Below, one piece after another: positions 1 to 64,000 of a stretch of 64,000 nt of DNA (position 1 is the first letter of the stretch; every line of letters starts with the position of its first letter). This stretch comes from Blastococcus sp. HT6-4 (GTDB lineage Bacteria; Actinomycetota; Actinomycetes; Mycobacteriales; Geodermatophilaceae). Made by a program: the position numbers and the translations under genes. The stretch lies in NCBI RefSeq assembly GCF_039679125.1, contig NZ_CP155551.1, positions 186,001 to 250,000 of the forward strand, read 5' to 3'. The notes under the pieces were generated by a model. That model did no database searches. It was not told the DNA's origin and saw nothing but the letters and a program-made list of their open reading frames with translations.

Positions 1-933
1 CCGCCCGCCGAGGACGACCTCCGGGTCCAGCGGGTCGTCGCACCACTGCTCCTGCGTGCTGGTGAAGCCGCCGGCCTCCGGTGTGACCTCGTAGGGCGGC
101 ACCTCGGGGTGGTCGGCGGCGCCGGTGTCCCCGTGCACGAACGGCAGCCGGGCGACGTCCAGCAGCAGGTCGGCGACGACCGCCGCCGGCGCGGAGGTGC
201 GGCGGGGGACGAGCCAGCGGGAGAGGAACCGGCGGTCCGCGGCCTCGGGCAGGTCGAGGGGGACGTCGGCCGGCTCCCGCGGTGCGAGCTCCACCACGCC
301 CCGCCGCTCGCGGACGCCCGAGGCCGGCGGGTCGACGACCAGCTCCTGCCCGTCCCGCCGCAGCGTCCAGGTGCATCCCAGCAGCCGGACCTGCAGCCAG
401 CCGCCCGGGCGCAGCTCCGCGGAGAGGGCTACCGGGTGCCAGGCGTGCGCGAGGGAGGGGTCGAGGTTGCCGAAGACCGGCCCGGCCGGCTCGGGAGCGG
501 GTGGTGCCGGCTCGGGGCGCGGCGGCTGCGCCGGGCGGGCCGGCACGGCGGCCGTGGTCCGCTCCGGCGCGAGCCAGACCCAGCCGTGCCGCTCCTCCAC
601 CGCCCACGGGAGCGGCAGGTCGGCGCGCGGCGGTGGGGTGCCCGCCGGCCCGAGGGAGGGCGCCGTGGTGCAGCGGCCGTCGGCGTCGAACCGCCAGCCG
701 TGCCGCGCGCACTCCAGCCGGCCGTCGACGACGGTGGCCGCGGCGAGGGGGACGGCCCGGTGGGGGCACCGGGCGGGGAACGCCGTCACCTCGCCGCCGG
801 GCCGCAGCCGGACGATGACGTACGCCCGCCCGTCGGCGCCCACCGGCACCGGCGTCGTCCCGACCTGGGCGGCGGGGGCGACCGGGAACCAGCCCGTCGG
901 CGAGGCGGCGGAGGAAGCACTGAACAGGGCCAT
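1..933 (-). CDS. Rieske [2Fe-2S] oxygenase-like protein (3' end off the window)
   Basis: The protein starts at ATG 931-933 and runs off the left edge, so only about 311 residues are visible. The N-terminal Rieske domain carries CPHR and, 17 residues on, CARHGW, the usual CxH...CxxH pair that binds the cluster. Downstream, the region that in ring-hydroxylating and demethylating oxygenases holds the mononuclear iron reads LLLDVARLPFVHGDTG. The Asp and the second His are in place, but the position of the first His is Arg. Known family role: electron transfer from the Rieske cluster to an Fe(II) site that hydroxylates or demethylates small molecules. The substrate cannot be told. No reductase or ferredoxin gene is adjacent within the window. 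Confidence 0.8.
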   Translation of the reverse strand, partial: MALFSASSAASPTGWFPVAPAAQVGTTPVPVGADGRAYVIVRLRPGGEVTAFPARCPHRAVPLAAATVVDGRLECARHGWRFDADGRCTTAPSLGPAGTPPPRADLPLPWAVEERHGWVWLAPERTTAAVPARPAQPPRPEPAPPAPEPAGPVFGNLDPSLAHAWHPVALSAELRPGGWLQVRLLGCTWTLRRDGQELVVDPPASGVRERRGVVELAPREPADVPLDLPEAADRRFLSRWLVPRRTSAPAAVVADLLLDVARLPFVHGDTGAADHPEVPPYEVTPEAGGFTSTQEQWCDDPLDPEVVLGGR

Positions 934-1001
934 GCGCCATTGCAGGGCCGGCCGGTTCCGACGCGGTTACGGGCGGCGCAACATCGTGCGCCGGTGACGG
1001 G

Positions 1002-1421
1002 TCAGTCCGTCGGGAGAGCTCCCCGTGAGGCGCGGAACAACGAGACCGCGGCGGACCCGGCCAGGACCCCGCCGCCGACGGTCAGGACCAGGCCCGGGCC
1101 GGGCGCCCAGCCCGAGAAGCCCACGAGGTTCGCGAGGTGCAGCACCTGCCACAGCGGGAGGGCGAGGGCCACCACGGCCAGGACCGCCGCGTGCACGGCG
1201 GCGAGGACCTGGGAGCGGATGATCGCCCCGGCGATGCCGAGCACCGCCGCGTACATGGTCCACAGCCCGGCGCCCCGGACGCCCGAGACGTTGCCCGCGG
1301 CGGTGGCCACCCAGGGGAGGAAGGCGCCGAAGAGCACCATGAGCGCGGCGCCGAGCAGACGCCTGCTCCCGGGGCTGCGGCGTCGGTCGCGGCGCCCCGA
1401 CTGCCGTGCACTCATCGCCAT
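1002..1421 (-). CDS. Small multi-pass membrane protein, function unknown
   Basis: This 139-residue protein has a basic N-terminus (about residues 1-22, rich in Arg) followed by roughly four hydrophobic segments, with motifs such as GAALMVLFGAFLPWVATAAG and PGLVLTVGGGVLAGSAAV. The layout fits an inner-membrane protein of the small actinobacterial hypothetical type. I do not recognise a named family. A second ATG at 1413-1415 is possible; neither start has a clear ribosome site. It is transcribed away from the symporter operon that starts at 1610, leaving a 188-bp divergent intergenic region. Confidence 0.65.
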   Translation of the reverse strand: MAMSARQSGRRDRRRSPGSRRLLGAALMVLFGAFLPWVATAAGNVSGVRGAGLWTMYAAVLGIAGAIIRSQVLAAVHAAVLAVVALALPLWQVLHLANLVGFSGWAPGPGLVLTVGGGVLAGSAAVSLFRASRGALPTD

Positions 1422-1609
1422 GAGGACAGGACTCTAGGTCCTGCGGCGCCATCCCGACAGCCCGTCAGCGGCGGGTCCGCCCGGTGCTCCATCGACGATC
1501 ACGACCCCGTTGCAGTTGCCACTCCATTGATTGACCCCACCCGACTGGTCTGGTTCTCTTTCCGCGCGTGTGTGACCTGACGCACACGCTGTGACCTCTG
1601 GAGGAGCGG

Positions 1610-1888
1610 GTGGACGCTACACAGCGCAAGGACTACTGGCGGAGGAATCTCCGCCTGATGAGCGTGCTGCTCGTCATCTGGGCACTGGTGTCGTTCGGCG
1701 CGGGGATCCTCTTCGTCGAGCCGCTGAACAGCGTCGAGATCCTCGGCTTCCCCCTCGGCTTCTGGTTCGCCCAGCAGGGGTCCATCGTCACCTTCGTCGT
1801 CCTCATCGCCGTCTACGTCTGGCGGATGGACAAGCTCGACGCCGAGTTCGGCATCGACGAGTACGAGGAGGAGGTCCACCACTCATGA
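1610..1888 (+). CDS. DUF4212 protein, small subunit of sodium/solute symporter
   Basis: The 92-residue protein has two hydrophobic helices (about residues 17-36 and 48-72) and an acidic tail ending in EEEVHHS. The YWRRNLR start and the PLGFWFAQQG loop are typical of DUF4212 proteins, which are known to accompany a class of sodium:solute symporters as a small partner. The GTG start at 1610 follows a good ribosome site (GGAGGAG, 1600-1606). The stop overlaps the start of the next gene by four bases (ATGA), so the two are very probably co-translated. The role as a symporter subunit is inferred from family and position. Confidence 0.88.
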   Translation: MDATQRKDYWRRNLRLMSVLLVIWALVSFGAGILFVEPLNSVEILGFPLGFWFAQQGSIVTFVVLIAVYVWRMDKLDAEFGIDEYEEEVHHS

Positions 1889-3618
1889 GCGACATCCAGG
1901 TGTGGACGCTCGTCTTCGTCGTCATCACGTTCGGCATCTACATCTACATCGCCTACGCCAGCCGGGTGTCCACCACGTCCGGCTTCTACGTCGCCGGTGG
2001 CGGTATCCCGGCGCCGGCCAACGGCGCCGCGATCGCGGCGGACTGGATGAGCGCCGCGTCGTTCATCTCGATGGCGGGCATCGTCGCGTTCGCCGGGAAC
2101 GGCTACGCCGGCTCCGTCTACCTGATGGGCTGGACCGGCGGCTACGTGCTGCTGGCCCTCCTGCTGGCGCCCTACCTGCGGAAGTTCGGCAAGTACACGA
2201 TCCCGGACTTCGTCGGTGACCGGTACTCCGAGACCGCCCGCCTGGTTGCGGTCGTCGCGGCGATCGTCGTCTCGTTCGTCTACGTCGCCGGGCAGATGGC
2301 CGGCGTCGGCCTGGTCTTCCAGCGGTTCCTCGGGGTCGGCACCACGGCCGGTGTGGTCATCGGCATGGTGATCGTCTTCTTCTACGCCGTGCTCGGCGGC
2401 ATGAAGGGGATCACCTGGACGCAGGTCGCCCAGTACTCCGTCCTGATCGTCGCCTACCTCATCCCCGTGGTGGCGATCTCCGTGCAGATCACCGGGAACC
2501 CCGTGCCGCAGATCGGGTTCGGCGAGATCCTCGGCGAGCTCGACGGGCTGCAGGAGGACCTCGGCTTCGCCGCGTACACCGAGGCCTTCACGCAGACCAC
2601 CATGCTGAACATGGTGCTGATCACCGCGGCACTGATGTTCGGGACCGCCGGCCTCCCGCACGTGATCGTCCGCTTCTACACCGCCAAGAGCGTGCGTGCC
2701 GCCCGGTACTCGGCGCTGTGGGCGCTGTTCTTCATCGCCCTGCTCTACACCTCGGCCCCGGCGGTGGGCGCGTTCAGCAAGCTGAACTTCATCGACCAGA
2801 TCGCGGGCACGCCGATCGGCGAGACGCCGGGGTGGTTCAACACCTGGGCCGACGTCGGGCTGATCGAGGTGACCGACGTCGACGGGGACGGGGTCATCGA
2901 CTACGGCCCCGAGACCGGCGAGCTGGTGATCAACAACGACATCATCGTTCTCGCGACGCCGGAGATCGCCGGTCTGCCGGCGCCGGTGGTCGGGCTGGTG
3001 GCGGCCGGCGCGCTGGCCGCGGCGCTGTCCACGGCGTCCGGCCTGCTCCTGGTCATCTCGTCGTCGGTGGCCAACGACGTGTACTACAAGCGGGTCAACC
3101 CGCAGGCCACCGAGGCCCGCCAGCTTCTGGTGGGCCGGATCGCGATGGGGGCGGCCATCCTCGTGGCCGGCTACCTGGGCATCAACCCGCCCGGCTTCGT
3201 GGCCCAGGTGGTGGCGCTCGCCTTCGGCCTGGCCTGTGCCAGCTTCTTCCCGATCCTCGTGCTCGGGATCTTCTGGAAGAAGACCACGGCAGCCGGAGCG
3301 ACCGCCGGCCTTGCAGCCGGTCTCGGCACCACCGTCGCGTACATGCTGTGGACGATCGACATCTACGGCAACAGCGACGGCCTGTTCGGCATCCCCGAGA
3401 CCGGCTTCGGCACGATCGGCATGCTGATCAACTTCGTGGTCACCATCGTGGTGTCGCAGTTCACCACGAAGCCGTCGCCGGTGATGCAGGAGCTGGTGGA
3501 GGAGATCCGCTACCCCGGCAAGAGCCGGCTCGTCGCGGCGCACGCCGAAGGCCACCTGGACGAGGTGATCCACGAGGGGAGGCCGGGGGAGCCGCCGCAG
3601 GAGCCGCGGTCCCACTGA
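1885..3618 (+). CDS. Sodium:solute symporter (SSS family), large subunit
   Basis: This 577-residue protein has about 13 hydrophobic segments and the SSS hallmark near the N-terminus: [23 protein letters not shown], in the style of ActP/DhlC proteins, where the substrate and sodium sites lie. Other family signatures are [11 protein letters not shown] in the middle and [10 protein letters not shown] about two thirds along. Members with a DUF4212 partner are thought to import small carboxylates such as acetate or lactate with sodium; the substrate here is inference. The start ATG 1885-1887 overlaps the upstream stop. A hairpin 26 bp after the stop probably ends the operon. Confidence 0.88.
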
Positions 3619-3643
3619 CGAAGGACCGCTCCCGCCGTCGCGT

Positions 3644-3673
3644 GGCGCGCGTCCCCACACGGGGGCGCGCGCC
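3644..3673. terminator. GC palindrome, copy 1 of 3 (putative terminator)
   Basis: Arms GGCGCGCGTCCCC and GGGGGCGCGCGCC flank a 4-base ACAC loop. The only irregular pair is a G/T wobble. It lies 26 bp after the symporter stop. An almost identical hairpin stands at 6791-6822 and a shorter relative at 4323-4351, all close to gene 3' ends. There is no T-run, as is usual in high-GC actinobacteria. Confidence 0.6.
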
Positions 3674-3694
3674 TCGCGCGTTCAGGCGGACGGC

Positions 3695-3761
3695 CCAGCG
3701 GGCCGCGAAACCGCCGAGGACCACGAGGCCGGCGACGGCGTGCCGGCCGGGCGAGGTCACC
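3695..3761 (-). pseudogene. Duplicated scrap of the small membrane protein gene at 6920-7201
   Basis: These 67 bases match 7052-7118 at 63 positions by my alignment. On the minus strand they encode [19 protein letters not shown], against [19 protein letters not shown] in the intact gene. The scrap has no start of its own, and its upstream side is replaced abruptly by the actP remnant read on the other strand. It appears to be a gene fragment copied or left behind by a rearrangement. Confidence 0.65.
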
Positions 3762-4398
3762 GGGATCCCCGCGGTGGTGGCCGGCCTGGCGATCACCGCG
3801 TCGGCGTCGTTCGCCCACGACGTCTACGCCTCGGTGATCAAGAAGGGCGACGTCCCGCCGAACGGTGAGGTCGAGGTCGCCCGGATCACCGCCGTCGTCA
3901 TCGGCGCGGTGGCGATCGGGCTGGGCATCCTGGCGCTGCGCGCCGGGCTGAACATCGCCTTCCTCGTGGCGCTGGCCTTCGCGGTGGCCGCCTCGGCGAA
4001 CCTGCCGACGATCCTCTACACGCTGTGGCGGGCCGATCATCTGCGTCGGCCTGATCATCTTCTCCCCGGTGGTCTCCGGCGCCGAGACGTCGATGATCCC
4101 GACGGTCGACTTCGCCTGGTTCCCGCTGCGCGACCCGGGCCTGGTGTCGATCCCGGCGTCGTTCCTCCTCGGGTACCTGGGCACCGTCCTCACCAAGGAG
4201 AAACCGAACGAGGAGAAGTGGGCGGAGCTCGAGGTGCGTGCCTTCACCGGCATCGGCGCCGAGAAGGCCGTCACCCACCAGGAGGCCTCCCTGGCCGCGC
4301 AGGCCGGGGTGGGATCGGCGCCGAGGCGCGCGTCCTGTCGGGGCGCGCCTCCTGCGTTCCACGAGTGCACCGAACCGTTCCGGAACCCCAACGGGTGA
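3762..4398 (+). pseudogene. actP (cation/acetate symporter) remnant, 5' truncated and frameshifted
   Basis: Starting at about 3762 the plus strand encodes a recognisable C-terminal third of Act[21 protein letters not shown], then [20 protein letters not shown]. Near 4032 the homology breaks off after TLWR and resumes in another reading frame as [14 protein letters not shown], then [14 protein letters not shown]. This implies a short deletion that also shifted the frame. The N-terminal two thirds are absent; the DNA before 3762 is an unrelated gene scrap. The tail runs on to a stop at 4396-4398. The intact SSS symporter upstream is a different subfamily, so this is not simply its duplicate. 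Confidence 0.8.
4323..4351. repeat. GC palindrome, copy 2 of 3
   Basis: Arms GAGGCGCGC (4323-4331) and GCGCGCCTC (4343-4351) share the GCGCGCGTCC core with the hairpins at 3644 and 6791. It lies within the degraded tail of the actP remnant, roughly where the original gene would have ended, so it may be that gene's former terminator. Confidence 0.45.
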
Positions 4399-4473
4399 GG
4401 GCGGACCACGGCACCATCAACTGCGGGCTCGGACCGGACGAAGGCGGGGCTACGTCTTCCCAAGGAGCGATTC

Positions 4474-6774
4474 GTGCACCGAGCAGTTCCGGGGCGCCGG
4501 CCGGTCCCCGTGATCACCGCCGCCCTGCTGTCCTTCACTCTCGCCGCGTGCGGTGACGACGGGGCCGCCGAGTCCACCCTCGACTCGCGGGCCACGTGGA
4601 CCCAGGTGTCCATGCCCGAGTCCTCCCAGGTCGTCGGCCCGCGAGTGGTGTTCACCGCCGCTCTGGGCCGGTCGGGGGACCTGCCCGCGCTGGTCGCCGG
4701 TTCGGGTGGGGATCCTGGCGAACCCGCCTCCGCCCGCGCCTGGACCGACGACGGCGGGGACGGCTGGCGCTGGGATGAGCTGCCACTGCCCGACGACCAG
4801 GAGAGCGAGACCGCTTTCGCGGTGTCCGACGGGTCGACGACGTGGATCGGCGGCACCAGCTGGCAGGCCGGTCGGCCGGTCAGCCCGTACGTCGTCCGCT
4901 CCGACGACCGCCGCACCTGGGCGGACGTCGAACTGCCGGACGACGCGGCCGACCGGGCCCTGCGGCCCGGGGCCGCGGTGGTGGTCGACGGATCGCCGGT
5001 CGTGGTGGGGATGGACTCGGACGACCAGCCGGTCGCCCTCTCTCTCGGCGGGGACGCCGGACTGCTGGCCCTGCCCGCAGTCCCCGGGGGCCGCGAGTTC
5101 GCCGGGTTCCGCGGTGCGGCCGTCCTCGGCGACACCGTGGTCGCGGTCGCGTCCGCCGAGGAGCCCGGGCAGTCCGGGGAGGCCGTCGTCTACCGCTCCA
5201 CCGACGGTGGTGCGTCCTGGACGGCCGAGCTCGGACCCGCCGAGGGGCCGGCGGAGCCGACCGGTGTCGTGGCCAGCTCCGGCGGCTTCGTCGTCACCGG
5301 ATACCTGTGGGGTGGCGACGGGGTCGCCACCCCGGCCGCCTGGTCCTCGTCGGACGGCGCGGCGTGGACGGCCGAGCCGCTGCCGGCGCTCGACGGGGAC
5401 AGGGACGGTCTCTCCGTCGCGCCCGGGGATCACTCCTGGCTCGACGCCCCGGCCGTCTCCGGGGATCGGGTCGTGGCGCCGATCGTGGTGACGGCGGTGC
5501 TCCGGTTCGGCGTGCTGCAGCGCGATCCGGCCGGTACCTGGACCGTTCTCGGCGACTCGCCGGACTGGAAGTTCCCCGGGGCAGGGGCCGAAGCGGCGCT
5601 GAACGACGACGGCTCGTTGCTGCTCGCGCAGTCCGGCCGCAACCTCGGCCGGGTGGGTGAGTTGTCCACCGAGGGCCGCTGGCGCAATCAGCTGACCGAG
5701 GTGGGCACGCTCGACTACGGCATGCAGTTCACCTCGTTCCTGGACCCGGCCGGCGCACCCGCCCTCATCGGACGCCGTCCGGTGGTGGAGCTGCGCGGGA
5801 GCGGTGGCTGGGCGCAGACCGGTCAGCTGGCCAACTACGCGTTCGAGGGCCACGCCCTCGTCGAGCGGCCGTGGGATCCGGCCGAGACGGCCGACCTCTC
5901 CGACGTCGCGGCCGCCAGCACGCCCGACGGCGGCTCGGTGCTGCTCGGCGCCCAGGTGTGGGAGGGCGAGGACGGCACGACCGTCGACCTCGTCGGCTGG
6001 CACCGCGCCGTGCCGGGTGGCCCGCTGACCCCCGTGGAGGGTCTCGCATCGCCGGAGACGGAGTCGCTGTCCGCGGTCACGTACGCCGACGGCACCTGGG
6101 CCGCCCTCGGCACCGTGCGGCGCTCCTTCAGCTCGACCGATCCGGACACGGCCGCGGTCTGGACCTCGAGCGACGGCGTGACCTGGAGCCGGGCGGACGG
6201 CCCGTTCGCCGCGACGGGGCCGGGCGCCGAGAGCTGGGCGGCCGGTGCCTGCGCGCTGCCCGATGGCGATCTGCTCGTGGTCGGGGAGTACAACGAGGGC
6301 GCACAGGACCGGCCGGTGGCGTGGAAGCGCACCGGCGGGCACTGGGAGCGTCTCGACGGCACGGCGTTCGGCTCGGAGTTCGGCTCGCTGAGCTCTTGCT
6401 CCACCGACGGTGACACCACGATCGTCCAGGGCACCAGTGGGAACCGGGCGACCGTGTGGCGCACCACGGACGGTGTCGTCTTCGAGGCCAGCACGCTCGG
6501 GGAGCGGGGAGAGTCCTTCGGGACCATCCGTGTGATCGACGGCGGCTACGCAGCTGCCGGCACCCGGGTCGCACGCGGGCAGCAGGGCGCCGTCGTCTGG
6601 CTCTCCGCGGACGCGAAGCGCTGGCGCGCGATCCCCGTGCCGTCCGTCCGGGTCCTCACCGGAGCCGACGTGATGGCCGACGGCGACGGCGGGCTGCTGG
6701 TCGCCACCACCTCGGGTGCCTCGCCGGAGGTGTGGGCGCTGGGCAACCCCGGCGAGCTGTTCGAGGAGGCCTGA
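4474..6774 (+). CDS. Large secreted lipoprotein with Asp-box (BNR-like) repeats
   Basis: The 766-residue protein starts at GTG 4474, six bases after AAGGAG (4462-4467). A signal peptide ends in the lipobox LAAC (Cys about residue 27), so it is probably a lipid-anchored exported protein. The rest shows recurrent Asp-box turns of the S/T-x-D-G-x-x-W type: STDGGASW near residue 242, SSDGAAW near 292, SSDGVTW near 565 and TTDGVVF near 669. Such turns are known from sialidase-like beta-propellers, but no sialidase catalytic arginine triad or FRIP motif is evident, so a binding or scaffold role is likelier than glycosidase activity. It stands alone between two GC palindromes. Confidence 0.8.
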
Positions 6775-6790
6775 CCTCCGGCCGGCGCCG

Positions 6791-6822
6791 GGGCGCGCGT
6801 CCCCGCCCGGGGGCGCGCGCCC
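6791..6822. terminator. GC palindrome, copy 3 of 3 (putative terminator)
   Basis: Arms GGGCGCGCGTCCCC and GGGGGCGCGCGCCC with a 4-base GCCC loop lie 16 bp after the lipoprotein stop and before the convergent gene ending at 6920. Stem sequence and loop length match the copy at 3644-3673 almost exactly. It could serve both strands. Confidence 0.65.
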
Positions 6823-6919
6823 TGTGCGTCTCGGGGTCGGTGTCGCGGTGGAGTCGCCGGACCGCGCTGCGGCGCGGCACCCGGTACCCCGAGGCGACAC
6901 CGGCCGTCGGGACCGCCGC

Positions 6920-7201
6920 TCAGGCCGCGGCGGCGTGGGCCGGGGCGGTATCCGGCTCCGGCGCCAGGACGGCGTCCACGGTGGTCGCGGCCGCCACGAC
7001 CTGGACCTGGACGGGGCGGGCGGCGCGGCCGGTGCGTCGGGCGTGGGCGAACCAGCGGGCCGCGAGGCCGCCGAGGACCACGAGGCCGGCGACGGCGTGC
7101 TGGCCGGGCGCGGTCACCGCGACGGCGATCGCGGCGAGGTGGACCAGCGAGAGCAGCAGGACCGGGATCGGCAGGCGCGGCAGGCGCAGGTGGGGGTGCA
7201 C
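6920..7201 (-). CDS. Small membrane protein, function unknown
   Basis: This 93-residue protein starts at GTG 7199-7201, six bases after a perfect AGGAGGT ribosome site (7208-7214). It has two hydrophobic stretches (LPIPVLLLSLVHLAAIAVAV and [17 protein letters not shown]) and an Ala/Val-rich tail. It is 100 bp downstream of the manganese catalase gene on the same strand and may be co-transcribed with it. A 67-bp piece of this gene recurs at 3695-3761. I recognise no family. Confidence 0.7.
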   Translation of the reverse strand: MHPHLRLPRLPIPVLLLSLVHLAAIAVAVTAPGQHAVAGLVVLGGLAARWFAHARRTGRAARPVQVQVVAAATTVDAVLAPEPDTAPAHAAAA

Positions 7202-7301
7202 GGCAGGACCTCCTGGAGGGGTGGCCCGCCGGGCCGGCGGCCGCACCCCGGAAGGGCGGGCCGCCGGCACGGCGACGGCGCAGGCGAGGTGGGGCCGGAC
7301 C

Positions 7302-8162
7302 TCAGGTGAGCAGGTCCTTGGCCTTCTGCAGCATCGACTGGCCCGGCATCTGCGGCGTCGGGAACAGGCGCGGGTCGCCCGGCGGCAGCTGCGGGGCGTC
7401 GGCGGCGGCCTCGATCGGCCGGGCGGTGAACTCGCCGCGGCCGTCCGGGGTCGGGCCGTGGGCCCAGCGACCGGCGGCCGCCTCGGGGCCGTCGGAGGCG
7501 AGGATGAAGGCGAAACCGGCGTCGCCCGGCTCCTCCTCGATCGGGAAGGCCTCGGGCACCGGGATGCCCTCGAGACCGTCGGCCTTGAGCTCCTCGATGG
7601 CGGCGAGCCACTGCATCTGGTGCATGTGGTCACGGGCGATGAGGAACTTCAGGGTCTCCTTGACGCCCGGGTCGTCGGTCATGTTGTAGAGCCGCGCGAC
7701 CTGCAGCCGCCCCTGCATCTCGGCGGTGGCGTTGTAGTGGAAGTCGGCCATCAGGTTGCCGCTGGCGGTCACGTAGGCGCCGGTCCAGGGGTTGCCCATG
7801 CTGTCCATGTAGGACGCGCCGCCGCCGTTGGTGAGCGGGTGCTGCGGGTTGTGCTGGCCGTAGCCCGCCGCCGCCTCCTTGGTGCGGTCCGACGCGTCGG
7901 GCTTGAGCGGCATGTGGTCGAGCAGCCGGTCGATCATCGTCACGAGGATCTCGACGTGGGCGAGCTCCTCGGTGCCGATCGAGAGGAGCATGTCCTTGTA
8001 CTTGCCGGGCAGCCGGCAGTTCCAGCCCTGCAGCAGGTACTGGGTGGCGACCGTCATCTCGCCCCACTGACCGCCGAGGACCTCCTGGAGCTTGCGCGCG
8101 AAGTCCGGGTCCGGGCCGTCGGGCTTGGCCTCGTACTGCAGCGCCTGGGTGTGCGTGAACAC
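7302..8162 (-). CDS. Manganese catalase
   Basis: This 286-residue ferritin-like protein disproportionates hydrogen peroxide at a dimanganese centre. With GTG 8160-8162 as residue 1, the metal ligands fall at Glu35, Glu66, His69 (in TEELAHVE), Glu148 (ATAEMQG) and His181 (RDHMHQM). These are the same numbers as in the characterised Lactiplantibacillus plantarum enzyme, which supports the chosen start. A ribosome site (GAGGAGA) precedes it. The C-terminal region, with GPTPDGRGEF and a terminal helix, is typical of the longer members. It is probably cytoplasmic and used in oxidative or desiccation stress. Confidence 0.95.
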   Translation of the reverse strand: MFTHTQALQYEAKPDGPDPDFARKLQEVLGGQWGEMTVATQYLLQGWNCRLPGKYKDMLLSIGTEELAHVEILVTMIDRLLDHMPLKPDASDRTKEAAAGYGQHNPQHPLTNGGGASYMDSMGNPWTGAYVTASGNLMADFHYNATAEMQGRLQVARLYNMTDDPGVKETLKFLIARDHMHQMQWLAAIEELKADGLEGIPVPEAFPIEEEPGDAGFAFILASDGPEAAAGRWAHGPTPDGRGEFTARPIEAAADAPQLPPGDPRLFPTPQMPGQSMLQKAKDLLT

Positions 8163-8273
8163 GGTGTCTCCTCTGCGTCTGTCGCTGTCCCGCGATCGCG
8201 GTGACACAGGGGATCTGCCCGCGCCGGGTGGCCCACCGGTGCCGACCGGTGGCCCGCCGGTGCCAACCTCCGC

Positions 8274-9008
8274 TCAGCGGTCGGGGAGCTGGACGGTGAG
8301 CGTGAAGTCGCCCCCGTGCTCGGCCCAGAGCAACCGGCCGCCCAGCTCCCGGGTCTGCCGCTGCACCGACCAGAGCCCCAGGCCGGTGAGGTCCGTCGGG
8401 GGGCGGGTCGTGCGCAGGTGCTGGACCACCCGGTTGACGGGGACGCCGGGCTGGGTGAGCGCCAGGTCCACCCAGCCGCGTCTCGGCTCCACCCGGAGCC
8501 GAACCGGCGCGCCACGCCCGTGGCGGTGGGCGTTCTCGAAGAGGTTGATCAGGATGCGCTGCACGCGGGCGTCGGCGACCCCGATGTCGGTGGCCTCCTC
8601 GCTCATCTCCAGGGTCAGCTGCGACCGGGGCAGCCCGGAGGCCGCCAGCGAGGCCTGGACCACCTCGCCGAGACGGCGGGTGCCCGCGGAGCGGCGCAGC
8701 GCCCCTCCGGTCGCGTCGGCCGTCCGCAGCATCGAGGACAGGTGCGCGGTCTGGGCCCGGGCGAGCTCGAGCAGTTCGGCGGCGTGGCCGGGGGCGCGGT
8801 CCAGCGAGCCCAGCACCGCTTCCAGGGAGGCCAGCGGGCTGCGCATGTCGTGGCAGAGCGCCCGGACGACGGCGTCCTCGGGGCTGGGTGCGTCCTCGGC
8901 GGCTCTCGCCCGGCGCGGGCGCGGGAGATGCGCCCGCAGCACGCGGGCGAGATCGTTGAGCAGTCCGCGGCTACACGTCGACGCCTGCGTGTCGGCAGCC
9001 AGGGTCAC
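8274..9008 (-). CDS. Cytoplasmic histidine kinase without a sensor domain
   Basis: This 244-residue protein starts at GTG 9006-9008 after GAGGAGG. About 50 residues of linker lead to an H-box CHDMRSPLASLEAV (dimerisation helix with phospho-accepting His), an N-box NLFENAHRHG and a G2 box TGLGLWSVQRQT of the HATPase fold. No transmembrane, PAS or GAF segment is visible. The G1 box, normally DxGxG, reads TQPGVP, so the adenine-contacting Asp seems missing. It is divergent from the response regulator gene starting at 9071, with only 62 bp between starts, and is its likely partner. Confidence 0.82.
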   Translation of the reverse strand: MTLAADTQASTCSRGLLNDLARVLRAHLPRPRRARAAEDAPSPEDAVVRALCHDMRSPLASLEAVLGSLDRAPGHAAELLELARAQTAHLSSMLRTADATGGALRRSAGTRRLGEVVQASLAASGLPRSQLTLEMSEEATDIGVADARVQRILINLFENAHRHGRGAPVRLRVEPRRGWVDLALTQPGVPVNRVVQHLRTTRPPTDLTGLGLWSVQRQTRELGGRLLWAEHGGDFTLTVQLPDR

Positions 9009-9070
9009 GGGCACCTCCTCGGGGGTCCGGCCAGGGAGCGCCGGGAGACGCACCGACCGTCAGGAGCGAT

Positions 9071-9814
9071 GTGGGCGAGACCGACGACGCGACCGCTGCT
9101 GACCGCAGGCCGCCGGTGGACGTGGTCGTCGTCGACGACCACCCGCTGTTCACGCGTGGGTTGAGCCTGCTGCTGCCCGGGCTCAGCGAGGGCCGGGTCC
9201 GGGTCGTGGGGACGACGGACGACGCGTCGGCCGCCGCGGCGCTGGTGCGCCGGCACCACGCCGACGTCGCGATCGTCGACCTGCACATGCCGCCGCCCGG
9301 GGGCACCAGGGCGATCGCGGCGATCCGGCGCGCCGATCCGCTGGTGCGGGTCGTGGCGCTGTCGGGGCTGGCCGAGGCGGACGCGGCGATCGAGGCGCTG
9401 CGGGCGGGCGCGGCGGGCTTCCTGCCCAAGACCGCGGACCCGGAGGCGCTGGTGCGGCCGCTGCTCGCCGTCCTGGACGGGTGGTCGGTGCTGCCGGAGG
9501 CGGTGCTGCGCCAGTTGCTGGACGACGCGACCCCGACCGGGAGGCAGAGCATCGCCGACCAGCTGACCGCCGACGAGCGGCGGCTGTGGCGGCTGATCGC
9601 CGACGGCACCAGCACGGTGGACATCGCTACGACGCTGCACGTCTCGGAGCGGACGACGAAGCGGCTGGTCGCGCACCTGCTGCGCCGGCTGGACGTCGCG
9701 ACCCGGGTGGAGGCGGCCGCGCTGGCCGGCCGCGTCGGCCTGGGCAAGGAGACCGGTGGCCTGGGCAAGGAGACCGGCGGCCTGGGCCGACCGGCCGGTG
9801 GCCTCGCGGGGTGA
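9071..9814 (+). CDS. NarL/FixJ-type response regulator
   Basis: This 247-residue protein has an N-terminal receiver domain with VVVDDHPLF (acidic pocket), the phospho-acceptor Asp in AIVDLHMPP and the Lys in FLPKT. A C-terminal LuxR-type helix-turn-helix reads DGTSTVDIATTLHVSERTTK. GTG 9071 follows AGGAG. The last 25 residues are an unusual tandem repeat of GLGKETG units, encoded by three 21-bp repeats, beyond the end of the normal fold. It is divergent from the histidine kinase at 8274-9008, which probably phosphorylates it. Targets cannot be read from the sequence. Confidence 0.9.
   Translation: MGETDDATAADRRPPVDVVVVDDHPLFTRGLSLLLPGLSEGRVRVVGTTDDASAAAALVRRHHADVAIVDLHMPPPGGTRAIAAIRRADPLVRVVALSGLAEADAAIEALRAGAAGFLPKTADPEALVRPLLAVLDGWSVLPEAVLRQLLDDATPTGRQSIADQLTADERRLWRLIADGTSTVDIATTLHVSERTTKRLVAHLLRRLDVATRVEAAALAGRVGLGKETGGLGKETGGLGRPAGGLAG
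9737..9799 (+). repeat. Three tandem 21-bp repeats at the 3' end of the response regulator
   Basis: Units 9737-9757 and 9758-9778 differ at one base; the third (9779-9799) is diverged. The unit length is a multiple of three, so gain or loss of a copy would keep the frame and change only the glycine-rich tail (GLGKETG, GLGKETG, GLGRPAG). Confidence 0.8.
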
Positions 9815-9940
9815 GCTGTCCGAGACGACATCGTTCCGCCAGCTACCCGGCGCCGTGATCGACAAGCGCGGGAAAGGAAAGGTTCACCTCACCTCCGCGC
9901 GGGCGCCGTCCGGTCGCCGTCGGGCACGCGCGGCGGCGGG

Positions 9941-11422
9941 TCAGCGCTCCGGCGGGAGGAGGGCGCCGGCCCAGGGCTCGGAGGCGGCGAGCGCGAAGGC
10001 GGCGGCGTCGCCGGCGGCCATGTCCACGGCGGCGTAGCCGCCGCTGCCGGCGCCCACGCAGGCGGTGACCGTGGCCAGCCCGGCCCGCCGCTGGAACGGC
10101 GACTGCCGGACCTGCCAGCCGACGACGGCGCGCTGCTCGAGGACGACCTGCTCGCGCACCACCCAGCCGCGCCGGACACTGAACGACCGGGGCCCGACCG
10201 CGTGCCCGAGCGCGGCGTAGAGCCCCCGGGCGATCGGCACGCCCAGGACGGTGAGCACGACGCCGGCCACCAGGAGGTCCCAGCGCCCGACCGTGGCCAG
10301 GAGCACCACCCCGGCGGCGGTGACCACCAGCCCGATCCCCAGCGCCCGCACCATGCGGCGGCGGAGCGCCCCCGTGGGATGGCGCCGGAGGGGGCCGGGG
10401 TCGGCGACGAGGCGACGGGTCAGCGACCAGGCCTCGTCCCGGGGCCCGAGCGGGAGCAGCTGCCCTCGCCGCTCGACGGCGCCCAGGCCGGTGACCAGCG
10501 CGCTGGCCCGCGCCGCGCCGACCAGGCGCATGCCGAGGCCCTCCGAGACGGTCACGCCCCGGACGCGGTCGATCTCCAGCTCGGTGTGCCGGCGGGTGAG
10601 CAGGCCGCGCACGGCGACCAGCGAACCGCCGCGCCGGGTGAGCCGGAACCCCCAGTTGACGACGGCGGCACCCACGACCGAGCCGGCGACGACGAGCAGC
10701 AGTGCTCCCACGGCGACGGCGGCGAGCACCCAGCCCGCCGGGAACTCGACGTCGGGGACCCGGTCGAGAAGGTCGTCGGGCAGCTCGTCGCCGAGCCGGA
10801 AGAGGGCCGCGATGCCGGCCAGCGGCAGCGCGAGGTAGCTGCCGACGAGGGGGGCGTAGAGCAGCCAGCGGTTGCTCCAGCGGGAGAGCTCCTCCTCCGC
10901 CGGTGCGGCGCCCCCGGCCGCCTCGGGAGCCGGCTCGGGGGCGCGCCGGTGGGTGAGGACGGCGACGCGGAGGCGGTCGCCCTCGGCGGGCGGGACGCCG
11001 TCGATGACCAGTTCCTCGTCCTCACCGGCCGCGCCCGCGGCGGCGTCGATGCGGACCCGGACAAGGCCGAGGACCCGGTGGAGCAGCGGCGCCTCGACCT
11101 CGACGCCGCGGATGCGGTCGTTGGGCACGGTGCGCACCGAGCGGGTCAGCAGCCCGCGGGTGACGACCACCGCGGCCGGCCCGTCGGCGTAGCCGAACCG
11201 CCACCAGGAGACGGCCGCCATGGCCAGGGAGAACAGGGTGATCGCGACGACGAGCGCGACGATCGTCGCCGTCCCGCCGCCGAAACCGGTCGCGGCCGCA
11301 ATCGGGATGAGGACGGGGACGAACTGCCGGGCCTGCCGGAAGGTGAGGGTGTGCACCAGCACCACCCGGAACGACGTGCGGCGCGCCGCCGGGGGAGCGG
11401 CGATGGGCGGGGGCGCGGTCAC
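9941..11422 (-). CDS. PH-domain (bPH2/YdbT-like) membrane protein
   Basis: The 493-residue protein has several hydrophobic pairs, for example IVALVVAITLFSLAMAAVSW and VLAAVAVGALLLVVAG. Each pair is followed by a repeated soluble module of the bacterial PH type, recognisable by VRTVPNDRIRGVEVEAPLL, HTELEIDRVRGVTVSEGLG and LEQRAVVGWQVRQSPFQRR. Three such modules match the YdbT-like family. The GTG start at 11420-11422 overlaps the upstream stop (GTGA). In Bacillus the YdbS/YdbT pair affects resistance to bacteriocins; a similar envelope role here is only an analogy. Confidence 0.85.
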   Translation of the reverse strand: MTAPPPIAAPPAARRTSFRVVLVHTLTFRQARQFVPVLIPIAAATGFGGGTATIVALVVAITLFSLAMAAVSWWRFGYADGPAAVVVTRGLLTRSVRTVPNDRIRGVEVEAPLLHRVLGLVRVRIDAAAGAAGEDEELVIDGVPPAEGDRLRVAVLTHRRAPEPAPEAAGGAAPAEEELSRWSNRWLLYAPLVGSYLALPLAGIAALFRLGDELPDDLLDRVPDVEFPAGWVLAAVAVGALLLVVAGSVVGAAVVNWGFRLTRRGGSLVAVRGLLTRRHTELEIDRVRGVTVSEGLGMRLVGAARASALVTGLGAVERRGQLLPLGPRDEAWSLTRRLVADPGPLRRHPTGALRRRMVRALGIGLVVTAAGVVLLATVGRWDLLVAGVVLTVLGVPIARGLYAALGHAVGPRSFSVRRGWVVREQVVLEQRAVVGWQVRQSPFQRRAGLATVTACVGAGSGGYAAVDMAAGDAAAFALAASEPWAGALLPPER

Positions 11423-11931
11423 GTCGCCTGGTCGCGGACCAGCTCGGCGCGGTGGGCGAGGTCGCCGGCCACGCGCTGGGCGACGTCGTGGTCGAGGTGC
11501 GCGATGTGCACGGTTCCCTGGCTGGAGGCGGTGAGGACCGCGACGGAGGCCAGGCCGAACATCTGCTGCAGCACGCCGCGGGTGACGTCGACGGTCTGGA
11601 TGCGGGAGATCGGCACGAGGGTCCAGGTCTGGGTCAGCCACCCCGTGCGCGTGTAGGCGGCCTCGGCGGTGATCTCCCAGCGGTAGATCCGGTGCCTGAC
11701 CCAGGGGCGGATGCCGATCGCGACGACGGCGTAGGCCAGGCCGGCCAGCGGCAGCAGCCAGCGCAGCACCGGGATCGGCCCGCCGACGTCGGCCGGGACG
11801 AACAGCAGGAAGGCCCCGATGGCCAGCCACAGGAACACGGTGCTGATCACGCTCTCGGTGACCCACAGACCGATTGCCGACCGGGACAGCGACCAGGCGG
11901 GCTCGCGCACGGGCGACGGGACGGCGGTCAT
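11419..11931 (-). CDS. PH-domain (YdbS-like) membrane protein
   Basis: This 170-residue protein has two transmembrane helices (about residues 23-45 and 52-72), then a single bacterial PH module with RIYRWEITAEAAYTRTGW and PISRIQTVDVTRGVLQQMFG. The latter is the conserved core of YdbS-type proteins. It overlaps the larger three-module gene by four bases and is first in the pair. The two products very likely form one membrane complex. The function remains unknown. Confidence 0.85.
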   Translation of the reverse strand: MTAVPSPVREPAWSLSRSAIGLWVTESVISTVFLWLAIGAFLLFVPADVGGPIPVLRWLLPLAGLAYAVVAIGIRPWVRHRIYRWEITAEAAYTRTGWLTQTWTLVPISRIQTVDVTRGVLQQMFGLASVAVLTASSQGTVHIAHLDHDVAQRVAGDLAHRAELVRDQAT

Positions 11932-12082
11932 CGGCCGGGGCAGCGGGTCGGGGGCATCGACGTCATCCTGCCAGCGCAGTCCGACGCGGTGGCCACGTCA
12001 GGGGACTTCCCGAGTTCGGCCGTCGGCGGACGCCAGCGGAGGAGGGTGCACGACAGGTGATCAGTATCGGTGAGACGGCGCC

Positions 12083-12608
12083 GTGGTCCAGACCGTCACG
12101 GTCAACGCCGCCGACCCGGTCACCAGCGCCAGCTACAGCCACGACGGCTCGGGCAACCAGACCGAGGGCACCGGCTACGGCATCGGGCAGGCCACGTACA
12201 GCGGTGCGGAGCAGATGGTCACCCGCCAGCCCGCCAGCCCGCCAGCCCGCCAGCCCGCCAGCCCGCCAGCCCGCCAGCCCGCCAGCCCGCCACGACGACC
12301 GACAGCTACACCTACGCCGGCACCGACCAGACCGAGCTGATCACCGAGCAGCCCACCGGGGGGTGCGCCGCTGCAGACCTACGTCTACAGCCGCCCCGAC
12401 AGCAACGGCCAATCTCGAGACGCCGGGCTTGACTGGTTCGAATGGGATGGCTGAAACGACGACGTGGGATTGCGCTCGGTCGTACGGCTTCCACATGCTC
12501 ACTACTGTGTCGCTGATACGTGCAACGTTTGCATCGGGCGGCACTCTAGCCGTAGTGGCGGCCGGACATATCGGCACTACCGTGAGTGCGATTCGATCGT
12601 GTGATTGA
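12083..12608 (+). pseudogene. Rhs/YD-repeat fragment 1 with a broken tail
   Basis: The plus strand begins inside YD-repeat sequence (SYSHDGSGNQTEGTGYG, then YTYAGTDQTELITEQ) with no N-terminal part. The segment between is replaced by an 8-bp microsatellite. At about 12360 the Rhs homology changes frame (PLQTYVYSRPDSNGQ) and at about 12410 it stops. After that the sequence is clearly less GC-rich. One frame stays open to a stop at 12606-12608 and encodes a short hydrophobic tail (MLTTVSLIRATFASGG, then AVVAAGHIGTTVSAI) ending in Cys-Asp. This could be the remnant of a variable toxin tip. The Rhs core motif PYGQ...DP is missing. Confidence 0.7.
12222..12292 (+). repeat. 8-bp microsatellite (CCCGCCAG), nearly 9 copies
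   Basis: Eight perfect units and seven bases of a ninth lie inside Rhs fragment 1. Because 8 is not a multiple of 3, three units encode PASPPARQ, and each gain or loss of a unit would shift the frame of everything downstream. Confidence 0.9.
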
Positions 12609-12627
12609 TCATCGGAGGAAGGAAGAG

Positions 12628-12807
12628 ATGAGCGGGTTGTCCAAAGCGCTACTCGTTCTCAGCTGTCTTCTTGCCATCGGTTCGGCTGTGAGCCTCCTGC
12701 TGGCCGAGTCGACAGGAGCTCGCGTGGCTGCGGCTGTTTCATCAGCGGCTTGGGTTGCGCTTGCCTTCCTGATACTCACTCGTCCCGGATTCGCCGATAA
12801 GCGGTAA
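12628..12807 (+). CDS. Small two-helix membrane protein (possible immunity protein)
   Basis: This 59-residue protein starts at ATG 12628 after GGAGGAAGGAAG. It has two hydrophobic helices (about residues 6-25 and 31-52) and a charged end, FADKR. Base composition is visibly lower in GC than in the flanking genes. It lies 19 bp after the stop of Rhs tail 1, the position where immunity genes sit in polymorphic toxin loci. Its pattern LLVxSxLLAxG recurs loosely in the small protein at 13483-13722. The immunity role is inference from position; no family is recognised. Confidence 0.55.
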   Translation: MSGLSKALLVLSCLLAIGSAVSLLLAESTGARVAAAVSSAAWVALAFLILTRPGFADKR

Positions 12808-12844
12808 TAGCGCGTGCAGGGCATGGACTTCCGGCGGCGCCAGC

Positions 12845-13477
12845 TTGCAGATGTACGGCTACGGCCGCACGGGAGACACCGGCCTCCCGCTGGTCGAGTC
12901 CTACGCCAGTGGCAGCAACGCCAACCACTACGTCTACGACCCGCAGGGCACCCCGCTGGCGCTGCTGGCGTACACCGGACAGACGCACTACCTGGCCCTG
13001 GACGGCCTCGGCTCGGCCGTCGGAATGATCAATCAGTCCGCCACTCACACGGCCGCCTACAGTCATGACCCCTACGGCCAGGTCACCGCCAACAGCCCCA
13101 CCGGCGGTGGGGCCCACAACGTCAACATCTACCGCTTCATCCAGCAGGACAGCCTGGAAACCCTCGCCGACCCCACCCGCGCCAACCGCTACGAGTACGC
13201 CGCCGGCAACCCCGTCAATTACGTTGATCCGGTCGGGCGAGACCGGTGTTACTACTCCGGCGCATACGGACGAACTTACTGCATTGAACGCCCGTCGCCG
13301 TCGCAGCAGATGACTCCTTTCGAGGCGGCATGCACTCTCGTTACCCTCGGCGCTGGCTTCAGTGCAATTGGACTCGGATACAGAGCGCTCGCTGCTGGTG
13401 CTCGACAACTCGTCAGTCAGCGGTCCGCTCTGGCGGGCGCCGGAGCAGGTAGCTTCAGTGTCGGATGCACGTTCTAA
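12845..13477 (+). pseudogene. Rhs core fragment 2 with a hydrophobic C-terminal tip
   Basis: This stretch of about 210 codons is open throughout but starts in mid-domain and has no ribosome site. It carries Rhs-associated core motifs: NHYVYDPQGTPLALL, LDGLGSAVGMI, SHDPYGQVTAN and the boundary NPVNYVDPVGR. Compared with fragment 3, 27 residues are missing between YRF and QQDS. After the core, a variable tip of about 75 residues contains Cys residues and a hydrophobic stretch (TLVTLGAGFSAIGLGYRALA) and ends SVGCTF. Known biology: Rhs tips are exchangeable toxins. Here there is no N-terminal secretion part, so it is probably an orphan tip cassette. Confidence 0.7.
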
Positions 13478-13482
13478 GGGGA

Positions 13483-13722
13483 GTGGCTAGTGAATGTGAG
13501 TGCTTCGTGAGATGGGGCGAAGGTTGGGGAGCGAAACCCGCCGGTGCTGGGCTGTTGGTCGCAATCTCGATCCTTCTCGCCACGGGTGCAGTAGTCGCGT
13601 TCGTGAGGGGAGGTCTAGCCGTAGGCGTCATCCTGACGATTATGAGCCTCCCTTATGTGATGCTCGCCTTGCGCCAGCGCGCTAGGACATCGTCGCGTGA
13701 TGAGGGTCAAGGCGGCACGTGA
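13483..13722 (+). CDS. Small two-helix membrane protein (possible immunity protein)
   Basis: This protein of about 79 residues, if GTG 13483 is used, follows five bases after the stop of Rhs tip 2. GTG 13507 would give 71 residues. Two hydrophobic segments (GAGLLVAISILLATGAVVAF and VGVILTIMSLPYVMLAL) are followed by a charged tail. AAGGGGA lies directly before the first GTG, closer than usual. GC content is low for this genome. Its position after a toxin-like tip, and a size and topology like the protein at 12628-12807, suggest immunity, but this is inference. Confidence 0.45.
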   Translation: MASECECFVRWGEGWGAKPAGAGLLVAISILLATGAVVAFVRGGLAVGVILTIMSLPYVMLALRQRARTSSRDEGQGGT

Positions 13723-13819
13723 GTCGATATTCTGCTGCCGCCCGCTCACGTCTCGACGCTCTCTCCTTGTATGGCGGCTGCCGTAGGGCAGCGGCTGCAG
13801 AGAGTCGCCCTTCGCTCAG

Positions 13820-14605
13820 CGTGACGACGAAGGGGTACGGCTACGACGGCTCGGGCAATCGGACGGATGCACGGGTGGCACGCAACTGACGTACAACGGC
13901 AGCCAGCAGATGACCGGCCGCCTCAGCACGGGCGGGTACGACGGCCAACTGTCCACCTACACCTACACCTACACCTACGCGGGCTCCGATCAGCGAGAGC
14001 TCATCTCCCAGCAGCTGTCCAGCGGGAGCACGTACGGCTACACCTACAGGCGCACGGACCGGAACGATCAGCCGCTGCTGGAGGCGATCAGCAACTCCCA
14101 CGGGCAGAGCTATCTGGTGCACGACGACGCCGGCACCCCGCTGGCCTTGAAGGCGCACACGGGCAATTACGTGTACGACGTGCTGGACGGCCTCGGCTCC
14201 CCGATCGGGTTGATCAACAGTCGCGGGGTGCTGGCCTCCAGTTACTCCTACGACCCGTACGGGCAGGTGACCGAGGCCAACCTCACCGGCAACGCGGTGA
14301 CGGCGCTCAACCCGTACCGCTTCGCCGGCGGGATGTACGACCGGGCGGCGCCCGCCTTCGTCACGTTCCGGATGCGCTGGTACGACACCGCTACCGGGCG
14401 CTTCACCCAGCAGGACAGCATCGAAACCCTCGCCGACCCGAGCCGGTCGAATCGTTACAAGTACGCAAACGGCAACCCGGTGATGCTGCTCTTGTCGAGC
14501 TCGAGATTTCGACGATTCCCGAGGCGCAGGCGAATCGCTCTAAGCATCGCAGTGGCGAGTATCGGCGTCGCCTCCGGTATCGCCTTCTTGGCGAGTTCCG
14601 CTTAG
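13820..14605 (+). pseudogene. Rhs core fragment 3, frameshifted and joined to a short tail
   Basis: YD-repeat sequence begins at about 13828 (GYGYDGSGNRTDA) and changes frame near 13880, after which GGTQLTYNGSQQMTG and the rest are in one frame to the stop at 14603-14605. It includes a TY run from a 6-bp repeat (about 13956-13978) and the full Rhs core: LDGLGSPIGLI, SYDPYGQVTEAN, FRMRWYDTATGRF and QQDSIETLADP. The core ends at NGNPV and jumps directly to a basic stretch (RRFPRRRR) and one hydrophobic helix (IALSIAVASIGVASG). That end resembles the first helix of the small proteins upstream more than a toxin tip, so a deletion may have removed a tip. Confidence 0.7.
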
Positions 14606-14951
14606 CCGCGTAGCCAAGACTCATACCCCAGGCGTGGGCCGCTCCATTGGATGCCCGCGCCGCCGATCGTCCCCGCCTGCGCGGCCGCTCCCCGCTCCCC
14701 GGTCGTCGGCGCCGTCGCCTCCGCGGTGATCACAACGGCCTGGGCGCCCTGGCGGCGCCCAGCGCGGCGCCTCCCGCCCACGACCGCCATCGTGCCCACG
14801 GTGCCCACGTTTCCCGGCGACGGCGCGGTGGCCTTCGGTCGCACGTGGTCATGACGTCGGAGGCGCGGAAGCCGGGCCCGCCACCGGTTCCCCGCCGCCC
14901 CGTCGCGGGCGGCTCTCGCACCGCCGGTCGGGCCCGTGGCCGTGTGCCACC
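14606..14951. other. 346-bp gap, no convincing gene
   Basis: Short open frames exist on both strands, but all have compositions typical of shadow frames in GC-rich DNA, no ribosome site and no recognisable motif. I see no tRNA, repeat end or transposon feature that would mark the right edge of the Rhs island. Confidence 0.5.
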
Positions 14952-15293
14952 ATGGCGGGCGTGATGCCGCAGCAGGTGCCGACCGTGCCCGCCTCCGAGC
15001 TGCCCGAGGACGCCGTGGTCCTCGACGTCCGGGAGGACGACGAGTGGGTGCACGGCCACATCGAGGGCGCCACGCACATCCCGATGGGCGACGTCCCGGC
15101 GAGGCTCGACGAGCTGCCCGAGGGTGACCCGCTCTACGTCACCTGCCGCGGCGGTGGGCGCTCGGCGCGGGTCGCCGCGTGGCTGAACGCCAACGGCTTC
15201 GACGCGGTGAACGTCGGCGGCGGCATGGGCGAGTGGCAGGCCGCCGGAAAGCCCATGGTGAGCGAGACCGGCGAAGAGCCCTTCGTGCGCTGA
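14952..15293 (+). CDS. Single-domain rhodanese-like sulfurtransferase
   Basis: This 113-residue protein matches one rhodanese domain: VVLDVREDDEWVHGHIEGA near residues 22-40, then the active-site loop CRGGGRS (Cys about residue 65) that would carry the persulfide, and GGMGEWQAAGKPM near the end. Such small proteins move sulfane sulfur between acceptors in the cytoplasm. ATG 14952 is used; a GTG four codons later is possible. It stands alone between the Rhs island and a convergent gene. Confidence 0.88.
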   Translation: MAGVMPQQVPTVPASELPEDAVVLDVREDDEWVHGHIEGATHIPMGDVPARLDELPEGDPLYVTCRGGGRSARVAAWLNANGFDAVNVGGGMGEWQAAGKPMVSETGEEPFVR

Positions 15294-15332
15294 TCGGCAC
15301 CCGGCGGTTCGTGTACCAACGCCGGGGAGGGG

Positions 15333-16064
15333 TCAGCGCCAGGCGGCCGCGGTCTCCTCGTCGTAGTAGCGGGTGAAGCCGCACATCCATGCGATCGGCT
15401 CCTCCAGCGGCGCGCCGTCCCAGCGGGATTCGCCGCTCACCAGCAGCCGCGACCCGGTCCCGTAGACCGGCCCGTCCACCGAGGACGACGCTCCGTCGGT
15501 AGCAGGCGGCGGGAGATCGACGGTCACCGTCGCGCCGTCACCGCCGAAGAACCACTCCTGCACGGCGAACGTCACCCCGACCAGCGCCGGGCCCGGAGTG
15601 TCGGACCGATCCGTCACGCTCGGCCCGATCCCGAGCACCACGCCGTCGAAGGCGAAGTCCCTGTCCCGCACCGCGTCGGGGCTGTACGCCACGGCGCACG
15701 AGGCGGCCGCGCCGTCGGCCAGCGGACCGGTCCGGTCGGCGGTCGGGTTCTCCGGCAGCGGCGCCATAGAGCTTCCCGCCAGCGGGTCGGCCGGACCGGT
15801 GCCGCCCGGCAGCTCCGGGGCGTCCGGCTGCGGCTCCTCCGCCACCACCATGGGCGCCGGCTCCGCGCCGTCGAACGGCTGCACGAACGTGACGACACCT
15901 CCGACGGCCACCGCGACCCCGGCCGCCACGGCCAGCGCCGCCCCGGCCGTCCGCCGGCGCCGCGCCCGTCGCCCGGCCCGCAGCAGCTCGGACGTCGGCG
16001 CGGGGCCCACCGGCACGCGGTCGGCCAGCTCGCCCAGCAGCGTCGAGGTCTCCCGATCGGTCAC
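15333..16064 (-). CDS. Membrane-anchored partner of the sigma factor (putative anti-sigma)
   Basis: The 243-residue protein has a cytoplasmic N-terminus with TSTLLGELADRVPVGPAPTSELL, a basic stretch (GRRARRRR), one transmembrane helix (about residues 40-60) and an extracytoplasmic region with Cys residues (AASCAV, WMCGF). Its start overlaps the stop of the SigE-type sigma factor gene by four bases, a layout typical of sigma/anti-sigma pairs. There is no zinc HxxxCxxC motif, so it is not a classic ZAS protein. The regulatory role is inferred from position and topology. Confidence 0.72.
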   Translation of the reverse strand: MTDRETSTLLGELADRVPVGPAPTSELLRAGRRARRRRTAGAALAVAAGVAVAVGGVVTFVQPFDGAEPAPMVVAEEPQPDAPELPGGTGPADPLAGSSMAPLPENPTADRTGPLADGAAASCAVAYSPDAVRDRDFAFDGVVLGIGPSVTDRSDTPGPALVGVTFAVQEWFFGGDGATVTVDLPPPATDGASSSVDGPVYGTGSRLLVSGESRWDGAPLEEPIAWMCGFTRYYDEETAAAWR

Positions 16065-16567
16065 GATGCCCTCCCGCCGCGCAGCTCGGAGACGTCCAGG
16101 TCGGTCGAGAGCTGGGCGAGGGCGCGGGAGAGCCGGCTCTTCACCGTGCCGGGTGCGATCCGCAGCGCCTCGGCGATCTGCTGCTCGCCCAGGTGCGCGT
16201 AGTACCGGAGCACGACCACCTCCCGGTGGGCCGCGCTCAGCCGGCGCAGCGCCCGGCGGACGGCGTCGGCGTCGTCCACCTGGCCGGTGACGTCGTCGGA
16301 CGCGAACTCAGGCAGCTGCTCGGTGGGTCGCTCCCGCCACCAGCGCCGGCGGTGGCTGTCGTGGTGGCAGTTCACCAGCACCCGGTAGACGTAGGCGTCC
16401 CGGTTGCCGGCGCGGCTGACCTTCTCCCAGGCGACGTAGCAGCGCACCAGCGCCGTCTGCACCAGGTCCTCGGCCTCGGGCCGGGCGCAACCGAGCAGCA
16501 CGGCGGAGCGGACGAGCACCGGCCAGCGCTCGTCCACGAACCGCGTGAACTCCTCGTCCCGATCCAC
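16061..16567 (-). CDS. SigE-family ECF RNA polymerase sigma factor
   Basis: This 168-residue protein has sigma region 2 (ARPEAEDLVQTALVRCYVAW) and region 4 (LRRLSAAHREVVVLRYYAHL, then GTVKSRLSRAL). It starts MDRDEEFTRFVDERWPVLVR, characteristic of the actinobacterial SigE-type group of ECF sigma factors. It directs polymerase to an alternative promoter set, probably under envelope or general stress. It is followed with a 4-base overlap by a membrane protein that may hold it inactive. Confidence 0.92.
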   Translation of the reverse strand: MDRDEEFTRFVDERWPVLVRSAVLLGCARPEAEDLVQTALVRCYVAWEKVSRAGNRDAYVYRVLVNCHHDSHRRRWWRERPTEQLPEFASDDVTGQVDDADAVRRALRRLSAAHREVVVLRYYAHLGEQQIAEALRIAPGTVKSRLSRALAQLSTDLDVSELRGGRAS

Positions 16568-16630
16568 TCACCCTCCCGCCGACCCGCCTCTCGTCGGACG
16601 ACGGGTCGGCGGCGGGTCGAGGTTCCACCG

Positions 16631-16689
16631 TGATCATCGGCGGATGGCTGCCCGACACGCCGGTGCGGGCAGTTACCCGCCGATGATCA
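16631..16689. terminator. Two-tier hairpin between sigma factor and acyl-CoA ligase genes
   Basis: Outer 13-bp perfect arms (TGATCATCGGCGG and its complement) enclose inner 7-bp arms CTGCCCG/CGGGCAG. For the sigma factor this is upstream DNA. The acyl-CoA ligase gene ends at 16704 on the minus strand, so the hairpin lies 15 bp after its stop and is most simply its terminator. An operator for the sigma gene is an alternative. Confidence 0.6.
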
Positions 16690-16703
16690 ACGGGGGGAGC
16701 GGG

Positions 16704-18320
16704 TCAGCTCTTCAGCTCGTACTCGGCGAAGCGGCTGCGCAGGTCCTTCTTGGAGAACTTGCCGACGCTGGTCTTGGGCACCTCGTCGATGAACTCGACC
16801 GCCTCGGGCATCCACCACTTGGCCACCAGGGGCTTGAGGTGCTCGAGGATCTCCTCCTCGGAGGCCTCCTCGCCCTCGTTCAGGACGACGCAGGCCAGCG
16901 GGCGCTCGTCCCACTTCGGGTGCGGGATGCCGACGACGGCGGCCTCCTTCACCTTCGGGTGGCTCATGATCGCGTTCTCCAGGTCGACCGAGCTGATCCA
17001 CTCGCCGCCGGACTTGATCAGGTCCTTGGTGCGGTCGGCGATGCGGATGGAGCCGAACTCGTCCATCGCGGCGACGTCGCCGGTCTTCATCCAGCCGTCC
17101 GCGGTCGTGAGCTCCACCCCGGCGTCGGGGTTGTAGTAGTCCTGCGCGCACCACGGCCCGCGCACCTGCAGCTCGCCGGTGGCCTTGTCGTCCCACGGCT
17201 GCGGCTCGAGGGTGTCGGAGTCGACGATCCGCGCCTCCACGCCGAGGAACGGGATGCCCGCGCGCGCCCGCTGGGTCGCCTTGGTCTCCTCGTCGGCGTC
17301 CTGGTAGCGCGGCGGCAGGATGCCGGACGACGCCACCGGGTGGGTCTCGGTCATGCCCCAGGCCTGCAGGATCGGGATGCCGACCTGCTCGCGGTAGGCC
17401 TCGCTCAGCGCCTTCGGGACGGCGGAGCCGCCGCAGCCGATGTCGCGCAGCTTGTGCGGCTTGCCGGCCAGGTGGGGGAGCACGCCCTGCCAGATGGTCG
17501 GGACGCCGGCGGTGAACGTGACGCCTTCGTCGACGATCAGCTTGGCCAGCGCCTCGGGCTGCATCAGCGCGCCGGGCATGACCAGCGAGGCGCCGGCGGC
17601 CGGTGCGGCCTGCGCGATGCCCCAGGCGTTCGCGTGGAACATCGGCACGACCGGCATGGCGACGTCGCGGATGCCGAGCCCGAATGCATTGGGCATCAGG
17701 ACGCCCATCGTGTGCAGGAACGTCGAGCGGTGCGAGTAGACGACGCCCTTGGGGTTCCCGGTGGTACCGCTCGTGTAGCACATCGAGGCGGCGGAGTTCT
17801 CGTCCGTCACGGAGAACTCGACCGGCTCGGCGTCGGCCAGCAGCGTCTCGTAGTCGAGCACGCGCGAGTCGTCGGGGATCTCGTTGTCGGTGCCGTCGTC
17901 CATGACGACGACGTGCCTGACCGTCGTCATCGTGTCGACCAGCGGCCAGAACAGCGGGAGCACCGAGCGGTCGACGAAGACGACCTCGTCCTCGGCGTGG
18001 TTGGCGATGTAGGTCAGCTGCTCGGGGAACAGGCGCACGTTGAGCGTGTGCAGCACCCGGCCCGTGCACGGGGCGGCGAAGTACAACTCGAGGTGCCGCT
18101 GGCTGTTCCACCCGAACGTGCCGACCCGGCCGTCGGCGCTGATGCCGAGGGTGTCGAGCACGCCGCCCAGCTTGCGGGTGCGCTGCGCCCACTCCGCGTA
18201 CGTCGCCCGCGTCACCCCGCCGGGGTTGTTGGTGACGATCGTCCCGTCGCCGTAGTGCTGCTCGACGTGCCGGAAGATCGAGTCGATCGTGAGGGGGTAG
18301 TCCTGCATCAAGCCGCGCAT
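16704..18320 (-). CDS. Fatty acyl-CoA ligase (AMP-binding family)
   Basis: This 538-residue adenylate-forming enzyme activates a carboxylic acid with ATP and joins it to CoA. It has the P-loop YTSGTTGNPKGVVYSH, the A5 core GWGMTETHP type sequence (AWGMTETHPV), the hinge motif GWMKTGD followed by IADRTKDLIKSGGEWIS, and the catalytic Lys region KTSVGKFSKK near the C-terminus. It is close to medium/long-chain fatty acid ligases of the FadD35/AlkK kind. The start ATG 18318-18320 has only a weak ribosome site (CAGGAT); another ATG lies four codons later. Chain-length preference is unknown. Confidence 0.9.
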   Translation of the reverse strand: MRGLMQDYPLTIDSIFRHVEQHYGDGTIVTNNPGGVTRATYAEWAQRTRKLGGVLDTLGISADGRVGTFGWNSQRHLELYFAAPCTGRVLHTLNVRLFPEQLTYIANHAEDEVVFVDRSVLPLFWPLVDTMTTVRHVVVMDDGTDNEIPDDSRVLDYETLLADAEPVEFSVTDENSAASMCYTSGTTGNPKGVVYSHRSTFLHTMGVLMPNAFGLGIRDVAMPVVPMFHANAWGIAQAAPAAGASLVMPGALMQPEALAKLIVDEGVTFTAGVPTIWQGVLPHLAGKPHKLRDIGCGGSAVPKALSEAYREQVGIPILQAWGMTETHPVASSGILPPRYQDADEETKATQRARAGIPFLGVEARIVDSDTLEPQPWDDKATGELQVRGPWCAQDYYNPDAGVELTTADGWMKTGDVAAMDEFGSIRIADRTKDLIKSGGEWISSVDLENAIMSHPKVKEAAVVGIPHPKWDERPLACVVLNEGEEASEEEILEHLKPLVAKWWMPEAVEFIDEVPKTSVGKFSKKDLRSRFAEYELKS

Positions 18321-18373
18321 GTGCGGATCCTGCCAGTGACCACGCTCACGTTCCAGCCCGGGCGCCCGCATCG

Positions 18374-19054
18374 TCACCGCCGCCGGGCGAGGCGTTCCCG
18401 GACCGCGGGGCTGCCCAGCTCCCGCACGGCGTCGGTGCCCACCCAGCGGGCTCCGGCCCCACCCGCCCGGAGCTGCTCGGCGGTCCCGATCGCCAGCCGG
18501 TTCAGCCCGGTGCTGCGCTTGCCGATCGCGCGCAGGGCCCAGCTCGCCCCCTTGCGCACCAGGGGTCGCTCGTCGTCCGCACCGGCGGCCAGCGGCGCGA
18601 GCAGGGCGGCGAACCGCTCGTCGTCCGTCCGCTTCTCCGCCACGGCCAGGCCCGCCATCAGCGTGAACCCGGCCCGCTTCACCAGCGCCTCGGGCCGCGT
18701 CGTCCACTCGACGGCCTTCGTCCAGGCCGGCTCGGCGTACCGGAGGAGGTTCTGGCACACCTGGTCGCAGAGGTCCCAGGAGCCGAACCCGGCGGCCCAC
18801 CGCTCGAACTGCGCGTCGTCGACGAGCGCCGGGTCGTCCACGAGGGAGGCGAGGATGCGCGCCTCGTGGACGCCGCTGTCCCACAGCCCGGCGGCGAGGT
18901 CGTGGTCGCGGCCGAGCTCCTTCGCCACGGCGCGAAGCTCGCCCACCGTCACCCCGTAGGCCTGGTCGGTCGGGATGCCGTACCGGGCCATGCCCGGCAG
19001 CCGCGTGGGATCGGCGAGCGCGCGCAGCCGGGCCAGCGCCCGGTCGACGGTCAT
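18374..19054 (-). CDS. AlkD-like DNA alkylation repair protein
   Basis: The 226-residue helical-repeat protein has features of AlkD DNA glycosylases: YGVTVGELRAVAKELG near the N-terminus, the conserved FGSWDLCDQ motif holding the catalytic Asp region, and VRKGASWALRAIGKR with the DNA-contacting Trp. Family members remove positively charged alkylated bases such as 3-methyladenine. The start lies one base after the P450 stop, so the two share a transcript. No other repair gene is nearby. Confidence 0.85.
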   Translation of the reverse strand: MTVDRALARLRALADPTRLPGMARYGIPTDQAYGVTVGELRAVAKELGRDHDLAAGLWDSGVHEARILASLVDDPALVDDAQFERWAAGFGSWDLCDQVCQNLLRYAEPAWTKAVEWTTRPEALVKRAGFTLMAGLAVAEKRTDDERFAALLAPLAAGADDERPLVRKGASWALRAIGKRSTGLNRLAIGTAEQLRAGGAGARWVGTDAVRELGSPAVRERLARRR

Positions 19055-19055
19055 G

Positions 19056-20297
19056 TCAGGGGGTCAGGACGATCGGCAGGGTGTCGAGCCCGCGGATGAC
19101 GAACTCCGGATGGCGCACCGGCTCCCCGCCCAGCTCGAGCAACGACGCCCGGTCCAGCAGTGCGCCGAAGGTGGCCTGCAGCTCCACCCGGGCCAGCGGG
19201 GCGCCGATGCAGAAGTGGATGCCGGCGCCGAAGGAGATGTGCGGGTTGTCGGCGCGGGCGACGTCGAGGGTCTCGGGATCGGCGAAGACGGCGGGGTCGT
19301 GGTTGGCCGAGCCCAGCAGCGCGGCGATCTTCTGCCCCTCGGTCACCGTGACGCCGCCGATCTCGACGTCGGCGGTGGCGGTCCGCTCGAACAGCTGCAG
19401 CGGCGGGTCGAACCGCATCAGCTCCTCGAGGGCCCCGGGCAGCAGGTCGCGGTCGGCGCGCAGGCGGGCCAGCTGGTCGGGGTGGCGCAGCAGCGCCAGC
19501 ATCCCGTTGCCGGTGACGTTCACCGTCGCCTCGTGGCCGGCGTTCAGCAGCAGGATGCAGGTGGTGACCAGCTCGTCCTCGGTCAGCTTGTCCCCGTCGG
19601 AGTCGCGCACGGTGACGAGGTGGCTGACCAGGTCCTCGCCCGGGTTCCGACGGCGGTCGGCGGCCAGCTTGCGGAGGTAGGCGACGAACTCGTCGGCGGC
19701 GCGCTCGGCGTCGTCCTCCCGCTGCCGGGTGCGCTCGTACTCGTACATCTTCACGATCGCGTTCGACCACGGCCGCAGCAGCGGGCGGTCGGCCTCGGGC
19801 ACGCCCAGCAGCTCGGCGATGACGGCGACCGGCAGCTGCTCGGCCATGCCGGTCAGCAGGTCGACCGGCTGCGACCCGCCCGACCGCTCGACCAGCTCGT
19901 CGGCCAGGCGCCCGGCGAGCTCCTCGACCCAGGGCCGCAGCCGCTCCACGTGCCCGCGGGCGAAGGCACTGGTGATCAGCCGCCGCAGGCGGGTGTGGTG
20001 CGGCGGCTCCATCTCGAGGATGGCGTTGCGGTGGATCAGGTTGAAGCTCGCGAACCGGTCGCCGGGCTCCTTGTCGGTCCAGAGGCGGCCCAGCCGGCGG
20101 TCGCGCAGCACGGCGTTCGCCTCGGCGTGGGTGAACGCCAGCCACAGCCCCAGGCCCTCGTGCCACTGCACCGGCGCCTGCGCCCGGGCCTCGGCGAAGG
20201 CCGGGTACGGGTCGGCGACGACGGCGGGGTCGGTGAGGTCGAGCGGTGCAGCGGTCACGCCGGCGAGCCTAGGAAGCGCGCCGGCGCCGTCGGTCAC
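19056..20297 (-). CDS. Cytochrome P450
   Basis: This 413-residue soluble P450 has the I-helix oxygen-activation motif NAGHEATVN, the K-helix ExxR as EELMR, and the heme-thiolate loop FGAGIHFCIGAPLARVE. The GTG start at 20297 follows GGGGGAG; an alternative GTG at 20258 would remove 13 residues and would match the usual P450 length just as well. It is the first gene of a tight two-gene unit with the AlkD-like protein. Substrate and redox partners are unknown; no ferredoxin gene is next to it. A long palindrome lies just upstream. Confidence 0.9.
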   Translation of the reverse strand: MTDGAGALPRLAGVTAAPLDLTDPAVVADPYPAFAEARAQAPVQWHEGLGLWLAFTHAEANAVLRDRRLGRLWTDKEPGDRFASFNLIHRNAILEMEPPHHTRLRRLITSAFARGHVERLRPWVEELAGRLADELVERSGGSQPVDLLTGMAEQLPVAVIAELLGVPEADRPLLRPWSNAIVKMYEYERTRQREDDAERAADEFVAYLRKLAADRRRNPGEDLVSHLVTVRDSDGDKLTEDELVTTCILLLNAGHEATVNVTGNGMLALLRHPDQLARLRADRDLLPGALEELMRFDPPLQLFERTATADVEIGGVTVTEGQKIAALLGSANHDPAVFADPETLDVARADNPHISFGAGIHFCIGAPLARVELQATFGALLDRASLLELGGEPVRHPEFVIRGLDTLPIVLTP

Positions 20298-20321
20298 CGG
20301 CGCTCCCCCTGCCGAGTCATG

Positions 20322-20360
20322 CGAACTCGTGGCGATCAGCGGCTGATGGCCACGAGTTCG
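20322..20360. promoter_or_regulatory. 39-bp near-perfect palindrome in a divergent promoter region
   Basis: Nineteen-base arms (CGAACTCGTGGCGATCAGC and its complement with one mismatch) meet around a single central G. It lies between the P450 (start 20297) and DUF5926 (start 20431) genes, which point away from each other. A terminator is therefore not expected here, and an operator for one or both genes is more likely. Confidence 0.6.
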
Positions 20361-20430
20361 TAGAAGTCGCCGCCCCGGGCGGCGCCGGGGAACCTGCAGC
20401 CCCCGCCCGGCCCCCGCCTACGCTGCTTCC

Positions 20431-21363
20431 ATGGCTTCCCGCAAGCGCTCCTCCGCCCCCGTCGCCGTCGCCGAGGACGGCGTCAACCCGAAGGCCCCCT
20501 GCTCCTGCGGGTCGGGCCGCCGCTACAAGCACTGCCACGGCTCCGGGTACGCGCCGGTCGTCACGCGACCGTTCGAGGGGCTGCCCGGCGAGGCCGACTG
20601 GGTCGCCCTGCGGGAGCTGGTGCCGGCGGCGACGGCGAAGCTCAAGGCCGCCGACGGCCGCGACATCACGCTGGCCAGCGTCCTGCCCGGCGGCGCCCCC
20701 GCGCTGGTGCGCGCCAACGGCGAGATCCTCGTCGGCGCCCAGCTGCCGACGTCGTCGGACGACGTGAGCCGCGACCTCGGCACCGCCGTGGCCGCCGCTC
20801 TGGAGGCGCCCGCCGGCGCCCCGGTCGACCCGGGCCCCATCGGTGGCGCGGGCTCGGCCGGCCCGCGACTGCAGGAGGTCCTCGACCTGTCGGCGCCGCT
20901 CGAGGTGACCGTGCACGACACCTTCGACTTCTGGCTGGAGGGCACCGAGCCGGGGGCGGCCGCACGGGCCGGCCTGCAGCAGGCCAACGAGGCGATCCTG
21001 CCCACCGTCCGGCTCGAGGGACTGGAGGCCGCGTACTGGGTGCGCCCGGGCAACGAGCGGGCCCACCTGCGCTGGGTGCGGCCGGAGAAGGAGGAGCAGC
21101 TGCTCGACGCGCTGGCCCGCCTGTCGGCGGCCGAGCAGATCCTCCTGGGGGAGGGCACCCGGTACGCCGGCGCCTTCCGCGCCCACGGCCTCGTCGTCCC
21201 GGTGTGGGACCTCCCGGCCGACACCCCGGCCGAGGACTGGGTGGGCCCGGCCACCGAGTTCCAGGCCCGCCTGGAGGAGGCCCTGGCGCAGACGGCTCCG
21301 CTGACCGCCGACGAGCGGCGCGCCCGCGCAGGGCTGCTCTCCCGCCAGATCACCCTGCGCTGA
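20431..21363 (+). CDS. DUF5926 family protein with SEC-C zinc motif
   Basis: The 310-residue protein has a SEC-C type metal-binding motif near residues 23-36, PCSCGSGRRYKHCHG, like the zinc tail of SecA. A long domain follows, shared among actinobacteria and known as DUF5926, with a pattern including HDTFDFWLEGTEP and AYWVRPGNERAHLRWV. SEC-C motifs bind zinc and in some proteins contact ribosomes or SecB; the role of DUF5926 proteins is not known to me. It starts at ATG 20431 and is monocistronic, ending at a strong hairpin. Confidence 0.88.
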   Translation: MASRKRSSAPVAVAEDGVNPKAPCSCGSGRRYKHCHGSGYAPVVTRPFEGLPGEADWVALRELVPAATAKLKAADGRDITLASVLPGGAPALVRANGEILVGAQLPTSSDDVSRDLGTAVAAALEAPAGAPVDPGPIGGAGSAGPRLQEVLDLSAPLEVTVHDTFDFWLEGTEPGAAARAGLQQANEAILPTVRLEGLEAAYWVRPGNERAHLRWVRPEKEEQLLDALARLSAAEQILLGEGTRYAGAFRAHGLVVPVWDLPADTPAEDWVGPATEFQARLEEALAQTAPLTADERRARAGLLSRQITLR

Positions 21364-21364
21364 C

Positions 21365-21398
21365 CGGTGGGCGTCACCGGTCCCGGTGGCGCCCACCG
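21365..21398 (+). terminator. Hairpin after the DUF5926 gene
   Basis: Fifteen-base arms (CGGTGGGCGTCACCG with one mismatch to its partner) and a 4-base loop lie one base after the stop codon. There is no T-run. Confidence 0.7.
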
Positions 21399-21510
21399 AC
21401 CGGCCCGGGCGCGCGGACGCCCGGGCCGGACCCGACCGCCCCTCGCCCGTCGACGTCCGGGGCCCGGGCCGGGGCGCATGCCGCGCCCGTCCCCGGGTAT
21501 GCCGGGCGGC

Positions 21511-21795
21511 ATGGAGGATTCCCGCCGGCCCTCGGGAATCGGTGACCGGACGCCACGGCCCGCCCCCGACACGACGGCCGCGGCCGCGTTCGCCCCTCCG
21601 CCCGGCTCCGGCCGGAGCGTGCTGACGTTCGTCTCGGCGCTCGTGCTGGTGGTCTGCGGGGTGGCCGGCGTGCTGTCGTTCTTCACCGAGATCCCCGCCG
21701 GCTACGGCGTGCTGCTGCTGGCGGTGGCCGCGGCCGCCGCCGTCGTCCTGACCGTGCTCCTCCGGCGGGCCCCGCGCGGCGACCGAGGCGGCTGA
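21511..21795 (+). CDS. Small membrane protein, function unknown
   Basis: From ATG 21511 (or ATG 21499, in frame) the product has about 94 residues: a disordered Pro/Arg-rich start, two hydrophobic helices (VLTFVSALVLVVCGVAGVL and GYGVLLLAVAAAAAVVLTVL) and a short basic end. Neither start has a clear ribosome site. I recognise no family. It lies between the DUF5926 gene and the arabinose locus. Confidence 0.55.
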   Translation: MEDSRRPSGIGDRTPRPAPDTTAAAAFAPPPGSGRSVLTFVSALVLVVCGVAGVLSFFTEIPAGYGVLLLAVAAAAAVVLTVLLRRAPRGDRGG

Positions 21796-21918
21796 CGACG
21801 TCCGCACCGGACGGCGCTGACACGTCCGGGTGATCCCGCCGTTGGCACCTCGCGCGTGACCGGGACATGGCCGGGGCGTTACCCGACCGTGACGTGTGGG
21901 CCTCTTGACGGCTCCTGT

Positions 21919-21932
21919 TGTGAACGTTCACA
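21919..21932. promoter_or_regulatory. LacI-type operator before the arabinose transporter
   Basis: The perfect 14-bp palindrome TGTGAACGTTCACA lies 70 bp before the substrate-binding protein start. A -35-like TTGACG stands at 21905-21910, so the operator would fall between the -35 and -10 regions and block polymerase. An identical site is found at 27264-27277. The CG centre is typical of LacI-family sites, and a LacI-type regulator gene is at 26219. Confidence 0.85.
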
Positions 21933-22002
21933 TTGGGACTCCCGCAGATGTGGGGTCTGGACGCCGAGGCTCGGCGGCAGACGCTTCGACGAGGAGGCCA
22001 AT

Positions 22003-23148
22003 GTGAGCAATCGGCTCGGCTTGACCGCACTGGGCGCCACTCTGGCGCTCACCCTGGCGGCGTGCGGCGGCGAGGGCGCCGGCGGAAGCTCGAGCGCCGG
22101 CGACGAGAACGCCAGCGCCGAGGACATGCTGGTCGGTGTCTCGATGCCGACCCAGACCTCCGAGCGCTGGATCGCCGACGGCGAGGCCGTCGAGTCGCAG
22201 CTGGAGGCCCTGGACTACCAGGTCGAACTGGCGTACGCGAACGACGACATCCCCACCCAGGCGCAGCAGATCGACCAGATGATCACCCAGGGCGCCGACG
22301 CGCTGATCATCGCCGCCATCGACGGGACCGCGCTCAGCAGCCAGCTCGACGCCGCGGCCGCCGCCGGTATCCCGGTCATCTCCTACGACCGGCTGATCCG
22401 CGACAGCGAGAACGTCGACTTCTACGTCAGCTTCGACAACTTCGAGGTCGGCGTCGCGCAGGCCAACGCCCTGCTGACCGGGCTCGGCATCCTCGACCGC
22501 GAGGGCGAGGAGACCGACGTCACGGGTCCGTTCAACGTCGAGCTGTTCGCCGGTTCGCTGGACGACAACAACGCGACCTTCTTCTGGGAAGGCGCCATGT
22601 CGGTGCTGCAGCCCTACATCGACAACGGCACCCTGGTCGTGAAGTCGGGCCAGACCAGCATCGAGCAGGCCGCGATCCTGCGCTGGCAGCAGGAGACCGC
22701 CCAGCGGCGGATGGAGGACCTGCTGACCTCCGCCTACAACGACGGCTCGGTCGTCGACGGTGTCCTGTCGCCCTACGACGGCCTGTCCCGCGGCATCATC
22801 ACCGCGCTGGCCAACGCCGGGTACGGCACCGACGCCAAGCCGATGCCGGTCATCACCGGTCAGGACGCCGAGATCGCCTCGGTGAAGCTGATCGCCGAGG
22901 GCACGCAGGGCTCGACGATCTTCAAGGACACCCGGCAGCTGGCCGAGCAGGCCGTCGTCGCCGCCGAGGCGTTCCTCGAGGGTGAGACGCCGGAGGCCAA
23001 CGACACCACCACGTACGACAACGGCGTGAAGGTGGTCCCGTCCTACCTGCTGCCCGTCGAGACGGTCTTCGCCGACAACATCCAGCAGACCCTGATCGAC
23101 ACCGAGTACTACACCCAGGCAGAGGTCGACGCCGGCCAGGCCGACTGA
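22003..23148 (+). CDS. Sugar ABC transporter substrate-binding lipoprotein (ChvE type)
   Basis: The 381-residue periplasmic-binding protein starts at GTG 22003 after GAGGAGG. A signal peptide ends in the lipobox LAAC (Cys21), so it is tethered to the outer face of the membrane. The domain is of the ribose/xylose/multiple-sugar type: VGVSMPTQTSERWIADGEAV near residue 43, GADALIIAAIDG, and YDRLIRDSENVDFYVSFDN. This most resembles ChvE and XylF proteins. It is the first gene of the arabinose locus, so L-arabinose is the likely ligand. It probably has the highest expression of the operon, given the hairpin after its stop. Confidence 0.92.
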   Translation: MSNRLGLTALGATLALTLAACGGEGAGGSSSAGDENASAEDMLVGVSMPTQTSERWIADGEAVESQLEALDYQVELAYANDDIPTQAQQIDQMITQGADALIIAAIDGTALSSQLDAAAAAGIPVISYDRLIRDSENVDFYVSFDNFEVGVAQANALLTGLGILDREGEETDVTGPFNVELFAGSLDDNNATFFWEGAMSVLQPYIDNGTLVVKSGQTSIEQAAILRWQQETAQRRMEDLLTSAYNDGSVVDGVLSPYDGLSRGIITALANAGYGTDAKPMPVITGQDAEIASVKLIAEGTQGSTIFKDTRQLAEQAVVAAEAFLEGETPEANDTTTYDNGVKVVPSYLLPVETVFADNIQQTLIDTEYYTQAEVDAGQAD

Positions 23149-23162
23149 CCTGCCCTCCCGCT

Positions 23163-23201
23163 CCGGGCCCGGCGGCCTGCCGACGGCGCCGCCGGGCCCG
23201 G
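23163..23201 (+). terminator. Intra-operon hairpin after the binding protein gene
   Basis: Perfect 14-bp arms CCGGGCCCGGCGGC/GCCGCCGGGCCCGG with an 11-base loop lie 14 bp after the stop. In many ABC operons such a hairpin partly terminates or protects the upstream message, so that the binding protein is made in excess. That reading is inferred. Confidence 0.65.
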
Positions 23202-23355
23202 CTCGGGAACCCCAGCACCACCGCACCACCGCTCAGCACGAGCGCCGCACCACCAGAGGGCGCGCCGGCCGGCTGCCCCACCGCGCCGGCCGGCGCCGGC
23301 CCCTGGATCCACACATCCGCCGCACGCGATGACACGGACGAGGACGACGGAGTCC

Positions 23356-24890
<1,535 letters not shown>

Positions 24891-24894
<4 letters not shown>

Positions 24895-26141
24895 CCAAGA
24901 CCGTGCCCCAGGAGGAGTCGATCACCCCGGCTCCCGGCGCCGCCGCCCCCGGCACGCGGCCCGACGACGACAAGAACCTCTGGCACAAGCTGACCAGCAA
25001 CATGCGGCAGAGCGGCATCTACGTCGCCTTCGTCGCGATCGTCCTGCTGTTCACGGTCCTCACCGACGGGACGCTGCTGCGCCCGGGCAACATCACGAAC
25101 ATCATCCTGCAGTACTCCTACATCCTGGTGCTGGCCATCGGCATGGTCATCGTGATCATCGCCGGGCACATCGACCTCTCCGTGGGTTCGGTGGTCGCGC
25201 TCACCGGCGCGGTCTCGGCGGTCCTGGTCATCCAGCAGGGCCTGCCCTGGTGGGTGGGCATCGTCGCGGCCCTGGGGGTCGGCATCCTCGTCGGGGCCTG
25301 GCACGGCTTCTGGGTGGCCTACGTCGGGATCCCGGCATTCATCGTCACCCTCGCCGGCATGCTGCTGTTCCGCGGCCTGACGCTGCAGGTGCTCGACAAC
25401 GTCTCCCTGTCGCCCTTCCCGGACCGGTACACCGACGTGGCCACCGGGTTCCTCAACGGGCTGCTCGGCGGCTACGGCTACGACGCGTTCACCCTCCTCA
25501 TCGGTGCGGTCGCGGTGGGCGGCTACGCGGTCAGCGCCTGGCGCACCCGGGCGGCCCGCGTGCGCTACGACCAGCCGGTCGGGTCCCTCGGGGCGTTCAT
25601 CGCCAGGATCGCCGTGGTCGCCGCCGTCGTCATGTACTTCGCCTGGCAGCTGGCCCACGCCCGCGGCCTGCCGATCGTGCTGATCATCCTGGCGGTCCTG
25701 GTCATCGCCTACGGCATCATCACCAAGCGCACCGTCTTCGGCCGCCAGGTCTACGCCATCGGCGGCAACCTGGCCGCCGCGCAGCTCTCCGGCGTGAAGG
25801 TCAAGAAGGTCAACTTCTGGATCTTCGTCAACATGGGCTTCCTGGCCGGGGTCGCCGGGGTCATCTACTCATCGCGGTCCAATGGCGCCCAGCCCGCGGC
25901 GGGCAACATGTTCGAGCTCGACGCGATCGCCGCCGCCTTCATCGGCGGTGCGGCCGTCACCGGTGGCGTCGGCACGGTCGTCGGCGCCATGGTCGGCGGA
26001 CTGATCATGGCGGTCATGAGCAACGGCATGCAGCTGATGGGTGTCGAGCAGCAGATCCAGTCCGTGGTCAAGGGTCTCGTGCTGCTGCTGGCCGTCGCCT
26101 TCGACGTCTACAACAAGCGCCGGGCGGGCGCCTCGCGCTGA
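24891..26141 (+). CDS. Sugar ABC transporter permease (GguB/XylH type)
   Basis: The 416-residue membrane protein starts at GTG 24891 (GTGA overlap with the ATPase gene). About ten hydrophobic segments follow a soluble N-terminus of about 45 residues. Family signatures are [14 protein letters not shown] in the first third and [16 protein letters not shown] followed by [19 protein letters not shown] in the last third, the region that contacts the ATPase. It forms the channel for the sugar taken up by the neighbouring binding protein. Length and order fit multiple-sugar and arabinose transporters. Confidence 0.94.
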
Positions 26142-26218
26142 CCCGGCTCCGTCATCGGCCCGCGCCCCTCCGGGTGCGCCATCGACCCCGCCCCCCGGGC
26201 GCGGAGGAGGGAGGTTCC

Positions 26219-27259
26219 GTGGTAGCCGAGACGACGGGATCCCGCGCCCCCGGCCTGGCCGACGTGGCGTCGCGGGCCGGAGTGTCCTACCAGACGGTGT
26301 CGCGGGTGATCAACGATCACCCGAGCGTCGCCCCGCCCACCCGGGAACGGGTGCGGCAGGCGATCGCCGAGCTCGGGTACCGGCCGAACCGGGCGGCCCG
26401 CGCACTGGTCACCGGATCGAGCCGCACCCTCGGGCTGGTGACCGTCAACATCGCCCAGTACGGCCCCGCGCAGACGATGATCGGCCTGGAGAAGGCGGCC
26501 CGGGCGGCCGGGTACGCGCTGTCGGTCACGATCCTCGACGAGGCCACCGCGGAGGCGATGCGGACGGCGGTCGACGACCTGGTCGCCCACGGCGTGGACG
26601 CCGTCGTCGCCCTGTCCACCTACGACGACGCCGCCGACGCGGTGAGCCGGCTGTCGCCGCCGGTCCCGCTCGTCGCCGTCCAGGTGGGCGGCGCCGACGA
26701 CCGGCCGGCGGTGGCGATCGACCAGGAGGCGGGAGCCCGGACGGCGGTCCGGCACCTCCTCGGCCTCGGGCACCGGACGGTGCACCACCTGCCGGGGCCG
26801 GCCGACTCGCAGGAGGCCCGCGGCCGCACCGACGGGTGGCGCGCCGAACTGCTCGCCGCGGGCGCGCCGGTGCCCGAGGCGCTGCCGCGCGGCGACTGGA
26901 CGCCGGCCTCCGGCTACGCGGCGGGCCAGGCGCTCGTGGCGAGATGCCGGGACGGCGAGCCGATCACGGCGGTGTTCTCGGCCAACGACCAGATGAGCCT
27001 CGGCCTGCTGGCGGGGCTGCACGACGCCGGCCTGTCCGTGCCCGGTGACGTCAGCGTCGTCGGCTTCGACGACCTGCCCGAGGCTCCCTACTTCGTCCCG
27101 CCGCTGACCACGGTGCGGCAGGACTTCGCCGAGCTCGGGCGGCGCGGCGTCGACCTGGTGCTCGGCCGGTTGCGGGGCGAGCGGCCGCACCCCGACCCGG
27201 TGCCCCCGAGCCTGGTGATCCGGGCCAGCACCGGGCCGCCGACCGGCATGGCAGGGTGA
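26219..27259 (+). CDS. LacI-family repressor, probable regulator of arabinose genes
   Basis: The 346-residue regulator starts at GTG 26219 after a GA/GG-rich ribosome site. The N-terminal helix-turn-helix reads [20 protein letters not shown] with hinge helix [12 protein letters not shown] periplasmic-binding-like sensor domain follows with [12 protein letters not shown] and [14 protein letters not shown]. It lies between transporter and catabolic genes, and both flanking units have the same TGTGAACGTTCACA operator. It therefore most likely represses uptake and catabolism until L-arabinose (or a derivative) binds. No such operator lies directly before its own gene, so it may be transcribed from the transporter promoter. 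Confidence 0.92.
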
Positions 27260-27263
27260 GGGA

Positions 27264-27277
27264 TGTGAACGTTCACA
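27264..27277. promoter_or_regulatory. LacI-type operator before the kinase-araD-araA unit
   Basis: TGTGAACGTTCACA, identical to the site at 21919-21932, ends 20 bp before the kinase start and begins 5 bp after the repressor stop. Its presence argues against reading this stretch as coding, so the longer kinase start at 27256 is unlikely. Confidence 0.88.
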
Positions 27278-27297
27278 ACGATCGGGCAGGAGGCCGG

Positions 27298-29010
27298 ATG
27301 GCCCAGCACGGGGACGCTGCGGATCTGCAGCCCGGCGAGGTGATCACCCTCGGCCGCACGACCCTGGGGATCGAGCTCGGGTCGACCCGGATCAAGGCGG
27401 TGCTGATCGGTCCGGACCACGCTCCGCTCGCCGTCGGGAGCCACGACTGGGAGAACCAGTTCGTCGACCGGCTGTGGACGTACTCGCTGGACGCCGTCTG
27501 GACCGGGGTGCAGCAGAGCGTCGCGGCCCTGGCCGACGACGTCCGGCGACGCCACGGGGTCGAGCTGGCGGGAGTCGGCGCACTCGGGGTGTCGGCGATG
27601 ATGCACGGCTACCTGGCGTTCGACGCCGACGGTGCGCTGCTGACGCCGTTCCGCACCTGGCGCAACACGAACACGGGCCGGGCGGCCGAGCGGCTCAGCG
27701 CCGAGTTCGGCTGCAACATCCCGCACCGGTGGAGCGTCGCGCACCTCTACCAGGCGATCCTGGACGGCGAGGAGCACGTCGGCCGGATCGACCACCTGAC
27801 GACCCTGGCCGGCTACGTGCACTGGCAGCTCACCGGGGAGAAGGTCCTCGGCATCGGGGACGCGAGCGGCATGGTCCCTATCGACACCTCCACCGTCGAC
27901 AGGGCCACCGGCGGGTACGACGCCACGATGCTCGCCCGGTTCGACGAGCTGGCCGCCGAGGCCGGGGTCGAGCTGACCCTCGCCGGGCTGCTGCCCGCGA
28001 TCGCGGTCGCCGGCCGGCCGGCCGGCACGCTCACCGAGGCGGGCGCCGCGCTGCTGGACCCGACCGGGCGGCTGCGCCCCGGCATCCCGCTCTGCCCGCC
28101 CGAGGGGGACGCGGGCACCGGCATGGTCGCGACCAACTCGGTCGCCCCGCGCACCGGCAACGTCTCCGCCGGGACCTCCATCTTCGCCATGGTCGTGCTC
28201 GAGCGGCAGCTCGGCCGGGCGCACCGCGAACTGGACCTGGTCACCACGCCGGCCGGCGACCCGGTGGCGATGGTGCACTGCAACAACGGGGCGAGCGAGC
28301 TGGACGCCTGGGCCGGGCTGTTCGCCGAGTTCGCCCGGGCGCTGGGCGCCGAGGTCGACCCGTCGAGGGTCTTCGAGACCCTCTTCACCACCGCACTGGA
28401 CGGGGCGAGGGACGGCGGCGGGATGCTCGCCTACAACTACCTCTCCGGGGAGCCGATCACGGGCCTCGAGGAGGGCCGGCCGCTGTTCCTGCGGTCGCCG
28501 GACAGCCGGCTGAGCCTGAGCACCTTCATGCGGACGCACCTGTACTCGTCCCTGGCCACGCTCCGGATCGGCATGGACGTCCTGCAGAAGACCGAGGGCG
28601 TGCGGCTGGACCGGATGTTCGCGCACGGCGGCCTGTTCCGGACCGAGGGCGTCGCGCAACGCTTCCTGGCCGCCGCGATCGACACCCCGGTCTCCGTCGG
28701 CGACGTCGCTGCGGAGGGGGGTGCCTGGGGCATCGCCGTCCTGGCCGCCTTCGCCACTCGGCCCACGCCCGAGCAGAGCCTCGCGGAGTACCTGGACACC
28801 ACGGTCTTCGCGGGCACGAGCCTGCAGACCGTCGAGCCCGACCCCGCCGACGTCGAGGGCTTCGACGCCTTCATGCAGCGGTACGTCGCCGCGCTCCCGG
28901 TCGAGCGGGCCGCCGTGGAGCACGTGGGCGTCGGCCGCCGGCCGGGCGCCGAGCAGACCGCCGAGACGGAGACGACCTCCGCCGTCCAGACCGAGGAGCA
29001 ACCGGCATGA
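27298..29010 (+). CDS. FGGY-family carbohydrate kinase, probable L-ribulokinase
   Basis: This 570-residue kinase starts at ATG 27298 with AGGAGG four bases upstream. The FGGY fold shows the N-terminal phosphate loop [14 protein letters not shown], the mid motif [14 protein letters not shown], and [10 protein letters not shown]. It follows the repressor and precedes araD with a 4-base overlap (ATGA), so it should phosphorylate L-ribulose. The motif order and wording ([26 protein letters not shown]) differ from E. coli AraB and recall the alternative ribulokinase (AraK) described in Clostridium; I state this from memory. The gene order, not the motif, fixes the substrate. Confidence 0.85.
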
Positions 29011-29681
29011 CCACCGTGACCGAGCGCGGCACCCACCGCGAGCTGCGCGAGCACGTCGCCGCCCTGCACGCCGAGCTGACCCGCTACGGGCTGGTCACCT
29101 GGACGGCGGGCAACGTGTCGGGCCGCGTGCCCGGTGAGGACCTGTTCGTCATCAAGGGCAGCGGCGTCTCCTACGACGAGCTGACCTGGGAGGGCATCAC
29201 GGTCTGCGACCTCGACGGGAACGTCGTCGACGGGGTCAAGGCGCCGTCGTCGGACACCGCGGCGCACGCCTACGTCTACCGCCACCGGGCCGACGTCGGC
29301 GGGCAGGTGCACACGCACAGCCCGTACGCCGCCGCCTGGGCCGCGCGCGGCGAGGAGATCCCGTGCGTGCTCACCGCGATGGCCGACGAGTTCGGCGGGC
29401 CCATCCCGGTGGGGCCGTTCGCGCTCATCGGCGACGACTCCATCGGCCAGGGCGTCGTCGCGACGCTGAAGGACTCCCGCTCGCCGGCCGTGCTCATGCA
29501 GAACCACGGTGTCTTCACCGTCGGGCGCGACGCGAAGGCGGCGGTCAAGGCCGCCGTCATGACCGAGGACGTCGCCCGCACGGTGCACCTGTCCCGGCAG
29601 CTGGGCGAGCCGATCCCCATCGCGCAGGCGGACATCGACTCGCTCTACGCGCGCTACCAGAACGTGTACGGACAACGCTGA
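29007..29681 (+). CDS. araD: L-ribulose-5-phosphate 4-epimerase
   Basis: This 224-residue class II aldolase-fold enzyme converts L-ribulose 5-phosphate to D-xylulose 5-phosphate, the last step before the pentose phosphate pathway. It has the substrate loops TAGNVSGR and [16 protein letters not shown], zinc ligands in VHTHSPYA, and the third His in MQNHGVF. It starts at ATG 29007, overlapping the kinase stop, and ends 11 bp before araA. Length is normal for the family. Confidence 0.95.
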
Positions 29682-29692
29682 TGGAGGAATCT

Positions 29693-31201
29693 GTGACTGC
29701 CCCGTTCGACGACCGTGAGGTCTGGTTCCTGACCGGCAGCCAGGGGCTGTACGGCGAGGAGACGCTCCAGCAGGTCGCCGAGCAGTCCCAGCGCGTGGCC
29801 GCCGCCCTCGACGAGGCCGGCGAGGTGCCGGTCCGCGTGGTGTGGAAGCCGGTGCTGACCGACGCCGGCGCGATCCGCCGGGCGATGGGCGAGGCGAACG
29901 AGGACCCGGCCTGCATCGGGGTGGTCACCTGGATGCACACGTTCTCGCCGGCGAAGATGTGGATCGCCGGCATCGACGCGCTGCGCAAGCCGCTGCTGCA
30001 CCTGCACACCCAGGCCGACGCCGCCCTCCCGTGGGCGACGATCGACATGGACTTCATGAACCTCAACCAGGCCGCCCACGGCGACCGCGAGCACGGATTC
30101 GTCCTCACCCGGCTCCGCCAGCCGCGGACGACGGTCGCCGGGCACGTGGGCAACCCGGCGGTGCGGGCGCGGGTCGGCTCGTGGGTGCGCGCGGCCGCCG
30201 GTGCCGCGGCGGCCCGGGACCTCAAGCTGGCACGGTTCGGCGACAACATGCGGGACGTCGCCGTGACCGAGGGCGACAAGGTCGAGGCGCAGATCCGGTT
30301 CGGCATGTCGGTGAACACCTGGGGCGTGAACGACCTGGTGGCCGTGGTCGACCAGGTTTCCGACGCCGAGGTCGACGCGCTGGTGCAGGAGTACGGGGAC
30401 CTGTACGAGCTGGGTGCCGACGTCCGGCCCGGGGGCGCCCAGCACGACGCCGTCCGGTACCAGGCGCGGATCGAGGTGGCGCTGCGCCGTTTCCTCACCG
30501 AGGGCGGGTTCGGCGCCTTCACCACCAACTTCGAGGACCTCGGCGGCCTGCGGCAGCTGCCCGGGCTGGCCGTGCAGCGGCTCATGGCCGACGGCTACGG
30601 CTTCGGCGGCGAGGGCGACTGGAAGACCGCCGCGCTGCTGCGCGTGCTCAAGGTGGCGGCGGCCGGGCTGCCCGGCGGCACCTCCTTCATGGAGGACTAC
30701 ACCTACGACCTCGCCTCGGACACCCCCAAGATCCTCGGCGCCCACATGCTCGAGGTGTGCCCGACGATCGCCGGCGAGCGGCCGCGGCTGGAGGTGCACC
30801 CGCTCTCCATCGGCGGCCGGGAGGACCCCGCTCGGCTGGTGTTCGACGCCGCGCCCGCTGCGGGCGTCGTCGTCGGGTGGGCCGACCTGGGCGACCGGTT
30901 CCGCTGGGTGGCCAACGAGATCGACGTCGTCCCGCCGTCGGAGCCGCTGCCCAACCTGCCCGTGGCCCGGGCGGTGTGGGAGCCGCGACCGGACTTCGCC
31001 ACGTCCACGGAGGGCTGGCTGACCGCCGGCGGCCCGCACCACACGGTGCTGTCCACCCAGCTCGGGGCTGCGGAGCTCACCGACCTGGCCGAGATCTTCG
31101 CGACCGAGCTGGTGCTCATCGACGCCGACACCACGCGGCGGTCGCTGGCCAAGGAGCTGCGCTGGAGCGCGGCCTACCACCGGCTGGCCGGCGGGCTCTG
31201 A
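29693..31201 (+). CDS. araA: L-arabinose isomerase
   Basis: The 502-residue enzyme interconverts L-arabinose and L-ribulose with a divalent metal, the first catabolic step. It starts at GTG 29693 after GGAGGA. Family markers are [17 protein letters not shown] near the N-terminus, [22 protein letters not shown] and [10 protein letters not shown]. The metal ligands lie in [35 protein letters not shown] and GGPHHTVLS. Length equals that of E. coli AraA. It is the last gene of the catabolic unit and is followed by a strong terminator. Confidence 0.97.
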
Positions 31202-31206
31202 CGGAA

Positions 31207-31250
31207 GGCCCCCTCCCGGCCCCCCTGCTGGGGCGGCCGGGAGGGGCCCC
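31207..31250. terminator. Terminator between araA and the convergent peptidase gene
   Basis: Arms GGCCCCCTCCCGGCC and GGCCGGGAGGGGCC lie 6 bp after araA and 3 bp after the end of the minus-strand peptidase gene. The hairpin can serve both convergent genes. Confidence 0.75.
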
Positions 31251-31252
31251 GC

Positions 31253-32686
31253 TCACAGCGAGCGGATCAGGTGCCGGAAGAAGCCGGCCCCGCGGTGCAG
31301 GGCCGCGACCGAGATCCGCTCGTCCGCGGCGTGCAGGGTGGCCAGTTCGTCCGTGCTCAGGTCGAAGGGCATGAACCGGTAGACGCTGTCGCTGATCTGG
31401 CTGAAGTGCCGGGCGTCGCTGGCCTGCACCATCACGTACGGCGCCACCGCCGCCTCGGGGTAGACCGACCGGACGGCCGCGCTGATGAGGGCGAACGCCT
31501 CGTTGTCGGCCCGGGACACCGGTGACGGGTCGTTGCCGGACACCACCCGCAGGTCGACGCTCGGGTCGTCGATGACCCGCCGCAGCCGGTCGACGGTCGA
31601 CTCCACGGTCTCGCCCAGGGCGATCCGGATGTTGGCGTGCGCCCGGGCGCGGGTGGCCAGCACGTTGCGGGCCCGGCTGCCCTCGAGCTGGGTGATGGCG
31701 ACGGTGGTCCGCACCAGCGCGTTCGCCTCCCGGCTCGCCTTCGACAGGACCTGCGCCAGCGCGGGCCGCAGGTACCCGGCGTGCGCGAAGAGCGCCCGGT
31801 AGTCGATCGGCGCGTGCCGGCCGAGGGCGTCGATCATGCCGAGGACGACGTCGTGCAGCCGGGCGGGGAACGGGTCGTCCTCGATCCGCAGGATGGCGCG
31901 GGCGAGCCGCGCGGGGGCGCCGCCCCGGACCGGTGCGGACGCGTGCCCGCCGGCATCGGTCGTCACCAGCTCGACGTCCAGCAGGCCCTTCTCCGCCAGC
32001 CCGATGACGGCGGTCTGCCCCGGGACGCCGGGGAAGACGCCGCTGACCACCGCGCCGCCCTCGTCGACGACGGCCCAGGGGCGGATGCCGCGGGCGGTGA
32101 ACGCCTCGACGGCCAGCCGCGCCCCGACGCCGGCGATCTCCTCGTCGTTGCCGAAGGAGAGGTAGACGTCGCGCCGGGGCGTGAACCCGTCCGCGACCAG
32201 CGCCTCCACGGCCTCGAGGATCGCGACCATCGAGCCCTTGTCGTCGATGGCGCCGCGGCCGTGCACGCAGCCGTCCTCGACCACGCCGGAGAACGGGTCC
32301 CGGCTCCACTCCTGCCCGGCCACGGGGACGACGTCGTAGTGCGCCATGAGCACCAGCGGGTCGGGCTCCTCGGTCCCGGGCCAGCGGTAGAGCAGGGCGC
32401 CGTCGCCCAGCTGCTCGCGCTCGAGCGCGTCGTGGGTGCGCGGGTAGAGCTCGGCCAGCCGCGCGCGGAACCGCTCGAACGCGGCCTCGTCGACGTCCGC
32501 GCGGTCCCGGGAGGAGACGGTCGGGATGCGGATCAGCTCGGCCAGCCGCCCGGCCGCGGCGTCGGCGTCGAGGCCGGTGAGGTCCACCGGGGGAACCGGG
32601 CGGTCGTCCGGCCGGAACCGGGCCACCCGTCGGGCCGTGGTGGTGGCGGCCGCGGCGGCGGCCGCCAGGGCGAGGGTGCGCCTCAT
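31253..32686 (-). CDS. M20-family metallopeptidase (carboxypeptidase/deacylase type)
   Basis: The 477-residue protein has an N-terminal hydrophobic Ala/Thr stretch that may be a signal or anchor. The M20 catalytic elements follow: LVLMAHYDVVPV (zinc His and catalytic Asp), GRGAIDDKGSMVAIL (bridging Asp), FGNDEEIAGVGA (catalytic Glu with zinc Glu) and a late His in ASDARHFSQISD. The long form resembles the PM20D1/aminoacylase group that cleaves or forms N-acyl amino acids. The start overlaps the MFS transporter stop (ATGA), so product and exporter or importer are expressed together. The substrate is unknown. Confidence 0.9.
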   Translation of the reverse strand: MRRTLALAAAAAAATTTARRVARFRPDDRPVPPVDLTGLDADAAAGRLAELIRIPTVSSRDRADVDEAAFERFRARLAELYPRTHDALEREQLGDGALLYRWPGTEEPDPLVLMAHYDVVPVAGQEWSRDPFSGVVEDGCVHGRGAIDDKGSMVAILEAVEALVADGFTPRRDVYLSFGNDEEIAGVGARLAVEAFTARGIRPWAVVDEGGAVVSGVFPGVPGQTAVIGLAEKGLLDVELVTTDAGGHASAPVRGGAPARLARAILRIEDDPFPARLHDVVLGMIDALGRHAPIDYRALFAHAGYLRPALAQVLSKASREANALVRTTVAITQLEGSRARNVLATRARAHANIRIALGETVESTVDRLRRVIDDPSVDLRVVSGNDPSPVSRADNEAFALISAAVRSVYPEAAVAPYVMVQASDARHFSQISDSVYRFMPFDLSTDELATLHAADERISVAALHRGAGFFRHLIRSL

Positions 32687-34167
32687 GCTCGGGACTCCTC
32701 AGCGGATGTGTGGACCGGCCGGTCGGAGAAGGCGAGCTTCGGGACGACGAGCAGGGCGAGCGCCGCGAGCAGCGCGGCCGTGCCGCAGACCACCCAGACC
32801 GTGATGTACCCCGACAGCGACCCCGCGGTGCCCGCCGACCCGTCGGGCAGCAGGGGGACGCCGGAGGCGAGCGCGATGGCGAAGGTCGCGGAGGCGAACG
32901 ATCCGCCGAGCACCTTGGTGGTGTTCGTCAGGCCGGTGGCCACCGCGGTCCGGCCCACCGGGGCGGCCGCGGCCGCGGCCGCGGGCAGGGCCGCGACCAG
33001 CGCGCCGGACCCGAGGCCGGCGATCGCGATGCAGGACAGCATCTGGCCCAGGGTGTCGTGGAAGGGGACGAGCAGGAGGTAGCCGATCCCGGTCAGCGTG
33101 GCCGCGCCGATCAGCGTGCGCCGGGGCGTGGTGAGCCGGCTGACGCGGGAGAACTGGCTCGCGCCGATCAGCATGGAGATGACGTACGCGCCGATGACGA
33201 CGGACACCTCGCTGGTGGACAGCCCCAGCCCGTAGCCGTACACCTCCGGGTCGGTGCGCGCGAAGGTCGACAGCGGGCCCTGGGCGCCCAGCACGCTGAT
33301 GCCGAACAGGCCGGCGGTCAGCTGCACCGGCCACATGGAGGAGCTGCGCAGCACCCGGAAGTCCACCAGCGGGTCCTGCCGGCGCAGCTCGTACCGCACG
33401 AAGGGGACGAGCAGCAGCAGCCCGGCCGCGGTGACCGCCCACGGCCAGAGCGCGTCCTGGTTGAGGCGGACGAAGCTCAGCCCACCGGTGATGACCAGCA
33501 GCACCAGGCTCAGCAGCGCGGCGCCGGTCGCGTCGATGCTGCCGCCGGTGCGGTCCTCGCTCTCCGGCACGAGGAAGGCCACGACGACGCAGACGCCGAC
33601 CACCAGCACCACCGGCGCGATCAGGACCAGCCAGAAGTGCTCGCCGAGGCTCTGCCCGATCTGGCCGCCGCCGAGGGCGCCGGCGATGGCGCCGGCCTGC
33701 AGGGCGGCGACGATCAGGCCGGTCGCCCGCCGCGTCTGGCTCGCCGCCCCCGGGGTGCGCCGGGACCGGTCCCAGATGAGCGCCACCTGCAGCGGCAGCC
33801 AGACGACGTACATGCCCTGCAGGGCCCAGGCGACGAGGAACAGGGGGAAGCTCTGGGCGAACGCCAGCGCGACGGTGGACAGCGCCACGACCACGGCGGA
33901 CCCGAGCAGCACGCGGCGGTGCCCGTGCAGGTCTCCGAGCTTGGCCAGCACCGGCACCGCGATGGCCGACAGCATCAGCTGGGCGGCCTCGAGCCAGTTG
34001 ACGTCGGCGTCGTTGATGTCGAGGTACCGCGCGATGTCGGTGAGCAGCGGGACGTAGTAGCCCTGCAGCACGCCGCTGGTGAACTCGACGAAGATCAGGT
34101 AGCCGACCAGGCCGCCGCCGATCCCCGCCAGCCGCCCGGTGCGCCGTGCCGTCTCCGTGCGTGCCAC
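32683..34167 (-). CDS. MFS transporter (DHA2-like)
   Basis: The 494-residue protein has about 14 hydrophobic segments. The MFS loop 2-3 motif appears as LAKLGDLHGHRRVLLG, and a motif C-like glycine-rich helix follows (LQAGAIAGALGGGQIGQSLG). This suggests a drug:proton antiporter type exporter. The GTG start at 34165-34167 has AAGGGA about ten bases upstream. It is the first gene of a two-gene unit with the M20 peptidase. The substrate cannot be predicted. Confidence 0.86.
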   Translation of the reverse strand: MARTETARRTGRLAGIGGGLVGYLIFVEFTSGVLQGYYVPLLTDIARYLDINDADVNWLEAAQLMLSAIAVPVLAKLGDLHGHRRVLLGSAVVVALSTVALAFAQSFPLFLVAWALQGMYVVWLPLQVALIWDRSRRTPGAASQTRRATGLIVAALQAGAIAGALGGGQIGQSLGEHFWLVLIAPVVLVVGVCVVVAFLVPESEDRTGGSIDATGAALLSLVLLVITGGLSFVRLNQDALWPWAVTAAGLLLLVPFVRYELRRQDPLVDFRVLRSSSMWPVQLTAGLFGISVLGAQGPLSTFARTDPEVYGYGLGLSTSEVSVVIGAYVISMLIGASQFSRVSRLTTPRRTLIGAATLTGIGYLLLVPFHDTLGQMLSCIAIAGLGSGALVAALPAAAAAAAPVGRTAVATGLTNTTKVLGGSFASATFAIALASGVPLLPDGSAGTAGSLSGYITVWVVCGTAALLAALALLVVPKLAFSDRPVHTSAEESRA

Positions 34168-34241
34168 CGCATGCGTCCCTTCGCCCTGGCGCCGGGCCCG
34201 GCGCGGGAAGTTGGCAGCGTAGTGGCCCTGATCACCCCGGA

Positions 34242-34276
34242 GGGACGTCCGGTACCGAAAGTCCCCCGGACGTCCC
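34242..34276. terminator. Inverted repeat downstream of arginine deiminase
   Basis: Perfect 11-bp arms GGGACGTCCGG/CCGGACGTCCC with a 13-base loop lie 32 bp after the arginine deiminase stop and 75 bp before the MFS start. Each arm holds the 8-base palindrome GGACGTCC, so the element could instead be a pair of operator boxes for the MFS unit. Confidence 0.55.
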
Positions 34277-34307
34277 CCGGTCGTGACCTGCAGCGGCACC
34301 GGGAGGG

Positions 34308-35528
34308 TCAGAGGGGGGCGCGGGAGACGGGGCAGGACATGCAGCGCGGGCCGCCGCGGCCGCTGCCCAGCTCCGACCCGGCGATCCGCACGACCTCGAT
34401 GCCGGCCGCCTCCAGCGCCGCGTTGGTGACGGTGTTCCGCTCGTAGGCCACCGTGAGCCGCGGTGCCAGCGCCAGGGTGTTGTTGCCGTCGTCCCACTGC
34501 TCGCGTTCGGCGGTGACCGGGTCCAGCCCGGTGTCGATCACCCGCAGCCGGTCGATCCCCATCGCGGCCGCGGCGGCGGTGAGGAACGGCTGCGGTCCGC
34601 TGACGGCGAGGTCGGCGGTGTCGGCGTCGTCCGCGATGCCGGACGGTGCCCGCACGGTCCAGGCGACCAGCGAGTCGGCGACCGCCGGGTACATGACCAT
34701 CGCGTCCACGTCGACCATCGTGGCGATGGTGTCCAGGTGCATCGTCGCCCGCTCCTGGGCGATCGGGACGACGAGCACGGTGTGCGCCAGCCCGCGGGCG
34801 AACAGCCGACGGGCCAGCCGCTCCGCGCCGCCCGGCGTCGTCCGCTCGCCCACGCCGACCGCTACCACCCCGGGCGCCAGCAGCAGGACGTCCCCGCCCT
34901 CGAGGTGCTCGAGCTCGGCCGCGTACAGCTGCTCGGCGCCGGCGAACCGCGGGTGGTGGGTGTAGATCGCCGCGGTGATCGTGCTCTCCCGGTGCCGGGC
35001 GGGCATCGCCAGCGACGTCACGGCCACCTCGCCGCCGATCCAGACCGAGGAGTCGCGGGTGAACAGGAGGTTGGGCAGCGGCGGGACGACGAAGTCGGAG
35101 CGGTCCATCAGCTGGTAGGCCAGCCCGTGGCCGCGCAGCTCCTCGTGCGCCAGCCCGGCGATGAGGGCCGAGGCGAGGTCGTCGGGCGAGAGCGAGGCCA
35201 GGTGCCGGGCCGCGTCGCGCTGCAGGGTGGCGCCGAGGCGAGGGTCGTCGACGGCGGCGTCGATGAGCTCGGCACGGGCGGTGTCGTTGGAGAGGATCTC
35301 GGCCAGCAGGCCGGCCAGGTGCAGCACCTCGACCCCGCGGTCGCTGAGCGCCTGCGCGAACGCGTCGTGCTCCTGCTGGGCCCGGTCCACCCACGGCACG
35401 CCGTCGAAGAGCAGCTGGTCGTTGTTGCGCGGGGTCAGCCGGCGCAGCTCGGCGCCGGGCCGGTGCAGCAGCACGGTGCGCAGGGGACCGACCTCGCTGG
35501 TGACGCCGGTCGCGGCGGACTCGATCAT
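34308..35528 (-). CDS. arcA: Arginine deiminase
   Basis: The 406-residue enzyme hydrolyses L-arginine to citrulline and ammonia. The guanidino-modifying fold is shown by [15 protein letters not shown] at the N-terminus, [36 protein letters not shown] with the catalytic His, and the nucleophilic Cys in CMSCPVSR near the C-terminus. ATG 35526-35528 is chosen because the homology begins right after it; an upstream ATG adds nine residues. No arcB, arcC or arginine/ornithine exchanger is present, so the energy-yielding pathway is not complete here. Confidence 0.94.
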
Positions 35529-35636
35529 GGGAGCCAGGCTGGCACACCCGGCCACGGGGCTGCCCGCCGTGACCCCTCGTTAGGGTGCCGGGGGCGGGGT
35601 CGACGACGACTCCGCGACGTCGAGGCGGAGGTATTC

Positions 35637-36404
35637 GTGGACCTGTTCGACCTGACCGGCAAGGTGGCTGTGGTCACCGGGGGCACCCGCGGCATCGGGA
35701 TGATGATGGCCCGCGGCCTGCTGCAGGCGGGGGCGAAGGTCTACATCAGCTCCCGCAAGGCCGAGGCCGGGGAGACCGCCGCCGCCGAGCTGAGCGAGTT
35801 CGGCACGGTCGTCTCGATCCCCGCCGACCTCGCCACCGAGGCCGAGTGCGTGCGGCTGGCCGAGGAGGTGGGCCGCGCCGAGGAGCGGGTGCACATCCTC
35901 GTCAACAACGCCGGGGCCACCTGGGGGGAGCCGCTGGAGACCTTCCCCGAGTCGGCCTGGGACAAGCTGCTCGACCTCAACCTGAAGTCGCCGTTCTTCC
36001 TCACCCGCGCGTTCCTGCCGAAGCTCGAGGCCGCGGCCGCCGAGGGCGAGCCCGCGCGCATCGTCAACGTGGGCAGCATCGACGGCCTGCACGTCAACCC
36101 GATGCCGACCTACTCCTACGCCGCCAGCAAGGCCGGGCTGCACCAGCTCACCCGGGTGCTGGCCAAGGAGCTCGGCCCGAAGGGCATCACCGTCAACGCC
36201 GTCGCGCCGGGGCCCTTCGAGTCGAAGATGATGGCCGCCACGCTCGACGCCTTCGGGTCCGAGATCGCGGCGAAGTCGCCGCTGGGCCGCATCGGCCGCC
36301 CGGACGACATGGCCGGCGTCGTCGTCTACCTGTCCTCGCGCGCGGGCTCCTACGTGACCGGCGCGGTCATCCCGGTCGACGGCGGCATCGCCACCACCGC
36401 CTGA
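35637..36404 (+). CDS. Short-chain dehydrogenase/reductase
   Basis: The 255-residue Rossmann-fold enzyme has the cofactor loop VTGGTRGIGMMMA, NNAGATWGEP, the active-site Ser in NVGSIDGLH and YSYAASK with catalytic Tyr and Lys, ending with YVTGAVIPVDGG. GTG 35637 follows GGAGG. The basic Arg after the glycine loop and SSRKAE after strand 2 favour NADP(H). It resembles the RhlG/FabG-like group; the substrate is unknown. It is transcribed divergently from arginine deiminase. Confidence 0.92.
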   Translation: MDLFDLTGKVAVVTGGTRGIGMMMARGLLQAGAKVYISSRKAEAGETAAAELSEFGTVVSIPADLATEAECVRLAEEVGRAEERVHILVNNAGATWGEPLETFPESAWDKLLDLNLKSPFFLTRAFLPKLEAAAAEGEPARIVNVGSIDGLHVNPMPTYSYAASKAGLHQLTRVLAKELGPKGITVNAVAPGPFESKMMAATLDAFGSEIAAKSPLGRIGRPDDMAGVVVYLSSRAGSYVTGAVIPVDGGIATTA

Positions 36405-36417
36405 GCGAGGACCCGGG

Positions 36418-36457
36418 CGGTCGCCGTCCGCACGCTGCGACGTGCGGACGGCGACCG
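36418..36457. terminator. Terminator between convergent SDR and PPOX genes
   Basis: Perfect 16-bp arms CGGTCGCCGTCCGCAC and its complement with an 8-base loop lie 13 bp after the SDR stop and 29 bp after the minus-strand PPOX stop. Confidence 0.8.
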
Positions 36458-36486
36458 GCGGGGGTGCGGGTGGCAGCCGGGCCGGC

Positions 36487-36912
36487 TCACGCGTCGAGCC
36501 CCCAGGAGACCACCTTGTCGGGGTGGATGCGGATCATCGCCTCGCGGCCGCCGGCCCGATCGGCGTCCAGCGCCTCGGCCGGTCCCTGGACCATCAGGCC
36601 GCGCGGACGGAACGGCGGCAGGACGTCGTCGACGACGAAGGCGGCCTGCGGATTGGCCGCCGCGTTGCGGTACTTCCGGGTGGTGGCGAAACCGTGGCCG
36701 GAGATGTCGATCGTCCCCAGCTCGGCGTCGTAGCTCCACCCCACGGGGACGACGTGCGGCCGGCCCGTGGCATCGGCGGTGGCCAGCCGGCCCAGCCGGC
36801 GTTCGCCCAGCAGGTAGTCGAGCTCGGCGGGGGAGAGGGCCGCCGTCGGTCGCAGGCCGGTGCCCGGCGCTGCCGGCGGCGGGGGCGTACGTCGGGTGCC
36901 GGGCGAGTCCAT
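36487..36912 (-). CDS. PPOX-class (F420-dependent type) oxidoreductase
   Basis: The 141-residue split-barrel protein has LGRLATADATGRPHVVPVGW, GFATTRKYRN and GLMVQGPAEAL, the pattern of actinobacterial PPOX proteins that bind F420 or flavin. These enzymes reduce small conjugated substrates; the exact reaction is not known. About 35 N-terminal residues are Pro-rich and probably disordered. The start ATG 36910-36912 lies 11 bp after the stop of the flavoprotein gene, so the two are likely co-transcribed. Confidence 0.85.
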   Translation of the reverse strand: MDSPGTRRTPPPPAAPGTGLRPTAALSPAELDYLLGERRLGRLATADATGRPHVVPVGWSYDAELGTIDISGHGFATTRKYRNAAANPQAAFVVDDVLPPFRPRGLMVQGPAEALDADRAGGREAMIRIHPDKVVSWGLDA

Positions 36913-36923
36913 CGCGGGGCGTC

Positions 36924-38588
36924 TCAGTCGGGGAGGAGGACGCCGGGGTTGCAGATGCCGTTCGGGTCCAGCCGCTCCTTCACCGCGCGCAGCACCTCGA
37001 CGCCCAGCGGCCCGATCTCCCGCTCCAGCCAGGGGCGGTGGTCGGCGCCGACGGCGTGGTGGTGGGTCAGCGTGCCGCCGGCGGTCAGCAGCGCATCGGT
37101 CGCCGCCCGCTTCGCGCCGAGCCACTGCTGCATGGAGAGGTCGTCGTCGCGGTCGGCGATCACGGTGAGGTACAGCGAGGCGCCGGTGGCGTAGCCGTGC
37201 GAGAGGTGGCTGAGCACGAGCGGCCGGCGCCCGTCCCGGGTGAGCGCGTCCTGGAGCGCGCGGCGGGTGGCGTCGTAGACCGTCGGCAGCGCGGTCCAGG
37301 TGGCCGCCGTCTCCAGGGTCTCGACGAGCAGGCCGCCGTCCATGAGCCGGTCCCGCAGGTAGGGGGCGTCGAACCGGTGCTTGCGCCACGAGGCGCCCAC
37401 CCGGCGGCCGATCCGGACGGCGCCGCCCTCGCGGAGCAGGGAGGCCGCGGCGCGCGTGCGGGCGCGGACCAGGTCGGGCACGCCCTCCCAGCCGACGACG
37501 AGCATGCAGCCCGCCCCGTGCCGGCGGGCGCGCAGACTGCCGCGCAGCGCCTTCGCGCCCGGGCCCGAGGCCATGAGCAGGTTCGTGCGGGTCTCGTCGG
37601 CGTCGGAGAGCCGGACGACGTCGGGCAGCAGGTCGTGCCGGGCCAGGCGCTGGAGGGTCGCCAGCCCGGCGGCCCAGGAGCGGAACGACCATCCCTCGTA
37701 GCTGCTCGCCGGGGGCTTGGGCCGCACCCGCAGGGTCAGCTCGGTGATGACGCCGAGGCTGCCCTCCGAGCCCAGCGCCAGGCCGAGCAGGTCCGGCCCG
37801 GCGGCCGAGGCCGGCGGGTGCCCCAGCTCGAGGACGCCGGTCGGCGTCGCCAGGGTCAGCCCGGCGACCAGCTCGTCGAACCGGCCGACGCCGGTGGAGG
37901 CCTGCCCCGCCGAGCGGGTGGCCGCGTAGCCGCCGAGCGTGGCGAACTCCCAGCTCTGCGGGAGGTGGCCGAAGGCGAGCCCCTCGCGGGCCAGCGCCTC
38001 CTCCAGCGCCGGGCCACGCATGCCCGGGCCCACGGTGACCAGGGACGAGGGCACGTCGAGGGCGCGCACCGACGACATCCGCGCGAGGTCGACGGCGATC
38101 GTCGGCCGGTCGTCGGGGTCCACGCCGGCCAGCCCGCCGACGACGCTCGTCCCGCCACCGAACGGGACGACGACGACGCCTCGCGCGCTGCACAGGGCCA
38201 GCAGCGCGGCGGTCTCCTCGGTGGTGCCCGGCAGCACGACGGCGTCGGGCGCGTCGGAGGCGTCCCCCGCCCGCCGGCGCAGCAGGTCCAGGTAGCTCTT
38301 GCCGCCGGCCCGGCGCAGCCGTGACCCGCGGTCGGTGCGCACGTTGTCCGCGCCGAGCAGGTCGGCCAGCGCGGACCGGACCTCCTCGGGCAGGCGGGAC
38401 GGCGACAGCCGGATCTCGTCGACCGGCACCGGGGGAGTGGACCGCGGGGTCCAGCCCAGCTCGCGGGTCAGATGGCGGCGCGCGGCCTTGGTCAGGACGG
38501 CGTCGAGGCCCGCGGGCCCCTGCTCGGCGGAGGCTCCGGCGGGGCGGGGGCCCCAGCCCTGGATCGTCAGTTCCGGCTGCTCGGGCAC
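36924..38588 (-). CDS. FAD-binding oxidoreductase, alkyl-DHAP synthase-like
   Basis: This 554-residue vanillyl-alcohol-oxidase-type flavoprotein has the FAD loop VVVPFGGGTSVVGGL, ATLGGYAATRSAGQAS, GSEGSLGVITELTLRV and the C-terminal LDPNGICNPGVLLPD. A middle DGGLLVETLETAATW with SHGYATGASLYLTV matches the AGPS (alkyldihydroxyacetonephosphate synthase) branch better than glycolate oxidase. It starts at GTG 38586-38588, only 38 bp from the divergent glpD start. Both enzymes act around dihydroxyacetone phosphate, so shared control is plausible. True ether-lipid synthesis is unproven. Confidence 0.85.
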   Translation of the reverse strand: MPEQPELTIQGWGPRPAGASAEQGPAGLDAVLTKAARRHLTRELGWTPRSTPPVPVDEIRLSPSRLPEEVRSALADLLGADNVRTDRGSRLRRAGGKSYLDLLRRRAGDASDAPDAVVLPGTTEETAALLALCSARGVVVVPFGGGTSVVGGLAGVDPDDRPTIAVDLARMSSVRALDVPSSLVTVGPGMRGPALEEALAREGLAFGHLPQSWEFATLGGYAATRSAGQASTGVGRFDELVAGLTLATPTGVLELGHPPASAAGPDLLGLALGSEGSLGVITELTLRVRPKPPASSYEGWSFRSWAAGLATLQRLARHDLLPDVVRLSDADETRTNLLMASGPGAKALRGSLRARRHGAGCMLVVGWEGVPDLVRARTRAAASLLREGGAVRIGRRVGASWRKHRFDAPYLRDRLMDGGLLVETLETAATWTALPTVYDATRRALQDALTRDGRRPLVLSHLSHGYATGASLYLTVIADRDDDLSMQQWLGAKRAATDALLTAGGTLTHHHAVGADHRPWLEREIGPLGVEVLRAVKERLDPNGICNPGVLLPD

Positions 38589-38626
38589 GGCTACAGTCTG
38601 CCGGTGCCGCAGCGCTGGAGAGCCGG

Positions 38627-40132
38627 ATGATCGGCTCCCTGTCACCCGCCCGGCGGGCCCGCGACCTCACGGGGGTGGCGGGTGCGACCGTCGACCTGGT
38701 GGTGGTCGGCGGGGGCGTGACCGGTGCCGGGGTGGCCCTCGACGCGGCGTCGCGCGGGGTGTCGGTAGTGCTGCTCGAGCGGGCCGACCTCGCCGCGGGC
38801 ACCAGCCGGTGGTCGTCGAAACTGGTGCACGGCGGGCTGCGGTACCTGGCGCATGGCGAGATCGGCCTGGCGCGGGAGAGCGCCCGCGAGCGCGCCGTCC
38901 TCCTGGGCACCACGGCGCCGCACCTGGTGCGTCCGCTGCCGTTCCTCGTGCCCGACGCCGCCGGCCGGGACGTCACCGCGCTCGCGGAGCTGGGCGGCCG
39001 GCTCGGTGACGCCGTGCGGTTCTCGGTGCCCGGCGGCCGCGGTTCGCTGCCGCCGGCCCGGCGGGTGACGGCGTCCGACGTCGGCCGGCTGACCCCCGCG
39101 GTGCGGCCGGGCCGCGGGGGCGTCGTCTTCTGGGACGGCCAGCTGGTCGACGACGCCCGGCTGGTCGTCACCCTCGCCCGGACGGCGGCCGCGTACGGGG
39201 TCCGCATCGTGACCGGGGCGACGGTCACCGCCGTCGACGGTGCCGACGTGCACGTGACCACCGACGACGGGCCGCTGGTGGTGCGGGCCGGAGCGGTGGT
39301 GAACGCGGCCGGGGTGTGGGCGCAGCGGCTGGCGCCGCGGATCCGGCTGGTGCCCTCCCGTGGCTCGCACCTGCTCGTGCCGGGGGTCCGGCTCGGTTCG
39401 CCGTCGGCGGCGCTCACCGTGCCGCTGCCCGGCTCACGCTCGCGGTACGTCTTCGCGCTCCCGCAGCCCGACGGGCTGGTCCACCTCGGCCTCACCGACG
39501 AGCCGGTGGAGGGCCCGGTGCCCGACGACGACGCGGCGCCGTCCGACGCCGAGGTGCGGCAGCTGCTCGACACGGTGAACCAGGTGCTCGCCGAGCCGCT
39601 GACCAGGGCGGACGTGGTCGGCGCGTACGCCGGCTACCGGCCGCTGGTGCTGCCCGAGTCGGCCGGCGCCGGACCGGGCGACTCCACCGCCGACCTGTCC
39701 CGCAAGCACCTGCTGCTGTGGGACGGACCGGTCCTCACCGTCGTCGGCGGCAAGCTGACCACCTACCGCGCGATGGCCGAGCAGGCGGTGGATGCCGTGG
39801 TGGCCCGGCTCGGGCGGGGCTCGGCGCGCTCGGCGACCGCACGGCTGCCCCTGGTCGGCGCGGCGCCGCGGATCGCGCTGGACCGGGTGCCGGCGCCCGC
39901 CCGGCTGGTGGCCCGCTACGGCACCGAGGCCCCGCTGGTGGAGGCGCTGGGCCCCGCGCTGGTGACGGCCGGCCGGCCGGAGACGCTGGGGGAGCTGCGC
40001 TTCGCCGTCCGGCACGAGGGCGCGCGGACCGTCGCCGACCTGCTCGACCGCCGCACCCGCATCGGGCTGGTGCCCGCCGACCGGGAGCGCGCCGTCGCCG
40101 TCGCCGAGCAGGTGCTCGCCGAGGAATCCTGA
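38627..40132 (+). CDS. glpD: Glycerol-3-phosphate dehydrogenase (FAD)
   Basis: This 501-residue flavoenzyme oxidises glycerol 3-phosphate to dihydroxyacetone phosphate at the membrane face. It has VVVGGGVTGAGVALDAASRG (FAD loop), SSKLVHGGLRYL, VVNAAGVWAQ, and LTVVGGKLTTYRAMAEQ. ATG 38627 has GGAG six bases upstream. The C-terminal cap is shorter than in E. coli GlpD. No glpK or glpF is nearby. It is divergent from the AGPS-like flavoprotein. Confidence 0.92.
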   Translation: MIGSLSPARRARDLTGVAGATVDLVVVGGGVTGAGVALDAASRGVSVVLLERADLAAGTSRWSSKLVHGGLRYLAHGEIGLARESARERAVLLGTTAPHLVRPLPFLVPDAAGRDVTALAELGGRLGDAVRFSVPGGRGSLPPARRVTASDVGRLTPAVRPGRGGVVFWDGQLVDDARLVVTLARTAAAYGVRIVTGATVTAVDGADVHVTTDDGPLVVRAGAVVNAAGVWAQRLAPRIRLVPSRGSHLLVPGVRLGSPSAALTVPLPGSRSRYVFALPQPDGLVHLGLTDEPVEGPVPDDDAAPSDAEVRQLLDTVNQVLAEPLTRADVVGAYAGYRPLVLPESAGAGPGDSTADLSRKHLLLWDGPVLTVVGGKLTTYRAMAEQAVDAVVARLGRGSARSATARLPLVGAAPRIALDRVPAPARLVARYGTEAPLVEALGPALVTAGRPETLGELRFAVRHEGARTVADLLDRRTRIGLVPADRERAVAVAEQVLAEES

Positions 40133-40191
40133 ACCATCCCAACATGGGAAGGCAGTTCCGCTGAGTGGGACAGTGGAGTAGGACTGTCCGC

Positions 40192-40989
40192 GTGGACACG
40201 TACACGCACGGGCACGCCGAACCGGTGCTGCAGTCCCACCGTTGGCGCACCGCGGAGAACTCGGCGGCCTACCTGCTGCCGGCGCTGCGGCCGGGGCTGG
40301 ACCTGCTCGACGTCGGCTGCGGGCCGGGCACCATCACCGTGGACCTCGCCTCGCGGGTGGCCCCGGGTCGGGTGCTGGGCATCGACGTCTCGCCCGACCC
40401 GCTGCCCGAGGCGCGGGCGGCGGCCGATCGGGCGGGGGTGGCGGTGACGTTCGCGGTCGGGAACGTCTACGCCCTCGACGCCGCCGACGACTCGTTCGAC
40501 GTCGTCCACGCCCACCAGGTGCTCCAGCACCTCACCGATCCGGTGGCCGCGCTGCGCGAGATGGCCCGCGTCTGCCGGCCGGGCGGGCTGATCGCGGTGC
40601 GGGACGTCGACTACGCGGCCACCACCTGGTTCCCCGCCGATCCGGGTCTGGACGGGTGGCTGGCGCTGTACCGGCGGGTGGCCCGCCGCAACGACGCCGA
40701 GCCCGACGCCGGTCGCCGCCTGCTGGCCTGGGCCCATGCGGCCGGGCTGCGGGACACGACCGCGACCGCGAGCACCTACTGCTTCGCCACGCCGGCCGAA
40801 CGGGAGTGGTGGGGGCGGTCGTGGGCCGGGCGGGCGACGTCGTCGTCGTTCGCGGAGCAGGCGGCCGGCTACGGGCTGGCGATGCCGGCCGAGCTCGAGG
40901 AGATCGCCGGCGCCTGGCTGCGCTGGGCGGCCGCCGACGACGGCTGGCTCGGCATGCTGCACGGCGAGCTGCTCATCCGGGTGCCCTGA
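40192..40989 (+). CDS. Class I SAM-dependent methyltransferase
   Basis: The 265-residue protein has motif I LDLLDVGCGPGTITVDLA, acidic end of strand 2 VLGIDVSPDPL, and post-I motif DDSFDVVHAHQVLQHL, with RPGGLIAVRDVDY after strand 5. This is the UbiE/Coq5-like group. GTG 40192 has no strong ribosome site. Substrate unknown; neighbours give no clue. It converges on the rhodanese gene at 41003, with 13 bp between stops. Confidence 0.9.
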   Translation: MDTYTHGHAEPVLQSHRWRTAENSAAYLLPALRPGLDLLDVGCGPGTITVDLASRVAPGRVLGIDVSPDPLPEARAAADRAGVAVTFAVGNVYALDAADDSFDVVHAHQVLQHLTDPVAALREMARVCRPGGLIAVRDVDYAATTWFPADPGLDGWLALYRRVARRNDAEPDAGRRLLAWAHAAGLRDTTATASTYCFATPAEREWWGRSWAGRATSSSFAEQAAGYGLAMPAELEEIAGAWLRWAAADDGWLGMLHGELLIRVP

Positions 40990-41002
40990 CCCCGGGCGCG
41001 GC

Positions 41003-41461
41003 TCAGCAGTCGCAGGCCGGGAGCGCCACCGGAGCGGTGAGCGGGTCGGCCGGGCGGGTGGCCGGGCCGTCGTCCGACTCGACGGGAAGGCCCTCGCGGG
41101 CCCAGTACTCGAAGCCGCCGATCATCTCCTGCACCCGGTAGCCCATCGTGGCCAGCTGCAGGGCGGCGCGCGTCGACCCGTTGCACCCCGGCCCCCAGCA
41201 GTAGGTCACCACCGGGACGGCCGGGTCGAGCACGCGGCCGGCCCGGTCGGGGATGTCCCGGGTGGGCAGGTGGACCGCGCCGGGGATGCGCCCCTGGGCC
41301 CAGGCCGCTGCGCCCCGGGTGTCCACCAGGACGAAGCCGGGCCGGCCGGACCGCAGGGCTGCATCGACGTCGGACGGGTCGGTCTCGTACCGCAGCTTGG
41401 CGGCGAAGTGCGCGATGGCAGCGGCGTCGGCCTGCCGGGGAGCGGCGTCGAGCGTCGTCAT
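41003..41461 (-). CDS. Rhodanese-like protein
   Basis: This 152-residue single-domain rhodanese has FVLVDTRGAAAWAQGRIPGA, TRDIPDR and the active-site loop YCWGPGCNGSTRAALQL (first Cys expected to carry sulfur), then VQEMIGGFEYWAREG. The C-terminus ends PACDC, an extra Cys pair that may matter for redox or metal binding. It is unlike the rhodanese at 14952-15293 in active-site loop and length. It is divergent from a membrane-anchored protein gene at 41543. Confidence 0.88.
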   Translation of the reverse strand: MTTLDAAPRQADAAAIAHFAAKLRYETDPSDVDAALRSGRPGFVLVDTRGAAAWAQGRIPGAVHLPTRDIPDRAGRVLDPAVPVVTYCWGPGCNGSTRAALQLATMGYRVQEMIGGFEYWAREGLPVESDDGPATRPADPLTAPVALPACDC

Positions 41462-41542
41462 GGCGCGATCGTGCCGGGCCGTCCCGGCACGGACGAGCGC
41501 CGGGACGGGCACACATCGCAACGCGAGTGCCATGCTCGGCCC

Positions 41543-42142
41543 GTGACCCGTCGGGGCAGCCCGGTGCCGCCGTCCGCCCCCTCCGCTGAGGGACAAGGCC
41601 GGCGGTGGCCGGTGCGGGCCGGGATCATGGCCCTGTCGGCGGCGGTGGCCGCGACCGCCGCCGGGGCCACGGCGTGGTGGTTCCTCTGGTCGTCCCCCCT
41701 CGTGGCGGTCCCCGCGACCAACGTCGCCCTGCCGGACGTGGAGCTCGGCGTGCCGCAGACGGTGATGGTCGCGCTGCTGTGCCTCGACGGGGACGAGGCG
41801 GCGACCATCGACCGGATCACCGTGGATCCGGCCGGGCTCACCGTCACGGACTTCGCCGTGCGCCGCTCGTCCGCGGGGCCCGGCATCGGAGCCGTCGACG
41901 GGCCGCTCCGGGAGAGCGGCCTCGATGGCGGCCGGACGGTCGCGGCCGAGTGCGCCGAGGGCGCCTGGTCCGAGTTGGCCGTCGAGCTCTCCCGCGTCAA
42001 CGGGCCCGCGCACACCGATGTCGTCTCCATCCACTGGCGCGCCGGCGTCCGGTCCGGGGTGCTCCCCGTCGAGGCGCCGGTGACCCTCTGCGCCCCCGCG
42101 CCGCGGGACGAGCGCTGCACCCCGGTGGCCGCCGGTTCCTGA
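41543..42142 (+). CDS. Membrane-anchored exported protein, function unknown
   Basis: The 199-residue protein starts at GTG 41543 with a Pro/Ser-rich cytoplasmic segment, a single helix at about residues 28-52 (MALSAAVAATAAGATAWWFL) and an extracytoplasmic domain with three Cys residues after the helix (LLCLDGDE, AECAEG, TLCAPAP and DERCTP regions). The domain looks like a small beta-sandwich, but I recognise no family. It ends before a strong bidirectional terminator. Confidence 0.65.
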   Translation: MTRRGSPVPPSAPSAEGQGRRWPVRAGIMALSAAVAATAAGATAWWFLWSSPLVAVPATNVALPDVELGVPQTVMVALLCLDGDEAATIDRITVDPAGLTVTDFAVRRSSAGPGIGAVDGPLRESGLDGGRTVAAECAEGAWSELAVELSRVNGPAHTDVVSIHWRAGVRSGVLPVEAPVTLCAPAPRDERCTPVAAGS

Positions 42143-42178
42143 CCACCCACTCCGCGGACCCGGGTGGGAGGAGCAGGC

Positions 42179-42237
42179 GAGCGTGTGCGCCGACGCCCTG
42201 TTTCGTGGCGTGGAACGGGGCGTCAGCGCACACGCTC
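42179..42237. terminator. Bidirectional terminator before the MerR gene
   Basis: Arms of 12 plus 7 bp (GAGCGTGTGCGC, then GACGCCC, and complements) are interrupted by one C/A mismatch. They lie between the plus-strand stop at 42142 and the minus-strand stop at 42239, so both genes can end here. Confidence 0.8.
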
Positions 42238-42238
42238 C

Positions 42239-43003
42239 TCAGCCCTGACGGGCGGCGTTGGCCTGGACGGCGGCGCTCACGTACTGCGCCAGACCGGGCG
42301 CGATCCGCTCGTAGTACGCGGTGAAGCGCTCGTCCTCCACGTACATCCGCCCGAGACCGGCGTGCATCTCCGGCGAGCACTCGTAGAAGTTCCGGCTGAT
42401 CTGCCGCCGGTGCTCCTCGGCGAGGTCCATCGCCTGCTCCGACCCGGGCGCGACGCCAGCAGCCAGCGCCTCGGCGAACCGGCGTTCGACGTCGTCGCCC
42501 TCGACCTTGACCCGCAGCCAGTCCTCCTTCGTCATGGCGCGGGTCCGCTGCTGGGACTGCGCCCAGGCGTCGGTCTCCCCCCACTTCTCCTCGGCCTCGG
42601 CGGCGTACTCCTCCGGCAGCCAGTCGCCGAACACCTCGAACCGCTCCTCCGGGGTCAACGAGATCCCCATGGCTCGTGCCTCCATCTCCTTCTCGACGGC
42701 CGCGACCATCGCCTGCGTCCGCTCCAGCCGGTCCCGCAGCAGCCGGTGCTGCCGGCGCAGGTGCTCGGCCGGGTCGGCGGACGCGTCGTCCAGCAGGGTC
42801 GCGACCTCCTCGAGGGGGAACCCGAGCTCGCGGTAGAGCAGCACCTGGTGCAGCCGCTCCAGATCGGCCGGCGAGTACTGCCGGTAGCCGGCCGACGTGC
42901 GCCCGGACGGCGACAGCAGGCCGATCCGGTCGTAGTGGTGCAGCGTGCGCACCGTGACGCCGGCCAGCGCCGCGGTGTCGCCGACGCTCATCCCACCGTT
43001 CAT
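42239..43003 (-). CDS. MerR-family regulator with TipAS ligand domain
   Basis: The 254-residue regulator has an N-terminal MerR winged helix (MSVGDTAALAGVTVRTLHHYDRIGLL) and coiled coil. A C-terminal TipAS-like domain follows, with DWLPEEYAAEAEEKWGETDAW and RNFYECSPEMHAGLG. TipA of Streptomyces binds thiopeptide antibiotics through this domain, in part at a Cys; one Cys (YECSP) is present here. It may sense a drug-like molecule and activate nearby or distant genes. ATG 43001-43003 follows GGAAGGGAGG. It is probably autoregulated, though no operator is obvious. Confidence 0.92.
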   Translation of the reverse strand: MNGGMSVGDTAALAGVTVRTLHHYDRIGLLSPSGRTSAGYRQYSPADLERLHQVLLYRELGFPLEEVATLLDDASADPAEHLRRQHRLLRDRLERTQAMVAAVEKEMEARAMGISLTPEERFEVFGDWLPEEYAAEAEEKWGETDAWAQSQQRTRAMTKEDWLRVKVEGDDVERRFAEALAAGVAPGSEQAMDLAEEHRRQISRNFYECSPEMHAGLGRMYVEDERFTAYYERIAPGLAQYVSAAVQANAARQG

Positions 43004-43067
43004 CGGGCCCTCCCTTCCTCTGACGGGGAGAAGGCAACAGCCTGACGTCGCGTCAGGGTCAAGCCCG

Positions 43068-43514
43068 TTACCGGGACTTCTTGCCCGCCCGCAGCGACTC
43101 GACCGTCTTCCCGATCCGGGCGGCCCGGGTCTCCGGCTTCTTCGCCTCCTCGACCCAGCGCACCCACTCCTTCTTGTGGCTGGGCGCGAGGCCGGCGAAG
43201 AACGACCGGGCCGCCTCGTCCATCGCGCCGGCGAGGTCGTCGGGCAGCGTCACCTCGCGCGGCGCCGTGTCCGGCTCGACGACGATGCTGACCTCGTCCC
43301 CGGCCGCCACACCCGCGGCCGCCCGGTGCTCGGCGGACAGCGGAATCCAGTACGCGCCGCCCATCGGCGCCACCGTCGTCCGGTAGGTGTGACCGCCGAC
43401 CGTCACCACCACCGGTGGCCGCTTGCCCGCGCCGAGCGCCGTGACCACCTCGTCGGGCACCTGCAGCCCGGTCGCCGTCTTCCCACCGAGCGTCACCGTC
43501 GTCCGGAACTCCAT
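43068..43514 (-). CDS. DUF1905/YdeI-like protein
   Basis: The 148-residue protein has an N-terminal DUF1905 beta barrel (MEFRTTVTLGGKTATGLQVP to WIPLSAEHRAA) and a C-terminal helical YdeI/OmpD-associated module (FAGLAPSHKKEWVRWVEEAK, KTRAARIGKTVESL type). Such proteins are widespread in soil bacteria without assigned function. It begins nine bases after the monooxygenase-like gene stop (43524) and may be co-transcribed with it under the TetR regulator. Confidence 0.85.
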   Translation of the reverse strand: MEFRTTVTLGGKTATGLQVPDEVVTALGAGKRPPVVVTVGGHTYRTTVAPMGGAYWIPLSAEHRAAAGVAAGDEVSIVVEPDTAPREVTLPDDLAGAMDEAARSFFAGLAPSHKKEWVRWVEEAKKPETRAARIGKTVESLRAGKKSR

Positions 43515-43523
43515 GCCTGGAAC

Positions 43524-43919
43524 CTAAGAGGTCGCGGGAGCCCGGTCCACGGTCGGGACCTCGCCGGCGACGCCGGGGTGGTCGGCGTACCCGAACTCGG
43601 CCAGCCGCGGCCGCCACCGGCGCATCTCCGAGCGGTGCGGCTCCGCGACGGCGAAGGCCCGGACCGCGGCCTCGTCGTCCCACCAGGAGACGGTCGTGAA
43701 CCGGCGGGCCAGCGGCTGGGCGCGCAGGAACAGCGACCGCGCGCCGGGGCTGCGCATGGTCTGCGCCCGGATGGCCATCGATGCGCGGAAGAACGCGGGG
43801 ACGTCGCGGAGCCGGCGCACGTGCAGGGACGTGGTGACGACGACGCCGGGTCCGCCGGCGATGTGCTCGGCGGTCCAGGGCAGGTCGGGGATCAGTGGCA
43901 CGGCGTCCTCCTCGGGCAT
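43524..43919 (-). CDS. Monooxygenase-like ferredoxin-fold protein (DUF3291/ABM-like)
   Basis: This 131-residue protein has a central stretch VVTTSLHVRRLRDVPAFFRAS and RRFTTVSWWDDEAAVRAFAVAEPHRSEMRRW. This resembles the dimeric alpha-beta barrel of antibiotic-biosynthesis-monooxygenase and spheroidene monooxygenase-like proteins. Its ATG (43917-43919) lies within a few bases of a TetR-type operator, and the TetR gene is divergent. It is therefore the most likely target of that regulator. Enzymatic activity is unproven. Confidence 0.7.
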   Translation of the reverse strand: MPEEDAVPLIPDLPWTAEHIAGGPGVVVTTSLHVRRLRDVPAFFRASMAIRAQTMRSPGARSLFLRAQPLARRFTTVSWWDDEAAVRAFAVAEPHRSEMRRWRPRLAEFGYADHPGVAGEVPTVDRAPATS

Positions 43920-43921
43920 TG

Positions 43922-43970
43922 CTTTACAGGTGTAAAGCGACCGTAGCCTCGTCTCTTAACACCTGTAAAG
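43922..43970. promoter_or_regulatory. Paired TetR operators in the divergent promoter
   Basis: Two related sites lie 33 bp apart centre to centre: CTTTACAGGTGTAAAG (43922-43937, perfect 7-bp arms) and CTTAACACCTGTAAAG (43955-43970, one mismatch). The spacing of about three helical turns would put two dimers on one face. The first abuts the minus-strand start and the second ends 9 bp before the TetR start, so both directions can be repressed. Confidence 0.85.
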
Positions 43971-43978
43971 TGATCCGC

Positions 43979-44575
43979 GTGCCGACCCGGGAGCTGCGTG
44001 CCGACCTGATCGCGGCGGCCACCGCCCTGGTCGAGCGCGCCGGTTCGGCCGAGGCGGTGAGCCTGCGGGCGGTCGCCCGGGAGGCCGGCGTGACCGCGCC
44101 GGCCGTCTACGGGCACTTCGCCGACCTCGACGCGCTGCTCGCGGCAGTGCTCGACGAGGGGTTCGCCGCGCTGCGCACCGCCGTCACCGAGGCGGTGGCC
44201 CGTCGCAGCGACCCGGGGGAGCGGCTGGTCGCCGGCTGCCGCGCCTACGTGGAGACCGGGCTGGCCGCCCCCGGCCGGTACCGGGCCATGTTCGGGCCCC
44301 GCCGGGTGGCCGGCAGCCGGCAGGCGTTCGGGTTGCTGGTGGAGGGCGTGGCCGCGTGCGCGGCGGCCGGCCGGTCGCGCAGCCGGGACCCGGAGGCGGA
44401 GGCGACCCTGCTGTGGACGGCGCTGCACGGGCTGGTGACGCTGCGGGCCGCGGCGCCCGAGGGCCCGTGGCCGGACCTCGACGAGCAACTGCCGGCGCTG
44501 GTCGGGCGGCTGGCCCTCCTGACCCCGGCCGGCGACGCCGGGCGTGACCAGGCGGGCCCGCCCGGACCCGTGTGA
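43979..44575 (+). CDS. TetR/AcrR-family regulator
   Basis: The 198-residue repressor starts at GTG 43979. The helix-turn-helix is SLRAVAREAGVTAPAVYGHFADLDALLAAVL. A C-terminal TetR_C-like ligand domain follows with AAPGRYRAMFGPRRV and TLLWTALHGLVTLRAAAP. It probably represses itself and the divergent monooxygenase-like/DUF1905 genes through the twin operators. The haloalkane dehalogenase gene follows on the same strand, 10 bp after the stop, and may also be under its control. Confidence 0.92.
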   Translation: MPTRELRADLIAAATALVERAGSAEAVSLRAVAREAGVTAPAVYGHFADLDALLAAVLDEGFAALRTAVTEAVARRSDPGERLVAGCRAYVETGLAAPGRYRAMFGPRRVAGSRQAFGLLVEGVAACAAAGRSRSRDPEAEATLLWTALHGLVTLRAAAPEGPWPDLDEQLPALVGRLALLTPAGDAGRDQAGPPGPV

Positions 44576-44585
44576 GGATCGCGGC

Positions 44586-45473
44586 ATGGCCGACGACGTC
44601 TCGCCCGAGGACCCGTTCCCGCGCACGCGGATCACCGTCAAGGACGCCGAGATGGCGTACGTGGACGTCGGCACCGGGGAGTCGATCGTCTTCCTGCACG
44701 GCAACCCGACGTCGTCCTACCTGTGGCGCAACGTGATCCCGCACGTGCAGCACCTCGGCCGCTGCATCGCCCCCGATCTCATCGGCATGGGCGAGTCGGA
44801 CAAACTGCCCGACCCCGGCCCGGGCACGTACTCGTTCGAGACGCACGCCGCCTACCTGGAGGAGTTCCTGGACCGGGTCTACGTCGGCGACCGGATCACG
44901 CTCGTCCTGCACGACTGGGGGTCGGGGCTCGGCTTCGACTGGGCCGCCCGCCACCCGGACCGGGTCCGCGGCATCGCCTTCACCGAGGCGATCGTCACGC
45001 CGGTCACCTGGGACGACTGGCCCGCCGACGCCCGCAAGATCTTCCAGCTCATGCGCAGCCCGGACGGCGAGGCCGCGGTGCTGGACAAGAACGTCTTCGT
45101 CGAGAGGATCCTGCCGGCGTCCGTGGCCCGCGGGCTGACCCCCGAGGCGCACGACCGGTACCGCGCGCCGTTCACTGGGCGCGAGGACCGCTGGCCGACG
45201 CTCGAGTGGCCGCGCTCGATCCCGATCGAGGGCGAGCCCGCGGCCGTGGTCGAGCGGGTGCAGCGGTACGGGGACTGGCTCGCGGGCAGCGACGTCCCGA
45301 AGCTGTTCATCGACGCCGAGCCGGGGTCGATCCTGGTCGGCCGCCAGCGCGAGTTCGTGCGCAGCTGGCCGGCGCTCACCGAGGTGACCGTCGCGGGCAG
45401 CCACTTCGTCCCGGAGGACTCCCCGCACGAGATCGGGCGCGCGGTGGCCGACTGGCTCCCCACGCTCCCGTAG
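44586..45473 (+). CDS. Haloalkane dehalogenase (HLD-II type)
   Basis: The 295-residue alpha/beta hydrolase cleaves carbon-halogen bonds of haloalkanes. Predicted catalytic residues are the nucleophile Asp110 in HDWGSG, halide-binding Trp111 and Asn40 (in HGNPTSSYLW), Glu134 in FTEAIV, and His near residue 272 in GSHFVPEDSP. An Asp-His-Glu triad with an Asn/Trp halide pair is the known HLD-II (DhaA/LinB) arrangement. ATG 44586 follows GGATCGCGGC, a weak ribosome site. Its gene is directly after tetR; the natural substrate is unknown. Confidence 0.93.
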   Translation: MADDVSPEDPFPRTRITVKDAEMAYVDVGTGESIVFLHGNPTSSYLWRNVIPHVQHLGRCIAPDLIGMGESDKLPDPGPGTYSFETHAAYLEEFLDRVYVGDRITLVLHDWGSGLGFDWAARHPDRVRGIAFTEAIVTPVTWDDWPADARKIFQLMRSPDGEAAVLDKNVFVERILPASVARGLTPEAHDRYRAPFTGREDRWPTLEWPRSIPIEGEPAAVVERVQRYGDWLAGSDVPKLFIDAEPGSILVGRQREFVRSWPALTEVTVAGSHFVPEDSPHEIGRAVADWLPTLP

Positions 45474-46079
45474 TCAGATCAGCGCGCGGACGGTCTCCAC
45501 GGCGGCGACGACGGCGAACACGAGGAACAGGCCGGCGGCCACCCGCCGGATCAGCGCGAGCGGCAGCCGGTCGGCGAGCTTCTTGCCGAGGAACACCGCG
45601 AGGCCGGAGACCACCAGGAGGGCGGCCCAGGCGCCGACGAACACCGACAGCGGCTCCTCGTAGCGGGCGGCGAGCCCGGCCGTGGCCAGCTGCGAGAGGT
45701 CGCCCCACTCGGCGGCGAAGAGCACGCCGAACGAGATGGCGGCCGCCCGCAGGAACGACGTCTGCTCGCGGCCGTCGGCGGCCTCCCCGCCGTCCTCCGC
45801 GCCGCTGGTCGCGCTGCGCCAGAGGATGACCGCGCCGACGAGGAACAGCAGCGCGACCACGCCGGTGACCAGCGCCTCGGGCAGCAGCGAGAGCAGCGAC
45901 CCGGCGGTGACGGCGATCGCCACCTGCAGGCCGAAGGCGGTGCCCACCCCGACGAAGACCGGCAGCGGCGGGAACCGGGTGGCGAGCACCAGGCTGGCGA
46001 ACAGCGTCTTGTCGGGCAGCTCGACCGGCAGCACCAGGACGAACGCGGCCAGGACGACCGACCAGACCACGACGGACAC
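45474..46079 (-). CDS. GDT1/TMEM165 (UPF0016) family cation transporter
   Basis: The 201-residue membrane protein has six hydrophobic helices in two halves. Each half carries the family motif: VELPDKTLFASL near residue 20 and AAEWGDLSQLATAG near residue 126 (E-x-G-D-x-T/S consensus). Bacterial members export Mn(II) or exchange Ca. The second motif is canonical, the first has the ELPDKT variant common in actinobacteria. The stop directly abuts the dehalogenase stop. No Mn riboswitch could be recognised upstream. Confidence 0.9.
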   Translation of the reverse strand: MSVVVWSVVLAAFVLVLPVELPDKTLFASLVLATRFPPLPVFVGVGTAFGLQVAIAVTAGSLLSLLPEALVTGVVALLFLVGAVILWRSATSGAEDGGEAADGREQTSFLRAAAISFGVLFAAEWGDLSQLATAGLAARYEEPLSVFVGAWAALLVVSGLAVFLGKKLADRLPLALIRRVAAGLFLVFAVVAAVETVRALI

Positions 46080-46171
46080 TCCTCGCTCGGCACTGCCGGG
46101 CGGGGCTCGGCCAGTTCAGCTCTGTCGGGAGCACGGTAGCGGGCCTCCGGCCGCCTCCCGAGCGCGCCGGG

Positions 46172-47635
46172 TCAGCCGGTCGCCGGTGCGCCCCGGCGCG
46201 CGGCCTTGACCCGGTACATCGCGGCGTCCGAGGCGGCGATCACGGAGTCCGGGCTGTCGCTGGGCCCGCAGAGCGTGACGCCGATGCTGATGCCCACCGC
46301 GTGCTCGGCGCCCCCGGACCGGCGCAGCGGCTGGTCGAACGCGGCCGTGATGCGGTCGGCGATCTCCTGACCGGCCCGCTCCGAGCCCACCTCCGGGCAG
46401 AGGACGACGAACTCGTCGCCGCCGATCCGGGCGACGGTGTCCCCGGGGCGGATCGCGGCCGCGAGCCGCCGCGACGCCTCGACGAGCACCTCGTCACCGG
46501 CCGCATGCCCCATGGAGTCGTTCACCGGCTTGAAGCCGTCCAGGTCGCAGTAGAGGACGGCCATCGGCCGCCGCACCCGCTGCGCTGCGGCCAGGCCCTG
46601 GTCGAGGCGGTCCAGCAGCAGGGTGCGGTTGGGCAGACCGGTCAGCGGGTCGTGCAGCGCGGCCTCGCGCAGCGCCGACTCGAGCGCCCGCTGCTCGGTG
46701 ATGTCGGTGAGGGTGACGACGGCGCCCAGCAGCTTCTCCTCGTCGTCGTGCACCTGCAGCCCCGAGGCGGAGACGTGGCGCACCGGCCGGCCGGGCACGG
46801 CGATCGCCATCTCGACCCCGTCGATCCGGCCTTCGGTGTAGACCCGCCGCAGCGGCACCTGGTCCGGGCGGAGCGGGCTGCCGGCCACGTCGGTGAGGAA
46901 GAACGTCCCGGGCACGTCGGCCGGCTCGACCGCGGAGTCGGCCTCCAGCCCGTGCCAGTCGCGGCTGGCGGCGTTGAACAGGGCCACCCGGCCCTCGCCG
47001 TCGCCGCCGACGACGCCCACGGGAAGCACCTCGAGCAGGGCGCGGGTGAAAGCGGTGGAGCGGGCGAGCTCGTGGTGAGCTCGTGCGGTCTCGGCCCGGG
47101 CGAGCTGGCTGGCGGCGGCGAGGTCGGCCAGCGCGCTGGCCTGCTGGCCCGCCCGCACCAGCGACGCGACCGCGGTGGCGACGTCGGCGAGCCGGTCGCG
47201 CTCCTCGCTCGTGAACGTGTGCGGCGCGTCGTCGAACACGCACAGCGCCGCCACGACGACGTCGTCCACGACCACCGGGACGCAGCCGAAGGCGCGCATC
47301 CGCCCGCGCCGGCCGTCCACCCACGGGCTGCCGGTGAACTGCGGCTCGGCGGTCAGGTCGTCGCAGGTCTGCGCACCCGGCCCGCGCTGCAGCACGATCG
47401 ACACGATCGAGCCTTCGCGCGGCCAGGTCGCCCCCCGGAAGCCGTGGACCGCCATGACGTGCATGACGGCGGTGTCCATGGTGATCACCGCGGCGCGGCC
47501 CATGCCGGTCACGGCCGCGGCCACACGGACCAGGCCGTCGAGCGCGGGGTCGGCGTCCATCGCCGGGCGATCGGGCTCCGGGCCCGGGGGCCCCGGACGG
47601 TCGCGCGCGGGTGCGGGGTCGGCCGTGCTGGTCAT
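46172..47635 (-). CDS. GAF-PAS-GGDEF diguanylate cyclase
   Basis: The 487-residue soluble protein has a GAF domain (about 30-160, MGRAAVITMDTAVMHVMAVHG, then FGCVPVVVDDVVVAALCVFD), a PAS domain (about 190-310) and a GGDEF domain (about 315-480). The last has LHDPLTGLPNRTLLLDRL, the catalytic RIGGDEF (Gly at about 405) and an I-site RPGD five residues before it. It should make c-di-GMP and be subject to product inhibition. The GAF/PAS inputs suggest a cytoplasmic ligand or redox signal. No EAL domain is present. Confidence 0.92.
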   Translation of the reverse strand: MTSTADPAPARDRPGPPGPEPDRPAMDADPALDGLVRVAAAVTGMGRAAVITMDTAVMHVMAVHGFRGATWPREGSIVSIVLQRGPGAQTCDDLTAEPQFTGSPWVDGRRGRMRAFGCVPVVVDDVVVAALCVFDDAPHTFTSEERDRLADVATAVASLVRAGQQASALADLAAASQLARAETARAHHELARSTAFTRALLEVLPVGVVGGDGEGRVALFNAASRDWHGLEADSAVEPADVPGTFFLTDVAGSPLRPDQVPLRRVYTEGRIDGVEMAIAVPGRPVRHVSASGLQVHDDEEKLLGAVVTLTDITEQRALESALREAALHDPLTGLPNRTLLLDRLDQGLAAAQRVRRPMAVLYCDLDGFKPVNDSMGHAAGDEVLVEASRRLAAAIRPGDTVARIGGDEFVVLCPEVGSERAGQEIADRITAAFDQPLRRSGGAEHAVGISIGVTLCGPSDSPDSVIAASDAAMYRVKAARRGAPATG

Positions 47636-47817
47636 CCTGTGTCCCTCCGCGCACGGCCGGGATCTCCGGTCCGTTCGGTGCCGTAACGGCGCGACGTGGC
47701 CCCGGGTTGAGAGCGAACGGGCCGGCTACCCCGCACGGGTCAGCGTGATCCACCCCCGGCGGTCCCCACGCCGAAAGGCGGTGCGCCGGGGACGCCGTCC
47801 GGACTAGCCTCCGCGCC

Positions 47818-48975
47818 ATGCACCGAGATTGATCCGCACTGCGCCCGCTGCCCTCGGCGGCCCGCCCCCTCGCCCGGCTGGCCGTGGGCTGGGCCGCGCT
47901 CTCCGAGCTGGTGCCGCTCTACCCGCTCTACGCCCTCCTCGTCCTCGGCACGGGGCTGTCCGACGCCCAGCTCTCGCTGTTGTTCGCGCTCTGGTCGGTC
48001 GCCGGGCTGCTGGCCGAGGTGCCCGCGGGGCTGCTCGCGGACCGGTGGTCCCGTCGCCGGGGTGCTCGCGCTGGCCGGCGTGCTCCAGGCGGGGGCCTTC
48101 GCCGTCTGGACCGCCGTCCCCTCCTTCGCGGGCTTCCCCGTCGGGTTCGTCGTCTGGGGCGTGGGTGGCGCCTGCTCGTCGGGCACCACCGAGGCGCTGG
48201 TCCACGACGGGCTCGCCGACGTCGGCGCGGCGGACCGCTTCGCCCGCGTGCACGGGGCCATGACCGCGGCCGAGCTCGCGGTGCAAATGCCCACGGCGCT
48301 GGCCGCCACCGGCCTGTTCGCCCTGGGTGGGTACTCCCTGGTCGGCTGGGCCAGCGTCGTCACCTGCCTGGGCGCCGCCGCACTGGCGCTGCGCTTCCCC
48401 GAACCCCCGCGAGGGCGGACGACGACGAGGAGGGCTCGCCGCGGGGGTTCGGGGTGCTGCTCCGGTGCCCCGCGCTGCTCACCGCCGTCGGCGCCGTCGC
48501 CCTCGTCGGGGGGCTGGACGGGATGGAGGAGTACTTCCCGGTCCTCGCCGCCGACCGGGGCGTGCCCGCCGTCGCCGTCCCGTCGACGGTGCTGGGGGTG
48601 ATGCTCACCGGGGCCGCCGGCGCCGCACTCGGTGGCCGCCTCGCGCGGCCGGGGGGCCGCACCCTCGCCGCGCTCCTGGCGGCGGCCGGGCTGTCCCTGC
48701 TCGGCGCCGGGGTGGCGCCGGCCGTCGTGGGCCTGATCGCGCTGGCCGTCGGCTACGGCACCTACCTGGCCGTGCTGGTCGCCGCGGAGGCCGAGCTGCA
48801 GCGGCGGATCACCGGCCCCTACCGGGCGACGGTCACCTCGGTCGCCGGCGCCGGGATCGAGCTGTCGTCACTGCTGGTCTTCGCGGCAAGGGCCGGCGGC
48901 GGCGGGACGTCGGTCGCGCTGCTCGTGCTCGCCGTCGTCCCCGTCGTGGCCGCCGGGCTGCGTCGCCGGGGCTGA
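47818..48975 (+). pseudogene. MFS transporter with three disabling lesions
   Basis: The translation is clearly MFS (WAALSELVPLYPLYALLVLG, AGLLAEVPAGLLADRWSRR, FPVGFVVWGVGGACSSGTTE, ATVTSVAGAGIELSSLLVF). However, ATG 47818 is followed by an in-frame TGA after four codons. The frame changes by +1 at a GGGG run near 48058 and changes back near 48403-48417 after a CCCCC run. A GTG at 47884 would avoid the stop but not the shifts. Two shifts at homopolymers could be sequence errors; together with the early stop I call it broken. It converges on and overlaps the next gene. Confidence 0.75.
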
Positions 48976-49602
48976 TCCGGCCAGCGGCAGCGACAGCCGC
49001 GGCAGCAGCACCTGCACCAGCGGGCCGATGGCCAGCGCGTAGACGACGGTGCCGAGGCCCAGGGTGCCGCCGAGCAGCCAGCCGGTGGCGACCACCGCGA
49101 CCTCCACCGACGTCCGCACCAGCCGCACGGAGCGCCCGGTGCGCAGCACCAGGCCGGTCATCAGGCCGTCGCGCGGCCCGGGCCCCAGGTGGACGCCGAT
49201 GTACGCGGCGGTGGCGACGGCGTTGAGCAGGACGCCGGCGACCAGGAACCCGGCCCGTGCCGCCGGTGCTCCCGGCGCGGGCAGGACGGCGAGGGTCGCG
49301 TCGACGGCCAGGCCGATGACGAGGACGTTGCTGACCGTGCCGAGCCCGGGCCGCTGGCGCAGCGGGATCCACGCCAGCAGCACCAGCGCTCCCACCGCGA
49401 TGGTGACCGTGCCCAGCGACCACCCGAGCCGGCCGGCCAGCCCCTGGTGCAGCACGTCCCAGGGCATCACGCCCAGCGCCGAGCGGACGAGGAGCGCCAT
49501 CGAGGCCCCGTAGAGGGCGAGACCGGCGTAGAGCTGCAGCAGCCGCCGGGGCGTGCCCCCGACGGTGGCGGGAGCGCCGGCGAGCAGGAAGCGGTCGATC
49601 AC
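48868..49602 (-). CDS. YczE/YitT-like membrane protein
   Basis: The 244-residue protein starts at GTG 49600-49602 and has about five helices. YAGLALYGASMALLVRSALG, then PWDVLHQGLA and LGPGPRDGLMTGLVLRTG, are the typical YczE-family sequence. The family is probably a membrane transporter of unknown substrate. The last 33 residues (TQPGGHDGDDGEHEQRDRR and on) are hydrophilic and lie over the 3' end of the MFS pseudogene, a 108-bp convergent overlap. The original stop may have been lost, adding a tail. Confidence 0.8.
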   Translation of the reverse strand: MIDRFLLAGAPATVGGTPRRLLQLYAGLALYGASMALLVRSALGVMPWDVLHQGLAGRLGWSLGTVTIAVGALVLLAWIPLRQRPGLGTVSNVLVIGLAVDATLAVLPAPGAPAARAGFLVAGVLLNAVATAAYIGVHLGPGPRDGLMTGLVLRTGRSVRLVRTSVEVAVVATGWLLGGTLGLGTVVYALAIGPLVQVLLPRLSLPLAGSAPATQPGGHDGDDGEHEQRDRRPAAAGPCREDQQ

Positions 49603-49684
49603 CAGGTGATCCTCACCCGGTCGCGGCCGGCCGTCTGCAGGCCAATCGCGACGGTGGCCTGGTGCCCCGGCCCGGTCGAAGGGG

Positions 49685-50908
49685 TCAGCCCCACAGCGGC
49701 GGCGGCTCATCCGACGGCGGCTCCTCCGGCGGCGGGCCGACGGGGTGGGCGGCCGCGGCGGCGGCCGTGGCCGCACGCAGCACCTCCTTGACCGGCAGGT
49801 CGCGGTCGCCGGCCAGGGCGGCGACGTCGTCGTGCTCGACGCTCACGTTCACCACCCGGCCGGCCGAGGTGGCGACCTTCACGCCCACCCGCCCGCCGAG
49901 CACGTCGACGGCGGCGTGCGTGCGGTCGAGCTCCACCTTGCCGACCGCGACCGTCCGCAGGCCGATCGTCGACGTCGTCGCGAAGACCGCGGCCTGCACG
50001 GCCGGCACCGCGTCGGGCCGGCACAGCGCCGAGAGGGTGTGCGCGGGTCGGCCCTTCTTCATCAGGATGGGCGTCAGCCAGGCGTCGGAGGCCCCGGCGG
50101 CGAACAGCGCGTCGAGCACCGCGGGCCACAGCCGGGGGTCGAGGTCGTCGACGTTCGTCTCGAGCACCACGGGGCCGGGCGGCGCCGCCCCGGCCGGATC
50201 GCCGAGCACCAGCCGGACGACGTTGGGCAGCTCCGCCGGATCCCGCCCCCCGGCGCCGGTGCCCACCCGCTCCACGCGCAGCGCGGGGAGCGTCGTCCAC
50301 TCGTCCACCCGGGCGGCGAGCAGCGCCGCGCCGGTGGGTGTGCACATCTCCGCGGGAACGGCCCCGGCGTGCACCGGCACCCCGGCCAGCAGCTCCAGGA
50401 CCGCCGGGCCGGGGATCGGGACGACGCCGTGCGCGCCGCGGGCCGACCCGCTGCCCAGCGCGACCGGCGAGGCGGTCAACCGGTCCAGCTCCAGGTACTC
50501 CAGGCAGGCCACCACGCCGACGACGTCGGCCAGCGCGTCGAGCGCCCCGACCTCGTGGAAGTGCACCTCGTCGGGGCGCACCCGGTGCACCCGCCCCTCG
50601 GCGACCGCCAGCCGTTCGAACACCGCCAGGGCGCCGTCGCGCACCGGCGACGGCAGCGCCGATCCGGTGAGCAGCGCCCGGACGTCGGACCAGGTGCGGT
50701 GCGTATCGGCCGGCGGGGCGTGCACGTGGACGCGGGTGGCGCCCAGGCCGTGCCGGGTCACCTGCTCGGCCACCAGCCGGACCGGCTCCACCGGGAGCGC
50801 GGCGACCGCCTCGGCCGGCACGTCGAGCGGCACCCCGGCGTCGACGAGGGCGCCGAGGAGCATGTCCCCCGACGCCCCGGCGGCGAGGTCCAGCCACCCG
50901 ATCGTCAC
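49685..50908 (-). CDS. larC: Nickel-pincer cofactor nickel insertase LarC
   Basis: The 407-residue protein inserts nickel into pyridinium-3,5-bisthiocarboxylic mononucleotide, the cofactor of lactate racemase and relatives. It begins GWLDLAAGASGDMLLGAL and has DEVHFHEVGALDALADVVG, MCTPTGAALLA, ETNVDDLDP and LTPILMKKGRPAHTLSAL, all classic LarC. Here LarC1 and LarC2 parts are one frame, unlike L. plantarum with its programmed shift. It begins 10 bp after the GGDEF-LarB stop, on the same strand. LarE (sulfur donor) and LarA are not in the window. Confidence 0.93.
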   Translation of the reverse strand: MTIGWLDLAAGASGDMLLGALVDAGVPLDVPAEAVAALPVEPVRLVAEQVTRHGLGATRVHVHAPPADTHRTWSDVRALLTGSALPSPVRDGALAVFERLAVAEGRVHRVRPDEVHFHEVGALDALADVVGVVACLEYLELDRLTASPVALGSGSARGAHGVVPIPGPAVLELLAGVPVHAGAVPAEMCTPTGAALLAARVDEWTTLPALRVERVGTGAGGRDPAELPNVVRLVLGDPAGAAPPGPVVLETNVDDLDPRLWPAVLDALFAAGASDAWLTPILMKKGRPAHTLSALCRPDAVPAVQAAVFATTSTIGLRTVAVGKVELDRTHAAVDVLGGRVGVKVATSAGRVVNVSVEHDDVAALAGDRDLPVKEVLRAATAAAAAAHPVGPPPEEPPSDEPPPLWG

Positions 50909-50918
50909 GGGCCGATCA

Positions 50919-53687
50919 TCACCGTGCGGCAGCCCGGCGGGCCACCCGCGCCGCGAAGACGCCGGCCGAGTAGCCGTTGTCGACCGTGCTCACGACGACG
51001 CCGGAGCCCGCCGAGTTCAGCATCGTCAGCAGCGCCCCCAGCCCGCCGAACGCGCTCGGCTGACCGGCCGAGGTGGGCACCGCCACCACCGGCACGTCGG
51101 TGAGCGAGCCGATCGTCGTGGCCAGCGACGCCTCCATGCCGGCGACGACCACCAGGCAGTCGACCCCGTCGACCAGCGACCGGTCCTCGACGAGTGCCCG
51201 CACCCGGCTGCCGGCGGCGTCGTCGAGACGCAGCACCTCCGTGCCCGCGACGCGTGCGACGAACGCCGCCTCGGCGGCCACCGGCGCGTCCGCCCCGCTC
51301 GCGCACAGCACCGTCGTCCGGCCCACCGGCTCGGGCACCGGACCCACCGCGGCGGACATGGCGGCGGCGTCCATCGTGGTGGCCGGACCGTGCTCGGCGG
51401 CCAGCGCCACCAAGGTCTCCGGGGCGGCGCGGAGCACGAGCACGGGGCGGCCGGGCTGCTCCTGCCGCGCCTCGCGCACCAGGGCCAGCACCTGCTCGGT
51501 CGTCCGGCCGGTGGCCCAGACGGCCGCCGGCTCGGCCGCGGTGGGCGGCGGTGCGGTGATCACCGCGGTGTCGGCCGGCACGGGACCGAGCAGCGGCTCC
51601 CCGGGGCGGTCGGTGCCCAGCGGGGGGTGGGGGCCGATCAGCAGGGAGGCGAAACCGGCCGCCTCGTCGCGCAGCGGGGTGGCGGCCCGGGCGGCGTCGG
51701 CCTCGGGCGGCACGGGGGCGACGGCGGCGGGGGCCGTGGCCTCCTCCTGGGCGGGCGTGCCGCCGCCGGACGCGTCCGCAGCGCTGTCGACGGCGCGCGT
51801 CTGGGTCACGGCGGACAGCCGCACCACGCGGTCGCGGCCGCTGCGCTTGGCGTCGTAGAGCACGCCGTCGGCGGCGGCGAACAGGGTCTTGCGGTCGTCG
51901 CCGCGGGTGGCCGAGGCGATGCCGGCGCTGATCGTCACCGGCACGTCGAGGCCGAGGTCGCTCCACGGGTACCGGGCGACGGACGCGCGGATGCGCTCCA
52001 GCGCCCGCTCGGCCTGCTCGGCGGTGGTCTCGGGCAGCAGGATGACGAACTCGTCGCCGGCCCAGCGGCACACCTCGTCGGTGTCGCGCACGCCGGCCAC
52101 CAGCAGGTCGCCGATCGCGCGGAGCACGGCGTCGCCGCCGGGATGCCCGACGGTGTCGTTGATCGACTTGAACCGGTCGACGTCCACCACGGCCAGGGCG
52201 GGGACGTCGCCGGCGGCCAGCAGCCCGTCGAGGCGTGCCTCGGCGTAGCGCCGGTTGGGCAGCTGGGTGAGCGGGTCCTCGTAGGCCTGGCGGCGGAGCT
52301 GTCCGGCGGCCCGCTCGGTCTCGAGCAGGCTCTTGCGCCGGCCGAACAGCTCGACCCAGCGGGTGCGCCGCTCGTCGACCCGGTCGAGCTCGTCGGTGAG
52401 GTAGGCCTGCAGGTAGGGCAGTGCGCGGCCGGCGTCGTCGAGATCGGCGTGCAGCGTGCACAGCTCGCGCAGCGCTGCCCGGCGCAGCCGCGGCAACCCG
52501 TGCCCGGTGGCCAGGGTGAGCGCGGCGACCAGGTGCTCGTCGGCGGCCCGGCCGTCGCCCTGCCGGCGCAGCGCCCGGCCCAGCGCCAGCTGCGCCGAGG
52601 CCAGCCGGTCGCGGTCGGCGACGGCGGAGGAGAGCCGGACGGCGGCGCGCAGCGGCCCCACCGCGGCGGCCTGCGCGCCGAGCCCGACCAACGCCCAGCC
52701 GTGGACGATCTGCGCGGGCACCACCCCGGGCGAGTCCGGTGGGAGCAGCGCCAGCGCCTGCTCGGCCAGCCGCCGGGCCTCGGCGAAGTACGGCGCGGCC
52801 GACTCCGGGGCGCCGTCGTCGAGCAGCCCCTCGCCGAGCTCCGCGCACAGCTCGCCGAGCCGGGTGCCGGCGATGGCGACGAGCACGTCGGGGTGGACGT
52901 CCTCCGGCCCGAGGACGGCGGGATCCGCGGCGGCCGCCTGCGCCGTCTCGTGCGCCCGGCGCTGGTAGTCGAGGGCCAGCGGCATGAGTTCCAGGTCGGC
53001 CAGGACACCGGCCAGCGTGCCGAGCGTGTCTACCAGCAGCACGCTGGGCGCCAGGGTCGGGTCGAGCAGGCTCGCCGCCTCGACGGCCTCGTCCATCGCC
53101 GCGTCGATCCGGCGGGAGAGCAGTTCGATGCGGGCGTGCCGGGCCAGGCCCGCGGCCCGCTGGAGGTCGTCGTCGGCGGCGTCGAACGCGGCCTTGGCCG
53201 AGCGGACCAGCGCGATCGCCAGCGCGGCGCGGGAGGCCGACTCCGCGCGCGGGTCGGCGCCCTCGCCGGTGCCCTCGATCAGCTCCGCGACACCGGCGTG
53301 CAGGTCGAGCGACGGCTCGGCCGGGGAGTCGGGGGAGACCGGGTCGCCGACCACGGTGAACCCGGCGACCCGCAGCCGGCGCACCAGCAGCTCGGCGCGC
53401 AGCGTGTCGGCCCAGGCGCGGCCCAGCGATGCGGGGGCGCCGTCGGGCGCGTCGGCGGCCGGTGCGGCTGCGACGTAGGGCGACGGATCCCGCTCCACAC
53501 CCGCGAGCAACTGCTCGGCGTCGTCGAGCTGCCAGTTGCTCAGGGCGGCGGTCACCCGGTGATGCAGGGCTCCCGGTGGCACGAGCGCACTGTGCATGTC
53601 GTCACGCACCGTGTCGAGCACGTGACTGCGAACGCGCCGTCCCTCGTCCGTCCCGTCCCTCCCGTCCCAGGCGTCCGGGACGCTCAT
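50919..53687 (-). CDS. GGDEF diguanylate cyclase fused to a LarB-like domain
   Basis: One continuous frame of 922 residues. Residues 1-460 are helical, TPR-like, as in the upstream gene. Residues 465-625 are a GGDEF domain: DPLTQLPNRRYAEARL, an I-site RDTD and the catalytic site as AGDEF (543-547). After a Pro/Ala-rich linker, residues about 715-915 are a LarB/PurE-like domain: VVVAGMEASLATTIGSL, VVAVPTSAG, FGGLGALLTMLNSAGSG, VDNGYSAG. LarB carboxylates and hydrolyses nicotinic acid adenine dinucleotide to begin nickel-pincer synthesis. Its catalytic Cys, in LNSC, is Ala here, at the exact spacing (41 residues) from the MEG Glu. The start overlaps the upstream stop (ATGA); larC follows. Confidence 0.9.
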   Translation of the reverse strand: MSVPDAWDGRDGTDEGRRVRSHVLDTVRDDMHSALVPPGALHHRVTAALSNWQLDDAEQLLAGVERDPSPYVAAAPAADAPDGAPASLGRAWADTLRAELLVRRLRVAGFTVVGDPVSPDSPAEPSLDLHAGVAELIEGTGEGADPRAESASRAALAIALVRSAKAAFDAADDDLQRAAGLARHARIELLSRRIDAAMDEAVEAASLLDPTLAPSVLLVDTLGTLAGVLADLELMPLALDYQRRAHETAQAAAADPAVLGPEDVHPDVLVAIAGTRLGELCAELGEGLLDDGAPESAAPYFAEARRLAEQALALLPPDSPGVVPAQIVHGWALVGLGAQAAAVGPLRAAVRLSSAVADRDRLASAQLALGRALRRQGDGRAADEHLVAALTLATGHGLPRLRRAALRELCTLHADLDDAGRALPYLQAYLTDELDRVDERRTRWVELFGRRKSLLETERAAGQLRRQAYEDPLTQLPNRRYAEARLDGLLAAGDVPALAVVDVDRFKSINDTVGHPGGDAVLRAIGDLLVAGVRDTDEVCRWAGDEFVILLPETTAEQAERALERIRASVARYPWSDLGLDVPVTISAGIASATRGDDRKTLFAAADGVLYDAKRSGRDRVVRLSAVTQTRAVDSAADASGGGTPAQEEATAPAAVAPVPPEADAARAATPLRDEAAGFASLLIGPHPPLGTDRPGEPLLGPVPADTAVITAPPPTAAEPAAVWATGRTTEQVLALVREARQEQPGRPVLVLRAAPETLVALAAEHGPATTMDAAAMSAAVGPVPEPVGRTTVLCASGADAPVAAEAAFVARVAGTEVLRLDDAAGSRVRALVEDRSLVDGVDCLVVVAGMEASLATTIGSLTDVPVVAVPTSAGQPSAFGGLGALLTMLNSAGSGVVVSTVDNGYSAGVFAARVARRAAAR

Positions 53688-55360
53688 GCGCTCGCCCCGC
53701 GCTCGACCGCGGCCGGCTCGGCAGCCCCGTGCGCGCGCACCCGGTTGCGGCCGAGGCGCTTGGCGGAGAACAGGTGCAGGTCGGCGGTGTCGAACAGCGC
53801 GCGCCAGCCGACGACCGGGCTCGGCTGCCCGTCGGCCACGGCAGGGGCGGTGGCCACGCCGATGCTCACCGTCACCGGCTCGGACAGCTGCAAGTCGGTC
53901 CAGTCGGCCTCGGCCACCGCCGACCGCAACCGCTCCATGACCACCACGGCCTGCGGCTCGGTCGCCGTCGGGAGCACCACGAGGAACTCGTCGCCGGCCC
54001 AGCGGTAGACCTCGTCGCCGGTGCGGCTGTGCTCCCGGAGCAGGTCCGCCACGCGGCGCAGGACCGCGTCGCCATGGGTGTGCGACGTGTCGTCGTTGAC
54101 CTCCTTGAACCGGTCGACGTCGACCACGGCCAGCGACAGCGGCTCCTCCCCGAGCCGGAAGGTGCCCAGCCGGCGTTCGGCGCTGCGCCGGTTGCCCAGC
54201 CCGGTGAGGGGGTCCTCCAGCGCGTGCCGGCGCAGCAGCGCCGCCTGGCGCTCGGCCTCGCGCAGCCGGCTGCGGCGCACGAACATCGCCGCCCACATCT
54301 GCCGGCCGCGGGCGTGCGCGCGCCCGGTGTCGGCCCGGTAGGCTTCCAGCCAGTGCAGCGCCTCGGCCGGGCGGCCGAGGTCGGCGTTGTCCTGGCCGAG
54401 CTCCAGCAGGGCCTGCCGGTAGCGGCGCCGGTCACCGGAGGCCGCGAACGCCCCGGCGGCGTCGACCAGCAGCCCGATCGCCTCCTCGCCGACGAGTGCG
54501 TCGCCGTCCCGGCGGGCGAGGGCGCCGAGCAGCCGGGCGAGCACCAGGTCGGTGTAGCCGCGCAGCCACACGCCGCCGTCGCGTTGCACGGAGCGGCGGA
54601 CCCGGCGCAGCGGGCCGAGGGCGGCGTCCAGGTCGCCGGCGCACATGAGCGCCCAGGCCTGCACCACGTCGAGCAGGTCGGCGTCGGCCTGCTCGGGAGA
54701 CCAGTCCAGCTCGCGGGCACCGGTCGCGCAGGCGATCGCCTCGGTGGCCAGCTCGGTGGCGCGCTCCGTCTCGCCCCGGCGGCGCATAGTCTGGGCGAGC
54801 TCGACGTGCTGGCGGGCGGTGAGCAGCAGCAGCCGGCCGCGATCGCCGACGTCGGGGAGCTCCGCAGCCACCTGGTGCCCGCGGACGGCGTGGACGACGG
54901 CGAGCTCCTCGAGGTCCAGCCCCGACAGGGTCAGGGACAGCCACCGGTGCGCCTGGAGCAGCGCGCGGGAGGGCTGGACCGACGGCCCGTCGGTGAGCAG
55001 GCTGGCGTCGACGGCCAGCAGCATCGCGTGGTCCAGGTGGTCGGCGGTCGTCTCCGTGTGCGCCAGGTAGGCCATGAGCAGGGCGGTGTCCGACGACGTC
55101 GGGCACCGGTCGAGCAGGTCGCGGGCGGCGGAGATCTCGCCGGCGGCGACGTCCGCGTCGCCGGCGAGCAGCGCGCGGCGGGCCCCCAGGGCGTGCCGCC
55201 AGGCCGTCCAGGACGGCTCCTGGTCGGCGTCGACGGTGCTCTCGGCCTGGTCGAGGAGGGTGAGGAACGGCCCGGCGTCCTCCCGGTGGCTCGCGTCGAG
55301 CAGCTCCCAGAGCGCAGCCTGCAGCGCGCCGGGCGCGACGCGGGCCGGGCCGGGGCTCAC
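53684..55360 (-). CDS. TPR-like/GGDEF diguanylate cyclase
   Basis: This 558-residue protein starts at GTG 55358-55360 after GGAGGA. About 375 residues of helical repeats (for example TALLMAYLAHTETTADHLDHAM, ALHWLEAYRADTGRAHARG) form a TPR-like input domain. They are followed by a GGDEF domain with LEDPLTGLGNRRSAERRL, SLAVVDVDRFKEVNDD, an I-site RTGD and the active-site variant AGDEF (455-459). It is a clear paralogue of the N-terminal 620 residues of the next protein, so the pair arose by tandem duplication. They overlap by four bases. Probably cytoplasmic; no membrane segment seen. Confidence 0.88.
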   Translation of the reverse strand: MSPGPARVAPGALQAALWELLDASHREDAGPFLTLLDQAESTVDADQEPSWTAWRHALGARRALLAGDADVAAGEISAARDLLDRCPTSSDTALLMAYLAHTETTADHLDHAMLLAVDASLLTDGPSVQPSRALLQAHRWLSLTLSGLDLEELAVVHAVRGHQVAAELPDVGDRGRLLLLTARQHVELAQTMRRRGETERATELATEAIACATGARELDWSPEQADADLLDVVQAWALMCAGDLDAALGPLRRVRRSVQRDGGVWLRGYTDLVLARLLGALARRDGDALVGEEAIGLLVDAAGAFAASGDRRRYRQALLELGQDNADLGRPAEALHWLEAYRADTGRAHARGRQMWAAMFVRRSRLREAERQAALLRRHALEDPLTGLGNRRSAERRLGTFRLGEEPLSLAVVDVDRFKEVNDDTSHTHGDAVLRRVADLLREHSRTGDEVYRWAGDEFLVVLPTATEPQAVVVMERLRSAVAEADWTDLQLSEPVTVSIGVATAPAVADGQPSPVVGWRALFDTADLHLFSAKRLGRNRVRAHGAAEPAAVERGASA

Positions 55361-55465
55361 GGATTCCTCCACTGGGTAGGCGGCCACGCGGGCCGGTGCT
55401 GCGGTAGGGAGGCCGTTCCTCCGGGTGGGGCCGCTGGCCGGCCCCCTCCGCACTACCCTCGTCGG

Positions 55466-56416
55466 ATGCCCGGGATGCCACCCAGTACGCCTCCGACGCG
55501 GTTCGCCTATCTCGGGCCCGAGGGTACCTTCGCCGACGCGGCCCTGAGCAGGGCAATTGGCCCTGCCGGGGGACTCCGTGACCCCCAGCCGAGTGTCGCC
55601 GCCGCGCTGGCCGCCGTCCGGTCGGGGGACGCCGACGCCGCCCTCGTCCCGCTGGAGAACTCCATCGAGGGCTCGGTGCCGGCCACGATGGACGGACTGG
55701 CCGACGGCGAGCCGCTGGTGATCACCCGCGAGGTCGTCCTGGAGGTCGCCTTCGTGCTGGCCGTCCGGCCGGGGACGGCCCTCGCCGACGTCCGGTCGGT
55801 CGCCAGCCATCCGCACGCGCTCGCGCAGACCGGCCGGCGGCTGGGCGAGCTGCTGCCCGGCGTCGTCCCGCTGCCCACGTCCTCGACCGCGGGGGCGGCG
55901 GCCGCGGTGGCCGCGGGGGAGGTCGACGCCGCCGTCTGCGCGGCGATCGCGGCGACCCGCTACGGGCTCGACACCCTGGCCGACGACGTCGCCGACCACC
56001 CGGGCGCCGTCACGCGGTTCGTGCTCGTCGGCCGCCCCGGCGGTCCGCTGCCCGAGCCGACGGGCAACGACAAGACGTCGCTGGTGGCGGTGGTCGGCGA
56101 CCGGACCGGCGCTCTCCTGGAGGTGCTGCGCGAGTTCTCCGTCCGCGGCATCTCGCTGACCCGGATCGAGTCCCGGCCGACCCGGGAGCGGCACTGGTTC
56201 TACTCCTTCGCCCTGGACTGCGAGGGGCACGTCGCCGAGCCCCGGGTGGGCGAGGCGCTCGCCGCGCTGCACCGGGTGTGCGACGACGTCCGCTTCCTCG
56301 GGTCCTACCCGCGGGGGGACGGGCGGGAGAACCGGCCGGTGCCGGGCGAGGCGTCGGACACCGCGTTCGCCGAGGCGCAGGACTGGCTGGCCCGGCTGCG
56401 GTCCGGCGAGGCCTGA
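55466..56416 (+). CDS. pheA: Prephenate dehydratase
   Basis: The 316-residue enzyme converts prephenate to phenylpyruvate in phenylalanine synthesis. It starts at ATG 55466. The PDT domain shows YLGPEGTFADAAL, VPLENSIEGSVPATMD, STAGAAAAVAAGE and the catalytic TRF (in AVTRFVLVG). The C-terminal ACT domain has GALLEVLREFSVRGISLTRIESRPTRE, where Phe binds for feedback control. No chorismate mutase is fused. It is divergent from the cyclase operon. Confidence 0.95.
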   Translation: MPGMPPSTPPTRFAYLGPEGTFADAALSRAIGPAGGLRDPQPSVAAALAAVRSGDADAALVPLENSIEGSVPATMDGLADGEPLVITREVVLEVAFVLAVRPGTALADVRSVASHPHALAQTGRRLGELLPGVVPLPTSSTAGAAAAVAAGEVDAAVCAAIAATRYGLDTLADDVADHPGAVTRFVLVGRPGGPLPEPTGNDKTSLVAVVGDRTGALLEVLREFSVRGISLTRIESRPTRERHWFYSFALDCEGHVAEPRVGEALAALHRVCDDVRFLGSYPRGDGRENRPVPGEASDTAFAEAQDWLARLRSGEA

Positions 56417-56453
56417 GGCCACCGGGGCCCGGTCGCCGCTACGCTCCGCCGCC

Positions 56454-56816
56454 GTGACCGCCCTCACCAGCCCACCCCCGCCGCCCGGCCGCGCCCTGCC
56501 GCCCGACCCGGGGGCCCGGCGCCGCGCCGCGGTGGAGCTCGGCGTGCTCCAGGGCGGCTACGTGCTGTTCCTCGCCCCGTGGTTCTTCCTGTCCATCGGC
56601 GTCGTGATGGGGGCGGCGAACTGGAACTCCCCGTTCGCCGCGCCGCTGCTCCTCGCCTGGGGCGCGTACCCCCTCGTGGCCCTGGTCACGACCGTGGTCG
56701 CGTGGGCCTGGTTCGCCGGCGGGCGCTTCGCCGCGGCGCGGTGGGCCAACCGGGTGCCGCTGGTCTGGGTGGTCACCGGGGCCGCCGTCCTGATCTGGGT
56801 CTTCACCGCCGGCTGA
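56454..56816 (+). CDS. Small membrane protein, function unknown
   Basis: The 120-residue protein starts at GTG 56454, 37 bp after pheA. It has three hydrophobic segments (YVLFLAPWFFLSIGVVMGA, LLLAWGAYPLVALVTTVVAW and VPLVWVVTGAAVLIWVF) after a Pro-rich N-terminus. I recognise no named family; it may be co-transcribed with pheA. It ends 7 bp before the convergent reductase gene stop. Confidence 0.75.
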   Translation: MTALTSPPPPPGRALPPDPGARRRAAVELGVLQGGYVLFLAPWFFLSIGVVMGAANWNSPFAAPLLLAWGAYPLVALVTTVVAWAWFAGGRFAAARWANRVPLVWVVTGAAVLIWVFTAG

Positions 56817-56823
56817 GCCCGGG

Positions 56824-57711
56824 TCAGCCCAGGCGGGCGCGCAGCTCCTCGACGATCCGGCGGGTGACCGGGACATCGACGCCGTACCGGTCGGCCGCCC
56901 GCAGCACCGCCCCGCCGATCGCCTCCAGCTCGGTGGGGTTGCCGGCCTCGGCGTCCCGCTCCATCGACGAGCGCATCTGGTCGGGCAGCGACCAGGCGAA
57001 GTCCCGGGTCGCATCGGGGTCGGGCTCGGCGCCGTCCGCCCGCGCCACCGCGGCCACCTCTCCGATGACCGCGGTGAGTTCCTCGCCGTGCTCCTCGCGC
57101 ACGGTGCCGAGGGGGGCCGCGGCCTGGGTGGTCAGCAGCGCCATGGGGGCGAGGAAGCACAGCTTGTCCCACAGCAGCCCGGCCTCGTCGGGGCGGACGG
57201 CGACGTCGATGCCCGTCCCGGCGAGGGCGTCGGCCAGCGGCTCGGCACCAGGTGCCAGCTGGACGGCGCACAGCTGCCCCTCGTGCCGGATCTCGCCCGG
57301 CGACGGGCGGGAGGCGAACACCCGGATGGTGCCGGCCACCACCCGCGCGGCCGGGTAGCGCTCGCGCAGCTCCGCCAGGTGCTCGACCCCGTTGAGCAGC
57401 GGGACCACCACGGCGTCCCCGAGCACGTCGGCGGGCACCCGGCCGAGCGCGTCGTCGAGCTGCGTCGCCTTCGTCGTCACCAGGAGGACGTCGACCGGCT
57501 CGTCGAGGCGCTGGGCGCCGCGCACCGGCGCCGTCAGCTCACCGAAGCGATCGCTGGCGACGCGCACGCCGTGCTCGTCGAGGTGCGCGGCGGTCTCCGG
57601 CCGGGCGAGGCAGGTGACCGCGTGCCCCTCCCGCGCCAGCAGCGCGGCCAGCAGCCCGCCGACGCCACCTGGTCCCAGTACTGCGATCCGGAGCTTCTCC
57701 GCAGAGGTCAC
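56824..57711 (-). CDS. Ketopantoate reductase-like protein
   Basis: The 295-residue NADP(H)-dependent reductase starts at GTG 57709-57711. It has the Rossmann loop IAVLGPGGVGGLLAALLAREG, VDVLLVTTKATQLDDAL and LLNGVEHLAELRE, plus the C-terminal EAGLLWDKLCFLAPMALLT with the catalytic Lys. That is the ApbA/PanE family, which reduces 2-dehydropantoate for pantothenate and CoA synthesis. Some members act on other 2-oxoacids. It follows the MMPL gene area on the same strand but no other pan gene is nearby, so I leave the symbol open. Confidence 0.88.
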   Translation of the reverse strand: MTSAEKLRIAVLGPGGVGGLLAALLAREGHAVTCLARPETAAHLDEHGVRVASDRFGELTAPVRGAQRLDEPVDVLLVTTKATQLDDALGRVPADVLGDAVVVPLLNGVEHLAELRERYPAARVVAGTIRVFASRPSPGEIRHEGQLCAVQLAPGAEPLADALAGTGIDVAVRPDEAGLLWDKLCFLAPMALLTTQAAAPLGTVREEHGEELTAVIGEVAAVARADGAEPDPDATRDFAWSLPDQMRSSMERDAEAGNPTELEAIGGAVLRAADRYGVDVPVTRRIVEELRARLG

Positions 57712-57734
57712 GGGGTCAGCCTGCCCGACGCGGG

Positions 57735-59867
57735 TCAGACGCGCTCCAACGCCCGCTCCTCCTGCTGGGGCTCGGTGGGGCCCTGCGCCAGCTTCCCGGG
57801 CCACCAGACCCTGTCGCCGATCAGGTGGACCGCCGACGGGACGAGCAGCGTCCGGACGACGAAGGTGTCGAGCAGGACGCCGAACCCGACGAGGAAGCCG
57901 AGCTGGATGAGGATGACCAGCGGCAGCACGGTGAGCGCCCCGAACGTGGCCGCCAGCACGAGCCCGGCGCTGGTGATCACGCCGCCGGTGACCGCGAGCG
58001 ACCGCAGGACGCCGTCCCGCGCCCCGTGCCGGACCGACTCCTCCCGCGCCCGGGTCATCAGGAAGATGTTGTAGTCGATCCCCAGGGCGACGAGGAAGAC
58101 GAACCCGATGAGCAGCACCTGCGGGTCGCTGCCCGGGAAGTCGAAGAGGTGCTCGAAGACCAGCGCGGCGACGCCGACGGTCGCCGCGGTGCTGAGCACG
58201 GTCGTGCCCACCAGCAGCAGCGGCGCCACGACCGCCCGCAGCAGCAGCGCCAGCACGACCGTGATGACGAGCAGCACCAGCGGCACGATGACCCCGAGGT
58301 CGCGGGCGGCGGTCTCCTGGGTGTCGAGGTCCTGGGCGGTCGAGCCGCCGACGAGGGCGTCGGGGTCGGCGTCGCGCACGGCCGTCCGCAGGTCGGCCAC
58401 CGTGTCCTGGGCCGCCTCGCTGTCGGGGGCGTCGGCGAGCGTGGCGTCGAGCCGGACCAGTCCGTCCGCGACGAACGGTTCGGCGTCCCCGGCTTCGGGC
58501 GGCCCGCCCTGCTCACCGGTGAACGGCGCCACCCCGGCGACGCCGTCGACCTGCGAGGCGGCGTCGGCGACGTCCTGCCAGCCGTCGGCGGGGGTGATGA
58601 TCACCGCGGGGCTGGCGCCGCCGGCCTCATAGTGGCGGGCCAGGGCCTCCTGCCCGGCGCCGGACTCCGAGCCGCCGCGCACCGCCTCCGAGAGCGGGAT
58701 CCCGTCGGCGTCGAAGGTGGGGAGGGAGAGCGCCATGACGACGAGGAGGGCGCCGCTGCCCATGAGGTAGCGGCCCGGGCGGCGCCCGACCGAGGTGGCC
58801 ACCCGCTCCCAGCCCTTCCCGTGCGCGTGCTCCTCGCCGTACTTCGGCCGGAAGGGCCAGAACGCCGCGCGGCCGAACAGCACCAGCACCGCGGGCAGGA
58901 AGGTGAGCGCGGCGAGCATGGCGAAGGCGATGCAGACCGCCGAGATCGGGCCGAGCGCGCGGTTGGAGCCGAGGTCGGAGAAGAGCAGGCAGAGGATGCC
59001 GAGGATCACCGTCCCGCCCGAGGCGAGGATCGGCTCCCACGACTGCCGGAGCGCCACCGTCATCGCGGCGACGGGGGACTGCTCGCGGCGCAGCTCCTCC
59101 CGGTACCGGGCGACCAGCAGCAGGCCGTAGTCGGTGGCCGCGCCGACGACGAGGATCGAGGCGATGCCCTGGCTCTGGCCGTTGACGGTGATCCAGCCCC
59201 GGTCGGCCAGGAAGTAGGCGACGGCGAGCGAGACCACCAGCGCCAGGCCGGCGGTGCCGATGACCAGCAGCGGCAGCAGCGGGCTCCGGTAGACGACCAG
59301 CAGGATGAGCAGGACCACGCCGAACGCGGCGAGCAGCAGGAGGCCGTCGATGCCGGCGAAGCCCTCGGCGAAGTCGGCGAAGATCGCGCCGGGGCCGGTG
59401 ACGTACGCGGTCGTCCCGTCGATGCCCGGGATGCCGCGCAGCTCGGTGATGACCGGGCCGAGCGCCTCGCCGAGGTCCGGGTCGAAGGGCAGGACGGCCT
59501 GCACCGCCTCGCCGTCCTCGGAGGGGATGGGCGGCGACGCCTCGCCGGCCAGGGCGCCGGCGTCCTCGGCGATCCCGACCGCCTGCTCGACCCGGTCCCG
59601 CGCCGCGGCCAGCGCGTCGGGGCCGAGCGCACCGCCGTCGCTCTCCCAGAGCAGGATCACCGGGAGGGTGCGCTCGGTGCGGAACTGCTGCTGCAGCTCG
59701 GTGACCCGCGTGGACTCGGCGCTGTCGGGCAGGAATGCGGCGGAGTCGTTCTCCGAGACCTCCCCGAGCTTGCCGCTGAAGGAGCCCAGCGGTCCGGCGA
59801 GCCCCAGCCACAGCAGGGCGACGACGGCGGGGAGGATCCAGCGGACGAGGGGAGTGCGGCGCGGCAT
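57735..59867 (-). CDS. MMPL-family RND transporter
   Basis: The 710-residue protein has two sets of about six helices and two large external domains. Signature helices include VGAATDYGLLLVARYREEL in the first half and LGIDYNIFLMTRAREESVR in the second, the MmpL proton-relay regions. It starts at ATG 59865-59867 after AAGGGAA; an upstream ATG at 59891 lies inside the operator. It probably exports lipids or hydrophobic drugs with proton motive force, controlled by the divergent MarR regulator. Confidence 0.92.
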   Translation of the reverse strand: MPRRTPLVRWILPAVVALLWLGLAGPLGSFSGKLGEVSENDSAAFLPDSAESTRVTELQQQFRTERTLPVILLWESDGGALGPDALAAARDRVEQAVGIAEDAGALAGEASPPIPSEDGEAVQAVLPFDPDLGEALGPVITELRGIPGIDGTTAYVTGPGAIFADFAEGFAGIDGLLLLAAFGVVLLILLVVYRSPLLPLLVIGTAGLALVVSLAVAYFLADRGWITVNGQSQGIASILVVGAATDYGLLLVARYREELRREQSPVAAMTVALRQSWEPILASGGTVILGILCLLFSDLGSNRALGPISAVCIAFAMLAALTFLPAVLVLFGRAAFWPFRPKYGEEHAHGKGWERVATSVGRRPGRYLMGSGALLVVMALSLPTFDADGIPLSEAVRGGSESGAGQEALARHYEAGGASPAVIITPADGWQDVADAASQVDGVAGVAPFTGEQGGPPEAGDAEPFVADGLVRLDATLADAPDSEAAQDTVADLRTAVRDADPDALVGGSTAQDLDTQETAARDLGVIVPLVLLVITVVLALLLRAVVAPLLLVGTTVLSTAATVGVAALVFEHLFDFPGSDPQVLLIGFVFLVALGIDYNIFLMTRAREESVRHGARDGVLRSLAVTGGVITSAGLVLAATFGALTVLPLVILIQLGFLVGFGVLLDTFVVRTLLVPSAVHLIGDRVWWPGKLAQGPTEPQQEERALERV

Positions 59868-59883
59868 GGTGTTCCCTTGATGG

Positions 59884-59903
59884 TCGATCATCTCGATGAT
59901 CGA
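59884..59903. promoter_or_regulatory. MarR-type operator between mmpL and marR
   Basis: TCGATCAT, CTCG, ATGATCGA: a 20-bp palindrome with perfect 8-bp arms in the 77-bp gap between the MMPL and MarR starts. Size and position are typical for MarR repressors that control a divergent exporter and themselves. Confidence 0.82.
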
Positions 59904-59944
59904 GAGATTAGAGCGGTCGGGTGCCGCGCGCGAGCGGAGGTGCA

Positions 59945-60427
59945 GTGGGCGAGGACGTCGATCCCGCGCGGCTGGAGTTGGCGCTGCTCCTTCGCCGGCT
60001 GACGGTGGAACTGGATGCGGTCGGGCAGAGATTCGCCGATCGGCACAGGCTGGGCCGCACCGACGTCCGGGCTCTCGTGGCGGTGATGGACGCCGCGCGA
60101 CGCGGGGAGGCCCTCACCGCCGGCCGGCTGGGGACGGCGGTGGAGCTGAGTTCGGCGTCGGTGACCGCGCTGGTCGACCGGCTGGAGCGGGTGGGCCACC
60201 TGCGCCGGGTGCGGGACACCGCGGACCGGCGGCGGGTGACGCTGGAGATGTCACCCGAGGCGATGGCGGCGGGGGTGGAGTTCTTCGGCGGCCTGCAGCG
60301 GGATCTGCTTGCGGCGATGGAGGGCTACTCCGACGACGAGCTCGCCGTCGTCCACCGGTTCCTGACCGGGATGACCGGGGCGATCGAGCAGTACGCCCGC
60401 GCGAACCCGCCCGAGCCCCAGGCATAG
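59945..60427 (+). CDS. MarR-family transcriptional regulator
   Basis: The 160-residue regulator starts at GTG 59945 after GGAGG. The winged helix region reads LGTAVELSSASVTALVDRLERVGHLRRVRDTADRRRVTLEMS, where the recognition helix and the DxRxxR wing are visible. Flanking helices give dimerisation. It probably represses the divergent MMPL exporter and itself via the palindrome at 59884-59903 and is released by an exported compound. Its stop lies inside a long hairpin. Confidence 0.92.
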   Translation: MGEDVDPARLELALLLRRLTVELDAVGQRFADRHRLGRTDVRALVAVMDAARRGEALTAGRLGTAVELSSASVTALVDRLERVGHLRRVRDTADRRRVTLEMSPEAMAAGVEFFGGLQRDLLAAMEGYSDDELAVVHRFLTGMTGAIEQYARANPPEPQA

Positions 60428-60483
60428 GAAGCTATACATGCCTATCCGCGGCCCAGAACGCATGCATAGCTTCCTATGCCTGG
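60418..60483. terminator. 24-bp arm hairpin at the end of marR
   Basis: Arms 60418-60441 and 60460-60483 are complementary over 24 bases with a single G/T-type mismatch and an 18-base loop. The left arm includes the marR stop (TAG, 60425-60427). The arm sequence is AT-richer than its surroundings. It is longer than needed for a simple terminator. Confidence 0.75.
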
Positions 60484-60569
60484 ACGCTGGTGTCCTGAGC
60501 TGCCCGCGTTCGCTACCGTCCGCGCACATGCGCAGCTCCCGTGCGCCGACCTGACGGGAGCGTGTCGCT

Positions 60570-61667
60570 GTGGAGTCCGAGCCGGACGTCGCGGAGCTGC
60601 TGGAGAGGGTGGTCGCGGGATACGAGCAGCTGGCGCGTTGGGAAGTCGAGATTCCGGGAGTCGGTCAGCGTCAGTGGAACCGGTATCTGGCCCGGCTGTC
60701 CGCGCTGAAAGACCGCTTGATGGCGTCGCCGGCCGGCTTCGCGGCCCTGCAGGAGGTGGCGAGGAGCCACCCCGACGAATCCGTGCGGACGCGCGCCCGG
60801 GATGCTGTGGCGCCCGCGCCTCCGTCGGGCGTCGAGGACGCGCGCGACTGGCTCCGTCATCCGAGGCAGGCCCTGGGCCGGCTGGACCACATGGTCGAGC
60901 CCTGCCTGTACTATGCCCCGCTGCCGGCCGAGCACAGCGCCGACTACGTCGAGGCGTTGCCCGAGCTCGTGGTCGGTCGCGGGTCGTGGGTGCGCGGGCA
61001 TCCCGTGGACGTCGGTTCGTGGCCGCTGCGCGAGGACGGCATCCCGCTGGATTTCGTCGGCCATTTCGACCTGTGGATGCTGTCCACGGTGGCGGACCGC
61101 GCGCCGCTGCCGGAGACGAACGGAGCCCTCGAGGTCTTCCACGACCTCGAGTCCTACGGCATCGACGGCGGCGCCCGGGACCGCGGCTGCTGGCAGGTGC
61201 GCTTCGTCCCGCCGGTGACGCGCTACCTGACGGAGCCGGAGGACCTGACGGTGCAGCCGGCGCGCTGGTTGCACGAGTGGGGAGGGTTCAGCCTGCCGTC
61301 GCCGTCGGACCTGCCCGATCTGTCGTCGGAGGAGTTCGACCGGCTCGAGCAGGCCACCGCCGACGTGCTGGACGAGGCGCTCTCCACGGCCGGCGATCGC
61401 CGGCGCCGGCCGGTCGGTGAGCTCCGGTTCGTCCCACAGCTCCTGGGACGGCCGCAGCAGGGCTGGGGGCACATCGTCTCCGAGGCGCTCGAGCCGTTCC
61501 TGCCCTGCGGACCCGATGACGGCTGGGTTCTGCTACTCGACATCCCGGCCGTCGGGCCGCTCGACGGCTGGTTCGGCGGCGACGGCCACCTCGAGGTCTG
61601 GATGCGACGTTCGGATCTGGTCCGCGGTGACTACGAGCAGGCGTGGGTGACGATCCGGCTCAATTGA
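60570..61667 (+). CDS. DUF1963 (YwqG-like) family protein
   Basis: The 365-residue protein has about 90 helical N-terminal residues (AELLERVVAGYEQLARWEVE, ALQEVARSHPDESVRTRAR). A DUF1963-type domain follows with PLDFVGHFDLWML, TGELRF-like RRPVGELRFVPQLLGRPQ and the end pattern VLLLDIPAVGPLDGWFGG, DGHLEVWMRRSDLVRGDYEQAWV. These YwqG-like proteins have no proven biochemical role; in some genomes they neighbour toxin/immunity loci. GTG 60570 has only a distant GGAG. Confidence 0.75.
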   Translation: MESEPDVAELLERVVAGYEQLARWEVEIPGVGQRQWNRYLARLSALKDRLMASPAGFAALQEVARSHPDESVRTRARDAVAPAPPSGVEDARDWLRHPRQALGRLDHMVEPCLYYAPLPAEHSADYVEALPELVVGRGSWVRGHPVDVGSWPLREDGIPLDFVGHFDLWMLSTVADRAPLPETNGALEVFHDLESYGIDGGARDRGCWQVRFVPPVTRYLTEPEDLTVQPARWLHEWGGFSLPSPSDLPDLSSEEFDRLEQATADVLDEALSTAGDRRRRPVGELRFVPQLLGRPQQGWGHIVSEALEPFLPCGPDDGWVLLLDIPAVGPLDGWFGGDGHLEVWMRRSDLVRGDYEQAWVTIRLN

Positions 61668-62228
61668 CGCGGCGGCCGTGCGCCGGTTCGGGTCCGAGCC
61701 GGCCGGCGGCGACCGTGTCCCCGTCGAGAAGGCGGCGCACCGGCTGCTGAGGCGCTGGTCGTCCTCCTCGTCTGCGGGCTTGTGGGATCTACCCACGGAT
61801 CCCTTCCGCTCTCCCGAGCCGCTGCCCTCGTGCGGTGGCGCATCGCGCTCGATGTCCGTGCCGGGAGCGCGGCGCGCCGATGGCGTGCTTCGGGTCGCGC
61901 TCGCTGACGAGATGGCAGCGGAGTGGCCATCACTGGGGCCGCCGCGCATGTGCGGTGCCTTGTCGCTCCCCGGGAGATTGGGCCGTCGTGGTGCGGCTGG
62001 TTCGACTGTCACCCATCCGTGACGAGGCAGCTCCTTGCGGTGAGGATGCGATACCCGCCAGTCTTCCGCCGCGACGCCAGGACCGGTGTCGAGCTCCGCC
62101 TCCTGCTCGACACTTTCGGACTCCTGACAAGTTCATGTACTGCGGAACCTGAGTGGCAGTGGTCTAGGAATCGGTTGGTCGCCAGCGATCGAGGTCGCTG
62201 TGTCCCTGCATCGGAAAGTTGGTGCGGC
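61668..62228. other. Gap of about 560 bp without a confident gene
   Basis: Open frames on both strands (for example 61678-62022 plus, and the upstream part of the frame ending at 62783) have no convincing start or motif. GC falls toward the right end, around 62100-62230. It may hold a decayed gene or a long leader for the gene at 62229. Confidence 0.4.
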
Positions 62229-62783
62229 ATGAGGCCGCTCACCTTTGGCGTCGAACAGAGGGAGAATTGGAGCGAGTGGGTTCTGGACCACGGCCTGCCC
62301 GAGTTGCCAGGTCCGGATCTTCGTGCGGGGCAGTCTGTACCGGTGGCCTACTGGGTCGGCCCAACCTCGGGCGCCGTCCTCCACGTCCTGCGTGTACCGC
62401 AGGGAAGCGGGGATGATGCGGCTCTTCCGGCATGGCTCGGTCCGGATCTCTACACACGCTCCCATGGCGCGTGGAAGCCGGAACTCAGTAGTGACGGTGC
62501 TTGGGGCTGGGAGCCCCCGCTCGCGAGGATCGCCGTGCCTGACGCGCACGTTGGTCTGACAAGTTCGGCAAGCGGGTCGGTGGGCAGAGGCGGGAGCAAG
62601 GCGCTGGTGCTTCTGGTGGGCGCTGAAGCGGCATTCGCTGAGGTACATCAGGCCGATCACTTGACCAGGCGGCCCGTGGAGGCGCCGGTCGGAGTGTTCG
62701 TGGTTTGTGGCGACTACGTGCACCCTTTGACCGTCCGGGTCCTCAATGCGCGTGGTGGCGTGCTCGGAGAGGTCTATGGGTGA
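62229..62783 (+). CDS. Unrecognised protein, lower GC than neighbours
   Basis: From ATG 62229 the product has 184 residues: RPLTFGVEQRENWSEWVLD, GQSVPVAYWVGPTSGAVLHVL, a middle rich in Gly/Ser and Pro, and an end VGVFVVCGDYVHPLTVRVLN. It reads like a real small globular protein with alternating beta strands. The frame is open upstream to 61923, so an earlier start cannot be excluded. Base composition differs from the surrounding genes, suggesting acquisition. I know no family. Confidence 0.5.
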   Translation: MRPLTFGVEQRENWSEWVLDHGLPELPGPDLRAGQSVPVAYWVGPTSGAVLHVLRVPQGSGDDAALPAWLGPDLYTRSHGAWKPELSSDGAWGWEPPLARIAVPDAHVGLTSSASGSVGRGGSKALVLLVGAEAAFAEVHQADHLTRRPVEAPVGVFVVCGDYVHPLTVRVLNARGGVLGEVYG

Positions 62784-62837
62784 GCGTCGGCTGCCGTCGG
62801 TGATGGCAATGGTGACCGCTGAAGCAGTTGGAGTGGG

Positions 62838-63191
62838 TCAGAGGTAGAGGCCGGTGGATTCCTCGATCCGCTCGGCGGCGACGGCGTGCACGTCGCGCTC
62901 GCGCAGGATGATCAGGTCCTCGCCGTGCACCTCGACCTCGTGCTGGTCCTCGGGGGAGAAGAGCACCTGGTCGCCGACCTTGACCTGGCGCACGCTCGGG
63001 CCGACGCCCTTGGCCTCGCCCCACACCAGCCGCTTGGCCACCTGGGCCGTCGCGGGGATGAGGATGCCGCCGCTCGAGCGACGGTCGCCGTCGTCCTTGC
63101 GCAGCGCGACCAGGACGCGGTCGTGCAGCATCTTGATCGGCAGGCCGCCGCCCCGGGCCGTGGCTGACTCGGAGGCGATGTTGTCGGGCAC
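62838..63191 (-). CDS. GroES-like co-chaperonin
   Basis: The 117-residue form starts at GTG 63189-63191; ATG 63230 would give 130 residues. The Cpn10 barrel is shown by IKMLHDRVLVALRKDDGDRRSSGGILIP, KGVGPSVRQVKVGDQVLFSPED and EVEVHGEDLIILRERDVHAV. The C-terminus has an extra ERIEESTGLYL tail, which is typical of a GroES-like actinobacterial paralogue not linked to groEL. No groL is in the window. It should cap or assist a chaperonin, but the partner is unknown. It follows the zincin gene on the same strand. Confidence 0.85.
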   Translation of the reverse strand: MPDNIASESATARGGGLPIKMLHDRVLVALRKDDGDRRSSGGILIPATAQVAKRLVWGEAKGVGPSVRQVKVGDQVLFSPEDQHEVEVHGEDLIILRERDVHAVAAERIEESTGLYL

Positions 63192-63248
63192 GTCGATCCA
63201 CGCTACCCGCCCGGTCCTCCGCGGCGTCATGTGCTCAGGACGCCGGGG

Positions 63249-64000
<752 letters not shown>

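Follow-up and report, generated by a model that had tools for sequence, protein, structure and literature searches.

A conserved fusion of a GGDEF domain with a LarB-like domain that lacks the catalytic cysteine in Geodermatophilaceae

The window analysed here, a stretch of 64,000 nucleotides from Blastococcus sp. HT6-4, encodes on its minus strand a protein of 922 aa in which a helical N-terminal region, a GGDEF domain and a LarB-like domain are translated as a single uninterrupted frame (Table 1), as the initial annotation had described. The GGDEF domain (aa 468–620) scores 129.5 bits against a Pfam gathering score of 23.8, and the two motifs previously assigned to it, the AGDEF active site (aa 543–547) and the RDTD inhibitory site (aa 534–537), are both in place. 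The 74 full-length fusion proteins divide into 69 with AGDEF and 5 with AGDEY, and into 70 with RDTD and 4 with RDSD. With a domain above the gathering score and both active-site and RxxD motifs, the protein is, judged from its sequence, a probable diguanylate cyclase making c-di-GMP.

The full-length AF2 model is weak overall (pLDDT 62.5, pTM 0.36), with blocks of aa 211–420 at pLDDT 76–97, and parts of it match LarB, diguanylate cyclases and LGN in Foldseek searches. The N-terminal region had been called TPR-like; Pfam gave no TPR match there, but AF2 builds the region as a helical superhelix, for which Foldseek returns matches to LGN, a TPR protein. Ahead of the GGDEF domain a helix is modelled over aa 419–468, with pLDDT below 50 across aa 440–476. 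The linker behind the GGDEF domain (aa 631–715) varies among the fusions, with a mean identity of 0.40 and an aligned length of 60–166 aa. Modelled alone from 42 fused sequences, the LarB-like domain reaches a pLDDT of 91.3 and a pTM of 0.89, and the 27 best Foldseek matches in the PDB are all L. plantarum LarB (TM 0.80–0.85), followed by PurE, in agreement with the earlier proposal of a reused LarB fold. Pfam places an AIRC match at aa 840–916.

Table 1 Features of the fusion locus; positions are those of the window
Feature	Position	Strand	Basis
Fusion gene, 922 aa, ATG start, stop included	50919..53687	-	Single open frame
TPR-like helical superhelix, aa 216-415	52443..53042	-	AF2 model, Foldseek matches to LGN
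Long helix, possible coiled coil, into GGDEF, aa 419-468	52284..52433	-	AF2 model
GGDEF domain, aa 468-620	51828..52286	-	PF00990, 129.5 bits
Active-site motif AGDEF, aa 543-547	52047..52061	-	Motif in sequence
Inhibitory-site motif RDTD (RxxD), aa 534-537	52077..52088	-	Motif in sequence
Pro/Ala-rich disordered linker, aa 631-717	51537..51797	-	pLDDT ~30
LarB-like domain, aa 721-921	50925..51527	-	NF033503, PDB LarB, AF2, Foldseek
Ala893 codon, at LarB Cys221 position	51009..51011	-	Alignments
larC, 407 aa	49685..50908	-	TIGR00299, 195 bits; NF052512, 130 bits
Tandem upstream paralogue, helical region and AGDEF-bearing GGDEF, no LarB domain, 558 aa	53684..55360	-	PF00990, 98 bits; GTG start chosen from GGAGG upstream

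The fusion gene overlaps the gene upstream of it by ATGA, and larC starts 10 bp past its stop, at 50908, which bears out the reported position directly upstream of larC. The 407-aa larC product exceeds the NCBIfam cut-offs for both LarC1 and LarC2 and is the only LarC1 match in the host genome. The upstream gene encodes a paralogous GGDEF protein without a Pfam AIRC match, and the two proteins may form a heterodimer. After larC, a frame at 48868–49677 on the minus strand is membrane-protein-like, with no Pfam match at E 0.01, and divergent from the cyclase pair a plus-strand gene at 55463–56416 encodes a prephenate dehydratase with an ACT domain. A promoter and terminator scan detected nothing.

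The C-terminal domain is related to LarB, but scores below the family cut-off. The NCBIfam LarB model NF033503 matches aa 720–917 with 135.5 bits (E 2e-39) and, on genome DNA, 139.5 bits, in both cases under the curated cut-off of 175, which two fused relatives (G093 and G090) do pass; a phmmer search with the domain hits LarB entries in the PDB, with E-values of 6e-31 and 1e-30. In the motif LNSAGSG, Ala893 aligns with Cys221 of L. plantarum LarB, the catalytic Cys by the title of a PNAS 2021 study, and the 41 residues that separate Glu852 from Ala893 equal the spacing of Glu180 and Cys221 in that enzyme, so the Cys-to-Ala exchange first read from the motif and its spacing holds. In the alignment the Cys is present in 0 of 104 fused domains vs 45 of 45 standalone LarBs. 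The latter set comprises the host genome, 31 rows from the same family and 13 from the order outside that family, with one genome (G107) entered twice; the 104–105 fused rows include the same species twice by two routes, with 32 rows below 85% identity. The possibility that active LarB enzymes normally do without the Cys, raised at the outset as an alternative, was thereby ruled out.

Other positions invariant in LarB have changed with the Cys. None of the 104 fused domains retains S127, Y204 or K57, the last having become Arg in all 104, and R159 and H158 survive in only 2 and 9; standalone LarBs keep these residues and the Cys in 45 of 45, except for S127 (43 of 45). New Arg residues also stand at LarB G156 (97 of 104) and H158 (84 of 104). 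A second group of positions is nearly untouched: D128 is kept in 103 of 104 fused domains and T200–S201 and D231 in 104, and, taken together, D128, P199–T200–S201, D231 and G233 are kept in 103–104. The 24 changed LarB-invariant positions have a conservation of 0.65 among the fusions, vs 0.80 for the average column, and those most strongly re-fixed are R728, A740 and A853, then R828, P877, G826 and R830. The N-terminal LarB segment, previously judged weak, mostly lacks its motif: R-x-G-x-P, found in 44 of 45 standalone LarBs, is missing from the 30 residues that precede the domain in 97 of the 104 fusions, and the other 7 have at most a candidate match.

The distribution of the domain was compared with that of the nickel-pincer (NPN) pathway in 108 Geodermatophilaceae genomes, some of them less than 90% complete. 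Of these, 70 have a standalone LarB, 69 LarE, 78 LarC and 32 a LarA-type Lar_N domain. LarB and LarE agree in 107 of the 108 (69 with both, 38 with neither), one genome having LarB only, and the LarB-less genomes are spread over five genera; this joint absence in five genera suggests that the pathway was lost or gained as a unit more than once. The fused-type domain, scored in the table by its match and placed in frame with GGDEF for the loci that were read, is present in 96 of 108 genomes, or 97 once a divergent copy in G107 (L205) is included. By the table it occurs in 59 of the 70 genomes that have LarB and in 37 of the 38 that lack both LarB and LarE, so the occurrence with LarE and LarC expected of a LarB does not extend to this domain. 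In 28 of the 108 genomes it is present without LarB, LarE, LarC or LarA. All 28 loci were read: the domain is in one frame with GGDEF in 27, the other being G046, and all 28 lack a Cys at the LarB catalytic site.

Elsewhere in the table, contigs end right after GGDEF in G080 and G097, G018 has the cyclase and LarB portions split between the ends of two contigs, and in G033, where a contig end cuts the fusion locus, the domain was confirmed in frame. Nine genomes (G066–G074, three genera, 74–98% complete) have neither the domain nor a close cyclase homologue. In the loci read, the LarB-like domain follows GGDEF wherever the contig continues, with or without the cofactor pathway. Because the domain occurs in genomes without the NPN pathway, NPN synthesis or sensing is not common to all copies, and an NPN-pathway enzyme or cofactor sensor was rejected as the function of all copies. 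Two of the functions first suggested, a nickel-cofactor sensor and, for NPN, a carboxylase with altered chemistry, are thus not supported as shared functions of the domain, which is about equally conserved where LarB and LarE are absent. The C-terminal domain has the LarB fold but scores under the cut-off, has no catalytic Cys and is not tied to the pathway, and we therefore do not file it as LarB.

The 4.3-Mb host genome itself has a separate, complete LarB that retains the Cys (LTACAPG, 243 bits), which answers the question whether a full larB exists beside the fusion; LarE is also present, and Lar_N (LarA) gave no match. The host LarB, LarE and LarC are scattered (contig C1 3139878 and 2249065, and window 49685–50908), resembling an orphan nickel-pincer pathway. 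LarBCE without LarA is known elsewhere, in ~15% of the genomes analysed according to one study (PMC11796402). Five genomes of the same genus as the window (G010, G012, G017, G002 and G014; e.g. loci L029, L016, L027 and L021) have no LarB or LarE but a LarC less than 5 kb from the fusion; these LarCs score 122–158 bits vs 184–205 for most others in the family, and seem to be decaying or changing role. Another genome (G091) has, besides the fusion, two full LarBs and part of a third, along with three matches to LarE and two to LarC, suggesting more than one lar cluster.

The arrangement is not an artefact of the host assembly. In 75 of 80 named loci, which are the best 80 of 100 relatives by whole-protein similarity, the N-terminal part, GGDEF and the LarB-like domain share one frame, and the remaining 5 are truncated by a contig end ahead of the LarB part, so that all 75 copies uncut by a contig end carry the domain. 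The frameshift or misassembly that the initial annotation had named as a way to be wrong was rejected on these grounds. In 73 of the 75 intact loci an upstream paralogue ends less than 1.5 kb from where the fusion begins, and in 39 larC begins at most 3 kb downstream. One fusion gene (L018, in G031) is interrupted by an in-frame stop close to where GGDEF begins, and at another locus (L200, in G046) the LarB part is in a different frame from GGDEF; each is either a sequencing error or real decay.

Median dN/dS is 0.38 for the LarB-like domain, 0.41 for the N-terminal part, 0.24 for GGDEF and, highest, 0.79 for the linker, values obtained by NG86, which is biased in high-GC genes, from sequence pairs that are not independent. 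The 35 rows counted as pathway-present, of which one (G094) comes from outside the 108-genome table, share 85 conserved columns, and retention in these columns is 98.5% across 15 pathway-less rows; the domain is thus constrained in both groups. The median dN/dS of the domain is 0.38 in pathway-less vs 0.31 in pathway-present genomes, and constraint is possibly slightly weaker without the lar pathway.

In a tree with 37 standalone rows, the 23 fused rows form one clade on one side of a single branch (support 100/100, length 0.55), and the standalone LarBs of Geodermatophilaceae split into more than one lineage. Outgroup families have a conventional larB whose motif is LNSCAPG or close to it, and in 12 of the 13 loci that were read this gene adjoins larC; a likely origin of the fusion would therefore be the joining of such a larB to a cyclase gene in front of it. 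Profile searches covered 397 genomes of the order (138 matched, 74 in the family and 64 outside) and 396 of the phylum, and among the matches listed nothing outside Geodermatophilaceae exceeds 232 bits. Of the outside matches, 22 loci were read (the 13 and a further 9 with long frames), and in each the LarB frame keeps its Cys and is without a match to the GGDEF of the fusion. Neither the listed matches nor the 22 outside loci showed another fusion, so that within this sample it seems confined to Geodermatophilaceae. A search of open-access papers for this pairing yielded no description of a GGDEF–LarB protein. GGDEF–LarB is a confirmed, conserved new domain combination.

The explanation we prefer, to which as a whole we give roughly even odds (about 0.5), is a LarB pseudoenzyme recruited once to a diguanylate cyclase and serving there as an assembly or docking module. 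A LarB gene would have been joined to the 3′ end of a cyclase gene before most present Geodermatophilaceae genera diverged, and its LarB part would then have lost the catalytic Cys and other LarB-invariant residues to become a pseudoenzyme, while the standalone LarBs kept their enzyme residues. That the fused domain is a LarB pseudoenzyme whose role is independent of the NPN pathway is very probable; that this role is assembly or docking is put forward tentatively. GGDEF domains must pair to work, and LarB and PurE are multimers; these two properties, together with the flexible linker, make assembly or docking our first choice, favoured over a nucleotide sensor. A rigid relay of signal from the C-terminus is unlikely, since the linker is disordered and variable in length. 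In the proposed mechanism, the GGDEF domain would make c-di-GMP under feedback inhibition at RxxD and would receive its main input by way of the helical N-terminal region. The LarB-like domain, tethered on a flexible linker and exerting no rigid push on GGDEF, would gather GGDEF domains by LarB-type self-association so that they pair, and any ligand that the altered pocket has kept may modulate this.

Several observations pull in other directions. The re-fixed positions and the kept D128 and P199–T200–S201 count against assembly and would fit a new ligand, and it is possible, though doubtful, that the pseudo-LarB acts as a ligand sensor in which NaAD, NAD, NMN or another anionic nucleotide, bound in a remodelled pocket, tunes the cyclase. 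LarB crystals with adenosine monophosphate-like and NAD ligands exist (titles of PDB 7mj0 and 7mj1), the nearly invariant D128, P199–T200–S201, D231 and G233 could be part of such a site, and the new Arg residues at LarB K57, G156 and H158 could hold an anion if these positions line the pocket, as we infer; the re-fixed positions include Arg at 728, 828 and 830. The disordered linker speaks against this, as does the below-average conservation of the 24 rewritten LarB-invariant positions, because of which a scaffold fits better than a tight shared ligand site. The narrower proposal that the domain is a receptor for pyridine or adenine nucleotides, with c-di-GMP synthesis responding to NAD metabolism, we consider unlikely; if true, an NAD-responsive pseudo-LarB would be a new input class for diguanylate cyclases, derived from a dead cofactor-synthesis enzyme.

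The assembly reading also makes no use of the nearness of larC, which adjoins the fusion here, lies within 3 kb of the fused-type domain in 52 of the 68 genomes that have both, and hints at a link to LarC. A domain that reports on or docks the NPN pathway (LarC, LarB or the cofactor) and so couples it to c-di-GMP would explain this proximity, but is improbable: 28 of 108 genomes have the domain without any of LarB, LarE, LarC and LarA, the 15 copies from genomes lacking LarB and LarE show about the same conservation as the rest, and the adjacency can be a relic of the larB–larC order seen in the outgroup. For an enzyme with altered chemistry, such as a Cys-free carboxylase or a nucleotide hydrolase, one can cite the LarB fold and the several LarB motifs still conserved; with S127, K57, Y204, R159 and H158 lost or nearly lost besides the Cys, and with no use in NPN synthesis in the 37 genomes without LarE, we regard it as very improbable. 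Equally remote is a functionless, decaying remnant trailing GGDEF. The catalytic residues are indeed gone and dN/dS is above that of GGDEF, yet every one of the 75 uncut copies has kept the domain, retention in its conserved columns is 98.5%, and its dN/dS is half that of the linker.

Whatever its role, the fusion offers a natural control, a cofactor-biosynthesis pseudoenzyme in a second-messenger cyclase that is kept both with and without the parent pathway. It also carries a warning for annotation: because 37 of the 108 family genomes have a LarB-like domain without standalone LarB and LarE, a LarB-like match does not by itself imply NPN synthesis, not even next to larC.

Compared with known systems, the fused domain is closest to LarB, the pyridinium-3,5-biscarboxylic acid mononucleotide synthase of L. 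plantarum (PDB 7mj0, 7mj1 and 7mj2), an enzyme that carboxylates and hydrolyses NaAD and with which it shares a fold over ~200 residues at 36–39% identity in structural alignment. The central and C-terminal LarB motifs remain recognisable, while the N-terminal R-x-G-x-P is mostly absent; LarB is a standalone enzyme, whereas the fused domain is attached to a cyclase, falls under the NCBIfam cut-off and has lost active-site residues. PurE (N5-CAIR mutase) matches part of the domain only: its fold is common to the second half, where the AIRC match lies, with a TM of 0.42–0.55 to the query and 20–26% identity. On the cyclase side, SiaD, DgcR, PleD and DgcB are among the Foldseek matches to the GGDEF part of the model. 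Like these enzymes, the fusion protein has a complete GGDEF domain with AGDEF and RxxD motifs and a long helix before it; unlike them, it adds a C-terminal LarB-like domain.
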